Below are positions 1 to 64,000 of a stretch of 64,000 nt of DNA, one piece after another (the stretch's first letter is position 1; each line of letters opens with the position of its first letter). Source of the stretch: Coniochaeta sp. PMI_546 (Eukaryota > Ascomycota > Sordariomycetes > Coniochaetales > Coniochaetaceae). The notes beneath the pieces were generated by a model. That model was not told where the DNA came from. It did not search any database and saw nothing but the letters and a program-made list of their open reading frames with translations. A program made the position numbers and the translations under genes. The stretch is taken from assembly GCA_021432605.1 (NCBI GenBank), contig MU271147.1, positions 2,542,001 to 2,606,000 on the forward strand. The letters are read 5' to 3'.

Positions 1-2371
1 TGAAGTCACGGATGGTGCATGGCTGGACGTTCTGTTAGCCACTCGTCACGCCGAAGGACATACCACACGATAGAGAAGCTTACCGGGCAAGTTCCGCCTT
101 CGATGATATTATCGAAGGAGAGGGCTGGTGGGATACCGGCTGAGGCGCCGGATCTGCCAGATCTTAGAGAGACATCACCCTTTTCGGATGCACTGAGCGA
201 GCTTCGGCTCGAGTTGGACGGTATATGCGAAGGGCGACGGTAGGTAAGCGGTAGCAGTCCCATGTTTGCGTCTCACGACGAATGGTAACAGACGAGACAG
301 CAGGAGGCGAGGGTGGCAAGGTGCAAAAGTATGCGTGCGGATTTACTCAGTTGGAAACCCAAGGCGTAGTAGGTTAAGTTCTAGAATGTCTCACCCGGTC
401 TTCGACACCGGTATCTGAGTCAAAAAGGGCTGGAGAGGAAGAGAACTGCGGGACGAGACTCGAAGCAAGAATGTAGGCTAGGTTGTTGATATTTCTATCT
501 GGCCTAGGACGAGTAGTGTATATGTCCTGAGTCCGTGCCACTCTGCTTGCCTCGCAACGTCCAATGCGAGAATCAGCTGTTTGCGGCAGCTCAAGTGAGA
601 CATACAGACGGCTGCATGGTGGCTTTAGAGTGTGCTAAGTGTGTAATGACGTGCAGTTCTTGACAGCAAAGTCTCGAACTGGACTGGTCAATAAGAGGTT
701 TCTGTCACATCCTCGCATCCCCTAGGCGAGGACACACTCGGCGATCGAGTGCTTGGCCTAGTGGTAGGGTGGCCATACTGGCCATCTAGTCCAAAAACTA
801 GTCCATACGTTGCGGGGATGCTACGCCCCGGCTTCTTCCTCCGGACGCTATCATCTGGAAAAAAGCAAGGACCCGATGCAGTCCAGTCTCGAAGCGGCTT
901 AAGCTGCATGGACCGACACCCAGACATACATGCCAATGCCGCAAGAGATCGTCATAGAGGCTGAAAGCCTCTCATTCTCATTGGTGCACACTGTTTCGGG
1001 CAGGGGGCCGTCAGTTTCGAGCTGGAAACATTTCTTTGTTCGCTTTTTCCAAGATGCAAGATCCCGATCTCGAAAACAATCTGGGGGCGGCGATATGGTT
1101 AGGGGGCGAAAATGAAGAACACGAATCACACAAATGTAAGAAATAGCTTCGTTCTGAATCTAAGACAGACGTCGATAGATGTGTCCATGACCGACAAGAT
1201 CTGTTCCGACAAAGATGTACTATGGTATGGATTTCCAACCACCGCAGCCCCCGGCTTGTGATAGCGGGGCTGCAGTCGGAGCTGCATACGAGGAAGCCAC
1301 ATCGGGAGGGAAAAGCAATTTCCTGAACCATGCTGTGTGGCCTGCTAGCTTGACAATATGAGCAAGGATGAAAAGCCACGAGGGAATCGGTGGGATAATG
1401 GTTAGATAAAGCAATTGTTACTCGGCTATCCATATCTTCGATCATACAAAGTCTGGATGGACTTGGCCTTCGTCCAGCCCGAGCATCACTTGGACGAGTT
1501 CAAATAGTTGCTTCGATGCTGGGGAGAAGATACTTTGTCGACATTTTGATATGCAGCATGTGAACGTGTGTAGACATTGATTGTGGTAGTATTCATAGGT
1601 ACACTTTTACAGTCCGATGTTCGATCACTGGCTCAGCTTGCCAATCAAGACTTGACCCCCTTACCTGACCCCCTGCGGGAATCCGATCAGATTCATGCTT
1701 ATCTCAACGACCTTTCCCCGTTCGGACTAGCTCGATCTCTCTATGTCTCATTGTCACATTGATTCCTGCCCTTCCGAAAAAAGAAGGCATCCTCGGCTCA
1801 GCCTGAGTATCTGAATTCTTGTTTGGCACCTCGTATCTTGAGGACATGTCGGCGCAGCTACATTTTGCTTTTTCTGCTTATCTTGGTCTTGGCTCAGACG
1901 GGGTGTCAAGCACTTGAGTTCCGTGGGAAGAGGGTTGGGGAGTGGGAAATCAAGACTGAATCTCACACGGGCGGCATGGACGGGTTCTGGGACCTTCCTC
2001 ATTCGCTCGTTCACAGCAGCATGCAGGTCCCAACGCCATGTCCATGTTCCGACAATGTCTGCATGTCAGCCATGTGCCTGCCTGCCTCTGTTGAAACAAG
2101 GGGAGGATCAGCGCGATCAGCCATGATGCACACGATACCCACGAGTTCGCGCTTTCGATCGAGAAGATCGTCTTGATCGTATGTGTGTACTAAGGCTAGC
2201 GATATGTGGTTGGTCTGCCTCTCTGTCTCAGACTGCAACATGGTCCATTGATTCCTGCATCGTCTCGAACTGCTCTCAGAAATGATGGAGGGAATATATC
2301 GATGAAGATCCCCGCCGTATTCAGCTCGCTTTCAACTCGCTTTTCAGCTCGGCTTCAGCCCAACCGGCACC
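1..2371. other. Intergenic, no gene recognised
   Basis: Short open frames occur on both strands, but none resembles a known family, shows a convincing exon chain, or is long enough to stand alone. A 74-codon plus-strand frame at 19-243 begins with ATG and has a protein-like acidic end. It could be the last exon of a gene entering from the left, but no acceptor or upstream exon can be tied to it. The right end (about 2200-2371) is probably the 3' flank of the DUF1348 gene. Confidence 0.5.
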
Positions 2372-2961
2372 TCACCAGTGCTTCTCGCTGATATCGACCG
2401 TGTTCACATCCACACCATCCTTGAACCAGCGCGCCTCGTCATCGATGGGGACGTCGTTGGCGCTCATCTGTCTCTTCCTCATCAGTCCGTTCTCGGCAAA
2501 CGTCCAATCCTCGAGGCCGTACGTCCGCCACCACTGGCCGGACTCGTCGTGCCATTCGTACCAGAACTGGACCGCGATCTGGATTGATCATCAATTAGCC
2601 AGCCATGTTGCGGCTACTGAAACTCCCGCTACACTAACCTTGTGGTCTGTAAAGGCAAACAGCTCCTTCCTCAGGCGGTACCCGTTCTCCTTGGACCACT
2701 TGTCCGTCAGGAATTTGACGATGTCGTCCCGGCCCTGCAGAAAGGTACCGCGGTTGCGCCAGATGGAGTCCGGCGTGTAGGCCTTGCTGACTCCCTCAGG
2801 GTTCCTGTTCAGTCGTCAGCCTTCCCTGTCCCTCTTCCGCTGATCTGACAACTGTTATGTGTGGCTTACTTGGTGTTCCAGGCATCTTGAGCAGCCTTGA
2901 CCTTCTTCTGAGCCGTCTCGAGAGTGAAGGGCGGGAAGGGGGGTCTCGCTTCGCTAGCCAT
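2372..2961 (-). CDS. DUF1348 / NTF2-like (SnoaL-fold) protein
   Basis: Three exons on the minus strand (2870-2961, 2639-2804, 2372-2578), with introns of 65 and 60 nt that have GT-AG ends. Joined they give 154 residues, the usual size of the DUF1348 family (NTF2-like superfamily, nuclear transport factor 2-like fold). Family features seen: the N-terminal segment with PPFT and an AQKKVKAAQDAWN helix, then SIWRNR and RGRDDI-like text, AVQFWYEWHD in the centre, and a WTFAENGLMRKR-type strand followed by a short tail ending in KHW. The family is widespread in bacteria and fungi. Its substrate is not established and no catalytic role can be assigned from sequence. The start is the first ATG, with no in-frame alternative downstream in exon 1. 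The gene is divergent from the peroxiredoxin gene, across about 1.1 kb. Confidence 0.88.
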
Positions 2962-4047
2962 CGTTTTACTGTATATAATCTTTCTTGTTGCTCTATAGTG
3001 GTCTTGAATTATGGAAGTTTTGTTGTATAAGCGTCCTGGATGGGAGCAGGGACGCGTCTACTGATATATCACGACTCCATATGCGATGAGTCAACATGTC
3101 AGCAGCCAGAGTCTGCGTGTAATCACCACGATATCACATCAGGGTTGTAGACTATGTGGCAGAAGAACCGAGGCCCCGCGTGGGTCAACCGCCCCGGAGC
3201 CGGCTCGGAAGTGGTTCGGACTTGTTTCCCCGCTGGTTGCTTACTCGGCGCCGCCCATTGCTGACGCATTCACCGCGTGCTTGCCAAAATCAACCAGGGA
3301 AACATAGGTTTGAAGCCTACATCTCCTCGGATAATCCAAGGTGTTGTTTGGCTTCTCTACGGTTCGCAGAGCACGAGACAGTGAGCGAATGGTGTAGCCC
3401 GTGACATGCGCACCCAATGCAACCCGGGGGCGACCTCATTAGCATAGCCCAACCGACCGCTGCCGCGACCGTCAGCGCCAATGCGGCTGCTCCCGGCCTG
3501 CAGACTACTGCCGTGTCCGCAGTCACAAATCAGAGACACGGCCACAAGCTGTCCGTCTTTGCCGAGCGTGGTGTCCGTTAAGCGACTGTAGCACCTTGGT
3601 GATGTGTTGTCTGATGTCGTTGTCGGGTCGATAATTGCGTCATATTGAAGGGACCTTGCGAGCTGCTCTGCCTACATTAGCTCAAGGCGTATGTGCCTCG
3701 ATTTCTCTCGCATACAGATGGACGGATCCGAGTTGGGTCCTTCGGGAGTCGGCTATCACGCCTACGACACGTTTAGTGTGATTTCTAGAAAAGGTAACGC
3801 GTATTGTATGTCTTGACACAACAGGAAGCGGAAGCCGGCGACATTTGGATAATCGGGGAGAGTTTAAGCCCGCATTCTATTACATGCCCCTCTAGGCTCC
3901 GCTTCTCGCTGCCGCCTCCCGCCCCTCTTGAGCTTCGGTTCACTTTCTACTACTTCGAATTGTTGGAGACGCTCTAATAGACCTGCAACAACTCTTGAGA
4001 TAGTCACTTAGACCAAAGTTAACTCAGGTCACGCCACATCTCACAAC
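2962..4047. other. Divergent intergenic region
   Basis: About 1.1 kb between two divergently oriented starts (DUF1348 protein and peroxiredoxin). No coding frame is supported. The right part (3890-4047) is pyrimidine-rich and probably holds the peroxiredoxin promoter and 5' leader, with two CCCCT boxes listed separately. Confidence 0.5.
3887..3926 (+). promoter_or_regulatory. Two CCCCT (STRE-like) boxes upstream of the peroxiredoxin
   Basis: CCCCT occurs at 3887-3891 and 3922-3926, about 160 and 125 bases before the peroxiredoxin ATG. CCCCT is the core stress response element bound by Msn2/Msn4-type (in filamentous fungi SebA/Seb1-type) zinc-finger factors. An antioxidant enzyme is a sensible target. 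The motif is only five bases long, so two copies could occur by chance. Confidence 0.35.
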
Positions 4048-4687
4048 ATGCCCGAACTCAAAGCTGGTGACTCCTTCCCCGAAGGCGTGTCCTTCACTTA
4101 CGTCCCCTACACGCCGGAGCAGGCCGATATCATCGCCTGCGGCATAGGCATTAAGTACGACGCAAGCAAGGGTAGGTTTTTCGCCCTAGCGAGGACGTGT
4201 GGATAAGGGGGTCTATTTTCTAAACAGCGGGAGAACAGAGGCCAAGGAGAAGAAGATCATCATCGTCGCCGTCCCCGGCGCGTTCACCCCCACGTGCCAG
4301 GAGCAGCACGTCGTCTCGTACATCAAGAACAAGGACAAGCTCAAGGCCAAGGGCGTCGATCAGGTGGTCTTCATCGCCGCCAATGACCACTTCGTCATGA
4401 GTGCCTGGGGCAAGGCCAACGGTGTCAAGGACGATTTCATTGTGAGTTCCCGTCTCCCAACTTCTGGCATGTAGCTTGAGTTATGGATTGGCACTGATGA
4501 AATGGGCCAGATCTTCGCCTCGGACAATGGTGTGGAGTTCAGCAAGAGTATCGGCTGGGTCAGCGGGGACCGGACGCAGAGATACGCCATCGTGGTCGAC
4601 CACGGAAAGGTCACCTACGCCGAGAGGGATACCGTCCGTGGCACGATAACGAACAGTGGTGCCGAGGGTGTTCTGGCCCATTTGTAA
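4048..4687 (+). CDS. Peroxiredoxin, PMP20/Asp f 3 type, with probable PTS1
   Basis: Exons 4048-4171, 4239-4441 and 4511-4687 encode 167 residues, the normal length for the fungal PMP20/AHP1-type (Prx5) thiol peroxidases. They reduce hydrogen and alkyl hydroperoxides. The peroxidatic site is seen as VPGAFTPTCQEQH with the cysteine at residue 61. A second cysteine at residue 31 (IIACGIGI) sits where Asp f 3 of Aspergillus has its partner cysteine. The protein ends in Ala-His-Leu, a plausible variant of the C-terminal peroxisomal targeting signal, so a peroxisomal pool is likely. The start ATG follows a pyrimidine/CAACA leader. The third intron boundary is unambiguous. The second acceptor (before 4239) was chosen to give KEAKEKK, matching family spacing. 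It converges on the eL24 gene. Confidence 0.93.
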
Positions 4688-5196
4688 GGCCCTTGTCTTC
4701 ACGTGTATGTGCGCGCCAACACTGGGAGCAGAAAATTCATACGTTATGTGTGTGGCAGTGATAGACCGAAGTTATAGACGGGGACATCCCGCCTCATTCG
4801 ACTTTGGAAGCGACTGCATCATGGGTGGCAGGAAAAACCTGGGACAGGAAAAACAGTCGCGACCAGATCCCGAAGCTGTTTTAGACCAATGCATAAGCTG
4901 GCATTCCTGTGGCTAACTCATGCGTAATCCGTGTATCCCCTTGTGACTGTGATAGGATCCATGCACCCGGCCCGAATTTTCAGCAGCAGAACATGTGTAT
5001 TCTCTCTCTCTAGAGATAGGAAGGAATATCCCAGGCGCAAGCCAGCAAATAAAGAAAGAACCGAACCGACTCCCCATAAGCCATCCAGTCCTTGCAACAT
5101 GCATGTTCCGACCGCCGCTCATCGTCAACACTGTCCCGTTGTCAACCTCCCCCCTCCCCTCTCGCCATCAACCCAAAAGCACAAGTCACTCACTCC
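4688..5196. other. Convergent 3' flanks
   Basis: Region between the peroxiredoxin stop and the eL24 stop, which face each other. It should hold both 3' untranslated regions. No gene or structured RNA was recognised. Confidence 0.55.
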
Positions 5197-6047
5197 TTAA
5201 CGAGTCGTGGGCTTGACCTTGGGAGCGGCACCCTTGGCACCGGCCTTGCTGATGACGGTACCCCGGGGACCACCCTTGCCGGCGTTCTTGGCCTTGTCGG
5301 CCTTCTTTGCTGCCGCGGCGGCGGCCTTCTTCTCCTTGCTCTCCTTGATGGCCTGCTGGCGGGCAGCGCTGCGGGCCTCGGGCCGCATCGTCCGGCGCTC
5401 CTTGATCACATCGAGGGATGCACCGACGATGGCGCGCTGGGACTTGACTGTGCGGCGGGAGCGCTTCTTGGCGACCTCCTGTGGTGGTTGTCAGTGATGT
5501 GTTTTTTCCTCATTATTTTAATCGTATCCCCCCCAACGTAGTCCTCCATGTGTCAATGCGGATGGAATTGGGGGACAAGGTCCACATGTTCTCATTTCAT
5601 CGGATCGTGTTGTGGGATCGGGGGGTAGCTTCGCCAGGATGAGTGAATCGTACCTCAGAGATACCCTTCTTGTGCTGGCGGCGGTAGAGGACGGTCCAGG
5701 CGATGCGGCGGGGGTTCTTGCGCTGGAGGAAGAGGGACTCGGATTTGCCATTTTGGAAGCGGAAGATCTTGCTGTCGCCACGGACGTAAAGTTTACCCTG
5801 CAAACCAAAGATTTCTCGTCAGCATACTGTCTCCTGCCCGTAATCCCATCCATTCCGTCCCTCCGTGCTTCTTTCGGGTGTCCCCTTCAATCGTGATGGG
5901 AGTTCGAGGTTCCAATATCCCGTCGTCGTCTTCCCCGTTCAATCTTCTGCTCTGAACCCCCCCAACAATCCCACCCGGAAAGGAATTGAAACGCACCTTG
6001 CCAGGGTAGATCTTCTGGCCCGAGAAGGTATCGTCGTACGTGCGCAT
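5197..6047 (-). CDS. rpl24: 60S ribosomal protein eL24 (RPL24)
   Basis: Three minus-strand exons (5997-6047, 5654-5797, 5197-5478) encode 158 residues. Exon 1 supplies MRTYDDTFSGQKIYPGK, exon 2 GKLYVRGDSKIFRF onward through FLQRKNPRRIAWTVLYRRQ, and exon 3 the EEVAKKRSRRTVK segment. After it come QRAIVGASLDVIKERR and the lysine/alanine-rich tail. This is the fungal eL24 order and size. The protein sits on the large subunit, where its C-terminal arm makes an intersubunit bridge. Introns are 199 and 175 nt with good GT-AG ends, the first directly behind a very short first exon, as is typical of fungal ribosomal-protein genes. It is divergent from TAD1 across 343 bases containing a telomere-type repeat. 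Confidence 0.96.
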
Positions 6048-6257
6048 CTTGGCGGTGTTTGTCGGCGATTACCTGTGGTTAGTTGGTCGTGAAGTTGCAA
6101 ATCGCCAAAAGCGCCGGGCAGACAAGTGACCTTGGATGATTTTGGCGAAATTTCTTGTGCGGGCTGTGATAGGGCTGCCCCGTGCGCTTTCGCGTGACAT
6201 AGAATTGGTTGGTGGGAGTACGCACGGGCCATGTTCTATCTGTGTGCCACCCTTGGA

Positions 6258-6275
6258 AACCCTAACCCTAACCCT
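6258..6275. promoter_or_regulatory. Three CCCTAA telomere-type units in the eL24/TAD1 promoter
   Basis: The plus strand reads AACCCTAACCCTAACCCT, three exact copies of the TTAGGG telomere unit on the other strand. It lies 211-228 bases before the eL24 ATG and 116-133 before the TAD1 ATG. In fungi such interstitial units are known binding sites of Tbf1-type Myb factors, which control ribosomal-protein genes in Candida albicans. The placement next to a ribosomal-protein gene fits that role. Confidence 0.6.
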
Positions 6276-6390
6276 GAATCGATCATGCCTTCGAGGTTGC
6301 ACCCGGTTCTTCTACTCGAGCAGTCCAAGGTGTGTGGGAAGCTAGTTTCTAATAGACTCATGGTCCTCATGATGTTTCACACAAGTTGAG

Positions 6391-7779
6391 ATGCCGGATG
6401 CTGACCCTGATGCGATTGCCGCATTGGTTCTCGAGCAGTTCGACCGGCTGCCACAAAAGCGCAAGCCGGCGGTGCGTGACAATGGCATTCACGAATGGGT
6501 GCCCATGAGTGGCATCGTTGCTGAAGGTAACATGCGTACATACATACTTTGCCTGTAAATTGGACATCTTATAGTGCCGTGGTTAACATGGTCTGCTTTC
6601 ACAGCTGATGGTTTGCTCAAATGCCTGTCTCTAGCGTAGGTCACCAGACATATGCCCTTCCTCACATCCCCCCTCCCGCAAAGTCTCACACTCTGATATC
6701 GTGAGCGTAGAACCGGCATGAAATGCCTCCCAGCAAGCAAACTTCCCCTCTCAAAGGGCACAGCCCTCCATGACTGGCACGCCGAGATCCTTGCCATCCG
6801 CGCCTTCAACCACTTCCTCCTCGAAGAGTGCAAAGCCGTAGCCTCCGGCAAGCCATCATCACTCATCCGCCCTCGAACCCCCAAAGAACGCCACTCTCAT
6901 GATGCCCAGAAATGGCAAGGCCAGCCCTTCGCGTTGAAAAACGGAGTCAAGCTCCACATGTACTGCTCCGAAGCACCCTGCGGAGACGCAAGCATGGAGC
7001 TCACGATGGCAGCCCAGGACGACGCGGCGCCGTGGGAGGTACCGGCCCCTCCAGTCTCGTCGGAAGCAGCCGCCGACCCCCCACTGCTCTCGGGGAGGGC
7101 CTTCTTCTCCCAGCTGGGCACCGTCCGCCGCAAGCCGGCCAGGGGCGACGCGCCGCCCACGCTCTCCAAGTCGTGCTCGGACAAGCTGGCGCTCAAGCAG
7201 TGCGCCTCCCTCCTGTCTGGCCTCGGCTCTCTGCTGATCCACCCCGGAAACGTCTACCTTTCCAGTGTCGTCCTGCCAGACTCGCAGTTCTCGGCTGCCG
7301 GCTGTGCGCGCTCCTTCTCTGCGACGGGCCGGATGCGGAGCGTAGCTGGTCTGGAATGGTCGGGCGGGTATGCGTTTAGAGAGTTCGAGGTCCTCACGAC
7401 GAGTCTTGATTTTGCATATTCGAAGAGAGAGGTTACGAAGAGGAGTACGCGGACCAGCGCGAGTAATCTAGCGGTTGCTTGGTCGGCGGCTGGGCTGGAA
7501 GAGGGCTTGGTCGGGGGTGTGCTGCAGGGACGCAAGCAGTTTGATGGGAGGGGAGCGAGTCTCACGTCTCGGAAGAAGATGTGGGCTCTGGCACTAGATG
7601 TTGCGAGGTTACATGGGGAGGACAGTGAGGATATACAGGAACAGCTCCAAGTAGAGGTGTATAGAGATGTTAAAGAGGGGAGGTTGTTGGAGGGTAGGAG
7701 GCGGGTTAAAGACGCCGTCAGGAGTGAGGCGCTGGAGGGATGGGTGAGGAATACAGGTGATGAGAGTTTTAGGTTATGA
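6391..7779 (+). CDS. tad1: tRNA-specific adenosine deaminase 1 (Tad1/ADAT1)
   Basis: Exons 6391-6526, 6605-6635 (31 nt) and 6711-7779 give 411 residues. The enzyme deaminates A37 of tRNA-Ala to inosine. The whole chain shows the A_deamin domain. Exon 1 has VLEQFDRLPQKRKP and GIHEWVPMSGIV, and the small exon 2 carries LLKCLSLA. Exon 3 has TGMKCLP, then LHDWHAEILAIRAFN with the zinc histidine H79 and proton-shuttle E81. The second zinc ligand is in EAPCGDASMEL (C146) and the third in KSCSDKLALKQ (C211). The reading phase through the 31-nt exon is exact (2+27+2), which supports the boundaries. The C-terminal half (after about residue 240) is less conserved, as is usual. It is divergent from eL24. 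Confidence 0.93.
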
Positions 7780-8134
7780 TTTGACAGGTGATCGATATTA
7801 GGCATGTTCGTGAGTAGGTTTGAGTAGGTACCCTAGCTGGCATGATATCACCTTGGTGCCAGGAACTACGACCTGAGACACGGCATTGAGCCTGGAACGT
7901 CGCTTTTGGGCTTCCATTTGTACCCTATGGTTCCTATTCCGGGCCAAGAAAAGACTACGTGGCCATTATGCAAATTCACCACAGACGCCGCCAACCGTAC
8001 AGGGGAAAATCCACTTCTCGGGAAACTTGCGCTGACCAGAAACCGAGCTAGAGGGGATCTACCGCCGTCCTCTCCTCACCAGTTCCTACTCGGGAGGTGT
8101 TTGTTCCTGGTTGAACATTCCGAGGTCCCGAGCT
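7780..8134. other. Convergent 3' flanks of TAD1 and EGD1
   Basis: 355 bases between two stops that face each other. No coding or RNA feature was recognised. Confidence 0.55.
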
Positions 8135-8853
8135 TTACTCGACCTTGTTCTCGAAGTTCTCGCCGGCGACGAGATCGGGGATATCGTCATCGTCAGCCTC
8201 CTTCTCGCCCTCACCCTTCTGCATGTTCTGGTAGCTCTCGGCGAGCTTGCGTAGGGATGCGAGGGAGTCGGGGCCGAGCTGGTTGAGGATACCGGGGACG
8301 AGCTCAGTGAGCTCCTTGTCCTCGCCGTTGCCGTAGATGGCGAAGGTGTTGGACGGGACGGCGGCGTGGACTGTGCGGATTGGTCAGCAAGCCACAACTC
8401 TAGGAATATGCCAGATATAGAAAGTAAAGCTCACCCTTTGGTGCGGCGAAGTGGATGACGTTGCCGTCGCTCTTGAACATGTTGACCTCCTCAATGGCCT
8501 GGATGGGCTGGACGTTCAGCTTCTTCAGGGTCTGCTGGAGCTTCTTGTCGTCGCCGCTCGAGCGGGCAGGAGTCCGCTTGACCTTTCTCCGGGGGGTACC
8601 CTTGCCACTATAACACCGTCAGACAAAAGCATTCGACGGTAAAGAAATGTGAATAGGGGCATCAGATTGGCGATAGCTGGAGGGACAGGCAGCGGAGAAG
8701 TGCATTTGATGGTTGGTTGGTGGCTTCGTGTACATACCCTGGAGAACTTCATGTTAGACAACATTTCGAAAGGGCAAGGACTCGGCAATTCCGCAACTAA
8801 CCGATACGCGCCTGAGCGCCCAACTTCTTCAGTCTCTCCTGGATATCCGACAT
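8135..8853 (-). CDS. egd1: Nascent polypeptide-associated complex subunit beta (NAC-beta), with a 1-nt exon
   Basis: Minus-strand exons 8802-8853, 8738 (one base), 8435-8607 and 8135-8370 give 153 residues. NAC-beta with NAC-alpha binds the ribosome exit site and shields new chains. Seen: [18 protein letters not shown], then [13 protein letters not shown] holding the RRK ribosome-binding motif, the NAC domain from [14 protein letters not shown] through [45 protein letters not shown], and an acidic tail. The first junction cannot be joined by one canonical GT-AG intron: exon 1 ends one base into a codon and the next large exon supplies only one base before its first full codon. A single G flanked by a perfect acceptor (CTAAC...CTCCAG) and donor (GTATGT) restores the expected IGGKGT. 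See findings. Confidence 0.92.
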
Positions 8854-9654
8854 GATTATGATTTGGGGGGAAAGGGTTGGATTGTCGAGGTCGGTGAAGG
8901 AAGATCGAGGTTTGACGTTGGGAAGTTTTTGCGGGGAAAGTGTCGTTGAGGAAGTTGCTGAGGCCGAGCTGCAAATCGGGTCTGGGTCAGTGACAATTCA
9001 CCGCTTTCCCTTGGGCAAAAAAATGAAGAAGTCACCAAGATTGTCTTGACGATTCTTGAGGGCGCATATATTCGAAACTCCAGTAATTCGACTACAGGGA
9101 CACGATGCACACTTACCTCTACAAGAGTGATGCGGAATGGCCGTGGAAACCGTTCAAGATGATAGGCCGGGCGACGGTGCTGGAGCTTCGAGCCTCGTCA
9201 GATGAATTTGTGTGCGCCGGGGCCGGGCACGAATTTTCGCTTCGTGGCCCCACACTCGAAGCTCTGGTGAGCAGAGGGCACGGACCATTCTACACCTTGA
9301 AGCTGTCACCAAGGTACGCGAGAGAAGACGTGCTCGAGCAAGGTAGGTTGCGACCAGATGTTTCGTCATATTGCATATCCGTTTGTGCCATTTGGATGTT
9401 CCATGTGCCATTAAAGCAGTACAAGATTATAAGTAGAGATTGCAGCTGTGCCTTGATCTGCCATCCGCCTTGCCATGCAAATGGCCAGTCCGGCCCCATG
9501 ACCCAGATCCCTTTTCATGTCACGGTGAACCTGCTTCAAATCCACCGTTCCTAATAGATGTCGGCAATCGAGAATGAAGCCCCCTTATACATCAGGAATC
9601 ATACAGTATTGTTACAAGCTCGAGGTTGTTGCAGCAGTTTCTCACCAGCAGATT
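8854..9654. other. Intergenic between EGD1 promoter and CBP4 3' end
   Basis: Holds the EGD1 5' flank and the CBP4 3' flank. A 149-codon plus-strand frame starts with ATG at 9105 and has a possible donor near 9341, but no downstream exon or family resemblance was found, so it is not called a gene. Confidence 0.45.
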
Positions 9655-10172
9655 TCACCTGTCCGAGTTTACCGGCAACCCGGCCGCTCTCCTCATCTCC
9701 TCCTTCCTCGCCTTGACTTCCTCTGCGATCTTGATGCCCTCTTGAATCCTTGCCTCTCTTGCTTCTCGTTCTGCTTCTTGTTGTACGAACCATACTGAGG
9801 GTGTCGTGTCAGCAATGTTACGATACAAGTCCGAACGGTTCAACCCAGGAGACTCACTTGGCTTATCAGACTTTGAGTACTCCTTCAGTTTGTTGACAAA
9901 GTCGTCAAACTCCTGCTGCCGTTCAAATCTCCTCTCAAGGCTCTTCTTCTTGAGTTCCGGGCTGTACTTCTGGAAGAGTTCCTCGTCCGTTGGCGACACC
10001 CACCTCACGAAGGCCGGGCCTCCTACAATCACGGCACCTCCGCTGTCTTCTTATAAGTCTCCGTACTCAGAGGACAGGCAGTGTGTACAGCCATTTGTGC
10101 CAAGGTGATGTTTGCTTACCCGACAAGCATCTTGGTCCATAGCCACCAGTTGAAAGGCTTTTTGGCAGCCAT
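9655..10172 (-). CDS. cbp4: Cytochrome bc1 (complex III) assembly factor Cbp4
   Basis: Three minus-strand exons (10120-10172, 9858-10042, 9655-9794) give 125 residues. Cbp4 is a small inner-membrane protein that binds newly made cytochrome b with Cbp3-Cbp6 during complex III assembly. The sequence shows [15 protein letters not shown], a short hydrophobic segment (about residues 12-33, ending GGPAFVRWV), then [21 protein letters not shown] and the hallmark [20 protein letters not shown]. After it comes IWFVQQEAE and a charged coiled-coil tail ending near [11 protein letters not shown]. These match the fungal family in order and length. Introns are 77 and 63 nt, and the second junction rebuilds the conserved KPIW. 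Confidence 0.92.
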
Positions 10173-12599
10173 CGTGGGCTCCTTTCAAACAGACACTCGA
10201 CTCAAGTAGCAGCCAAGCTGCGTCGATGGATGTTACTCTGGAATATCTGTCCCCAAAACACCGACTGCAAAAAATGTACTCGACTCTGTCCGATATCAAA
10301 TGATGATGACGATGTCCAAAAGCGGGAGGGAATGGCAGAATGCAAACACCAATGGCGTCAAAGGCAAAGTGACCGGGTTTACACTAAGGTATGTCGAGAC
10401 GCAGGCTAGAGCATAAGCTACCTACCCTAGACTGCGCAGAACAAACTTGGTGCGCTCAGACCAACGACCACTTGAACTTGATGCCCCAACGTGTATTTTA
10501 TTCTGGGACAATTCTTTGATGCTGCACTTTCCTTTTCAAACTCGTCACACAGTCACAGTCTCATACGTGCATGTGGCTTTAAAAGACGTGATTCCCTTAC
10601 TGACCTTAAGGTACCGACAGTCCGATACCCATCTCCTGCGCAGATTCCTGGAAATGAAACGGGCGTCCACGTCAATGCCAGACCGACTGGGATCCGTTAC
10701 ATCAGAACATGGGACGTTTCTCGCTCTCCTCAAGTGAGACAATGACTTGGGAGATGGCCCCTGATGTTTCAACACCCTCTCTCTGCACTGGCGGAACCCG
10801 GAAGCCGGTTTATCACGAGGAACATCCCAGTCAGCCGTTGGCTTTTCCAGGACTTCCATAGAATCCGTACCCGCCTGACAGGACGTTGTAAGTAGAATAT
10901 GTCGCCACGGAGGGCTCCCAATGAGAGCTGCCGAGGGGCTTAGCGTGCATGGAGGGCAGCCTTTCTTCTCGCCAATCACGAGCTTAAATTGCAGGTATGA
11001 ACCAGGACTCGGCGGGAGACATGTCAAGAGTTGCTTGCCTGTGCTACCTGAAGGAGCTTCCTCAGTGGACTCAGGACTTTCAGGCGGATGCGCGACTGCT
11101 CATGCAGTGATGCAGAAGTGAATCCTCTGTTACATAAAGTACAGTATGTAAGGTATTCATGCTGCGGTATCGTGCAGAAGAGAGACGAAAAAGTCTACCA
11201 GCACGGCAATAGTCTGGGTGCTGCTCTGGCAGAACCAGGAAAAACAACTTCCACGGAGAAAAGCTTCAGGTAGATCAATGATGTGTCCAGGGGTTGTGGA
11301 GAGGCTGAATTCAATGCCGATGCTCTGGATTCCCGTGTCCTAAGATGACTGACCATGCAGTACCTATGGTATTCATAGGCTAGATGCAGCTCTCACAGTG
11401 CAGGCTGAAAGGGGGGAGGTCTATACATTTGGTGCCTTGGTCACTTGGTCCTACTCACTGGGAAATCTCCTTTCCCTGTGTTGAAACGACAAGAGGGGTG
11501 ATTTCTGGACCACAGCTAATCTCGAGTTCAAAAGAGTCTTGAACAATGAAAATGTGAGTTGGATTGTTGCAAAGGCATCCGGAACTCACAAGTACCGGCC
11601 TGATCATTAGCCATGCTGCCACGGGGTTGACATTACTCCACTATTGCCTTAAGACACTAAAGTCTATCAAGTACACGTAGGGTAAGGTAAGGTACCAGAG
11701 ATACATTAGGTACCGAATCTACTACCCCGTATGTGTACTGTGTTGTGGTGTCAGGCGTAGGGCACTCGAGGCCTATCAGATCCTGTCTTCCCCCCATTTC
11801 AGCGCCATCCTTTCAACCAAGTCCTTCCCCTCCCCTCCTTCAACTCCAGCTCTGGGCACTTCCACTTGTTGGTCGGGGCGCATCTGAGGCTGGACACAAT
11901 TCCATTCCTTTCAACTCACTCTCCCCAAACAAACTTCAGAAATTACTTTAGCACAGTTACACTCCTTCTTTACCTCTTTACCATAGTCTTTCGTACGGCA
12001 TCCATCCTCTCTTCTCTTCAACTATCCAAGTCAATACACTCCTTTGTGATCGCCCGCCCCATCCCGAGTCTCTTGGTGTAGAAGCTTCTTTCTGCTTTCG
12101 TCCCTGGACCCGCGCCCCAACTCTGCACCATTTCGTCCGCAGCCCTGCCGAAACTGTCGATCAACACTCAGCCGAAACGTCGCGCATACCCGATATAATA
12201 CAGCGCTGAGAGGAACCTACCCAGGCTACCTTACTTCTACAGACAGGTCTCTCGGAGCTTAACATCATATCAGACGAAAAAGCAATGCGCCAGCAGTACT
12301 AGTTCCTGGTTGCAACGCTACCCGGTTCGAATTGACCTTGGGAGCCTTTTCTGCTTATCGCACAGCCGCACAGCCGAATGGCCCTGCTGCAATAAGCGCA
12401 CTCTGGACTCGTTGTTGTCGACAAGAGAGACAAGCCACAGTCTGTTGCTGTGAGCAGCGCGCGCCCTCGTACCAGCACCAATATCGCAGCACCGGCTGCC
12501 TTACAGGTTTACCGACGCAGGCATTTACCAAAATTGATCCGACTTTGTTCGAGGTTCGCGAGCGGCCGGCTATAGTCGTGGACCAGCATTCTGGATACA
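10173..12599. other. Long divergent intergenic / 5' leader of the SKT5-like gene
   Basis: 2.4 kb between the CBP4 start (-) and the SKT5-like start (+). No protein family was recognised. 11810-12110 is rich in pyrimidine on the plus strand and probably belongs to the promoter or 5' leader of the downstream gene. Copies of the short word GGTAAGGTA occur near 11683-11695. Confidence 0.45.
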
Positions 12600-15500
12600 A
12601 TGGCATACAATGGGGGCTATGAAGCTCAGGGACGGCCCTATGCCGGACCTGCGGCTGCCAGACCTGCACCGCAGCAAAGACAGCAGCAATTCCCTGCTGG
12701 TGGTCCGCCTGGCCCAGGGGTTCAGCAACAGTACAATGCCCCGCCTCCGCAACAATACGATCAGTACCAGGACGACTATGGCTACGGTTACGATGATGGT
12801 TATGGAGGAAATGGATACGACCAGGGATATGGTGAACAGTACGATGACATAAATTACGGCCGAGGGCCTCCGCCGAACCAGAACTATCCTCCTCCACAGC
12901 AGGACTACTACGGCCCGGCACCAGGTCGCGGAGGAGCGCCGAGAGGGAGAGGTCGTGGAGGTGGTCCTCCAATGGGGAGGCCGCCACCTCCTGGCGGACA
13001 GTATCCTCCTCGAGGCGGTGCCCAGGGGCCCGGCCGGGGCGGTTACCCACCCGGACGCGGCGGAAGACCACCTGTCGAACGGCACGGAAACTCAGACCCA
13101 ACTGGTGAGTTGACTACAATCTCGTCATTCAGCGATAGATGCGTCTAAAATTGGACCTCTCAGCTAAACTTATCTCTTCAGGCACTCGAAGACCTCCGAT
13201 GGATCCCATGAGCCCAAGAGACAGTGGCTTCGGCGGTGATAGCCAATATCCCGCTTTTCCGGGCAGTCGACCGAAGAACGACATGCAGCACGATCTGTCA
13301 CATCAAATGGAAGGTATGGATATATCAGGCGGCCAGAGACCTCCTCCAGGCAGAAACGGTATGGGACCACCTCGTGGACCGATGCCGCCGCCTCCCGGGG
13401 ACGGATATGGTGGTAGACCTCCAATGGACGGCCCTGGTAGGGGTCCTCGACCTTATCCACCACAGGACTATCCGGATCAGAGACGTGGTCCGCCACCTGG
13501 CCAGGGTTATGGCCCTTCAAATGGCTATCCCGAGGAAAACTTCGGGCCTCCAGCGCGAAGTATGACAATGCCTGCGAGGGAACCCCAGATGGACATGCGC
13601 GGCGCGAGACCGCCGCCACGAGGTGACAGTATACCATACAACACCCCTCGTCCTGGAGCCGGCCGTGGTATGGGTATGCCACCGAGACCTAGCACAGCGC
13701 AGGGCGGACGCCCACCTCCTCAAGACATGTACGCGCCAAACAATGGTGGGCCATACCAAGAGCCTGGCTACGACAACGGTCCCGCTCCCGATGCAGGCTA
13801 TCGAGGACAGCAGCAACGACCGGCATCTTACGATGACTTCTACGACTATTACGACGGGAGAGGAAGTGGTGACTATGGCCCGTCTCAACATCGGGGTTCT
13901 GGACAGTCTGGAATGGCAGGTTTTGACGCGGGCCCCCAACAGCGGCCAGCTGAGCACTTGGATCAACAAGTCCAGTCGCCACCTGCACCGGGCCAGCCAC
14001 AGCGAGGAGCCGCCAGGTTACCGGAGGTTAGCCGCACCAAGTCTCAGCCGGACCTGAGACAGCCGCAGGCGGCAGTCTTTGAGATGGCTGGAGACATGCC
14101 ACCCATCCCGACACAATACCAACAACGCTCTGGTGGTCCTCAACAAGGCCAGGGCTACGAGCAACCGGGGCCGTATCAAGACGGGCAGTTCGGCCGGCGG
14201 CGAAGCTATGACCAGGCAGGCCCCGCTCCCGGACCTGGACTGCCAAACAATCCTGCCCCGTATCGCCCGGGTGCTCAGCCTTCTTCTGCATCCGTCCATT
14301 CGGCTTCGAGTGCCGACACTCTGCCTTCTCACCCGATGCCGGTCCGGGCCGGTCTCATGCCCAATTCTGTTGTCAACTTGAACAGCAAGCCCCCGCCGGT
14401 GCGTAATTACAACGGTGTCAACGGTGTGGCCCCTCCAGCCAGTGTTCCTCAGCAGGCACAGCCGCAAGCGCAGCTGCCCCAACAGCCTCCTAGCGGAGCT
14501 CAGGCGGCACCATCAAAGCCAAAAGAGCCACCGGTCACCGTCGAGGACCTTGATCGACTGAAGGCCAAGATCAAGACGAGCCCAGCCGACCAGGAATCGG
14601 CCCTCACGCTGGCTAAGAAACTGTGCGAGGCCGCGGACGTGCTGGTCCCCCAGCTGCCGGATCCCAAGTCTCGAGCACGGTCGCGAGAACGGTACCTCCT
14701 GGACGCGCAAAAGATTCTGAAGAAGCTCTCGAGCAACGGCAACATGCACGCCATGTTCTTCATGGCCGACTGCCTGGGCCGCGGGCTCTTCGGCGCCGAG
14801 CCGGACAACAAGGAGGCCTTCCTCCTCTACCAGTCGGCCGCGAAGCAGGGACACGCCGCGGCGGCGTACCGCACGGCCGTGTGCTGCGAGATCGGCAACG
14901 AGGAGGGCGGGGGCACGCGCAAGGACCCGCTCAAGGCGATCCAGTGGTACAAGCGGGCGGCGATGCTGGGCGACACGCCAGCCATGTACAAGGTGGGGAT
15001 GATACTGCTCAAGGGCCTGCTGGGCCAGCCGCGCAACCCGCGCGAGGCGGTGGGGTGGCTGAAGCGGGCGGCGGAGCGGGCGGACGCGGACAACCCGCAC
15101 GCGCTGCACGAGCTCGGCCTGCTCTACGAGAGCGCCGAGGGCAACGACGCGCTGGTGCGGGACGAGGCGTACGCGTTCCGGCTGTTCAAGCAGGCGGCCG
15201 ACCTGGGGTACAAGTTCAGCCAGTACCGGATGGGGGCGGCGTACGAGTACGGGCTGATGGGGGTGCCGGTCGACGCGAGGCTGTCGATCATGTGGTACTC
15301 GCGGGCGGCGACGCAGGAGGAGCACCAGAGCGAGCTGGCGCTGAGCGGGTGGTACCTGACGGGCAGCGAGGGGGTGCTGCAGCAGAGCGACACGGAGGCC
15401 TACCTGTGGGCGCGGAAGGCGGCCATGGCCGGGCTGGCGAAGGCGGAGTACGCGATGGGGTATTTCACCGAGGTGGGCATCGGCGTGCCTGCTAATCTCG

Positions 15501-15777
15501 AGGATGCGAAGAGGTGGTATTGGAGGGCTGCTGGTGAGTGATCCATCCCTTTTTTTTGCTTGTCATTTTGCTGTCATGATGTTGAGTGTGAGGTTTGGGA
15601 GAGAATTTTGTGTTGCTGACAAAAAGACTGTGAATCCTTATAGCCCAGGATTTCCCCAAGGCTCGAGAGCGTCTCGAAGACCTCAAGCGGTCAGGGAAGA
15701 ACGGCCCGCGGCAGAGGGAGAGGATCTCGCGCAGCAGGATCGAGAAGCAGCAGGAGGGCGAGTGCGTGGTGATGTGA
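12600..15777 (+). CDS. Sel1-repeat chitin synthase activator (Skt5/Chs4 family)
   Basis: Exons 12600-13104, 13182-15533 and 15644-15777 encode 996 residues. Skt5/Chs4 proteins bind and activate class IV chitin synthase (Chs3) and bring it to septa and growth sites. Residues 1 to about 500 are low-complexity, rich in Pro, Gly, Gln, Tyr and Arg, with RGRG runs. From about residue 690 to 955 there is a chain of Sel1-like repeats (for example AMFFMADCLGRGLFG, EAFLLYQSAAKQGHAAAAY, AIQWYKRAAMLGDTPAMYKVG, KRWYWRAA). The last exon adds a basic segment and ends in Cys-Val-Val-Met, a CaaX prenylation box like that of yeast Chs4. Both splice junctions split a codon after its first base. Codon third positions are strongly G/C in the Sel1 part, which produces long antisense shadow frames. 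Confidence 0.93.
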
Positions 15778-17010
15778 GCTTGATAATCGATAGGGAAGTT
15801 TTTCATGACGGGGGGTCGAACACGAACATTGATAGTGTTGGATTTTTTTGTTGGCTAATTGGATGAGCTGGAGGGGTGGTTGCTTTTATGGGAGTTTGTG
15901 CTACGATGGGAACATGCGAGATACCTACAAACTTCTATAAAAGGGCGAAAAGGGAACGAGCAAACGAGAGACGGTTGAACGCTTGACGGACTTTTTTCTC
16001 TGTGGTGCTCTATAGTGCTGGACAGCCATGGGAAACAGCAATGTATAACAGCTTACCTTCTTAGAGACCCCGGAGTTTAAGGGAGTTGGTCTTGGGGGGT
16101 GAATGGATGTCTATTGTCTGGATTTCGTTCCATGTGTCTGTCTCATGATGCAGTGCTTGCTTGTGCTTTGCTTACACCTGATATGGAGTACAAGAGGCAA
16201 GCAATGTGGTGAGGATGACCTGGGGGTCTCCGATGCCGAAAGTTCCGTCTTAATCATCATGTGAACCGGGATGAGCTTAATCCTACCGGGTTCTCGAAGC
16301 TTAGAGATGCGTGATGATTCTTCAGCCCTGCGGTAACCATCGTGCTGACTGACTGACTGACTGAACATTGGATTGGATCCGGCATTTCGGACGGTCCACA
16401 TGCAGCAGTTTCAGAACCTGCATGCCAGTGTTGTCATGCACTGTAACGCGGGTACTAAGGTGCTGTTATCCTGCAGATTCGTCGACTTGCAACGCCGAAT
16501 TGTTTGTTGGAACTGGGTACCAGAGATAAAGCGCCAAGTTACGGCGCTGTATCAGTGAACCCTCCGGTCATCACTTAGCCCCGGGTTAGCTTTCTCAGAA
16601 GGCAGACTTACCTTAGGTCTAGGTCTCTGACTGGACAGCTTTGAGAGTTCCAGTCAAAGAAGACGCAAATGTGGAACAAGCACACTCCAACCACTCATCT
16701 TCGTGGATTGCCAGTTCATGGTCACTGTTCGCCACTCTCCTGTTTTTGGCCGGCGCTCTGGATGTCGATCTAGCCTGAGCGCGTGTGGTGGAACATGATG
16801 AAAACACAACAAGACTTGGAATTGAGCTCCTTTTCCCTCTAAATAATACTGATAACACTGGCATTTTCTGTTTCCAACACAGGACAGGACACCTCGTCGC
16901 GAATTTGCCCTCGCTATCCAGGACAGAGTGAGGGTATCGACGCTGCCCGGCCAAACATCACGCTTACCTCATTCCTGAGCAGCGTGCTGGACCGAAACAA
17001 TACACACAAC
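15778..17010. other. Intergenic with a short CTGA microsatellite
   Basis: Contains the 3' flank of the SKT5-like gene and the presumed promoter of the small gene at 17011. Five tandem CTGA units lie at 16345-16364. No other structure was recognised. Confidence 0.5.
16345..16364. repeat. (CTGA)5 microsatellite
   Basis: Five exact tandem copies of a four-base unit in non-coding DNA. Likely simple replication slippage. Confidence 0.9.
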
Positions 17011-17466
17011 ATGTCCCGACTCTTCCGCAGACCGTCGTCAAAGGGCGTCCACAACACGCAAAATGATCCTAATTCAGTCTTCTCGTCGCTCCTAGATCCA
17101 GTCACGACAATTTACACTACGGCCCAAGAACAACAGCCGGAGAGGCCACCGCACAGACGAACAAAGTCCTCGCCCGGGATACTCACAACCCCAGACCAGC
17201 TGCCATCACTCTCCTCCAGACCATGGCTGAGCCTTGTAGTAGCAGAGAGACAGACCAGCTGGACAGGTGACCGTCCGCCGAAACGCAAGCTGGTCAAGGG
17301 TCCGGGGAGCGGGGGCTCGGCACGGCCGTCTTTTTCGCACGAGCTGTCGGAGCACGGAGATGCAGACGAGAGCGGGCGGAGAGAAGACGGACGGGAAAAA
17401 GGCATCGGGATGATGAGGAGGGGCGTCGAACGGATAAGGGAGCTGTATCGGCGAGAGAAGGGCTGA
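17011..17466 (+). CDS. Hypothetical basic protein, 151 aa
   Basis: A single uninterrupted frame starting at an ATG with a CAAC context. An in-frame GTG 27 bases upstream is unlikely to be used. The product is hydrophilic with no membrane segment. It begins MSRLFRRPSSKGV, contains HRRTKSSPGIL (a plausible phosphorylation or 14-3-3-like site) and a central WLSLVVAE stretch, and ends in a basic amphipathic helix (MRRGVERIRELYRREKG). I do not recognise a family. The arginine/serine-rich N-terminus and helical C-terminus look like a small fungal-specific protein, but a chance frame in GC-rich DNA cannot be excluded. Confidence 0.42.
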   Translation: MSRLFRRPSSKGVHNTQNDPNSVFSSLLDPVTTIYTTAQEQQPERPPHRRTKSSPGILTTPDQLPSLSSRPWLSLVVAERQTSWTGDRPPKRKLVKGPGSGGSARPSFSHELSEHGDADESGRREDGREKGIGMMRRGVERIRELYRREKG

Positions 17467-18235
17467 GTCATGCACGAATGAGGAGTTTACGATACTTATT
17501 TAGGAATGACGACAGCACGAGGATGTACGGGCACAATGATGAGGACGGTGTATCATCATATCGGATATGGGAAGGCCGTGTTGACCGCGCTGGCCGCTGC
17601 GGACCACCTCCGGAACTCAAACAGACAAGGGGGGGGGGATGTTGGACATTGGCACCACCCCCACTACGGGCGCCGATAGATCGAGAAAAAAAGGAAAAAG
17701 CTTGACACACCGACCCCACTTTCTTTCAGTGCCGTCCTCAAGAGTTGAAATATCTATCATCGCCATCGTTGGAGATACTTCAACCTGAACTCCCTCCTCA
17801 TCGCACGGTCAGTCTCTCAGTGCAAGAGAGTTATACTCATCATCATCCAAGATCCTCTCTCACAGGAATACTGTTGATGTATCGCTCCCACTCGACGACA
17901 ACCACCACTCTCCTCTTCTCGGCACACAGTTACATGTGCCGGCCCCCCAGTCGATAGACACACAGCAGGCGACTTGAAGTCTTTGCGCTTGCTGAAGGGG
18001 ACGTTAGAAAGACTTATAGAAGTTTTCATACTCTCTATAACGTGCTATTTACATATTATTTGAACTTCACTCGTGGTTAAACACACTATTCGGGTTTGTG
18101 AAGAGGACAAGACACATCAAGCGGTACATGCTCTTTAACAGCATCCTGTCATCTCAAACCGCATCATCTTCATCTTCGTTCTCATCTACACGCCCAACAC
18201 CAATCATCTCCAAGGCCAACTACACGCCTCTCACA
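17467..18235. other. Intergenic / promoter of the SLC35F-type gene
   Basis: Contains a G8 run near 17630 and pyrimidine-rich stretches 5' of the transporter. An in-frame GTG extension of the downstream protein (from 18098) is open but looks like leader rather than coding sequence. Confidence 0.45.
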
Positions 18236-19444
18236 ATGGCAAACCTGGAGGAGAACGTCGGCAAGTCCGACAGCTTCTACGGCACCACCGCCCCCGGGAC
18301 GACCATCACGGTCTCGGACCCGCTGGACTCGGAGACCGCCGCCGTGGCGGCCGGCCTGCACGAGCTCGAGGCCTCGTCGGTGCACTGGTACAGCTACTTC
18401 ACCACCGTCGACTTCTGGGCCGTCATCCTGCTGGGCCAGGTGCTGGCGCTGTGCATCACGGGCACCAACACCTTCACCACCTTCCTGGCCAACCTGGGCA
18501 CGTCCATCCCGGCCTTCCAGACGCTGTTCAACTACGTCCTGCTCACGCTCGTCTACCTGCCCTTCTGCCTGTACCGCTACGGGCCCCGCAAGCTGGGCCG
18601 CATCGTCCTCCGCGACGGGTGGCGGTACTTCATCCTGTCCTTCCTGGACGTGGAGGGAAACTACTTCACCGTGCTGGCGTACCGGTACACCAACCTCCTG
18701 TCGGCCCAGCTGCTCAACTTCTGGAGCATCGTGTGCGTGGTCATCCTGTCCTTCACCGTGCTGCGCGTGCGCTACAAGTGGACCCAGGTGGCCGGCATCC
18801 TGGTCTGCTGCGGCGGCATGGGGGTGCTGCTGGCCTCGGACCACATGACGGGGGCCAACGGGGGGCCGGCCGCGGACGCGCTCAAGGGCGACCTGTTCGG
18901 CCTGCTGGGCGCGACGCTGTACGGCCTGTCCAACGTCTTCGAGGAGTGGTTCGTCAGCAAGCGGCCCGTGTACGAGGTGCTCAGCTTCCTGGGCGTGTTC
19001 GGCGTGCTCATCAACGGCGTCCAGGCGGCCATCTTCGACCGCCAGAGCTTCGCCGACGCCACCTGGAACGGCGCCGTGGGCGGGTACCTGGTCGGGTACA
19101 CCCTGTGCCTGGCCATCTTCTACTCCCTCGCGCCCCTGATCCTGCGCATGGGCAGCGCGGCCTTCTTCGACATCTCGCTGCTGACGGGCAACTTCTGGGG
19201 GGTCATCATCGGCGTCAACGTCTTCGGCCTGGCCATCCACTACCTGTATCCTGTGGCGTTCGTGCTCATCATCGTCGGCCTGGTGGTGTACTTCCTCGCC
19301 GGGAGCATGCTGGGCGACAGCAAGAAGCCGTGGCTGGGGGATAACCAGGAGGGGGGAGTCGCGGGCATCGGCACGGCGAAGCTGAAGGCGCTCAATACCG
19401 CGCGCAAGAAGGCGCTTGTTGCGCAGGGGACTGAGTCTGCTTAA
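18236..19444 (+). CDS. SLC35F-type (DUF914) drug/metabolite-fold transporter
   Basis: One intronless frame of 402 residues from the ATG in TCACAATGG. The family is the SLC35F1/F2/F6 branch of the DMT superfamily, multi-pass membrane proteins of endomembranes or plasma membrane whose substrates are mostly unknown. The N-terminal 55 residues are hydrophilic. About ten hydrophobic helices follow, starting with FWAVILLGQVLALCITG. Family landmarks include FLDVEGNYFTVLAYRYT, LSAQLLNFWSIVCVVILSF, GDLFGLLGATLYGLSNV with FEEWFV, and LILRMGSAAFFDISLLT. A soluble lysine-rich tail of about 40 residues closes the protein. G/C at third positions is very high compared with neighbouring genes, and a 445-codon antisense frame is a by-product of that bias. 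Confidence 0.9.
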   Translation: MANLEENVGKSDSFYGTTAPGTTITVSDPLDSETAAVAAGLHELEASSVHWYSYFTTVDFWAVILLGQVLALCITGTNTFTTFLANLGTSIPAFQTLFNYVLLTLVYLPFCLYRYGPRKLGRIVLRDGWRYFILSFLDVEGNYFTVLAYRYTNLLSAQLLNFWSIVCVVILSFTVLRVRYKWTQVAGILVCCGGMGVLLASDHMTGANGGPAADALKGDLFGLLGATLYGLSNVFEEWFVSKRPVYEVLSFLGVFGVLINGVQAAIFDRQSFADATWNGAVGGYLVGYTLCLAIFYSLAPLILRMGSAAFFDISLLTGNFWGVIIGVNVFGLAIHYLYPVAFVLIIVGLVVYFLAGSMLGDSKKPWLGDNQEGGVAGIGTAKLKALNTARKKALVAQGTESA

Positions 19445-22400
19445 CGGGGTGGGGTCCTTCTTGGATTTGGAGGTGTGCGACGGGGGGAGGCGGAGCGAGG
19501 TTGGGAGGTCTAGTGACATGAGGGATCAGATTGTTTTACCCCCCTCAGAGCGGATGTCGTCAAGGAAGGTCTGGAGTCTTTTCTGACTCTTACAACTCGG
19601 TCAGTCTCTTTCTCGTGAAGAGGTAGCGAACGTGTTCGATGGTTGTCAGTTTGACGGATGGTCCGTATCATGAGCACATTGAATACAACGACTGTTCGGA
19701 ACGAGCTTATCACTCTTTTGCTATTCGCTCTTCGCACTCTTGCAGCCCAGTTGATACCCTTGCCAGTGCAGCTTGCGGTAACAATGGAAGTCGACGCGGT
19801 CAAAGTGAGAAGCCTGTGGCTGGGCAAGTGACTATCCCCAGCATACTGAATCGAAAGAAGAGGCCATCCACCATGCCAATACCCCTTCAGGTAGGCCAAT
19901 TGGGGCAATTCGCGTCCACCACTCCACGATAAGGCTATCCTACCGCATCGGCGAGGCACGGGTTCTGCTTTGCACACTTACAGCCTGTCTTTGTCGTCTT
20001 CCAGCGACTTCGCTATGAACTCGCTCCCTTGCCGTACCGTGATGTCTTGCACTCGAATAGATTTCTATCTTTCCCCGTCTGCAGTTTCACATCCCGGCCT
20101 TTTTCGTAATGAAGAAAAAAGCCACTCCCGTCGACTTCCACTGTCCAACGCGCATCAATCCGGGACGGGCCGTGTGGGGCCAGGCCGGGGGGCGGGAAAT
20201 CCATGATCTGAAACTCGGAGCCGGATCTGGAATCCGGAATCCTGTAAGACCCCGGTGCATCGCCCATGGTAACGCCTTTACACTTTCGCTCGTTCTGCCA
20301 AGGTGTCTCCGGCAGGAGACAACCTGTTTAATGTTCTCAACGTACTGCTTCTCTCGATAAATGATATATGCATGGTATAGCAAGATGTGCTGTGGCAGCC
20401 GCGTTGTATTTCGGCCAGTCCGTAACAAGGCTGCCCATAAGATGGTCTACTCTTGAGTGATTATCTCCTGATCAAGGAACATGGATAGCTTTCCCTTGCG
20501 CAGCCTTGCGGGGTTTTTTTTCTCAAGTACACAGGATTGACAGCCGTTGGCCAAAGGGATGCACAGCTCGCACTCGCATCGCAAGTCACAAGTAGAAGTG
20601 AACATTGCAGGTCCCGACAAATTAGACCTACAGAGTGAACCAGTCTCTCGGATGCATGTTGTGTCACTGTGATGGCGTTATCTGCTTGCTAAGGAGCACG
20701 TCATTACAGATCGAGGACAGACGCCGACAATAACTCAGTTCTGACTTTTCTAACGGCAAGTAGGGGTAGGCTTTGTCAGAGCTTCTTTGCTCTCGTGAAG
20801 CATAACGGATTCGAAGTAAGCAGCGCGCCGAGGCTTAGGCACATGTCGAGTGAGCAGGAGACGTCACTCATCTGCAATGCAAACGGGACAAAAAACAAAA
20901 TGGTCCCAGAGCTGCACACATCTGGCTCCATACGCACATGGGGAGACAAGGTCTTATCGAGGATGCCAGGTCATTCTCGGAGTGAGCGGCGTCAGTCACC
21001 CCACCTGCGAACGCGGGGTTTGTCTGCACGTCGTTGGATCCCTGGAAGGAGCTAACGAACGACGACATTGACAACCTGGAAGGCAGAGAGACTTCTTCCA
21101 GAAGCACACCCGAGGCTCTGTCTGTCCTTGGAGTGGGGAGGTCGAAGTGTGGGGAGCTCGACGATACTTTACACGTACAGGTGTACGTACTGTGTGCAGA
21201 GACTGGGCATACGGAATCCCTGGCTGTTCATGGGATACATCTACCATGCAGTGTGGACAAAATAGTGTCTGTTTTGCGACTGTTTGGTTCCCGATTCGAG
21301 AAATTACCTGTCTTCGTGGGGAATTAAGACAACCTGCTCGGTCAGAGTCCCCATGGTAGGTAGCTGCAAGCAGATGCACGACATGACAATGTATATTCTT
21401 TTCTCTTTTACCGGCAGAGTAGACAAAGTACGAGATCGTGGCGGGAACATAGAGATCTCACATGGTGGTGACACCTTTCGTGAGCGATTATCCATCCAGG
21501 TTGTGAACACCATCGGCCCTACACAGATGTGGTGCACTCGTCTGGGCGGATGGGAAGCCATCGAGATCCGGGGCAGGAATTAGGCGGATCTGACAAATGC
21601 GCAACCTCAACGGGGTAGGTGAGAGTATATTTCTCCTCGAAATAGAGGTGCTACGTAGCACCCTGTGTGTGCGTGCGCAGATCCGTCCCCAAATACTTTG
21701 ACCGGCACAATCGCTCCAGCCAGCAGTTTGTGACATGTTGGAAGTCGGCGGGGAGGATCATCTCGGGGGGTTAAATATGCCGTTGGAGTGTTACAACCGG
21801 ATTGTTGCCGGATTGGGCATGTCGGTCCTGAGGTTGTGCCTCTGTAAGTTAGTGAGACTTCGGGCCTAATGTATAGGCCCATGTGAGAGGATGGACATTA
21901 CAGCAGAACGCTGTCATGATACTATACTAGCGGGACATCTGAGTTGGTGAGATCACTGGGAAACGAACGACGTTAAAGAGCTGGCATCGATGAGCCTATC
22001 TTGGTCACACATTCAGGCTTGACGGGTTTGCCTTGTGGTTGCACACACATCGCTCGCAACCGGGTCGATCTCGAAAGCGGTCCAATGGGGACAAATCTTC
22101 GGTGTCGTGTCTGCGGTCAGCGTGCTATACGTGACAAGCTACGGAACGGGTTGCCAATCGTGGCAATCGATGGAGCAGTATCTTGGTATGGGAGTCCGCG
22201 TAGGTCTTTTGCTGCGAGCCTTGTGCATGGTAAAGTAGTGCAGCTGAAGAGCTATTGATATCGTTGGCGGCAAGTTATAGTTCTGCCGGCGAGGGCGAAA
22301 GACGCACATGTCTCAAATTCTAAGGCAACCTGCTGGTAAATATCTTGTCCTGCTTCAGTAGACTGTCTAATGCTCTACCGAGTCCTCGGATAGTCAGTAT

Positions 22401-24941
22401 CAGATCCGTGGCTATCTGCCAACCGGCTACCATTGTGTCATCGCCACGGTCCGGGTCCGGCAGGCTAAATAGATCCGGTGTACCAGCTCGACACACAGGC
22501 AGAACAAGTGGGCGCCTTGGTGAAACGGAGAAGACTTGCCTAAGCCGGGAGGCGGACATCAATGGCAGGCCGGCTGGAGATTAGGCAAGGCACAAACTGA
22601 TCTGATGGTACATGCATTTTCCACCACGTGGTGGCGACGGATATGCTTCACGACAGCTTCCATGCCGTATCAGAGTTCATCAGGTCCGGAGCAGACGCCG
22701 GGCTTCACTTTGGCAGCTACTTTTGAGAGCAAACACCCGAGACTACGGTGCATTACGCTTGAACAGGGCTCTCTGGCGCAGGGGACATGGACATGAACGA
22801 ACATGGGCAGCATAGCTTAGAGTTACCTCTGAATCGTCTGCGAAGCAAGAAGTGCCGCTGCAAGAAGGCAGAGAGGGATTATAACCACATGGGACGGAGT
22901 GACAACTTGACGTAAGGTGCGACTCTCCTGACCATGCAGGACTTGCGCACTCGCGGGGACCTGCGTTTGAGCCTCATTCGCATGCCCCATCGTATGCCCG
23001 AGGTGTCCCGTTCAACAGATGAGAAGAGCTCTCCCTCCGGCAATATAACAAACTCGAGAATGCGACGCCGTTATTATGACGAGCAGGAAGATCGTCCAAG
23101 CTTGAATGGCAGGAATGGTACAGCGCGCCGCGTCTCCTGAGGTCTTGTCAAGGTTTCCTCACTCTGGTATCCACTCCGCACACATCTGAGGCTCTTAGCG
23201 CCGTGTAGGGAAGGTAGCTAGCTTCCCTGGCTTCGCCAATCTTAAGTAACAGATGTGTCCTTCATTACAGCGCGCTGCGCAGCACTGATGAATCGCCTGA
23301 TCGCCATGGTCAAGCCGGCATGGCCGACACAAAGTCTCCTACTCCCGCCAGCCAGCGGAAGCGAGTGCTATCACAGAGATAGGCGCCGGTGCTGATGAGG
23401 AATCACATTTCCCATGTGCTAAAGCGAAATGTCCAATTTGAGCACACGATGACTGAATAGGGGAAGGAAGGACGGGAGGTACGAGTGAGGTGTACACTCC
23501 TGTGTAGTGTGCACATGTACACAGTAAGGTAAGGTAGCGAGCTGTCAACTTCATCATGTAAGTGTAATTCGCACCTTCCCGAACTTCCAGAGATCCATTT
23601 AATCATACGCTTTCCCGCACTCCCAAGTGGATCCTGGCTCATTAGCGCGGATACCCCCAAAAATGGACCGACTGATGCCTTGCATTGGGTAAGATACTTC
23701 GGCGGAACCTAATTCATTCCTTCATCAGATGGTGTCGCTACCATGATTCCGAGGGCAGAGCACGAAGTAGCTCACAAGTATTAACCCTGCGCTAGTCCCC
23801 CCCTTTCCTACAAGGTAATCCTCCATCGTCATTACCCAAGATTTTTTATTTTGGTCTCCGCGAGTGCCTCAGAAAAGTACCTCGGGATCTGTCGCTGTTT
23901 CTTCGACGAGTACACGTGTAGGTGTCTATCCTCATTCCTCACCCTGTCTCTTCGTGTGTATTTTCTCGAGACGGGACTCAGAGACTTGGAGACTCTTGCT
24001 TCTCTCCGTTAAACACCGAGACTCTTGCCAGCAAAGAGCCAGGTACCTTACGCAGAGAACGTCCCTGTAACCGTTGGGTCATTAAATAGCAAGGGAAAAT
24101 GGAAAGGGTCGACGGTTATTAGCACGGTACGGTACCTTTTGAGAACAGGGGGCAACCATCTTCTGCTGCGAGCACCCGCCGATTGGAAGGTTGGGTCCGT
24201 CGCTCCTTGTTCCCGAGAAATTTCCCTCCAGTCGCTCAAAGTCCCCCCCCAGTCGAAACATGGTCGTCGTTTCCGCCGCTTGGGTTTCCCTCTCCTGCGG
24301 GTGTTCTGCAGTTCTGCGTGCCGTACATAGTGTACGTGTAATTCCCACTGTGCTCCCTGCTCCCTCAAGCAACCTGGAAGTCTCAAAAGAATTTCTCCAC
24401 GCCGCCGGCCAGAGGTTCGTACCCCAGTTTTTTCTTGATTTTGCCTACTGCTACCACTCTACCTCAACCTTTTTCCACCATGCACCTCTGAATCAGGCCA
24501 GGGAACCCTCATCCCTTATTCACCACCAGATTCACCTCTCTTCGGTCAGGTGAGTTGCGCTACACTGACATCCCCTCTGTCGCTTTGGTCATTCGTGTGC
24601 GCAACGACGAGTGAGTTGCCGCCGTCGCCAGGTGACGAGAGCGCAAGTGCTGTTGAAATTACATGTATCATCTCTTTTCCGCTCTTCCGCTCCCGAACTC
24701 GTCGCGCTTGCGCTCTCTCTGGTCTTGGTTCACGTTGACCTGAGAACCCGTTTCGATACATTGCGATACGATACCTTGACAGCGCAGTTGCTGACTTTGC
24801 TTTACCGCCAGAATATCCGACTGCCAAGACAGAAAAGTCTGAAGGCTTCGGTCCCTCCTCCTCCTCCCACCCTCACACACCTCTCCAGACGTCGCCTTGC
24901 TCGACCTGCTCCTCCGCTACCGAGATACCCATACTGTCACC
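19445..24941. other. Gene-poor region, 5.5 kb
   Basis: No frame above about 120 codons, no family resemblance, no tRNA and no clear terminal repeats were found on either strand. The composition is close to balanced and I see no clear sign of repeat-induced mutation. The last 700 bases (24240-24941) are C/T-rich on the plus strand and look like promoter and 5' leader of the following gene. A word GTAAGGTAAGGTA lies near 23524. The stretch could hold non-coding RNAs or fast-evolving small genes that are not visible by eye. Confidence 0.45.
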
Positions 24942-26756
24942 ATGTCGGCATACTACGAGAACCAGCAACAACAATGGGGGTCCGGTGCCCCCCAGAACAG
25001 CTGGGATCAGACACCTCCGAATCGCTCTGGTACGATTCCTGGGCCCCTCCTATAGACTATGCGCGAGCTATTTTCTAACACCCGCAATAGCGACCAGTTC
25101 TGCCGCACTACCTCGCGAAAACGAGTCGAATGCCTTCTTGTCGCAGTTTGAGGGTATGTCACAGTCAATTCCTGTTGGGTGATGGGGTCAGGGCATGCCT
25201 CGGGACGAAGCACTCACTGCGAGTGTTGTACCGGAACCCGAGGCTAGGAAAGAAAGAGCATCAAACATGGCGTATAATGGGACACATAACGATGGGCGCA
25301 TACTGACCGAACATCCTGCAGAGGTCGACAAGGCCCAGGACAACCTTTTGAAAAGCGGCAAGGTCTTTGCTGGACTGCCTGGCGCGCGCCGTGAGTCTCT
25401 TCCCTACCAGGGCCCTCCTCGGGGTAGACCGCATCCAGTCCATGGTAAGTTACCTGGAACTGGCTGGGCCTCCACCAAGTGAGTCTATTTCGGCTGACAT
25501 GGATCCCAGACCCTCGCTCGGGACCCGGCGCTGGATCGCGACCACACTCTGCGGCCGACTTCGGCGAGCAGCGCGGACACAACAACCAGTCGAACCTACA
25601 GAACTTTTACGCCGCTCAACGCCACCAGACCTCGCGCGGCTCCAACGAGGCGGAGCAGATGATGCAGGCCAAGAGGAGAATGGCGGCTCAGAGAGAGCGA
25701 GAGCTTCGGAATTACCATCAAGAGCAGCAATACAACCGAAGTAGGCCGCCCTCTTCTGTATAGCATCAGTCATCCTATCGCGCGCAAGCCAAGAAGAGAA
25801 TCATAGACAGACGCATTCCGCCTTCAGGGGTCACATACACTTTTTTCTGTTCCATGACTGTTGCACCACAAGTGTGCGGGTTTCGATTCCCTTGTTCGTG
25901 CCGGCTGCTTGACACTTCCCCTGTAAAGATCGGCAGCACCCCCCTGGAGAATGCGGGCCCTGTCCCGTCGACCTATCTCCGTTCCTTTTTCCCAGACAAA
26001 AATCGACTCTTGACTCGAGATGAGCGCAGGCTAACATGTCGTCTTGTAGATGTTCTCTCGGACCTGACGACCCAGGGCAGCAAGCCCGAAAGGGCCCTCA
26101 GCCCCGGAAGCATGTCGGAGGACGAGCGTCGCAAGCTGATAGCTCGTCAGCGCAGTGCCCTGTACGGAGAGGGGCCCTACGTTGACGAGACCGGCACGCC
26201 GCACCCTGGAATGCCTGGTCCGCCGAACGGACCGGCCAGTCTACGGGGCCACTCTCCTCTGGCCTACGAATTCGGCCGCACGCCGCCGGCATTTCCTCAG
26301 GGTGGTCCGCAGCCTCCTGTCGATGTCGGTCAATCTCAGCCTGCCGGCCCCAACGACCCAACGCGCACGAACAGCACCTCCAGCCCGCAGCCCAACGTCA
26401 CGGCGCAGCAGCAGCAGGCGGCTCTGACGAGCGTCTCTCCACCCACCGGCTCTCCGTCCCTCGGCAGCGGGCCTGGCAGCAAACCTGGCCAAGGACCGGC
26501 GGTTGCGCCTATCGGCACGCGCCCGGCCCAGCCAACGATGCAGAGGTCGACGCCGCCTGTGCCCTCGTCGTTGAACCAGGGCTTCGGCTCGTCTGACAAC
26601 GACAACTCTGCAATTGGTGGTGCTGGCGGCCAGTCTAACCCGTCTTCGGCTGCTGCTGAGGGCCGGAGCGGTAGCCTGTGGGGCGGACGAAACAACAGTG
26701 TCTGGGGCAACAACGGGTCATCGGGCCAGCAGGCTAGCGTCTGGGGCGCTGCCTAA
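24942..26756 (+). CDS. Conserved-looking disordered fungal protein, function unknown
   Basis: Five exons (24942-25029, 25091-25153, 25322-25444, 25510-25740, 26050-26756) give 403 residues. All four introns fall after the first base of a codon, and each has GT-AG ends. The N-terminus (MSAYYENQQQQWG) leads to a short conserved-looking core: SNAFLSQFEEVDKAQDNLLK with KSGKVFAGLPGARRES, then NEAEQMMQAKRRMAAQRERE and LRNYHQEQQYNR. After SPGSMSEDERRKLIARQRSAL comes a long Pro/Gly/Ser/Gln-rich tail ending in SLWGGRNNSVWGNN and ASVWGAA. The core is helical and charged and the tail is disordered. From memory similar proteins exist in other ascomycetes, but I know no function. The WGxxN-type end could be a short linear binding motif. 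Confidence 0.8.
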
Positions 26757-28609
26757 ATACGTTTGAGCCAGTAGTATATGATGCTGCTGTAGCATATGGG
26801 GACACCCGATCTTACACTCTCGGTGTAGACAAGGTTCAGTCTATGCGAATGGACTGCCGAAAAGGAGAAAAGGAGACGCAAGGAGTCAGGGACAGAGTCG
26901 GGCTCGAAGATTCAAAAAAAAAGAGAGACAGGAAAGGCGTGCGGCAGTTGTTTGTCTGTTGTCTTTTTGCTTTTTTTGGGGGGAGCAACGGGAAAATTGG
27001 ACGGATCGATTCTGGAGCAAGAACATTTTTCTGCGAGGAGTTGTGTGATTCGGTGCACCTAAACTGGAAGTTTGTTGGAGGGTTTGACTATCTTCACTCT
27101 TGCATCGGGCATTGAGGCGTCTTACCCCCGTAGGACGAGCAAAATCGCGAGAAAGGGGCGGGAGGGGGACCATGAAGTCGGCGCACATTTTTGGGGGCAT
27201 GGGGTCTTTTTCTCTCTTTGGACGGGAGACAAGTTTGGTGTTGGTGTGTGGGCAGCGGCTTTTCCCACCGGTTTTCGCTTTTTTTCCTCTCCCCCTTTTG
27301 GTCTCTGGTATCCCGCTTTCTTTTCCTCTTTAATACCAACCATCTTCCACGGGTTCTCAGGGTTTCGGTTTGGGGGGGCTTGGGCGGAAAGATTTTGCAA
27401 CTTTTTTCTGGTCTTGCGTGTGGATATAGGGGGACACTGCGGGATGGGATGGGCATTTTGGTGGTTCCGGGTCTGGTTGGGTGGGTGGCAGCACATTTTC
27501 TCCTTTCCCCCCTTTATACTGGGCATTCGTCTCGTTTTTTTTAATAACATTTCCTTATCATGGGTGAGAAGAAAACAAAAATGAACAAAAAACTACTTGT
27601 CTTTTTTATGTTGAAGTGTTCCCCTTGATCCTTCTCTGTCCTGTGCCGTGTCGTGTCTGCCTGGGTGCACTCCGGTTGGTGTTGGACTTGTGGGCGATGG
27701 CTGAGCTGTCGAGGGCAGAGCATCTGTAGCACGCCATCCATGGCAGGAAACAGGAGCAAGATGTACCAGCAAGGACTCAATATACCCTCCTACCATGCGT
27801 CAGTCCCAGGTGTGGCTCAACCTACCTGTCTAGCGCAAGGAAGACCAAATACGCAAGCCATAGTAATATTTGCCCAGAGCTCTTTACACAGCTGAATATC
27901 ACAAAGACAAGCCTTTCCCCGAGCGATAATGAGCCTGAATGACGAGACGTTGGCCGGTGCAGGACGGTGGCGATGTCAATGACCAACATCTCTGGATCAG
28001 GGGCAAGCACCTCGCTATGTATGAACTTGTAGATTTTGAGAGGAAATAACAAGAAACACAGTATTGAGGACAACGACACCTAGGCACGAGTTTCAAGATA
28101 TGAGGCAATGGCTGTTTATTAGGCGAGACTATATAATCCTCGCCGTGTCGATTATGCCTAGAAATGCGCTCCTCGTGCGCCTGACGGCGATGGCTATCGC
28201 CTGCAACGTATCTTGCACCTGGCCGTGGTATTAGGGCGGCATGATATCCCGCAGTTATCGAATGGAGTTGTGTATAAGAAAAGCCAGCAGAAGGTAAATT
28301 CCCCTCCCGTATGTCCAGAACTCCTCGCTTCCGCTGGATGAGCTGCTGTCTGGGTGTGTAGCGCAGCTGTCCACCGTTATTAGCTGTCTGCTCGCTGTAA
28401 ATGGTATGACATGCAACGCAGCAGCCCCCCGGTGATGATGTGTAAAGGAAAATCAACAAGATGTCGTGAATATGTCATGTGTCGTCGGTTGTGCTTGGGG
28501 TCCGCCCCCGTGTCGGCACCCTCTCTCTCATCCTTATCGTCCCTCGTAATCTGTCGTCATAAAACTCGCATCTGTGCTCTCTTCAAATAACTCTTTTCCG
28601 CATTCCTCA
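26757..28609. other. Convergent 3' region with keto-rich strand
   Basis: Lies between the disordered-protein gene (+) and the RBR ligase gene (-), whose stops face each other. From about 26930 to 27600 the plus strand is strikingly rich in G and T runs and poor in A. No gene is supported in it. Confidence 0.5.
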
Positions 28610-30907
28610 TCACTCCGCCAGCAGGTCCTCCTCCCTCACAGAAGGCAGACTCTCGTCCTGGCCCTCGCCCTCGCAAGGCCACTCCGGCAACTGCATCGGC
28701 CCGTACCTCACCCCGTCCCTCCTCTCCATCTCGCGCCTCAGGACCTCGGCCTCGATCGCCCACCGCCTCAGCATCCTCTCCCTCCGCTCGCCAAACACCC
28801 TCGCCAGCGCCTCCTCCTCATTCGCAAACTCGAGCCCCAGGTCCTCGACCTCCTCCGCCCTCCTCTCCCCGAGCAGCCGGAGCTCCCTCTCGTGCCGCCC
28901 CGTCAGCTCCTCCATGCGCCTGGCCTGCTTCTCCCGCAGCACGTTGATCTGGCTCTGGTGGCGCCGCTCCATGCCGTCGCGCAGGTGGTACTGCTGCACC
29001 AGCAGCTCGCGGTGCTTGCGCGTCACCTCGCGCTCGGGCAGCAGGCCCGGTGGCGACGGCGACGCCTCCACCAACCTCGGCCCGTTGCAGTACGCCTCCA
29101 TGTACTTGAGCTGGATGGCGATGCTCCGCTCGCTCTGCTCCAGGGCCGCCCGCAGCTCCATCTCGGCCTCGATCTGCCGGTCCTCCAGGTGCTGCTCCGT
29201 CTTGGCGTGGCGCTCCCTCATCCTGTCCGCCTGGTCCTCGTGCCGCCCCGCCGCGGCCAGCCGCCTCTGCGAGTGCCGCGTCCACATGACCCACCTCATC
29301 TTATGCTCAAACCTCCCAAACTCCCCCATCTGCCTCCGCTGCCTCTCCACCAACACCCGAAACTCCTCACTCCCCACCGTCCTCCTCCCCGCCTCCGCCC
29401 CCTCCCTCTCCTCCTCCGCCCGGCACCTCTCCTCCTCCGCCAGGCGCCTCTCCTCCTCGTCCCGCCGCCTCTCCTCCTCCACCCGCCGCCTCTCCAGCTC
29501 CTCCTCCCCGTTGCAGTAGTTCGGACAGCCCACCACGGGGTCCCACACCGCCCCGCAGATGTAGCAGAACTGCGCCTTGCACCGGCACGTCATGTGGGTG
29601 CACCCCTGCGTCAGCTCCACCAGGGTCCGGCACTTGTAGCACCGCCGCCAGCCGCTCCGCTCGCCCATGCGCAGCACCGCGTCCAGGTCCCGGTCGTCCG
29701 GGCAGTCCTGCCCGGCCCGGTGGCCGGGCCCTTTGCACATGACGCAGACGCTGGTCCGGCAGGCGCGGCAGGCGGTCTCGGTGGGCGGCGGGTGGTGGTG
29801 GTGGTGCCGTGGTTGGTCGGACACCCGGGCGCCGGAGGAGGCGGTGGCGGTAGTGGTGGTGGCGCGGGGTGGGATGAACTCGCCGCACCGCGGGTTGGGG
29901 CAGAAGACGCGCGCCTCCCAGGGGGTGGCGTACTGCTGCACCGCCTTGAGGAAGGCCTGCTGCTCGTCGCGGGCCAGAACCGCCCGGACGACGCTGCCGG
30001 GGATCGGCTGCGTGCAGCACCGGGGCGGCATCTTGCTCTCGTCCGTCGTGGACTGGGCGATCATGACCGACAGGCAGGCGTGGCAGTACGTGTGCCCGCA
30101 GGGCAGGGTCTGGAAGGGGGCGGAGGCGCGTCGACGGTGGTGGTGGGGGAGGGGTTGGTGGTGGGTTTTCTCTTGCTCTTGCTCTTGCTCTTGCTGCTGG
30201 TGCCGCCTTACCCCGTCAGCGGAGGCGGAGGAGGAGGAGACAAAGTCCTCGCGGCAGCAGATGCAGGACATGGGCGGCGGGGTGCCGTGGCTTAACGTCT
30301 TCCGCCGCCATTTCAGGCGCTGCGCCAGCCCGTGCTTGAGTATCTGGACGCTGCGCCGCGTGCTGTCGGCGAACACGCTGGCTGTCTCCGCTCGGGCGGA
30401 AGGAGAGAATGAGGGATGTGGGAGGCCAAATTTGGGCTGGTGGAGGAGGTTCGGGTCGAAATGGCTCAGGTACTTTTCGTACTGCGCGAAGCTGAGGCTC
30501 TTGGAGCGTTTTCGCGTGAGGGTCCTGTCCGGCGTGTCTGCGAAGACCGAGGGACTCGAGAGTGAGGTGAAAGGGTGGTGGGGGTGTGCTAATGTGCTGC
30601 CCGAGCCGTTGGACGCATTCGAGCCGGTGCGCGCATGGCGCACGGGAGTGACCGCGGCGGCAGGCTCGGGGCCTGAAGAAGTAATGGTGATGAGCTTATC
30701 GGAGGGGGTGGATGGTCTCGTCGTCGCCAGGGCGGATATGTCGATGCCCAGTTTTGCCGCCTGGGCCAGCAGCTCCTGCTCTATCTCGTCCTCGGTCATG
30801 GCCGTCGGCTGCTTGAGCACGGCGCGGACGTACTCGGCGTCGCTCAGCTCCGGCGGGCGGGTGACGGCGCCGGCCATGGTTTCCGGCAGGGTGGTTAGTG
30901 AGCCCAT
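28610..30907 (-). CDS. RBR-type (RING-IBR-RING) E3 ubiquitin ligase
   Basis: Intronless frame of 765 residues starting at a true ATG. RBR ligases take ubiquitin from E2 onto a cysteine in RING2 and then to the substrate. RING1 starts with C215/C218 (SCICCREDF) and resumes at PCGHTYCHAC (C270, H272, C275, C278). The loop between holds about 50 residues with Gln-Glu and His runs, longer than usual. The IBR has VFCPNPRCGEFI and CRACRTSVCVMCKGPGH, with a His/Pro insertion between. RING2 reads CYKCRTLVELTQGCTHMTC then FCYICG, with the expected catalytic cysteine at C436. From about residue 465 to 760 the protein is a long, highly charged coiled coil (ERRRVEEERRRDEEERR and similar). The N-terminal 200 residues are Ser/Thr-rich. 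Substrate unknown. Confidence 0.92.
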   Translation of the reverse strand: MGSLTTLPETMAGAVTRPPELSDAEYVRAVLKQPTAMTEDEIEQELLAQAAKLGIDISALATTRPSTPSDKLITITSSGPEPAAAVTPVRHARTGSNASNGSGSTLAHPHHPFTSLSSPSVFADTPDRTLTRKRSKSLSFAQYEKYLSHFDPNLLHQPKFGLPHPSFSPSARAETASVFADSTRRSVQILKHGLAQRLKWRRKTLSHGTPPPMSCICCREDFVSSSSASADGVRRHQQQEQEQEQEKTHHQPLPHHHRRRASAPFQTLPCGHTYCHACLSVMIAQSTTDESKMPPRCCTQPIPGSVVRAVLARDEQQAFLKAVQQYATPWEARVFCPNPRCGEFIPPRATTTTATASSGARVSDQPRHHHHHPPPTETACRACRTSVCVMCKGPGHRAGQDCPDDRDLDAVLRMGERSGWRRCYKCRTLVELTQGCTHMTCRCKAQFCYICGAVWDPVVGCPNYCNGEEELERRRVEEERRRDEEERRLAEEERCRAEEEREGAEAGRRTVGSEEFRVLVERQRRQMGEFGRFEHKMRWVMWTRHSQRRLAAAGRHEDQADRMRERHAKTEQHLEDRQIEAEMELRAALEQSERSIAIQLKYMEAYCNGPRLVEASPSPPGLLPEREVTRKHRELLVQQYHLRDGMERRHQSQINVLREKQARRMEELTGRHERELRLLGERRAEEVEDLGLEFANEEEALARVFGERRERMLRRWAIEAEVLRREMERRDGVRYGPMQLPEWPCEGEGQDESLPSVREEDLLAE

Positions 30908-32600
30908 GGCGGTGGTGCCGGTGTGCTCACCACGGGGGCAGTGTGCAGAGGTTGTTGAAGGTAGAGAAAGCGGTGGAGGAGGACGACGAGCAGCAGGAGG
31001 TTGAGAGACGGGAGTGTGGACTCAGGGCGTGGAGCAGCGGCAGGCTTGATTCGCGCAACATGATAGTATGCGGTTAAATTGTAGCCAGTCAAGTGGCTGC
31101 ATCGAGAAAGTCAGTTTCGAGTCTAGCTAACTAAGTCTAGTTGAGGGCGGAATTGATGGTGACGGCGGCGGGACGATTCGTTCAAGTGGGCAGAGCAGAG
31201 CAGGGTGGTTAGGTTAGTGGCAAACGCGGGGTGACCTCCGAATGGGGGGATGGATGGATCTATGGGATCTTCACTACTGTTGGTACTGTATGTGTGGTAC
31301 GATGGCAGTTCGTGGCTGGTCTGAGGCGATAACGAGCGCGAGAAGCCGAAAGGTTAAGTTATATGTTGTGGCACAGCTGTTGGGAGGACGGGGAGAAGAA
31401 AGACAGCAGAGAGCTGCGTTCTAGAATGCGATTTCCGTGGTTCAGTGGCCGGACCAGGATATATCAGAGATGGAAATCCGTGCGTGCAGCTGGAGAGTCC
31501 AAACAGAGGTCAAAAGTACGGTGTATGTAAGTCGCCGGCAGAGGGGGGAAATGGGTTATATCACGGCATACGAGAATTAACTGCGAGTGCTGTTTTCGAA
31601 TCGGAACAAACAGACAACGCAGAAGAAGAAGAAGCAAAAAGCCACAAAAGTAAAAAAACAAAAGGGACGGGCAAATAGCCCTCGATCTGCTGATGCGCCG
31701 AGTCTCGCAACGGCTGGCGATGGACCGGATCGTGCGTCTCACAATTGGAGAAGGCCGTTGAGGTGGCATTCCAGACATTGCATTGCATTGCCAGCCCATG
31801 CCACAGCAGCCACAGCAGCCAGTGAGGCCAGTCCTGCCAGTCAGTCCCACTACTTTAGCAGTCATCAGCCATGCCGCTCGCTGGCAGGCAGGGAAAAAGG
31901 GCTGTCGCTGCGGGCCACCCCGGCCGGACATCCCAACCTTGCTTTCTTTGACACAAACCAAGACTTTTTAACCTTTCCCAGGGTCACTTTTTAGAGTTCA
32001 TCGGACGAGAAGTGATGCAATGCTGGTGTAATGTAACACGGGACCAAGATAACTCCAGGTCTGCAGGACGGTTGTTCACAAGGAAGCATAGCATCATGGA
32101 CAGCAAGTTATACAATGGTAATAATGCAACTAGTTGTGATGATTGTGCAAGTGGTCACTAGCAGACACTGGCAGATACACTGGCACTCATCAATAATAAT
32201 CGAAACATGTAATCGGGTCTTGCCCAATCGAGCACCGACAGCTAGCGAACAAGCTGACACCCTCTTATCACATGCTCTCTCCCCCATGAGACCCTGGGGT
32301 CTCAGGTCTGCAGCCTTACTACCTCGTCACCGGACGCCATCATTTGGTGTACACGCCATTGGTCAGTCGGCACGCCCGACATCTGATCTCGGATCTCCTT
32401 CCGAATCCTTCGTGTTCCGCACGGCCCCCCGTCAGCTCAGGTACGGCGGACCTGTCAATATCTGGACGACAACGATGAGCCAGCCTGTCAAAGCGTATAA
32501 ATCAATATCCGTGCTTGACCGATACAAGCAATCCGGCATTTCCGATTCAAAAGCACTCGCCGAAAAAAGGGGTGCAAGCCAGCAAATACTCGGGTCTGCA
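30908..32600. other. Intergenic between RBR promoter and POP1 3' end
   Basis: 1.7 kb between two minus-strand genes; it should hold the RBR promoter and the POP1 3' flank. A 135-codon lysine-rich plus-strand frame at 31587-31994 lacks an ATG start and family resemblance. A purine-rich GAAGAAGAAG stretch lies near 31620-31665. Confidence 0.5.
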
Positions 32601-35516
32601 TCAAACAACCTCCCACCTAGCCAACCACCCCACACTCTCCCCAGCGTTGCGGACAACACACATCCGCCCCTCACCGGGCCTGCCCTTCTCCCTCGCCAAA
32701 TCCACCGCCTCAAGCGCCCTGCCCACGGCCAAGCTGCCGACGGCCCTGCCCTTCCCATCGGCAAGACAGAACGCCCCCGTGGTCACGAACCCCACCAGAT
32801 CCTCCTCGCCGGGACACAGCGGGTGCCGTCCGCCGATATCCGTCTTGTTGCCCTTGGTCTGGGCCGCCTCCCACGGCCACGGCAGCGGCCCCCCGGCTGG
32901 GTTGAGGATGGACTCGGCCACTAGCTTCTTCCGAGTCGCCATGTCTGCGCCGGGGGGGATGCGCCGCGGTGGAGCGGGTGGAAGGGGGATATTTCGTCCG
33001 TTCGGCATGCCGACTGCTACCTTCGCCCCGCCGAGGCGGGATAGCCATTGATCCCTCAGATCCGTCGGTAAGGCCGAAGACACTGCTTCGCCGGATTGGG
33101 AGGCCGTGGCTGGGACTTCGGCTTGTGTTGACGGTAGGACGACGACCGGGTTCTGCGTCGGCAGGCGGTAGATCCGCGCGCATGGGCTCGCGACGCCTCG
33201 GCCGACAAAGGTGAGCGTGACCGTGATGATGTGGTAAGGAGGTGATGGTGGGGGGGCTGTAGACTTCGCGTGGTTGCAAAGTGCAGAAAATGCCGCTGGG
33301 GACATGTGATGAATCTGTGAAAGAGACTTCCGCGAGATTGTCTGATGCTGCAGTCTCTCCATCTTGCTTTGGCTGCCGGCATCGGTTGCAGCATCTCGCG
33401 GCAAGTCCACCTCCATCTGGCCTGGGTCCGCTCCCGAAGCGGCAATCTTTTCTTCCGCTCCTTTCCTGACCAGAAGTTCATCCTTCGGCAGCCCAAAGAG
33501 ATGCTCAAAGTCGCAGGCAAGACCGTCTCCAACCTCGCCTTTCCTCCCCGCCCCGAGATCCAGAGTCTCCCAGGCGACTCTCTTCCCCTTCGGTCTCCGC
33601 TCCCAGTCGGCCCTTCTCTTCGCCCGCTGCTCGAGCTCCCACTCGGCGCCGGCGTCAGTGCCCAGGTAGTCGCCGGGGAACCAAGGGACGCCCTGCTCGA
33701 ACGCCACTTGTCGCAGTTCGTTCAAGCCCCCCAGCCGCGGGTTGCCTCCGCTTGACAGTGGGACTTTTACCAGATTATACCATATCGGCAGGATGCACTT
33801 CCACGGTGCCATGAGTGTCCAGGATCCCTGCACCTGGCCGCCGGACGCTGGTCGGGAGGCGAAGAGGATGATCGGGATCGGCGGGTCCTTGGCGGTGATG
33901 CCGAGTTCCATACCGGGCGTCCCGGCGCCTTTCCGCCGGTCAAGCGACTTTTGGGTGGGCAGAACACCGGCCTTGAACCTGGCGGTTCTGTCGAATAAGC
34001 CATACGGCTTGATGTTCTCGGCGACCGGCCACTCGGTCAAGGTCTCGAGAGCAGAGACGTCTTCTTCGTTGCGCGGCTGGACTCTCTTCGGTGGGTGTCG
34101 TAGACGAGGGTCCATGATAGAGAAAGCAAGAAGAGCGCCGGGAGGCAGCGATGCCGGGTTAGTCACTCCGACAAGTGATCTGAATATCCTGGCATGCTGC
34201 TCTTCGGACTCCGCCTGGCTGTAGTAGGGATGTAGTATACCGAGCAGAGCTTCAGTCGATCCAGGTCCTACCAGCTCAATGCTGCCTATTTCGAACCGGA
34301 GGTCCTCGACGTAGAGCTGCGGCGTCTGGGCCTTTACCAGAACTGTGAGCTCGTTGAAGAGCTCAAAGAAGCATGATGGATGGACTCTTATGAACACCTG
34401 CCTTTGTGCTTTCCTGGGGGGTTTTGGTTGACTTTCGATCGTAGCATCAGGTCCATTCTCAGGGTTCCAGATGATTGTGGCAGGACCGATGTCCTGTCGG
34501 ACTCTTTTCCGCTCCTTGCTCAGCATTCCAGACTGCTTCCTCAGCCCAGACCGCCACTTCGCATGCTTCTTGTCCGTGAACAGGTGCTGCGGCAGTCCCA
34601 ATGCCACTAGAACCCGTCCTATCCCTTCGCTGGAGCCGTATAGGCCAATGGTGCTCATGTAGCTCATGTCCCAGACCACGGCCCCCTTGTCGCCAGAAGC
34701 TCGATGTGTCGGCCGGTAGCACTTGTCGTTGGGTGTCAGAGGGATGGCAAACCTCCAAAGAGGGTCTTTCGGTTCGGTCATTCGTGCTCGCTTGGCGTGC
34801 CAGAGATGTGTCGGTAACCAAGTCTTGTTTATTTGCCGCTTCCTGAACTTGGATTTCGGTTTCGGCGGCTCATTGGGCACATTCCGCCGGATCTTCGGCC
34901 TCGCGGCCCTCGTATGCACGGTGGGTTTGTCCGTCACGCCATCTGCAGCAGCCACGCCATCCTGACCCTCCGCACTAGCACAAGCAGCCTGCTTTGCCCT
35001 CTTCTTCCTCTTCCTGTCGGCGAGCAGCCTCAGCCTCTTGGCCGTCTCAGCTCGTATCCTCGCCCTCGTCGTCCTCGGTCTCCGCTTCCTCGCATCCACA
35101 GTAGGCGTGTTATCCTCCGCCATCTCCCTAGCGGCCCTGGCACGCAAGCGCTTGGGAACCCTCTTGACGTTGTGGCTCGCGGTCCTCCTCCTCATGCCGC
35201 GCGGCACCTTTTGGAAGGCACGTGTGGTGGCGGCAGTCTTGCTCTTGCGCATGCTCGCCTCGAGGGCGCGGATCTCGAACTCGCGGGCTGCGAGAAAGGC
35301 CTGGAGGTCGAGCTCGCCGTCCTTGAGGGCGGCGTCTGAGGCCTGGGTGCGGATGGTGCGGGCATCCTGGAGCTTGGCGCGTTTGTGCGAACGCGTCGTG
35401 TTCTGCTGGGCGGACGGAGAGGCGTGCTTGCTCTGTGGATTGGAACTGGAGTAGCCTGACGTTGGGGTGTCTTTCCGCTTGCGAGCCTCTAAGCCCTTGG
35501 GCGGTTGTTTATTCAT
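32601..35516 (-). CDS. pop1: RNase P / RNase MRP protein subunit Pop1
   Basis: Intronless frame of 971 residues from the ATG at 35516; the frame is open slightly further upstream but without an ATG. Pop1 is the largest shared subunit of RNase P (tRNA 5' processing) and RNase MRP (pre-rRNA processing), and it clamps the catalytic RNA. The N-terminal Pop1 domain shows AAREFEIRALEASM, AFQKVPRGMRRRTASHNVKR, VPKRLRARA and the basic helices after it, then KTWLPTHLWHAKRARM and WRFAIPLTP. The POPLD part has PPIPIILFASRPA, WTLMAPWKCILPIWYNLV and GGLNELRQVAFEQGVPWFPGDY. The C-terminal glycine cleavage T-like part has HPLCPGEEDLVGFVTTG near the end. It is upstream of, and co-directional with, the RBR ligase gene. 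Confidence 0.95.
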   Translation of the reverse strand: MNKQPPKGLEARKRKDTPTSGYSSSNPQSKHASPSAQQNTTRSHKRAKLQDARTIRTQASDAALKDGELDLQAFLAAREFEIRALEASMRKSKTAATTRAFQKVPRGMRRRTASHNVKRVPKRLRARAAREMAEDNTPTVDARKRRPRTTRARIRAETAKRLRLLADRKRKKRAKQAACASAEGQDGVAAADGVTDKPTVHTRAARPKIRRNVPNEPPKPKSKFRKRQINKTWLPTHLWHAKRARMTEPKDPLWRFAIPLTPNDKCYRPTHRASGDKGAVVWDMSYMSTIGLYGSSEGIGRVLVALGLPQHLFTDKKHAKWRSGLRKQSGMLSKERKRVRQDIGPATIIWNPENGPDATIESQPKPPRKAQRQVFIRVHPSCFFELFNELTVLVKAQTPQLYVEDLRFEIGSIELVGPGSTEALLGILHPYYSQAESEEQHARIFRSLVGVTNPASLPPGALLAFSIMDPRLRHPPKRVQPRNEEDVSALETLTEWPVAENIKPYGLFDRTARFKAGVLPTQKSLDRRKGAGTPGMELGITAKDPPIPIILFASRPASGGQVQGSWTLMAPWKCILPIWYNLVKVPLSSGGNPRLGGLNELRQVAFEQGVPWFPGDYLGTDAGAEWELEQRAKRRADWERRPKGKRVAWETLDLGAGRKGEVGDGLACDFEHLFGLPKDELLVRKGAEEKIAASGADPGQMEVDLPRDAATDAGSQSKMERLQHQTISRKSLSQIHHMSPAAFSALCNHAKSTAPPPSPPYHIITVTLTFVGRGVASPCARIYRLPTQNPVVVLPSTQAEVPATASQSGEAVSSALPTDLRDQWLSRLGGAKVAVGMPNGRNIPLPPAPPRRIPPGADMATRKKLVAESILNPAGGPLPWPWEAAQTKGNKTDIGGRHPLCPGEEDLVGFVTTGAFCLADGKGRAVGSLAVGRALEAVDLAREKGRPGEGRMCVVRNAGESVGWLARWEVV

Positions 35517-36225
35517 GGCGGCATCGGCTGTCAAGGTACTGTGGACGTACGCTTGTGTGAGATGGTCCTGTGTCTGGTCTGGGTTGTGTCTGGAGTCACA
35601 ACACGTCCAGATTTTGGAATTGAATCGAGATAAGCTTTATCTTATCGGCCACTATCACAGTCTAGTGTACTGTACAACACACGTCTACCCTTAGCACTAA
35701 CGCACGCAGGATGGCGTTGTGTCATTGGCTGCTAGCGCTGTCATGAGGAGTTTCGGCTAATGTTATCAGCACTTGTATGTGTACTACCCCTACCAAAGTA
35801 CTGTACGGATCTGTAGTACAATAGACATAAGGTACACAATAAACTTACCCCTCCAAGGTCTCTAACTGCTTGTACTACGGTATGTACTCCCCATTCCTGC
35901 CAAGTGACACACGCCTCAGCCACTTGCTGCTCAGCTCGCAAAGCTGTCTTTTCTTGTCCATGATCCAACCCTGGACACTGGTCCGTCACGACAAAGTTTA
36001 CTTTTTCCCGATCCTGCAACTAGAGGTGAGTTGGAACATTGCATACATGATCGCCAGCGCACATGATTGCACGTTTTCCTTCTAGCGGAGATTGAGGAGG
36101 AACCCGGTCACTCAGGTTGTTTCGGTGGAGATGCATGACGTCTGCTTGCGGAAACTTCGTCTGAATTCTGGAATCCCCAGCTGCTGACAGCCAGGCAGAC
36201 AGCAATCAGTTTCAGGGGTCCAACA

Positions 36226-36255
36226 GCTCACCAAGGCTCACCAAGGCTCACCAAA
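36226..36255. repeat. Three tandem copies of GCTCACCAAG
   Basis: Two exact copies and a third with one change in its last base, followed by a partial CTCACC. Non-coding, upstream of the NT-C2 gene. Confidence 0.9.
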
Positions 36256-36358
36256 CTCACCTTAACCCGCGCCTGGAATCTGGGGAACTGGAAGTGGATG
36301 AGACTTGTTCCAGCCTTGCCTTTGTGTGTCTTGTTCACAATCCAGCACTTCCAGGTAC

Positions 36359-36374
36359 TGTAGTGTACACTACA
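36359..36374. repeat. 16-base perfect palindrome followed by CACGTG
   Basis: TGTAGTGTACACTACA equals its own reverse complement. An E-box-like CACGTG overlaps its right edge (36373-36378). It lies about 690 bases before the NT-C2 start and 840 before the POP1 start. It could bind a dimeric transcription factor or form a hairpin; no function is shown. Confidence 0.85.
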
Positions 36375-37062
36375 CGTGTACATACCTCTCAACTGTGGAA
36401 CACTAGACTAATCAACGACAAAAACGAGCCGGAACCGTTTCATTCCGCCGGACAACACGGCTGGCATCCGGGGCGGCTGTTCTTAGACCTGATTCATGTT
36501 CAATCCAGCTTTCATGGCAGTCGCCGTTCCTCGTCGCTTATGTACACTGTCCCCTCAACTGCTATAACCTTGCCAATAGCAGTTAATAAAGGCCGGACTG
36601 ACTCGCGATGGCATCCCTCAGTAAGCAATCTCCTTCTTAACTGCGCGACGAGACCCGATATCTCCAGGCTCTCTCGCTTCTCAACCCGTTCACATCCTTC
36701 CCTGTTGCACTTGCTGGATACCACCCCGTTCTTTATCTCAAGGTGGTCAGTCAGCATTTGCCCCTATCTCAGGCCGGGTGAGGTACATACCCAAATACCC
36801 TGCCTTGCTCGATTTGGGTGGCTGCGTATCTCCAAGTTGTGCTCGGCACCCTCGGACATTACTGGACAGCTTAGATGGCCTAATCGGGGTTTTGCCTCGA
36901 TATCTCCTTCACACAACTCACACACTTCACACAGCTCCCTCACATCTCTCGTGTCCGTAACTGGATACTCCGTTATACTATAGTTCTCAACTATGAATTT
37001 GGACCAATGCCTCATGCCCAATACAAGATCCTCCCTATGGTCACCCCGGATGCTGAGCTAAT

Positions 37063-38272
37063 ATGAATTTCCTTCCTTTAGTTAACAAGGCTAGAAAGGT
37101 AAGTTACTTGGTCACTGGTATCATAGAAGCACGATCCTGTGTGCATGGAGCTTTCAGTCAACTAACACGACGAACAGCCCAAATTCGAGGTCCACCTCAC
37201 AGTAAGTCACCTGCCACATCAACCTCAGTACATTACTGCTCATACTAACCCCCTCTCCCAGATCTATGACCTCAACAACGTGCCGCTAGTAACAGGCGTG
37301 AGCTTCATAAAATGGCACCTTCCGCACTCCATCAGCAGCGAGCACCGCGGCCGCACCCCAAAGTGCCCCATCGCCGACCACCGCGTCGAGTACAACTACG
37401 GCAAGGTGATACCCGTCCGCATCGGCATAGACAAGAACAGCAACCTGGTAGAATGTCCGATCGAGTTCGAGATCCTGCAGGAGTTCAGCAGCTCCGGGCC
37501 CGTCTCCGCAGGGGGCGGGGGATCCGGCGTGGCAGCCGTTGTCGGCGGCGGCAGCACCGAGAAGATCAACCTCGGCGTCGTCCGCGTCAACCTCAGCGAG
37601 TATGTTGAGGAGAGCGAGGCTCTCCTCCGGTCGAGCCGCCGTGTCAGCTTCAACGGCTCGGACGTCGGCCGGCCTCTGACAGCCACCTCCACCCCGGGCC
37701 ACTCGCGGCAACGAAGCTCTCTCAGCCTCGGCGGCTCGACGGTCGGCGGAGAGTCGCTGCTCGCCAAGTCCGTCTCCTCATACCAGACCAACAGCACCGC
37801 CGGCGACGACCCCTTCAAACCCCTCTCCGCCACAGCAACAGCCGGCTCCCTGCCCGACGTGGAAGAAGGCGTCATCCGGCGCTACCTCCTACAAGACTCC
37901 AAGATCAACAGCACCCTCAAAGTAGGCATCCTCATGATCCAGATCGACGGCGAGAGGAACTACGTCGCCCCGCCCCTCAAGACCGCGCCCGTCTTCGGCG
38001 GCATAGCCGGCCTGATGGCCTCGGGCGACGCGGCGGGCTCCCTCGAGCCTCCGGCCGACATGATGTCCGCCGGCCCCGGCCCCGGCGGCGGCGACGGCGT
38101 CCCGGAGCCGCTGGCGGGCAAGAGCCGCGACCTGTACGAGATCCAGGACATGTACCGCCGCTCCCTGGCGGCCAGCTGGGCCTGCCAGCCGGGCGAGATG
38201 CCGGCCGACGAGTGCATCGAGGACATCTTTAGCGGCGGGGACGGGTTCCACGACGACGCCAAGAAGAAACAT

Positions 38273-38303
<31 letters not shown>

Positions 38304-38827
38304 CGCTACCCGCGACCGGCAGGGGAGACGCCGACGACCACGCGGTGAGGCCAGGCAAGACGGCCAAGTCCGGAGGGAGCGGAGACAGCCCGCGCCGTAA
38401 TGCCGGCGGCGGTAAATCCCCCGCCTCGTCGGGCTCGGGCGAGGACGAGCTGATGGGCGGCACCCTCCGGCCGCACCACCTGGCGCGGTTGAAGCACCAC
38501 TTCCATCACCGCGGGAGTGGGGGCGGGGGCGGGGAGCGGACGACGGCGTTTCCGGCTTTTAAGGACCCGGGGACCGGGGGCGGGAATGCAAACGGCGGGG
38601 GCGCGGCGGAAGGTGGTGGGGGCCCGTCGGTGCATTTCCATCCGAGGCATAGGAGGGAGGAGAGCAAGGAGGAGAGGCCGAGGAGCCGGAGCGAGAGCCT
38701 GGCGAGCCTGGCGACCACGCTGGGGAGCGAGCGCGGGAGGGACGGGTTCAAGAGGCCCAGGGAGGTGCGGGAGTTTGACGTCCGGGAGGATATGGTTGCT
38801 TGGACTATGGGGGGCGTGGCGACGTGA
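37063..38827 (+). CDS. EEIG1/EHBP1-type NT-C2 domain protein
   Basis: Exons 37063-37098 (36 nt), 37178-37201 (24 nt) and 37262-38827 give 541 residues. The first two tiny exons encode MNFLPLVNKARK and PKFEVHLT and join in phase 0 to IYDLNNVPLVTG. Together they form the first strands of the NT-C2 domain, a C2-like membrane-binding fold found at the start of EEIG1, EHBP1 and plant PMI1-type proteins. The domain continues through SFIKWHLPH, DHRVEYNYGKVIPVRIGI and LGVVRVNLSEYVEE. After a serine-rich insertion come RRYLLQDSKINSTLKVGILMIQ and NYVAPPL (about residues 5-300). The C-terminal 240 residues are disordered, with nine CAG-encoded Gln (38276-38302), a Gly-rich stretch and an RSRSESLASL motif. 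Role inferred: membrane or cytoskeleton-linked trafficking. Confidence 0.88.
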
Positions 38828-39201
38828 TTTGGTGGCTGATTGTCTGAATGGGCCTAATATCAACAGGGAATGAAGAATGTGCGACTGCTGCTCTTGGCAA
38901 GTGTCGTGAAAGAGTCCGGGCGTGGCGTTTGTGTCGTGGTTTGTTTTTGCAGCGATGGTGTTGGAGCATGCTGTTCGTGAATATATATATGTATATAGTG
39001 GTGTGTTGTTCGAGCAGGTGATCCGGCTACGGACAAGGACAGAAGCGTAGCAAAGCGTTGGCAGTATACCTATGCTTGTAAAACGCTGATGAATTACGCT
39101 ATGAGGTACACTCTATGTTCTATAAATCTAACTTCCAAAACATGAACCGACTTTGAATGTCAATCGCAATACACTTTATCTATATTCTGGGAGTCCTTTT
39201 T
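38828..39201. other. Convergent 3' flanks
   Basis: 374 bases between the NT-C2 gene and the ubiquitin-like-domain gene, which converge. Contains an AT-rich TATATATATG stretch near 38982. No gene. Confidence 0.55.
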
Positions 39202-41376
39202 TCAGCCTGCGGTATCATGTTGAACCTTCTCGTCTTCAAGGACAATCTTTCCCTCCCACGAGCCCCTGATCGCCAGATACAAAGTGCTCTCGTCTTCGAT
39301 CTTGTAGTCCGATAAGGTCCGGTCATCCTCGAGGTACTTGCCGGCGAAGAGGAGACGCTGCTGGTCAACCGGGATACCCTCCATCGTCTGGATCATGGCC
39401 TTGACGCTGACTATCTTGCCCGAGGATCGCACCATCAGCGGAATCGTCTTGCTGGTCGAGGTCTTGACGTAGATCTGCATACCTCCACGCGTATCCTTGA
39501 GGTACTCATCGGTAGGTGCTCCCCCGACTTTCCCATCCCGCGATGCGGGTGATGGCTGCGCACTGTTGAATGCGGCTGGAACCTTGCTCAGCTTCCATCC
39601 CTCGCCCGTGGCTGGAAGTTTCCCACGTCGGATAGCCTGCCTCGCGGCTTCTGCGGCGGCCGTGAGCCTGTCGCCGGTACTTGCTATTTGCTGATTGAAC
39701 TGGGCTTCCCCGTCCAACGATGAAAGTCCCGGAGGCCCGTTGCTGGAACCGGAAGGATATGTGCTCCCGGCAAACGCGCCCTTGGTCGCTGCGCATGTGT
39801 CCTTGCTCTCATCACGGATGCTCGTCTTGCGCGGGAATAACCTCCGGTACGAGTCCTCGTCAGGCGGGTCCGGGACATGCTTGAAGCTCCAGACGCCGAG
39901 CTTCCACTCCCGAGGGAAGAAGTAATTGATAAGAATATCGCCGAGGTCCTCATCCCACATCCGCTTCTTGGCAGCTCTGACTTCCTTGTTGACGACGGCC
40001 TCGACAATGTTTTCGACTATGTCTTTGACCACCTCGTCGGTGTCGGCCTCTATCTCGCCGATGGTTTCGACAATGTCTTCGACGATGTTCTCGACAACAT
40101 CGTTGAGGTTCTTGTCTTCCTTGTCGGTAGCTTGAGTAGAGCCATGTTCGGCCCCAAATCCATCCAAGAAGGGAGGAACATCATCCTTGAAAGACGAATT
40201 CGACAAGTCAGGTTCACAGTCGAGTGTCGCCTCTCCGCCTGGCGTAGGGTTATGCGCTCCCAGAGAGGCACCCTCGTCGGCAAGCTGGGGGTCCCGCTCC
40301 TGCTGATTCTGCCGCCAAAGACCACGAGCCATCTTCAGGGCGCTTTGCTGGAACTCATCATTGCTCGCGCCACAGCGGTTCGCCATAAACCTAGCGGAGG
40401 ACAAGTTCACCTCGTCAATCGTGTTGCAAGCAAGAACGCTTGCCAGATACTCCTCTGCCAGCCTAATCTTGTCCGCGTCATCTGACGTCCCACTCCCCTC
40501 CTCAATGTCACCAGACTCCGGTATACGCTCGTCAGACTTCTGCTGGACTCGTGCAGCATTCTCGGCCCTCACCACCTCCGTCGTCTCACTCTGAGCCACG
40601 GAAACCGTGTCAGAGCTCTCACTTTCTTCTTCCTCCCTGTCTCTGAACTGCGGTATAAAGACAGGCTTCTTGCTGCTCCCCGAACCAGCACCTGGGAGTG
40701 CCGACACCAGCGCATCGCCCCACGAACCATCACCGGCGGCCTTCCCACCGCGCTTCGCGACCCTCTGCTTCGCAAGGCGCTCCTGCCTACACTCAGCCTT
40801 GAAGCCCTCTCGTAACTCCACCACAGTGCGAAAAGTAAAATCAACAATGGTCTCAAACTCCTTCCACCAAGCCTTGTCCCCCCGCCTCCGAGCATAGCCT
40901 TCCTTCAGCTGCTCCATGTGTATGTCCAGCACCTCCCGGGACTCGCACAGCGTGACCTGCCTCCCCATCGCGCACGCCATCTCCTGCGCCTCGCTGATCT
41001 TGCCCGGGGGGAAGCCGGTGTTGTGCTGCAGCCACTGCTCCGCCATCTCGCGCTTGGTCTTGTCGAACCACTCCTCCCTCTCGGGCCCGCCGCCGCCCAG
41101 CCCGTTCCAGCATCTCATCATCTCGACGAATTCTCGCGCATACGTCATTCTAGACAGGCCATATACCGCTTTTTTATCAGCGTCGCTCGTCGCCTTTTCT
41201 TTCGCGGCTCTGTCCCTGATGCGTCCCTGTATGTGCAAAGCCATGACGTCTTCGGCCATACGGTAGATCCGCTCAGAGATGTCATCCTGCTCCGCACGGT
41301 CAGTCGAGTTCCCAGCGGCCCGAATCGACTCCAGTTTAGCTCTGACTGCGTCATTAAGTTGTGCTTGTGATTTCAA
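39202..41376 (-). CDS. Protein with C-terminal divergent ubiquitin-like domain; start uncertain
   Basis: The frame is open for 724 codons from a TTG at 41376. The first in-frame ATG is at 41259, which would give 685 residues. In TTG numbering the C-terminal domain begins at residue 633 with [17 protein letters not shown]. It continues through [23 protein letters not shown] and [21 protein letters not shown], clearly a diverged ubiquitin. The family's LRLRGG end is replaced by AIRGSWEGK plus a 16-residue tail, so processing and conjugation are unlikely. The N-terminal third is helical and charged ([38 protein letters not shown]). The centre has a [15 protein letters not shown] repeat (about residues 424-460). 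Function unknown; the layout suggests a fixed ubiquitin-like recruiter of proteasome or p97-type partners. The 5' end abuts SSZ1 (see findings). Confidence 0.8.
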
Positions 41377-41406
41377 AGTGTGTGATATCTCTGCTCGGTC
41401 GCTACT

Positions 41407-43253
41407 CTAAAGCGTGCCCCTGACGCCGCCCTTGCCGCCGACTTCCCTCGTCGTGACCGTTACAGAAAGCTTAGCGTCAACATTTATCGTCACCTCGACC
41501 TTCCCCCCCTTCTTGACATCCCGCACGGCGGCCTCGGCGAGCGTCGAGCCGATCTTCCATACCTTCTCGCGCTTCTCCTCCTCCTCTTCCTCCTCGTCGT
41601 CGGAATCCTCCTCGTCGTCGCTGTCCTTGGCGTCCTCGACGGTGGCGCCCTTGGTGCCGTTCGCCTTGGGCTCGGGCTTGGTCACCTTGATGTGGGTGTT
41701 GCCCTCGACGATCTTGACGTACACGTCGCCTCCGTTCTTGGGGGCCAGGAGCTGGATGGTCCTGCGCGCCGGCACGGCGGTCTCGGGCGCGATGATGGGC
41801 ACGAAGATCTCGTCGCCGGACTCAGAGACGGACACGACGCCGATGGCGTTGGCGAGGTGGGGCACCGTGGTGACGGCTGCGTGCGTCGACTGCTCGATAT
41901 CCTCGGCGTCGTACTCCTGGACGAGACTAGCTTGCAGAGCAGCGCCGCGGACCTGGAGTTCTGAGGGGTTGATGGCAGTGGCGCTGGTCGAGGGCGCGAG
42001 GACGGCGGTGCTCTCGGGGAAGATGTACTTGAAGTTGGCAGCGATACGGGGTGTGTGGGAGGTACCGCCGGAGAGGATGACCTCATCGACGTCGAGGACG
42101 TCGAGACCGGCCTTCTTGACGGCCGACTCAACCAGCCTGTTGAAGCCCTCGAAGACGGACCGGGCAATGGTCTCGTAGCGCAGTCTGTTGATGGTGCTCG
42201 CGAAGTCAAAGCCCTCGGCCAAGCTCTCGACGCTGAAGCTAGCGTTGTTACCAATGCTGAGCGCCCTCTTGGTGGCCTCGGCCTCGAGCTTCAGCTTGGC
42301 CAGCGACCGGGCGTTTTGGCGGGGATCGACGCCAGAGTGCTTCTTCATGAACTCCTTGGCAAAGTGGTCCATAAGCACCTTGTCCAGAGCAGCACCGGCG
42401 AACTCGTAGTCGTGAGCTGTTGCGAGGATGGTGTACATGCCGCCACGGCTGGCGACAACGGCGACATCGGACCGAGTGCCGCCCAGGTCGGCTACGACAA
42501 TGACCTTGTCTTGGGGGGAGCTGGCAGCCTCGCGGGCCTCGTCGTAAGCAAGGACTGCGGCGACGGGTTCGCTGATCAGCTGCAGGACCTCGAGATCGGC
42601 GGCGGCGGCGGCGGCTACCAGAGTTGCCTTTTGCTTCTCGGTGAAGTTTGTAGGGACGGTGATGACGGCGGAAGTGACCTTCTTGCCAATGTACTCGGAG
42701 GCAGAGGTCACTAGGCGGCGGAGGTAGCGGGTGGTGATCTCTGAGACTGATAGTGTTGAGGGAGTAGCGTCCTCCTCGGCCTTGTCCTTGATTGTGAATG
42801 CAACAGCGCCGTTTACGTCCTCAGGGTGGGCTGAAGCGTGGTTGTGTGTAGGGTCGATGGACTTGAACCTGGTCATGCTTGTCAGTAACTGTCCATAAAA
42901 GTAACATGTGGTGCCGACGGTAGTCTTACTCCTTTCCGAGGAAGTCCCGGAAGTAGGCGACAGTGTTCTTGGGGTTGCGGACGAGGAAGTTCTTGGCCTG
43001 CTGACCGTAGTACTCCTCGCCGTCGACGTAGGAGAGGATGGCCGGTATTTGACGGTCTATCGGGGGTTGGTGTTAGTTATGTTTGCCTCTGAACATCTGC
43101 ATTCATCCCAGGGAAAAACGTACCTCCATCTTCGTTGGCAATGACTTGAGGCTGGCCGTCAACTGTGTAGGCGATTGAGCCGTTGGAGTTGCCCAGGGTG
43201 ATGCCAATGGCCAAGCGCTCGGCGCCTGACGTGGCAGCTCCGTTGTCACTCAT
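41407..43253 (-). CDS. ssz1: Ribosome-associated complex Hsp70, Ssz1
   Basis: Minus-strand exons 43124-43253, 42930-43056 and 41407-42868 encode 572 residues. Ssz1 with the J-protein zuotin forms the ribosome-associated complex that stimulates Ssb Hsp70 on new chains. Exon 1 has the nucleotide-fold start AIGITLGNSNGSIAY and exon 2 YVDGEEYYGQQAKNFLVRNP. Exon 3 has FKSIDPTHNHASAH, VTSAVITVPTNFTEKQ, LISEPVAAVLAYD, VIVVADLGGTRSDVAVV and VDEVILSGGTSHTPRIA. The truncated substrate-binding half holds an Asp/Glu-rich insertion (DSDDEEDSDDEEEEE) and ends GGKGGVRGTL. The atypical ATPase motifs and short length separate it from Ssa/Ssb. It is divergent from RRP40. Confidence 0.95.
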
Positions 43254-43624
43254 CTGGACAGATATTTTGCAGTTGAATAAATGCTATGGATAGCTATAAG
43301 CAAGACAGTATTTGTTGAATGAGTGTCTATAATCTCAACGGGTTGGAGTCAAGAAAGCAAGGTAAAGGTAATGGACGATGTTGCGGACCGCAAAGTTGAG
43401 CAAGAAGGCTTTCTTAGTGGGGCTCTTTCCTCGTCCAAAAAAAAAGTTTTGGTTTCTTGACGACAAGAGCAACTGCGACACGACCCCCTGCACTTCCCCC
43501 CACTTTCAGCCCAGGCAATGGCAGGCTCCACTTTAAAATTCCAGCCCACCAAGGCTGGACAGACGAGGCTGAAGTTGAACATCGAAGTCAACACTGTCAT
43601 CAAGACACACATCCATAGTCAGCC
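43254..43624. promoter_or_regulatory. Shared promoter region of SSZ1 and RRP40
   Basis: 371 bases separate the two divergent ATGs. It contains an A9 run near 43438 and a TTTAAAA word near 43533. Both genes serve ribosome or RNA metabolism, so co-regulation from one nucleosome-depleted region is plausible, but no factor site is convincing. Confidence 0.5.
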
Positions 43625-44447
43625 ATGGCGTCTACGGAAGCGCCAATAGCCCTACCGGGCGACATCATAGACACCTCACTGATCCCAACATCAAATAAGA
43701 AGCGTCCCTTGCGTCTAGGGCCAGGACTTCGACATGTCCCTCCTGACACCCTCCAGTCCACCGTCGCCGGCGAGCTGATAACAGACCACAAGAAGAACAC
43801 AATGTACATAGAATACAACTCACACAGAGCAAGTCCAATTTTTCTACAGCTTTCACCATCTCAATCTTAACATCTCCGCTAACAAGCAACCGCAGTACAT
43901 CCCCTCCCAAAACGACCTCGTGATCGGCCAGATCCACCACTCGTCCGGCGACCTCTACTACGTCGCGCTCAACCCGCACGCCCCGCAGGCCCTCCTCCCG
44001 CACCTGTCCTTCGAATCGGCCACGAAGAAGACCCGGCCGCAGCTCGACCGCGGACAGGTCGTCTACGCGCGCGTGACAATGGCCAACAAGCACATGGACC
44101 CGGAGCTGGAGTGCGTGTCCCAGCAGACGGGCAAGTCCGAGGGGCTGGGGCCGCTGAACGGCGGGACGGTGTTTGGCGTCTCGCTCGGGCTGGCGAGGAG
44201 GTTGATGCTGCCCCGGCCGAGGGAGGATGGTGGCGTGGCGGTGCTGGATTTGCTGGCTGAGGACGAGGGGCTGGTGTTTGAGACGGCGGTGGGGAGAAAT
44301 GGGAAGGTTTGGGTTGGCAGCGAGAGTGTGCGGACGGTGGTTATTGTTGGACGGGCGCTGGCGGAGGTGGATGAGAAGGGGCCTGGGTTCGGGCTGGACC
44401 AGCAGAAGAAGTTGGTGAGGAGGTTGATGAGGGACGTCAAGGGCTGA
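43625..44447 (+). CDS. rrp40: Exosome complex subunit Rrp40
   Basis: Exons 43625-43828 and 43896-44447 give 251 residues. Rrp40 is one of three S1/KH cap proteins of the nine-subunit RNA exosome core, which degrades and trims RNA in nucleus and cytoplasm. The N-terminal domain shows ALPGDII and LRLGPGLRHV. The S1 domain begins at the junction as YIPSQNDLVIGQI, with SGDLYYVALN, and the KH-like part has RNGKVWVGSES with the family's GxNG motif. Joining R68 to the conserved YIPS requires a donor reading AGA|GCAAGT, a GC donor, with a CTAAC branch and CGCAG acceptor (67 nt). No GT donor in the area keeps the phase and the motif. Confidence 0.94.
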
Positions 44448-44993
44448 GGGGGACAGGGATCGATCAGAGATCCATAAACCTGCGGGGGGCGAGGTACTAG
44501 GTTTTTGAGGCCTTACAAACACTCCGACAGCCATAGCTGTGCGGCTCACACGCTTGGGCTCTCTAAGGGCAGTGTCGCCCGTATGCCGGGGGAGATGACT
44601 CGGATAATGGGCCTCTCTCTGGTCAACAGCTTCACCATGGAGATGGAACAAAGCACCCCAGCTGGAAAGGTAGATCAATTCGATCGAGGGCGCCGTATCA
44701 ATGCAATCATATTTGCATGCTCTGTAGGGTATATGTACACAAGTCCAACACCTCGGTGCTTACCGCTAGTAGTAAAACCACTTTGCCATGCTCGAGACCC
44801 AATTACAGAAGTCCTGCCAACGCTTGCTCCAATACATTATCTCTCTGCGCCTAGTATATCCAAAGCTGCTATTCAATGCCCGTTCTGCAATAAAAGGCCA
44901 CCGACTGCGTAATGTAGGGCCAGTCGGTCATAGTATGTTCTGTGACTCGATGCATCAGCGGGATGTAATTCTCCCAACGTCTGCCGGGTCCGG
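44448..44993. other. Convergent 3' flanks of RRP40 and the C2H2 gene
   Basis: 546 bases between facing stops. No gene or structured RNA recognised. Confidence 0.55.
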
Positions 44994-47217
44994 TCAGGCC
45001 GGTCTCCCAGTCCACTGAGCCATACTTTGATCAAATGTCGGATCGGCCTGGGCCTGGAAAAAGTCACTGCCCTGCCCTGTTCCTCCCATAACCACCTCTT
45101 CACAGTATTCTACCACCGGTTCGGCGGGATTCGTGATGTTGTGCTTATTCTGCATGTGCCTCCGCCAGTTGTCTTTTCGCGGAAAGGACTTGCCGCCCTG
45201 TCTCGAGTAGGGGCAGTTGTACTGGGTGCAGAAGTATTTCTTCGTCTTTGTGTGTTTGTCGTTGATGTGTCGGTCTAAATGTGTCTTGGTTCCGAACCTC
45301 TTGCCGCAACCTGGGTGCTCACAGAGATGCGGCCGGTCGTGGTATCGCGTGTGATGGCTAGCCAATTCTGTCAGCAAGATAGAAGTGAAAGGTCAGCCAG
45401 AGGAGAACGACTTACTTTAGTTTGTGGTACTGGTCAAATACCCTGTGACAATCGTCACACTTGTATAATCTTGGCGAGGAGTCTGATTGATCGCTGGGTC
45501 CTTCGTTCGACCTCGGTGAAGGCGTAGCCATGGGATGTCCTGGTGTCAGGTGCGGGCCTGACACGTAACCCGGCGTTGTAGGATTCGAGGAGATAGAAGA
45601 CGCTGGTGGAGTGAATCTCCCGGAAGGTTCGATCATGTCGATATCACCGCCATCGATGGCAATCTGCGGCGGCGCCAGGGCCTCCTGCGTATGTGGTTCT
45701 TGCTTCAGTTCCGGTTCCGACTCCTCTTCCATATCCACGTCTGCCTCCCGTGCGGGTTCTGGCTCCGGAGTCGCATCTGGTGTTGGCTGGCTGGGAAAAG
45801 GTTCCATAGGCGGCGTACCTTCAAGTCGGGTAGGTGGTGAAGGTGTGGAAAGCTCCACTAGCGTCCTGAAATCCTTCTCTGTGGTTGTCGTAGGCCCCCA
45901 TACTGCCATCGGATTGACACTATCTTCTGACTTGGAGGGTAGAGGCGGGCTCGGAATATCTGATACGATAGGCTTTAGAGGTTGTGTATCCATGCGCTTC
46001 AGTGGCCCGTCCTGGCCTCGTTTCTCACGAAGAGATGGGGGCCTCAAATCCTCAGGTTCCTCATACACATCGTCGGCGCCGCCTTGCCCAAGCCCAAAAG
46101 TAGGTCTGGAGGCAACAGGCGAGATTTGGGAGGAAGGTCCGCCTGGAGACACAGGGCTAATGGGTGAGACAGTCGTTGCGGAGGTGGGCGCTGTAATTGC
46201 GGAACGGGGTAATGCAGCCGTAGATGTTGCTGGTATTGACACCGGCGGACCAAATCCCGCTGGTTGATGAGGCACTAGCGCTGCCTGCGAGTCCGGGACA
46301 TCATCGAAGCCGTGATAGTAGGAGTACGCTTCACCTCGAGCCTCAGTATCGACAGGTTCAAATGTGGCTGGAGCGGATGCTACCGTAGGTAGATCTTCCT
46401 CTGGGGCTACTGGTGGCGACCTTATACTGCCGGTCGACATGGTACTATCGCGCCGGAGGGCCGCAGATGCCCTCTGAGCCAGCTGCCGTACCGAGTCCGA
46501 GAGGTGACTAGACCGCCTCCTATGACTAGGCTTCCCTGCTTGGCTCAACGATTCCGGCTCATCTGTGACACCCTTTGATCCAAACGTGCCTTGCCGACTT
46601 GGCGCAGCGAATGAATCACTGATACTTTGCTTCACGAAGCTGGTTCCCGCCTCGGTCACAGTTGAGTCCCGTGACAGCATCTGAGTTGGAACACTATCTT
46701 GAGTCGTTTGGGTCGCCAGGGTAAGTGACCCAGTTGCCGTGCGACCAGCTTGGAGCGCTCTGCCGGGGAGAGGCTCGAAGCTAGTCGCCGCGGGTAGCGG
46801 AGGTGAGATTGGTGACGGAAGCCCATAGTGAACACTGACACCGGTAGGGTACAAAGTCGTCTGCGGTCTCTCGACTGATTCGGGTTTCTGATCTGTGCTC
46901 TCCTGTCCGTCGCCCGCTGCAAAAGTCTTTGGTGGCGGCGGTTGCGCGGGCGTGGAATGTGATAAACGTCTGAAGGCATCGCCAAAGTGAGATCGCGAAA
47001 GGAAATCAGGCTGCCCAAACTCCTCAATAGCGGCATCGTCTCCGTGTTGTCGGCGGAAAGCCCTCAGACGCCGCGCCCGGAGGATGAACGGTAAGGCGCA
47101 GAGAAAGATGAGAGTTGCGCCGATGACTGACCCAATTGTCGCACCCACGATGGCCCCAGTCGATATCGACGATGAGCGCGAAACCAGCGCCGTCCGGGAG
47201 GACAGCAGGGCCGCCAT
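44994..47217 (-). CDS. C2H2 zinc-finger protein with N-terminal transmembrane segment
   Basis: Minus-strand exons 45416-47217 and 44994-45357 give 721 residues from the ATG at 47217 (AAAATGG context); the frame extends 17 codons upstream only to a GTG. Residues about 20-46 (GAIVGATIGSVIGATLIFLC and ALPFIL) form one hydrophobic helix followed at once by RARRLRAFRR, predicting an outside or lumenal N-terminus and cytosolic remainder. Residues about 50-580 are Ser/Pro/Thr-rich and disordered. Three fingers close the protein: YKCDDCHRVF with HTRYH, HLCEHPGCGKRF with HLDRHINDKH, and FCTQYNCPY with NWRRHMQNKH. The 58-nt intron splits finger 1; the acceptor at 45358 was chosen because it restores the canonical KLNHHTRYH spacing, whereas the earlier AG breaks the frame. 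Inferred: a membrane-tethered transcription factor. Confidence 0.83.
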
Positions 47218-48656
47218 TTTCGCTGTCGATAACGCCAACCCCACGATGAATTGCGACGTGATAAGCACAAGATGTCAGAATTGGGGAGAAAATGAAATGA
47301 CGAAGAATCGCGGCCCTCGTACAGAGAAGATGCCGATTGGATGCATGCGAGGCTGTGCCAGGGCTGCGACTAGCTCGATCGCAACGACCGTGGGCAGAGA
47401 GTGGCCAAGGCCGACTAATCGCAGGGTCCAGCAGTACGCAGGGTCCGTCGGTGTCAGTCTAGTTCGGCCGTCAGTATGCCAATAACACTCAGCTTGCCAC
47501 TATATCACCGCGATGGATGCAGCACGGTGGTCTTGAATCCTGACCATGTCATGTCGACGATGAAATGTTCAGTCAAGTTCACATGCGTGAGGTGAGAGAA
47601 CAGACGGTGAAATCGCACGATGCGACATGTCAGCAGCAACCCGGGTTTTTAATTAACATGTTCAGCCTCACTGGAACACTGGAGGCCCCCAAATGGTAAC
47701 TTACTGTGGGGTTTCAACGCTTGAGAACTCAACCCTGGGCCTGGAGTAGCCGCGCGGTGGCGGAACTGGTGGTGGTGGGGTGCTGATGGCCCATGGCCCA
47801 TGTTTCGGGGGCATGGTAAGTTGGTAACGCGCTTGGACGGCAACGTGGAAAGGGCACGCTAACACGCACTACTAGAGGTGCATACGATGCATCGAAGCAC
47901 CTCCTCACCTTTACCGACCTTACCTTATTATAAGGTAGCCTGTGATCTTGTGACGGTACGGAAGAGTGCACCCAAATGGCTTTTGCCATATAGACTTGCT
48001 GTCATCAGAAACGACAATCCAGGAAGTCGTCGAGGTAAGACAGTGCTGATGCAGGGTATAGTAGACGCCAACGCCAAGAGGGCCAGGAACGGCCACTGCA
48101 GCAGTAGGTGTCGCCTGTCTTCTCCATTTGGATTCGCTCTGGTCAATTGTCTCGATCAGAGAAGACAAAGTTGGTTCGAGGTACCGCATCGTGAGTAAGA
48201 GATGACTTGAGCAGATCGTAAAGCAGTGGGTAGGACCCGTTGCTGCAACTCAAGTGTTGCTGCCGGTCCCTGAGACAACTGCTGCGACCTCTTGGGCGAC
48301 CTCACGTTGAAGGGCCCTCCTGTTCTGGGAAGCTCAACTGCGCCTCACGAGCGTCATCCACAGCTTGTGGCACCGTTCACTCGGTGGGGACGACTAACAC
48401 GAAAAACAACTTGCAAGGGTATCTGCACATGAAAGCTCATGCAGCTGGGAATGTCCACTGAGTTCAAGATGACTGCACTACAACGCAGGGATTGGACCAC
48501 TCCAAATGAATGTCAAAATCATCAAGCATTGTATGTCCTGTTCTTTGCCCTTTCAAGGTCACCAGTTGTCCTCGAATCATACCTGGGGTATCCAAGATGC
48601 GCGAGACTTCCATAACCACCATTAACACTCCTCTACAATATCCGAGAAAAAGCATC
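47218..48656. other. Intergenic, no gene recognised
   Basis: Promoter side of the C2H2 gene, then a 1 kb stretch before the tRNA. A short inverted repeat TACCTTA-TTA-TAAGGTA lies near 47931-47947. No protein-coding frame is supported. Confidence 0.45.
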
Positions 48657-48728
48657 GCCCGCTTGGCTCAGTGGTAGAGCGTATCACTAGTAATGATAAG
48701 GTCATCAGTTCGATTCTGATAGTGGGCA
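48657..48728 (+). tRNA. tRNA-Thr (anticodon AGT)
   Basis: A 72-base cloverleaf without intron and without encoded CCA. The acceptor stem GCCCGCT pairs with AGTGGGC (one G-T). The D arm is GCTC/GAGC with loop AGTGGTA. The anticodon stem TATCA/TGATA encloses CTAGTAA with anticodon AGT (read as IGU). The variable loop is AGGTC, and the T arm ATCAG/CTGAT has loop TTCGATT. The discriminator base is A. A-box (TGGCTCAGTGG) and B-box (AGTTCGATTCT) internal promoters are present, and a T6 run follows 13 bases downstream. Confidence 0.95.
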
Positions 48729-48741
48729 ACCGCGACCCTTG

Positions 48742-48747
48742 TTTTTT
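48742..48747 (+). terminator. Pol III T6 terminator of tRNA-Thr
   Basis: Six T in a row start 14 bases after the last tRNA base, the normal RNA polymerase III stop signal. Confidence 0.8.
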
Positions 48748-49139
48748 GCCCTTTCACATTTTGTTTCTGCCGTCTACTCGTCCTCAGTCTATGTGGACAA
48801 TACCTTTCTTGACTTTTATTCAGGATGGCGGTGCTCTGGCCTTGTGATGCCTGCGATGCAAATAACTGTCATAGGCTGTCTCTCTGTTCATCATTCTTAT
48901 GCGGTACCACTTGATTGAAGCTTCCCGTTACCGATGGGGGTATAGTGAACAAAGGGTGAAAAGCCGCCCAAAACGCCGAGTCCCCCCTACCCGACCCCGA
49001 TCTCCGACGTACTGAGAAGAAACAATTGGGAGAGAGAGACATGGAGAATAACGAAAAGGGATATCCTCTCAAAAGACCATCCGAGCAACAGAGAGAATGA
49101 AGTTGAAGAACCTTCTGGTGTCCGACAATAGACATGACC
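48748..49139. other. Intergenic between tRNA-Thr and GPI protein gene
   Basis: About 390 bases; the right part is the 3' flank of the minus-strand gene ending at 49140. Nothing else seen. Confidence 0.55.
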
Positions 49140-50921
49140 TTAAAGCAGCACAACAGCCCCAACAAGCACCCCAACGAGTCCTAGCACACATGCCTCTACA
49201 CTTCCCCGGCCACCCCCAGCACTAGAAGCGCTCGAAGTCCCCGGCCCGCTGCTATTCTTGCCGCCCACGTTGACGGGTACAGTCGTCTCCGGCGGCGGGG
49301 TGGTGAGCACCGGGACCGTGACGGCCAAGCCGGCGACGGTGGCGTTCACCGGCGCCGTGACGTTGGCCAGTAGGCTTGGGGCGACGGACGTCACCACCGG
49401 GATTGTCAGCGGCGGGAGGGCGATGACGCCGGCGGTGTAGAATGCTACTGGTGCGACTGTCGGCGATGCGGCGGTGGCGTTGGTGGCGTTGAAGGAGGAG
49501 GGGCAGAGAGTTGCTGTTGTAAGTTTGATGTCGGTGACGACGACGACTTGGCTGAGGGAGAGGGGGCAGTTTACAGCCGAAACAAGACAGCTGGTCAGGG
49601 AGAATGTCTTGGTGATGTTGTGCACTTGCGTTACGAGCGCTGTGGGGGGACAGGCCGGGTTGGCGGGAGGTTTGCTGGTTGTCGTCGTTGAGGCAACGGT
49701 GTCGAGGTCGGTCCGGGCGTCTAGACAAGTCGTTGTTCCAGCCGAGAGGAAAACTGTCGACACGTCGGGGCCATGCTCGAACTCGTGGCCGGCGATCTCC
49801 CCGCCGATTCTGGCTTCGGCAGCTGCGTTGCTGTCCACGTCGATGAACAGGGCTTGTTTGCATGAGCCGTCTGAGCCGTCGGAGAAGACGGTGCCGAAGG
49901 TCAGCTCGGCTAGGGTCAGGGATGCGCCGACGGTGGCGGCGAAGTTGAGGTTCTTGGTGACGGGCGTCTTTTGCAGCCCTATGCTGGCTTCGGCTCGCAG
50001 GACGATAGCGGCGGTGATGTTGGCTGAGGCGTGGCTGACTTGGATGGGTAGGATTGAGAAGTTGATCTCCGGACTAGGCGGACAACGAGATTAGACTGGC
50101 GACTATAGAAGGGCAGAGAGGCGAGGGTGGGTAGACGCGGACATACACGAGATCGAGGCCCGCTGATACGTTGAAGTCACCGGCGAGGATGTCATCCTGA
50201 TTCGGGAGGTCGATAAAGAGCCCAATACGTTCTCTATCAGGAATTTCAATCTGAAAGCCTCCGGTCGCCTTAACATCGCCGGTGAATGACAGGACGAGAT
50301 CGATGCCGATGCCGACCGTGGCGTTGAATATCTGCTTGACCTACGACCTGTTAGTTGGTCATTCACAACATTGGGGCGGTTGGCACTTGTACATTTTGGC
50401 CTGCTGGCTTCTTGCCGAAGAATCTACCCAAGCCGATGGTAAAGGTTCCCTCTTGAGCCGCGAAGACTCCAAAGTCCATGTGCACCCCGACTTTGTTGAA
50501 GGTCAAGCTCATGTTGAGACCTTCATCATCATTGAAGTCTGCCAAGATGCTGCCGAATGTCCGGCAGTCGTTGCACTCGACAGACAGGGAGAAGCTCTCT
50601 GTAGCCGACGCTTCGATGGGGACCGGACCCCCTATCGGGATGTATCCTGTGCCACCCGTCCAGTTTCTGTTCGGCCGTCAGTCTGGATAGTCACATTGGT
50701 CTGAGACAGTCTAACGCTGAGAACAGTGGCTGTTCTTGGACCTGCCAGCCGATGTCAAAGGTCTTGTTGTGGTCGCTCCGTGCCTCGATGCCACGCGGGC
50801 TCAGGCGACCGAAGTGGTGTGCTGAGCGTGTCCCGTACGACACTTGAACGTCATGAGAGGGCAAGACCGATGCACAGGTGAGGCCGGCCAGAACTGATGC
50901 TGCTAGTATCATAGATGCCAT
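49140..50921 (-). CDS. Secreted GPI-anchored cell-surface protein, family unknown
   Basis: Minus-strand exons 50716-50921, 50393-50666, 50147-50340 and 49140-50073 give 535 residues. Introns are 49, 52 and 73 nt, with branch sites such as ACTAAC. The N-terminal signal peptide is MASMILAASVLAGLTCASVL with cleavage likely before or after PSHD. The ectodomain has many N-glycosylation sequons (NWT, NMS, NAT, NVS, NIT, NFS) and strand-like repeats, including FSLSVECNDCRTFGSIL, MDFGVFAAQEGTFTIGLGRF and LVLSFTGDVKATGGFQIEI. After a Thr/Pro-rich stalk (PVLTTPPPETTVPV) come the GPI signal (SSASSAGGGRGS) and the hydrophobic end VLGLVGVLVGAVVLL. The all-beta look resembles other uncharacterised fungal wall proteins. 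I do not recognise the family. The second donor (GTACAA rather than GTGCCA six bases on) is the less certain boundary. Confidence 0.85.
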
Positions 50922-52874
50922 TCTGAGCAGCTGGCTACGGGGACAACTTGGGTAACTTCTTGGTCGGAAAAATGCCCCGTGCAAAGGAACACCGGTGATA
51001 GTCGGGATGGCCTTATGATAACCCTCTGACCGGCACTCCCAAGCAGTGACAGCCTTAGATATATATTCGCACCCGACCACCACGGATTCAAAAGCATAGA
51101 TATCTCTGTTGGTAGGCACTGCGACCGATGTTGATATCGACAGCCAGGGACAAGATCCCGTTGGAACGGATGACACGCGTAGCATAGCCCCTTACGCAGC
51201 ACAACGCATACAACTCCTTCAGTGTATGTACCTTCAGCATCGTGCCCAGTGGGTGACTTAAGGCTATGTGCAGTACATCAGGGGGGACTCTGTCCTAATC
51301 TAACATGACATGCCTAAGTAGACATGGCTAGAAATAGTTGACAGGCGGGCAATCCTCGCCCCCTTCCCGCTCACACTGCCGAAGGAACTTGGACCCTGAC
51401 AGATGTCAAACAGCTTCTGGCCAAGACATCCGTTGCCATACCAGCTATCCTAGAAGCATGCTCGACGTGTTAAAGCTCTTCTGAGTGCGGTGCGGGAGCT
51501 GAGAAAGAATGGTAGGGGCCTGTGGAACTCGAACAGGGCTGAGACTCCGAGACCAGGGCATGTCGTATCACGGGGTTGATATCCCCGCAACCCCCAACTT
51601 TTAGGAGTCTCTTGAATGCTCCCTGGGGTAGCAGTTAATCGAACGAGCATTGCAGATGTGTATCAGCCTCGTAGAGCACGTACATACAGTCGACGGTATG
51701 CAAGATGGAGGCTGTTGGTCACACTCGACCGTTTGAGGGGCTGTTCTGTAACCAACTGCCTAAAAGTCCTTGCAGACTGACAGGCAAGCTCAGCTACTCG
51801 CTCAGCCAAAGATTTGCCGTTGGTAACGGCACCATGCTGGGAGCGAGCAACTCGCCATCTAAGAGACTAAAGTATCAAAACCTTGTAGATAAAAAAAAAG
51901 AGAAAAAGACCTCTGAAGTATATCGTGGGGCCCAGGTGCCACAACCCAACACAGCGATGAGGCTAAAGGCTGGCAACATGGTACGGCGAACATGCAGAGA
52001 GAGGTTGCGATCGCGCTGATCCTGAAATAGCATGCTGCAGCTTCGCAGCCATAAGGCCCAGCAGTGTTGGCCAGCACTAGCTGACCAGTGTAACGGCGTG
52101 CTTCCTCACTGCATTGGTGATTTTGTAGAAGTATCGTGGTGAAGGTCACGTAGGAGGCCGGCCTAGATAGCCGACACAAGGGCCGTGTAAAGCCAAGAAC
52201 TCTTGGTTCGAAGAGCTGCAACAATCGGGAGATCCTCGCCAGTGTATTGGTCGATCCTTGGTAGAATTGAAGGAAATTTGTGCGCCTATGATTATCTGTT
52301 CGTCAACGACTTGCCGTGTGCAATGGTACAGACAGACACTTCAAACCAACATGTTTCGAAAGGGGCGGGGGTGTGCATGTGCAATATGCATAATCATGAT
52401 CAGACCCAGCGCTGTGGTAAGCATTTGCAGTGATCCTGGATGATTGTAAGCCTTGCCACTGGGGATAGTATCAAGTACGAACAAGAGCGACTCCCAGTCA
52501 TGCCGAACTCAAGGCTTCTCAGACTTTAAGCAGTACACCGTTTGCCTAGCTGGCACCTTGGCTGATGAAGTAAGGTATGATGACTTCTCAGCATTCCAAT
52601 CCACTTCGTCTTCGTTTTAATTGTCATGGAGCTCAGTGTAGAACCTGGAAGCCTCCGCCCTGGCAACAGGCGGCTTAGAGCAAATCAGGGGACACATCTC
52701 CAGTATCTGAGTGCGAGAGAATGCACTCATTTCTGTAGGTATCTCATAACCAAGCCTGCTACCTAACCCAAAGTTCCCCTACCCAGGACCATGTCAGAGT
52801 CCGCATTCATCAATCATCTCCTTTGACCAAACCACGCTGGCTTCGCTAAATATCCAAACAGCTTCAAATATGGT
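50922..52874. other. Intergenic, about 2 kb
   Basis: Promoter side of the GPI protein gene and the 3' flank of the annexin gene. No gene, tRNA or repeat was recognised. Confidence 0.5.
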
Positions 52875-55276
52875 TTACCGGGTAGTATCCACCCTCTCGA
52901 TCCTCTTCACATGATCCGGCATCCGCGACACGCACAGCGCCGTGCAAAACTCTCCCCACTCCCCGCTAGTGGCCTCCTTCACCGCCGCCTGGAGCTCGGC
53001 CCCGTACCGCTCGCGGAAAGCAACCTTGACCGCCGCCATGTGCCGGCTGTCCCAGTGATACCGCACCAGGCGAGAGATAATCAGCTCTCGCCGCTGCTGG
53101 TCTTTCTTGGACGCCGACAGCGCGTGGTGGATCAGCAGTGCGTCGCGCACCGGCTTGTTGATGACACCGTTGAGGATGTGAGCCAGGAGTTCGCCCTATT
53201 GTTTGAGTCCAAGGTTAGCTTGCTTTTCTGAGGCTGAGTAGAAGGCGCAAAGGTATTGATTTGCACACTCACCACAAGATTCCCACTCTTCTTTAACGCA
53301 TCCTTGGCAAAGTTTGCCCTGTACGTATCGGAATAGACCCTCAACACCTCCTTCAAATGCGTATCGCTCCTCTGCACAACAATACTGATCATAAGACTCT
53401 CACCGCCCTTCTCGCTGCGCACGGCATGATGCAGGTCCTTGACATCATCCTTGACCAGATCGTAATCAATCCTATTCGGCCGTCCATATGCATCCGTCTC
53501 CTCCATCCTCTGCTCGTCCAGGACCATCAGCACGGCCTTCTTGAACTTGTCCTCCTTCAGCTCCGTCTTCATGCACTTGGTCAAGCTGTTGTTATACTTC
53601 TTGTCGCTGAACCCCTCCTTGATGGCGCGGATCTCGTCGTTGGTCCGCCCCATGAGCGACTCGATCAGCAGCTCCCGCCGCGTCTTGTCGCCCTGGTACC
53701 AGAAGTTGGCCCAGTAGGCCTCGCTCTCCCACCGGCCCAGCGCGACCGCGTAGCACGCCTTCATGAGGTTCGGGTCCTCGTCCTTCAGCCTCGCGCGGAT
53801 GTGCTTGGCGATGTTGACCCCCTTGCGCTCCGAGCCCGTCTTGACCAGCCGCTTGTACTCGACCCGCAGCTCCATCACCTGCTCGTGCGTGAGCCCCGGC
53901 AGGATCTCGATCAGCGGCTCCGTCTCGGGCGCCCGGCGCTCGCCCTTGAGCGCCTTGGCCAGCCTGGCCGCGTCGTCGACGGGGTCGTGGAAGCGCGCCC
54001 GGCGCGACTTCTTCTTGCCGTCTCCGTAGCCCTCGTTGTCCGAGCCGATCGGCGACACGGGGATGACTTCGTGGCTGCTGCCGCCGTGGCCTGTCGGCAG
54101 CAGCAGCGGGCTCGGCATGGGAGACATGGACTGGTAGGTGCCGTGGTAGGACTCCAGCAGCGGCGAGGCCGGCGCGCCGGACAGCAGGGACACCGAGGCC
54201 GAGTGGTGCCCTGTGTTGACGCTCAGGCTCGACATGCGCGCCGTGGGCGGCTGCGGCGAGGCGTCGCGCTCGCGGCCGCCTTTCATGGCTGACCTGCGCG
54301 GGCCTTGACCCGGCTCGACAGTCACGACGCTGGAGGACGAGCGCCGTGGATCGTCCGTGCCGAGGTATGAGTCGCGGTGGTACTTCTTCGATTCAGTGCG
54401 CTGCGGGGGGCCTGGGGACGGAGCGCGGTTGGTGGAAGGGCGGGGGTCGAGGGACGTGGAGGAGTATCTCGTCTCCTCGCGCGTGTATCGGACAGAAGGG
54501 TCCGTCTTCTCATATTCCCAAGGTTTCACTTCGCCGTAAGCGTACTTGGAACTATCCTTCTTTGGGCCGGCGTCCTTGCCATAGGCGAGATCATCCTCGT
54601 AGTCACGCTTCGATCGATCTTTCCCGCGATCACGGTCACGATCACGGTCACGATCGCGGTCACGCTCCCTCTCGCGATCCGAGTCTCGATCCTTCCCTCT
54701 GCGCTCCCGATCCGAGTCCCGCTCATGCAGTGATTCGCGCGAGTATTTGGGATCATCCCCTGGACCGACCGTAATCTTCTGCGCGTATTTCTGCGGCAGG
54801 TACTTGAAGCTGTCCAATCCTGGGACTGGAGACTTGTCCCGCTCACGATCACGATCACGGTCGCGGTCGCGCTCCCGGTCCTTGCCCCTGTTGCGCTCGC
54901 GGTCGGAGTCTCGCTCGCGGTCCGAGGTCCTCTCTTTCTCGTAGCGGTAGTCCTGCTCCCTTCTTCCACCGCCATATGTAACCCTCACGTCCTCGTCGAC
55001 TTTCTCGCGCGAGCTACGGTACCCGCCGGCACCGTATGCATCCCCCGTTGGCGAAGGCGGCCGCCACGAGGCCAGACGCTCGTACTCGTATGCCGGAGAG
55101 GTGGGGCCCATCCGGTCGTCGGAAGGGTATGGTGCGGCAGTGACGACGTTCGCCGAAGGCATTGGAGGGCCGCGGCTCCTGTCGCGGTCGCGGTCTTCGT
55201 CGTCAGGGGCTCGCCGGCGGCCACCTGGAGAGCGGGAACGGCCGCGCCGGCCGCTCTCGTCGACGTTGAGAGACAT
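52875..55276 (-). CDS. Annexin (ANXC4-like) with RD/RE-rich N-terminal region
   Basis: Minus-strand exons 53273-55276 and 52875-53195 (77-nt intron) give 774 residues. Annexins are membrane-binding proteins; filamentous fungi have long divergent ones. The annexin core occupies about residues 445-774. Repeats include PGLTHEQVMELRVEYKRLV, RRELLIESLMGRTNDEIRAI followed by KEGFSDKKYNNSL, and MISIVVQRSDTHLKEVLRVY. The last repeat, in exon 2, is RDALLIHHALSASKKDQQ through MAAVKVAFRERYG. The canonical GxGTD calcium loops are degenerate, so calcium binding is doubtful. The first 445 residues are disordered: GRRGRSRSPGGRRR, then two long Arg-Asp/Arg-Glu alternating blocks (DNA about 54620-54725 and 54835-54930), then Ser/Pro-rich text. 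The RS/RD blocks are more typical of splicing factors. Confidence 0.9.
54620..54725. repeat. Imperfect hexamer repeat encoding an Arg-Asp run
   Basis: Plus-strand words GATCAC/GGTCAC alternate through the block and encode RDRDRD on the minus strand inside the annexin gene. A second, similar block lies at about 54835-54930. Slippage within coding DNA is the likely origin. Confidence 0.8.
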
Positions 55277-56839
55277 GGTGTCGACTGCGTCTTATGGCTC
55301 ATGCAACCGTGCTCGTCGGTCCGAAGTTGAGATCGCGTGAGGCTCCGCTTAGAAAAAGAACACCACGGAGTCGGATCAGGGTCCGAAGTCTAATTTGTGA
55401 CCTAACAGCTATGGAGTAAGGTGCCGATATTGACCAACTCTCTCTCTAGACGAAACAAAATTCGACGGCATATGTGTTGGAAAGAGAGAAAGCCCAAGCC
55501 TTGAAGCTCCCCGACGGTAAATGTAGGAGATCAAGGCAACAGAGTTGAGCTGAACAACAGCAGTGGGAATGGTTGGCTGATATGAAACGCGGAAGGGACC
55601 CTGTGGAATCTCCTGTCAACGCTGATCAGCACCACCATCAGCTCTCCGTTCAAGGTGTGCGGCAGCCCCGCCCCCTCTTCCGCTCGTTCCCTTGCATCAA
55701 CCTGGATCGGAACAAGGCCAATGAGGGGGGCGGCCCGTCTCGCACACCGAATTAGGTAAGCCATGATGGATCGCTGCAGCTCAGGCTTGGCTTGCTTGGC
55801 CTGCTTTGATTCAGGAAATTACCGCCCAAGCAAATCAGCAACAGCGAGAGCGCCAACTGTCTTGAACATGCGTCTCATGGTGGACAAGATGGGTCCAGTG
55901 GAAGCTGACCAACTAACTCTCTTGAGAGGCCTCATGCTGACGCACGTGAGGTATGGCATGACCTTTAGCAACGCTAGCCACTTAAGCTCAGCTTCCAGAT
56001 AGGGACCTGGTATGACAGGCTTGTCCGCTGACGCAGATTGGTTGGGGGCCGAGATCTTCAACGTTCCGTCCTGGCTTGGCATCTCGTGCCGGTGTCCGAA
56101 CTTACTGAGTCCCATCATACAAAGTGGCGCCAAGCAGGCGTACGAAATAGGGTTGTGCTTCGCAAATGTGACGCCTGATAGAAGGGTATCTATGCGAACT
56201 TCCGTCATCCCAGGAAGTCGGATGAACAGATGCGACGGGGCGATGAGATGGTTTCGACTCCTGAGCCACTGTCTTCATCGGCAGTGATATCTGCTGTGCA
56301 GCAATGTGGCCAAGGAACAGGACAAACCAACGGCTCAGCAGTTTAGCAAAGTTGAACCTTGGAAGTCGTTCAGAAGGGTTCACAACAGAAGCAATATTGA
56401 CCTTAGCGATGCTCCAAACGTACAGCCGTGATGGCTCGGGAAGTGTCGAGTAAGAAGACCTCTCATGATGCAAGACAATGTACTCCTGATAAAGCTCGCG
56501 CTCAGGTCCTGACCATGAAGCCCTATAACGCAGATTGATTTGTATTGACCATACTCTTCAACACATTAGCTCCCACTAGAGCACCGGAGCTTTCCAGTTT
56601 CCTCTCGAGACGAGCTAAATCAAGTCTCTCCTTGACACGTTGGAGTATCGTCGTCGTAAAAGCAATGGCGCAATGCCATTCAAAAAGTAAGTCCGTGGTC
56701 TGCCACGAATCTATAATGCAGGTTCTAACCCCATCATCGTAACATACATGTGCCTGCTGAAGTGCAACCCTTTCTGAACGCCGTTTATGATGCAATGAAC
56801 ATTATCGTATAAAGAAGACGTTGTGCCGTCTGTATGCTC
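55277..56839. other. Intergenic, 1.6 kb
   Basis: Promoter side of the annexin gene and the 3' flank of the small membrane protein gene. Short frames on both strands have no family resemblance and mostly lack ATG starts. Confidence 0.5.
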
Positions 56840-57603
56840 CTATGGGCGGGGCTTTTCGCTCGTTTCATCCGCTGCCTCTGATCGGACAGATAATGGTGTC
56901 TGTTGCTTGTTGCTCGGTTCGGCCTCCAGCCGAATAGAACCTCGTCTTGCGAAGAGACGCCTTACGCTGTTCAGACTTGTCAGTGCTCCGTCGAGGGCCT
57001 GAACACGAGGCAATGGAGATCGGAGTCTGCCTACCTGCTGAACGTCTCCACGAGGACCACCACAGCGACAAAGATGAATATGAGGCTGACAGCAAGGACG
57101 TCGTTGTGGCCTCGCCCCAATCTTGCGTGATAGCAAGGCATGCCTATCCTCGCGACCGAAACTGGCACTTCCACCTCCTTCACTTCCATGCCCATCTCCA
57201 TCTGGGTCATGGAGGACGACTCCACCGCTGCAACGGCCTCTACAGGGAGCTTCGACAGCTTGGATCCTCCACCTTTCCTCCTCATCCAGGGATGATGCGC
57301 AAGCGACAGCAGGTATTCTGTCGTTATGGGCCGCGCTGATGCCAGAACGACAGAGGGTTCTGCGGTTCCCGAAGGCGTGATCGGCCGGTTGTCGATGGGC
57401 GCTTCTTGCCCATCTTCCTCCTCGAAGTTGAAGACGATGACCTCCGGCAACGCATGCTTTGGCCGGGATGCTGCTACGGGGGCTGGAGGATGTGCCGCGC
57501 CCGAGACAGCTTCGAGGTCTCCCACCAGGACAAAAGGGATGGGTGAGCAGAGGGCCACAGGGGCAAGGAGGTAGAGCTGGATTAGTGTCGTCGCCGGCCG
57601 CAT
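56840..57603 (-). CDS. Small type I single-pass membrane protein, unknown family
   Basis: Minus-strand exons 57035-57603 and 56840-56966 (68-nt intron) give 231 residues. The N-terminus is a signal peptide (about residues 1-19, LIQLYLLAPVALCSPIPF). The lumenal part of about 145 residues is Pro/Ala/Glu-rich with a conserved-looking ITTEYLLSLAHHPWMRRKG segment. One membrane helix follows near residues 168-187 (VLAVSLIFIFVAVVVLVETF), then a basic tail starting at the splice junction (SSVRRLFARRGSIRLEAEPS) and ending KPRP. The RRGS-type tail could be a phosphorylated sorting signal. I do not recognise the family. The splice junction rebuilds a Ser codon and continues the cytosolic tail without a stop. 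Confidence 0.72.
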
Positions 57604-60600
57604 TGTGACCTATGTTCTTCCTTCTGTGCTGGTACGGCAGTATATTGCTCGAAAGGGCGGGACGACACCGTGTTCGTCGCTTTCAGTGCCCGTTTACTTC
57701 AACCGGAACCAGCACCCTTTTTCTCCGTTTTACCAGCGTGGGATGTGCACAAGAAGCGGGCGATGTGCTTGATACGAGTTGAAACCCTTTTTGAGTCTGA
57801 AAAGCGGCGGTCTCTGGTTGACGTGCTTCAAGGGACCTGATGCAAAACGACACCTGGTTGCCAGATATATACGGAGGTGAGGATCAGGTCAGCGAAATGG
57901 ATGGCACGTTACTGTAGCTGGGGAACAGGATCTGCCGCCAGTGGTGGTTGGTTCCGGAAAATATATTGCGGTAGCACAAAAGGTAAGGTATCGCGCAAAG
58001 GGGCATGCAGGCTAAACAGCAACCGTGATTTTATTTAGGATCTGCGGCGTGATAGAGGTGTGGTGAACTTTGGGTCGAATGGGAGGGATATGGAGTTGCA
58101 AGCAGTCGAAGGAGAGGGGGGGAGTGGGAAGCAATATACTATGTAGGATTATAGAATAAGGTATGCTTAACCATGTCAACCAATACTTTGCCTGGCAATT
58201 CCGCAGGGCTAGCACGATCAAATCGCACCGGGATGAGTCTAGACTTTATTCGGGAGAGGGAACAGAAGCAAGCAGCCGAGGGTGGGTGGAACTGCGAAAT
58301 GGAGAAAATGATCAGACACAGTAAAACGGCACCTGGAATTTGAACAGCGCCAGGGTCGACAATCTGGATCGAGGTACCTGAGTACCTGAGTCCTTGAGAA
58401 AGGATGACCCTGACTCTGACAATGTAACGAAAGGGAAGGAAGGACCCTTGACCGCCCTGCGCCTGCTCCTGCCCGAGGAAACAAACGAGTTCCACTGGCA
58501 AAACCGACACCGATGATGTACACATTTCGTGCCATTTACTTGACGAGCTGAAAGGTGCGAGCTAAAGCAACGAGACGGAGATGACGACACAAAAGATGCC
58601 AAGAAGTGAATCCAATAGTCGCATTGATCTGCCTGCCACTTTTTGCTACACTACAGTGTACGTGTACGTGTACCTGCCAACCTGCGGACGATCATCCATG
58701 ATCCATCAGATTCAGAGGGCGTGCCTGCCGAGTCTGATCCATGTTTCAATCCCAGCCAGTCTGCGTCTGCCAGTGACCGGAGTTTTTAAGGTTGACGCTA
58801 AAAGAGCCTAGGCCAACCATGGCCAGGACCCCAGCTTTTGCCCTCCCGTTTGGTCTAGTGTCTTTCCGTCCTTCACTCTGAGACTCATTCTGAGAGAGGG
58901 TCGGACATGGACAATTTTGTCGAAATACATCGTACTCGCCTGAATATTTTTACTCGATGGATTCATTTATTTAGGCTCCAGCTTGACCAGCGATAATTTT
59001 CCTCTTACCCCTCGCTGTCAACGTAATGGCGGGTACACTGGCGGAATGCGGGCCTGTCGCAAAGGAATGTCCGCAACGTCCAGGGTTATACTCAGTAGTG
59101 TAGTGTGGTTTGCGTGTGCAGTCCATGTGTCAGTAGCTCGCAGTAGCACGAGAACACGCGCGTTCCACTCCTCATCGCTGTCCCAAAGTCCCAAAAGTCC
59201 CAGGCATCGATGCCCCCCCATGCCGCAGAGGTTAGAAGGTCGAGCTTAAAGGCATAGGTACGTAAAGTATGCCAAGTTGGCGGCATCAATGACGCGGGAG
59301 TCCTCTGTGTGCAGTCATTTCCCGATTTTCTCTGCGCAAGCCATTTCGGCAGATCTGTGAGCCAAGAATGGGAATCGAGCACGTTCTGGTCAATCTGGTG
59401 CCTCTTGCGGAGAAAAGTCCACCAACTAGCCGCTAACTATTGGCCCCCACAGGAGCACGGTGGTAATAGCCACGGTCTCATTGGCCAGTTTACTGAGCAG
59501 GTGAACAAAACGTGCCTTCTCCGTCAATGCTGCCATCAAGCCACGAACCGTCGCGATTTGATGGCGCCAAATGCACCTCGCACGTGCAGAGAGGGAAAGC
59601 CGACGACGTCCCCAGGGTCCCCTCCGCGGAGAACGACCAACTTGTTTTCTCCTTCAACAAAACACAGTGGCTTGCAGAGCAGAATACCGGGCGTGTCACT
59701 CGTGGCTTTTCACTGGTTCAACGAGTCGTCGGTCAGTCTATCTCAAACCGAGAGTGTCGCCAGATGCCCGTGACATTACGTGACGAATGGCGTCGCTCTG
59801 TCGCTGCAGCGCTCAACTGAGCCGAGTCGTCGGGTTCGGTCCGGTCTAGCGTGGATCTAGTGGTCGGTCTAGTGCCGCTTCAGGACGTTTGTGTCGGATT
59901 CAGCCGACCCTTTGCACGCCAAATCTCAACTCGTATACGAATTATTTTTTTTACAATGGGTCGAAAGATTTTACAGTACTGAACGACGGGCACAGGTGAC
60001 ACGGGGCTGTGCAGCCATTTCAACGCGTGTCCACCTTCCGAGTCCAGAACATCCTGGCGGTTGTTCGAGCTCGGCGTTCCGGGGATGGTCCGATCTACTC
60101 AGGGGTCGGTCAGCAACGCACACTGATCTGATCGAACATCGAAGTCATCAATCAACCTGCTCGGCGACAAGGGCACCTTGCAGTTTTGAAGACATTCTCG
60201 AAGTTGCCGGTCTGCCAGTCCGGGTATCGAGACAGGGGTCTTAGCACCTTTGGTGTTCCAGTGTGGCTGTGCTGCGTCTCAGGAATGATATCGAATTTTG
60301 GGCGACTTCAACTCGTGTTCGCCTGTCTCGCGCATGGCCGATTATGTTTCGGATAGAGAGACGGACACTCCACAGCATGTTCTCAGCGGACATATGACAC
60401 AGGTGAGTGAGCTGCAGGCATCTCAAGCACACAGCATCGCGGGCACGTTGGGCAACCATTAAGCGCATGTCTGTTGAGCGGAACCGCACTGGCGCTGGAG
60501 AATCACTTGCGTTGCACCATTGTCAGATATCGCCGTGAGACATCTTGTTGGTCTGGAACCAAGTCCCTTCAACGCTCGGTTCAAGCTGAGGACATTCTTC

Positions 60601-62253
60601 GAACCTCGATGCTATAACCCGACTCGCTTACGATGTCGGTGAGAATCTCGAAGCTTGAGGGTCCTGGGATACGAGGTGGAGTAGAAAAGCCTGGAGGCAC
60701 ATGGGGGTTCTCAGCATTCTATTATGCCCCCCTAATGTGGCCTTGAAGAGCGTCAATTCTCGTTGTCAGCTTGACAATCCGAGATCCTAGGCTTACACGT
60801 GCCAGACTTAGGACATATCGTAGCGATACGCTTGCCAGGCCGGCCTTGCTGTGAATAAGAGACCACTACTGAGACATCTTCCTACATGTGCCCGGCACAA
60901 CTTGATTCCCCTGCCGAAGACAACTAAGAACCTCAGGCCAGTCAACGGATCTTCCATCTAGGTCGTCTAGTAGACAGTCAACATACGACGACGGACGGAC
61001 GTCAAGAGATGTCAATACCCCTGTCTGAATCGCTCGTAGCGTTCTACTATAGGTAGTCTTAGCCCAGAACTATATGGCTCAAGACTTTTCGTATGCGAAT
61101 CCTGTGAACTTGTCGGCAACGGTCAACAGCGCCGCTATCTCACATGGAGGTTCCGCTGCTGCCTGGAGACCACCACTCGTCCGAGCATTCGGGGGGCCGT
61201 CCACGTCAGCCCGGGAATGGGGCCACTAGAATCTGGTATAGGAGGGCGAAGGCACCTTCCTCGTTTGAGTGCCTCCATGCGGCCGTAGCCATATTCTCAG
61301 CCGACTGCGTATGCTATGGGTCGTCGGAGTCTCCATGGCAAAATGTTGCATAGGGTGGACGACCTGGACGCCAAGGACTTGTCCAAAGAACCCTTCGACC
61401 AACGCAAAAATAGTGCTCCTCATCCGTCACTGTTGATCTTGTGCTTTGCGGGATTTACTCTTACTCGCCTTGACAACATGGCTTGCTCGGCGTGTCACTT
61501 TCGACCTCCTGATTCAATGGTATTCAATATCGGCGGCCGATGGGCCACACCGTCAGATCAGCCACGAATGGCGACATGCTCGTAGCTCCCTTCCAAGTTG
61601 CACATATAGCGTGGGGGTTTTTCTAGACATGGCAGAGATTTACGCGGTGATCTTAGACTGATATCTGCGCGCAAGCGTGACGCTCGGCGTGGATCTGCCC
61701 GTCCTGCTAGTTGCTTGCCTCACGCGCAGTGCATAGCAGCTCACCATAGTGGCTGCCTACCAACAATTTACACGGATGTCCAACCGATCTCATGTTCTCA
61801 GCTTCATGAAGAAGATACTCAGTCCATTCACGGACAACTCAGGCATCCTAGCTACGGCTGTCTCTCTCATCTTGTCACAATGTCGACTTACCGGGGCGAC
61901 CGTGTAAAGAGACGAAACAGATGTTTGAACATGCCCCTTAGCTGACGAGACAGAGTCGTCGCTGTGACTCGGGTAGGTCTACGAGGAGCTTGCACTTCCA
62001 TAGAGATATATCATCACACATCATTGCACTCAATCAGAGGTTGCTTTGCAACTTTCAAAATATTGACCATTTACCATTTACTCTATGCTGACTTACCTGC
62101 AACCATGAAAAGACCACGAGTTGAGAAAGACCTACCCATAACCCTCAAAGAAAGGATCCTACCTCTAGCAGACCGCGAATAGGAAAAAAAAAAAAACTCT
62201 CCTCACCTTCCTTACCTTCCGTCTCCAGCAAAACGCCCCAGGCGCCTCACAGC
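57604..62253. other. Gene-poor region, 4.6 kb
   Basis: No supported gene, tRNA or terminal repeat on either strand. The longest frames (about 100-155 codons at 59309-59820 and around 61200-61600) lack ATG starts or any family resemblance. A (GTGTAC)-type word repeat lies near 58657-58674. A12 runs near 62185 at the right edge, in the 3' flank of the last gene. Confidence 0.45.
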
Positions 62254-63954
62254 TCACACCCACACCACAGGCTCCACGACCTCAGGGCACTCACACCCGG
62301 CCCTCCCAAGCTCGTCGCAGAGACACACCGGCAGCGCAGCAATCTCCTCGAACGGCCTGGCCACCCGCCAGGGGAAGGGCGGAGCCGACCTCGGCGCCGG
62401 CGACAGCTGGGCATCCTCGCACCTCTGCTTGGCCAGGGCCGGCAGCACAAGGCCGACGACGCTCCGGCGCCCGGACCTGCTCGCTTGCGCCTCCGACCTG
62501 TACTCGGACGGCGGCGTGGTTTGCAGGACGCACCTCCCGCTCCGGATGGCGTCGAGGTACAGGGAGCGCACTTCGAAGGAGGGGGTCTTGGCTAGCGGAG
62601 GGGTGCCGAGGCGAGGGGGCGGGCGGGGAAGGGGTTCGGCGTAGCTTGTGCTTGTTAGGTGGGAGGGTGACTGGCCGTGCCGCGCTACGTTGGCGATGTA
62701 CCCTGCTGTTAGGGGTGGCAAAGCCGTGGACACCGGCTGGAGGGGGTTGTGCGGGTTGTGCGCCACGTAGTCGTCGTCTCGATCCACGGGTGAGGGGGGC
62801 GAGGCGCTATCCGCTTGGGACTCCGACTGTTCGGTTGGGGTTTGGGACTGATGGTGGAAAAGCGTGTCGATGTCCTCCATATGCCGGGCGAGTTCTTCCG
62901 GAAGGGCATCGTTCTCTGCTTTGGGGACGGGCAGGTCGGGCAACGGATGAGCCGTGTTGGGGATGGAGTCGTTGATACGGCACATAGGGGCCGGCGAAAA
63001 CGTGCCCGGAAGAACCTCGCTGTTCGGTCGGTCGGAGGGCCGGTACTCCATAGGATGGCTCGTCGGCGGCTGCAAGAGGTTGGGTTCGGGGGTTACCGAA
63101 TGCGCAGACAGGATCCAAGGGTCGATCTCGTCATCTGGCCTGCCCCGATGCCACGGCGCATTATGGAAAACAGAAGCCTGTCGGAAGTAATTGTCGTAGG
63201 TGGGAAGCTCCACCACCCAGCGATGTGCCGCGCTGTTGTCCGGGCTCGCAGGCACTGGGGAGACCAAAGGGGAAGAACATTTGCTGCTGACCTCATCGCA
63301 TTGCAACCTCATGGCGGAGGCCCGACGGGGAGAATTATCGGAGTCGTACTCCTCCCAGTCGGACTGATAACCATCATCTTCCGAGACGGTCTCTATGACG
63401 CCCGCCAGGGAACGTACAGGCGATGTCACAGGAAGCTCGGTCAGGACGTGGCCGGGAAAGGCCTGCGCGGCTGCCACCCGTCGCAGCGAGGCGGCGTTTG
63501 TCTCGTCAGGTAGACGGGCGGGGACGACGAGGGTTGGCTTGTGGGCAACTGTGCCTCCCAGCTGAAACATCCCATGATCCTTAGTTCCCAAGGAGAGATT
63601 GTCGGACGAGTCCGTGGCAAAGGATTGGCCATCCGCATACGCGCATGCGGTCAGAGGGTCGCAAGTGCTCGAAGGACCAGCGTTGCTAGAGAACATACGA
63701 TCAAGGAGCTGTTGCTTCACACTAGCTTGTCGTGCTTTATCGTATTCCTGTTCCTCGAAGTTATCGGATTCGGAAGATTTGTACTCACCGCGTGGAGGAA
63801 AGTCTCTCGCCCTCTCCTTTCCCTTAGGTGACCGATGGCAGGCTTCAATATCGACCTCTTCAAATTCGTCTTCCTCGTACACCTTGGTTGCGACATGCCT
63901 AGTTGTGCTAGAAGTTGCGCATGCAGTCGTGGAAAGGCCTTCGGTCATGTCCAT
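62254..63954 (-). CDS. Large disordered hypothetical protein
   Basis: Intronless minus-strand frame of 566 residues from an ATG near the window edge; an upstream exon outside the window is possible. The product is acidic and Ser/Pro-rich. It contains EEDEFEEVDIEACHRSPKGK, a SEDDGYQSDWEEYDSD acidic patch, WVVELPTYDNYFRQASVFHN, and DEIDPWILSAHSVTPEPN. Near the end are LGTPPLAKTPSFEVRSLYLD and a cysteine-bearing tail (LPVCLCDELGRAGCECPEVV). No domain is recognised and there is no membrane segment. Several SP/TP sites suggest phosphorylation. The absence of stops over 1.7 kb, together with protein-like short motifs, argues for a real gene. It converges on no visible neighbour. Confidence 0.7.
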   Translation of the reverse strand: MDMTEGLSTTACATSSTTRHVATKVYEEDEFEEVDIEACHRSPKGKERARDFPPRGEYKSSESDNFEEQEYDKARQASVKQQLLDRMFSSNAGPSSTCDPLTACAYADGQSFATDSSDNLSLGTKDHGMFQLGGTVAHKPTLVVPARLPDETNAASLRRVAAAQAFPGHVLTELPVTSPVRSLAGVIETVSEDDGYQSDWEEYDSDNSPRRASAMRLQCDEVSSKCSSPLVSPVPASPDNSAAHRWVVELPTYDNYFRQASVFHNAPWHRGRPDDEIDPWILSAHSVTPEPNLLQPPTSHPMEYRPSDRPNSEVLPGTFSPAPMCRINDSIPNTAHPLPDLPVPKAENDALPEELARHMEDIDTLFHHQSQTPTEQSESQADSASPPSPVDRDDDYVAHNPHNPLQPVSTALPPLTAGYIANVARHGQSPSHLTSTSYAEPLPRPPPRLGTPPLAKTPSFEVRSLYLDAIRSGRCVLQTTPPSEYRSEAQASRSGRRSVVGLVLPALAKQRCEDAQLSPAPRSAPPFPWRVARPFEEIAALPVCLCDELGRAGCECPEVVEPVVWV

Positions 63955-64000
63955 TGGCCGATGGCTTGGAAGGGGAACACGGGGAACTGGGCCGCACTTC

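What the first reader, a model, noticed from the sequence alone, without database searches (positions are those of the whole stretch)
8608..8801. Apparent one-nucleotide exon (or nested twin intron) in the NAC-beta gene
Exon 1 ends one base into a codon (ATC G). The next coding exon starts T GGC AAG, one base before its first full codon, and its upstream frame closes with a stop a few bases back. No single GT-AG intron can join them in phase. In the 194-base gap there are two complete intron signal sets: GTTAGT with branch CTAAC and acceptor CTCCAG, then a lone G, then GTATGT with branch CTGAC and acceptor TATAG. Splicing both introns and keeping the single G gives IGGKGT, exactly what I expect for fungal NAC-beta. 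Either a 1-nt exon is recognised or the introns are removed one after the other, as in stwintrons.
Basis: partly seen in the sequence, partly recalled or inferred. Interest (0 to 1): 0.82.

Follow-up and report, generated by a model that had tools for sequence, protein, structure and literature searches.

The report
One-letter exon in a fungal gene
A fungal gene for a ribosome-bound helper protein appears to keep one of its protein-coding letters as an exon exactly one nucleotide long between two ordinary introns, a rare arrangement already proven in a few plant and fungal genes and easy to check in RNA data.

Summary
On the minus strand the NAC-beta gene reads exon 1 (8853-8802, ends ATC G), a 63-nt intron (8801-8739), a lone G (8738), a 130-nt intron (8737-8608), then T GGC AAG. 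Of the in-phase parses enumerated, only this one gives RIGGKGT, which aligns without a gap to BTF3 in solved structures. The Gly18 codon is thus spelled from three exons: G + G + T. The inner signal set arose in 0 of 20,000 shuffles of the gap and occurs once in 264 kb, here. The gene is otherwise intact and no second copy was found. It is not a stwintron by definition, because no splice element is interrupted. Precedents exist: Fusarium CYP621A (same AG|G|GT and split Gly codon, with reads), plant APC11 and VPS55, and Candida snoRNA hosts. Probable new member of a known kind. No RNA reads or fungal relatives were available; an assembly error of one G is the main rival.

The parts
8802..8853 (-). 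exon 1 coding part, ATG...CGT ATC G (52 nt, ends phase 1), codes [17 protein letters not shown] + first base of Gly18
8739..8801 (-). intron 1, 63 nt: GTTAGT ... CTAAC ... CTCCAG
   Evidence: pairing with the 5' end of this genome's U1 candidate 6 of 9 Watson-Crick, -4.9 kcal/mol
8738..8738 (-). one-nucleotide exon: G, second base of the Gly18 codon
   Evidence: only enumerated in-phase solution giving RIGGKGT; gapless alignment to BTF3
8608..8737 (-). intron 2, 130 nt: GTATGT ... CTGAC ... TTATAG
   Evidence: U1 pairing 7 Watson-Crick + 1 wobble of 9, -5.9 kcal/mol in the pre-mRNA context
8435..8607 (-). exon 3, 173 nt, starts T GGC AAG GGT ACC (third base of Gly18), holds the RRK motif and the start of the NAC domain
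8371..8434 (-). intron 3, ordinary 64-nt intron GTGAGC ... CTGAC ... CACAG
8135..8370 (-). exon 4 with stop codon, 236 nt

Best explanation
The gap 8801-8608 holds two complete U2-type introns separated by a true one-nucleotide exon, G at 8738. The two introns are most likely removed in two separate intron-definition splicing events, in either order. The spliceosome does not need to see the G as an exon: each intron carries its own donor, branch and acceptor. Because U1 on the second donor (AGG|GTATGT) covers the AG of the first acceptor, the two events should be sequential, not simultaneous. The mature mRNA joins ATC G + G + T GGC AAG, so the Gly18 codon GGT takes one base from each of three exons, six codons upstream of the RRK motif (residues 24-26). 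Shown here: the sequence, the phase arithmetic, the signals, the protein conservation and the chance controls. Inferred: that splicing really happens this way, and its order.
For: Of 4 single-intron and 15 two-intron in-phase solutions, only this one gives RIGGKGT. BTF3 chains in the PDB align through the junction without a gap, AQVRIGGKGTARRK, 149.1 bits. One alternative product was scored the same way, that of the intron from 8797 with an extra Tyr: it needs a gap and falls to 142.9 bits; the other three single-intron products were judged by eye (they lack RIG or more). Pairing with the 5' end of this genome's U1 candidates (ATACTTACCTTG): used donors -4.9 and -5.9; single-intron alternatives +0.2 (8797), -2.0 (8824), -1.5 (GC, 8809) kcal/mol; the AT-AC one was not scored. 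Chance: 0 of 20,000 shuffles; the strict set is counted once in 264 kb, here. Nt after the branch A are 15, 11 and 13 in the three introns; in 22 likely introns of this genome the 5-95% range is about 9-19 (which counts one more). Introns 1 and 3, 63 and 64 nt, match the short introns found (median 65 within a 45-80 nt search). No second NAC-beta locus was found, and the other exons are intact. The gap matches only itself in the genome at E 0.001, and no Rfam family matches 8000-9200 up to E 5. The same AG|G|GT split-Gly arrangement has read support in Fusarium CYP621A (PMC12940212).
Against: No RNA reads. No orthologue outside this genome could be read (searches found none), so conservation of the G exon is untested. 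The protein comparison rests on BTF3 entries alone. Both used donors are weaker than that of intron 3 (-9.2), and GTTAGT is a minor donor: in 264 kb it shows no excess before CTRAY branches (2 seen, 2.7 as the mean of six control motifs). Genome-wide GTTAGT..CTAAC..YAG has 132 matches, overlapping ones counted, against 74 with CAATC in place of CTAAC, but the tool's own backward-pattern controls are 196 and 113; the CTAAC to CAATC ratio is 1.78 forward and 0.58 backward, so the excess is indirect. A competing AAG lies 8 nt upstream of the end of the CTCCAG acceptor. A 194-nt single intron would not be odd in itself: NAC-alpha has an ordinary 180-nt one.
Confidence: 0.88

Rival explanations
1. 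Assembly error: one G was lost from a G run at the exon 1 boundary (or before TGGC), and the real gene has one intron of about 194 nt, GTTAGT...TATAG, in phase 2. The inner signals are then accidental.
For: One extra G at the first boundary would give ATC GG|GTTAGT and IGGKGT with a single intron (arithmetic). Introns of that size exist here: the NAC-alpha intron is 180 nt.
Against: The inner branch-acceptor-G-donor set then has to be coincidence: 0 of 20,000 shuffles, and no second occurrence in 264 kb on both strands. The NAC-alpha intron of similar length holds no such set, even with the loose pattern. No reads were available to test it directly.
Confidence: 0.06
2. A single intron with the weak donor GTTGCG (8797-8608, 190 nt), giving ...RIGYGKGT... 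with one inserted Tyr.
For: It is in phase and free of stops.
Against: The donor pairs 2 Watson-Crick + 1 wobble of 9 with U1, +0.2 kcal/mol. It inserts a residue into a stretch that is gapless to BTF3, and the score falls from 149.1 to 142.9 bits. It leaves the stronger GTTAGT donor 4 nt upstream unused.
Confidence: 0.02
3. A stwintron: an internal intron interrupts the donor or acceptor of an external intron and has to leave first.
For: The arrangement is close to a [D1,2] stwintron: two adjoining short introns, and GGT at the 5' boundary. [quoted passage not shown]
Against: After intron 1 leaves, the next bases are GGTATGT, with donor GTATGT already whole in the DNA; a [D1,2] would need CAG|TATGT. 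U1 pairing of donor 2 hardly changes when intron 1 is gone (-5.9 to -5.8), so no obligatory order follows.
Confidence: 0.02
4. Other: two introns around a longer micro-exon (13, 37 or 52 nt with the 8801 donor), a different first exon, or a frameshift during translation.
For: One search lists in-phase two-intron solutions with longer middle exons.
Against: All of those listed change the RIGGKGT motif. The acceptor TATAG is the only AG between the upstream in-frame stop and TGGCAAG.
Confidence: 0.02

Closest known systems
One-nucleotide exon of Fusarium CYP621A P450 genes (PMC12940212, parts 1 and 2 of 3 of the text read)
   Same: Fungal protein-coding gene; AG|G|GT; phase-1 exon, single G, phase-2 exon; the G is the central base of a glycine codon in a conserved motif; two short introns.
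   Different: There it is reported in 20 orthologues (24 genes) with 18 SRA reads from two species, in a rarely expressed P450; intronic region 139 nt in F. graminearum. Here it is a ribosome-associated chaperone gene, one copy found, one genome, no reads; gap 194 nt.
One-nucleotide exons of plant APC11 (PMC4674806, part 1 of 3 read) and VPS55 (PMC8831610, passages read)
   Same: Single-nucleotide exon needed for the reading frame, missed by annotation.
   Different: Plants; the APC11 exon is A, in a 422-nt gap; proven by cDNA and reporter tests and present in most land plants.
Single-base exons between snoRNA introns in Candida parapsilosis and relatives (PMC5033589, passages read)
   Same: Fungal nuclear introns separated by one base.
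   Different: Non-coding host transcript; introns hold snoRNAs. No Rfam family matches the present introns.
Stwintrons (spliceosomal twin introns) of Pezizomycotina (PMC6616335 introduction, PMC8469720 and PMC9024468 passages, PMC5639578 abstract and outline)
   Same: Two splicing reactions remove one compound intervening sequence; intron definition.
   Different: No splice element is split here and the order is not forced.

Membership tests
One-nucleotide micro-exon | A single base flanked by AG on its 5' side and GT on its 3' side, each side belonging to a complete intron | tested here: met
   CTCCAG|G|GTATGT, both introns with CTRAY branches 15 and 11 nt from the 3' end
One-nucleotide micro-exon | The base is needed to keep the conserved reading frame | tested here: met
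   Skipping it gives a 44-residue truncated product; keeping it gives 153 aa with IGGKGT; gapless to BTF3
One-nucleotide micro-exon | Transcript evidence for inclusion | not testable with these tools
   No RNA reads are held
One-nucleotide micro-exon | Conservation of the exon in orthologues | not testable with these tools
   No fungal relatives are held; scans of viral and prokaryote contigs found no relative
Stwintron | Internal intron interrupts donor, branch or acceptor of the external intron | tested here: not met
   All six elements are contiguous; definition
Stwintron | [D1,2] form: complex starts with GGU and the rest of the donor, URWGY, follows the internal acceptor | tested here: not met
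   GGT is present at the 5' boundary, but GGTATGT, not TATGT, follows CAG; definition
Stwintron | External intron leaves only after the internal one | not testable with these tools
   Needs intermediates; U1 pairing of donor 2 is -5.9 before and -5.8 after intron 1 leaves
Recursive splicing at a zero-length exon (AG|GT) | Acceptor and donor abut directly | tested here: not met
   One G lies between AG and GT
NAC-beta (BTF3/EGD1) | NAC domain and overall similarity to BTF3 | tested here: met
   PF01849 full length, 85.4 bits; BTF3 E 9.8e-43 over residues 5-149
NAC-beta (BTF3/EGD1) | N-terminal ribosome-binding motif, RRK-(X)2-KK in yeast (PMC4664479, passages) | tested here: inconclusive
   RRK is present at residues 24-26; the KK half reads RT here (RRKVKRT), so the yeast motif is not matched letter for letter

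The most novel reading that the evidence does not exclude
The one-nucleotide exon in NAC-beta is a stable feature shared by a group of filamentous fungi. One-base exons that supply the middle base of a glycine codon (phase 1, AG|G|GT, phase 2) would then recur in unrelated fungal genes through the same route: loss of one boundary base rescued by a cryptic AGGGT, as the CYP621A authors propose, or gain of an intron one base from an existing one. Skipping the G gives an early stop without the RRK motif, so inclusion could also tune NAC levels.
Probability: 0.2. Interest if true: 0.6.

Novelty: new member of a known kind. Interest (0 to 1): 0.43.

Why it matters
[quoted passage not shown] In the papers I read, nuclear protein-coding cases are plant APC11 and VPS55 and Fusarium CYP621A (found through; further searches). 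The listings also show mitochondrial one-base exons, in placozoan cox1 and in Ophiostoma, and several plant papers that I did not open. A case in NAC-beta, a gene for a conserved ribosome-associated chaperone, would let the order of splicing and the skipping rate be measured from ordinary RNA-seq if the gene is well expressed (expected, not tested), whereas CYP621A is rarely expressed. The codon of one glycine is spelled from three exons in both fungal protein-coding cases, which hints at a common route of origin.

Tried and rejected
Stwintron reading: rejected on definition. Single-intron readings: rejected on donor strength and protein conservation. snoRNA or other structured RNA in the longer intron: no Rfam match up to E 5 in 8000-9200. 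Repeated intron element (introner): the 194-nt gap matches only itself in the genome at E 0.001. Second gene copy or pseudogene: no other NAC-beta locus found. Relatives in viral and prokaryote contigs: none confirmed (26 and 99 pattern matches, none a relative).

Training a splice-site model on 264 kb was weak. The first attempts were dominated by false introns. Under strict limits 22 likely introns came out of 43 candidates; in the matching test with donors GT[AGT]NG, the true branch motif gave 26 introns of 45-80 nt and five control motifs gave 3 to 7, so perhaps a fifth of the set is false. I use it only as ranges. The script mislocated the last intron; the enumeration does not use that value, and one search gives the right one. 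In one search the U1 5' end was typed from recall and differs at one base from this genome's U1 candidates; one search replaces those numbers.

A genome-wide count of other AG|N|GT twin introns could not be made; only the 264 kb already held was scanned. Papers: the listings (20 of 83 shown; none; 6) show no paper on fungal NAC-beta gene structure. The paper on a single-nucleotide intron shift is not held.

Full report
What is there. The window lies at C5:2,542,001-2,606,000 of a 33.5-Mb genome in 24 contigs. Neighbouring genes such as CBP4 and the intron style suggest a filamentous ascomycete; that taxon is inference from recall, not a result. On the minus strand at 8853-8135 sits a NAC-beta (BTF3/EGD1) gene. 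The spliced model has exon 1 8853-8802, intron 1 8801-8739 (63 nt), G at 8738, intron 2 8737-8608 (130 nt), exon 3 8607-8435, intron 3 8434-8371 (64 nt) and exon 4 8370-8135. It gives 153 residues with a full-length PF01849 domain (85.4 bits). A search with the whole protein found three exon matches, all in this locus. The two other PF01849 matches in the genome lie at C5 about 184 kb, in a gene that I name NAC-alpha from recall of its sequence.

Is the one-base exon forced? I enumerated every single GT-AG, GC-AG and AT-AC intron of at least 30 nt, and every pair of GT-AG introns of at least 40 nt, that joins the ATG to GGC AAG in phase without a stop. But only 8801-8739 + G + 8737-8608 gives RIGGKGT. 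In the PDB, BTF3 chains align to that product without a gap over AQVRIGGKGTARRK (149.1 bits; the call does not name the species). One alternative was scored in the same way: the 190-nt intron from GTTGCG inserts a Tyr and gives 142.9 bits. The protein comparison rests on BTF3 entries only; no fungal NAC-beta was returned at E 0.001.

Are the signals real? Each intron has a donor, a CTRAY branch 11-15 nt from its 3' end and a YAG. The genome has three U1-like matches, all below Rfam's cut-off; the two read both start ATACTTACCTTG. Paired with that 5' end, the two used donors give -4.9 and -5.9 kcal/mol. The GT and GC single-intron alternatives give +0.2, -2.0 and -1.5, and the ordinary intron 3 gives -9.2. 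The inner set CTRAY-N4..20-YAG-G-GTRNGT appeared in 0 of 20,000 shuffles of the gap and once in 264 kb on both strands, at the locus itself. The similar-sized 180-nt intron of NAC-alpha in the same genome is an ordinary single intron without such a set. That supports the reading, and it also shows that length alone is no argument.

Weak points. Both donors are weaker than that of intron 3. GTTAGT is a minor donor: in 264 kb it shows no excess before CTRAY (2 against 2.7). Genome-wide, GTTAGT..CTAAC..YAG gives 132 matches and GTTAGT..CAATC..YAG gives 74, overlapping matches counted. The tool's backward controls give 196 and 113, more than the forward counts. Read backwards, the first pattern holds CAATC and the second CTAAC, so CTAAC exceeds CAATC 1.78-fold in intron orientation and is 0.58-fold in the backward one. 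This points to real GTTAGT introns but is indirect. A lost G at a boundary (assembly error) would also explain the phase and can be excluded only with reads. Neither RNA nor orthologues could be examined.

How it most likely works. In ascomycetes most introns are short and splice sites are paired across the intron (intron definition; PMC6616335 introduction). Each of the two introns is complete, so no recognition of a one-base exon is needed. The U1 footprint of donor 2 (AGG|GTATGT) includes the AG of acceptor 1, so both sites should not be engaged at once and removal should be stepwise (inference). Pairing of donor 2 with U1 is about the same before (-5.9) and after (-5.8) intron 1 leaves, so I expect both orders. 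The products of failure are all truncated early: skipping G, 44 residues; intron 2 kept, 42; intron 1 kept, 18. None contains the RRK motif, which in yeast is part of the ribosome-binding motif RRK-(X)2-KK (PMC4664479, passages); here the stretch reads RRKVKRT. Whether this is used to set NAC levels is speculation.

Comparison. [quoted passage not shown] APC11 (PMC4674806, part 1 of 3) and VPS55 (PMC8831610, passages) are plant cases, so CYP621A is not the second; single-base exons between snoRNA introns were described in Candida (PMC5033589, passages). Mitochondrial one-base exons appear in the listing and were not read. The present case therefore belongs to a known kind. It is not a stwintron, because no splice element is interrupted (definition). 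I found no report of it in NAC-beta in the listings, in an open-licence library only.

Verdict.

Noticed in passing
L002 (C5 about 184,300), minus strand of the locus: NAC-alpha (named from recall of its sequence), the partner subunit, lies on the same contig with an ordinary 180-nt intron whose donor is GTCAGT, in phase 0 between PKN and ILFVIN.
   Followed up: yes
L024 1501-1649 and L025 1501-1654: Three U1 snRNA-like matches, all below Rfam's cut-off, on three contigs; the two read start ATACTTACCTTG, with U where the U1 sequence I recall has G at position 11, which would favour A or G at donor position -3.
   Followed up: partly
window 8747 (minus strand): An AAG ending only 7 nt after the branch A of intron 1 could compete with CTCCAG; its use would add 8 nt and break the frame.
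   Followed up: partly
window 6697-7779, 9655-10050, 32601-35636: Neighbours include an adenosine-deaminase (editase) domain gene, CBP4 and POP1 of RNase P/MRP.
   Followed up: no
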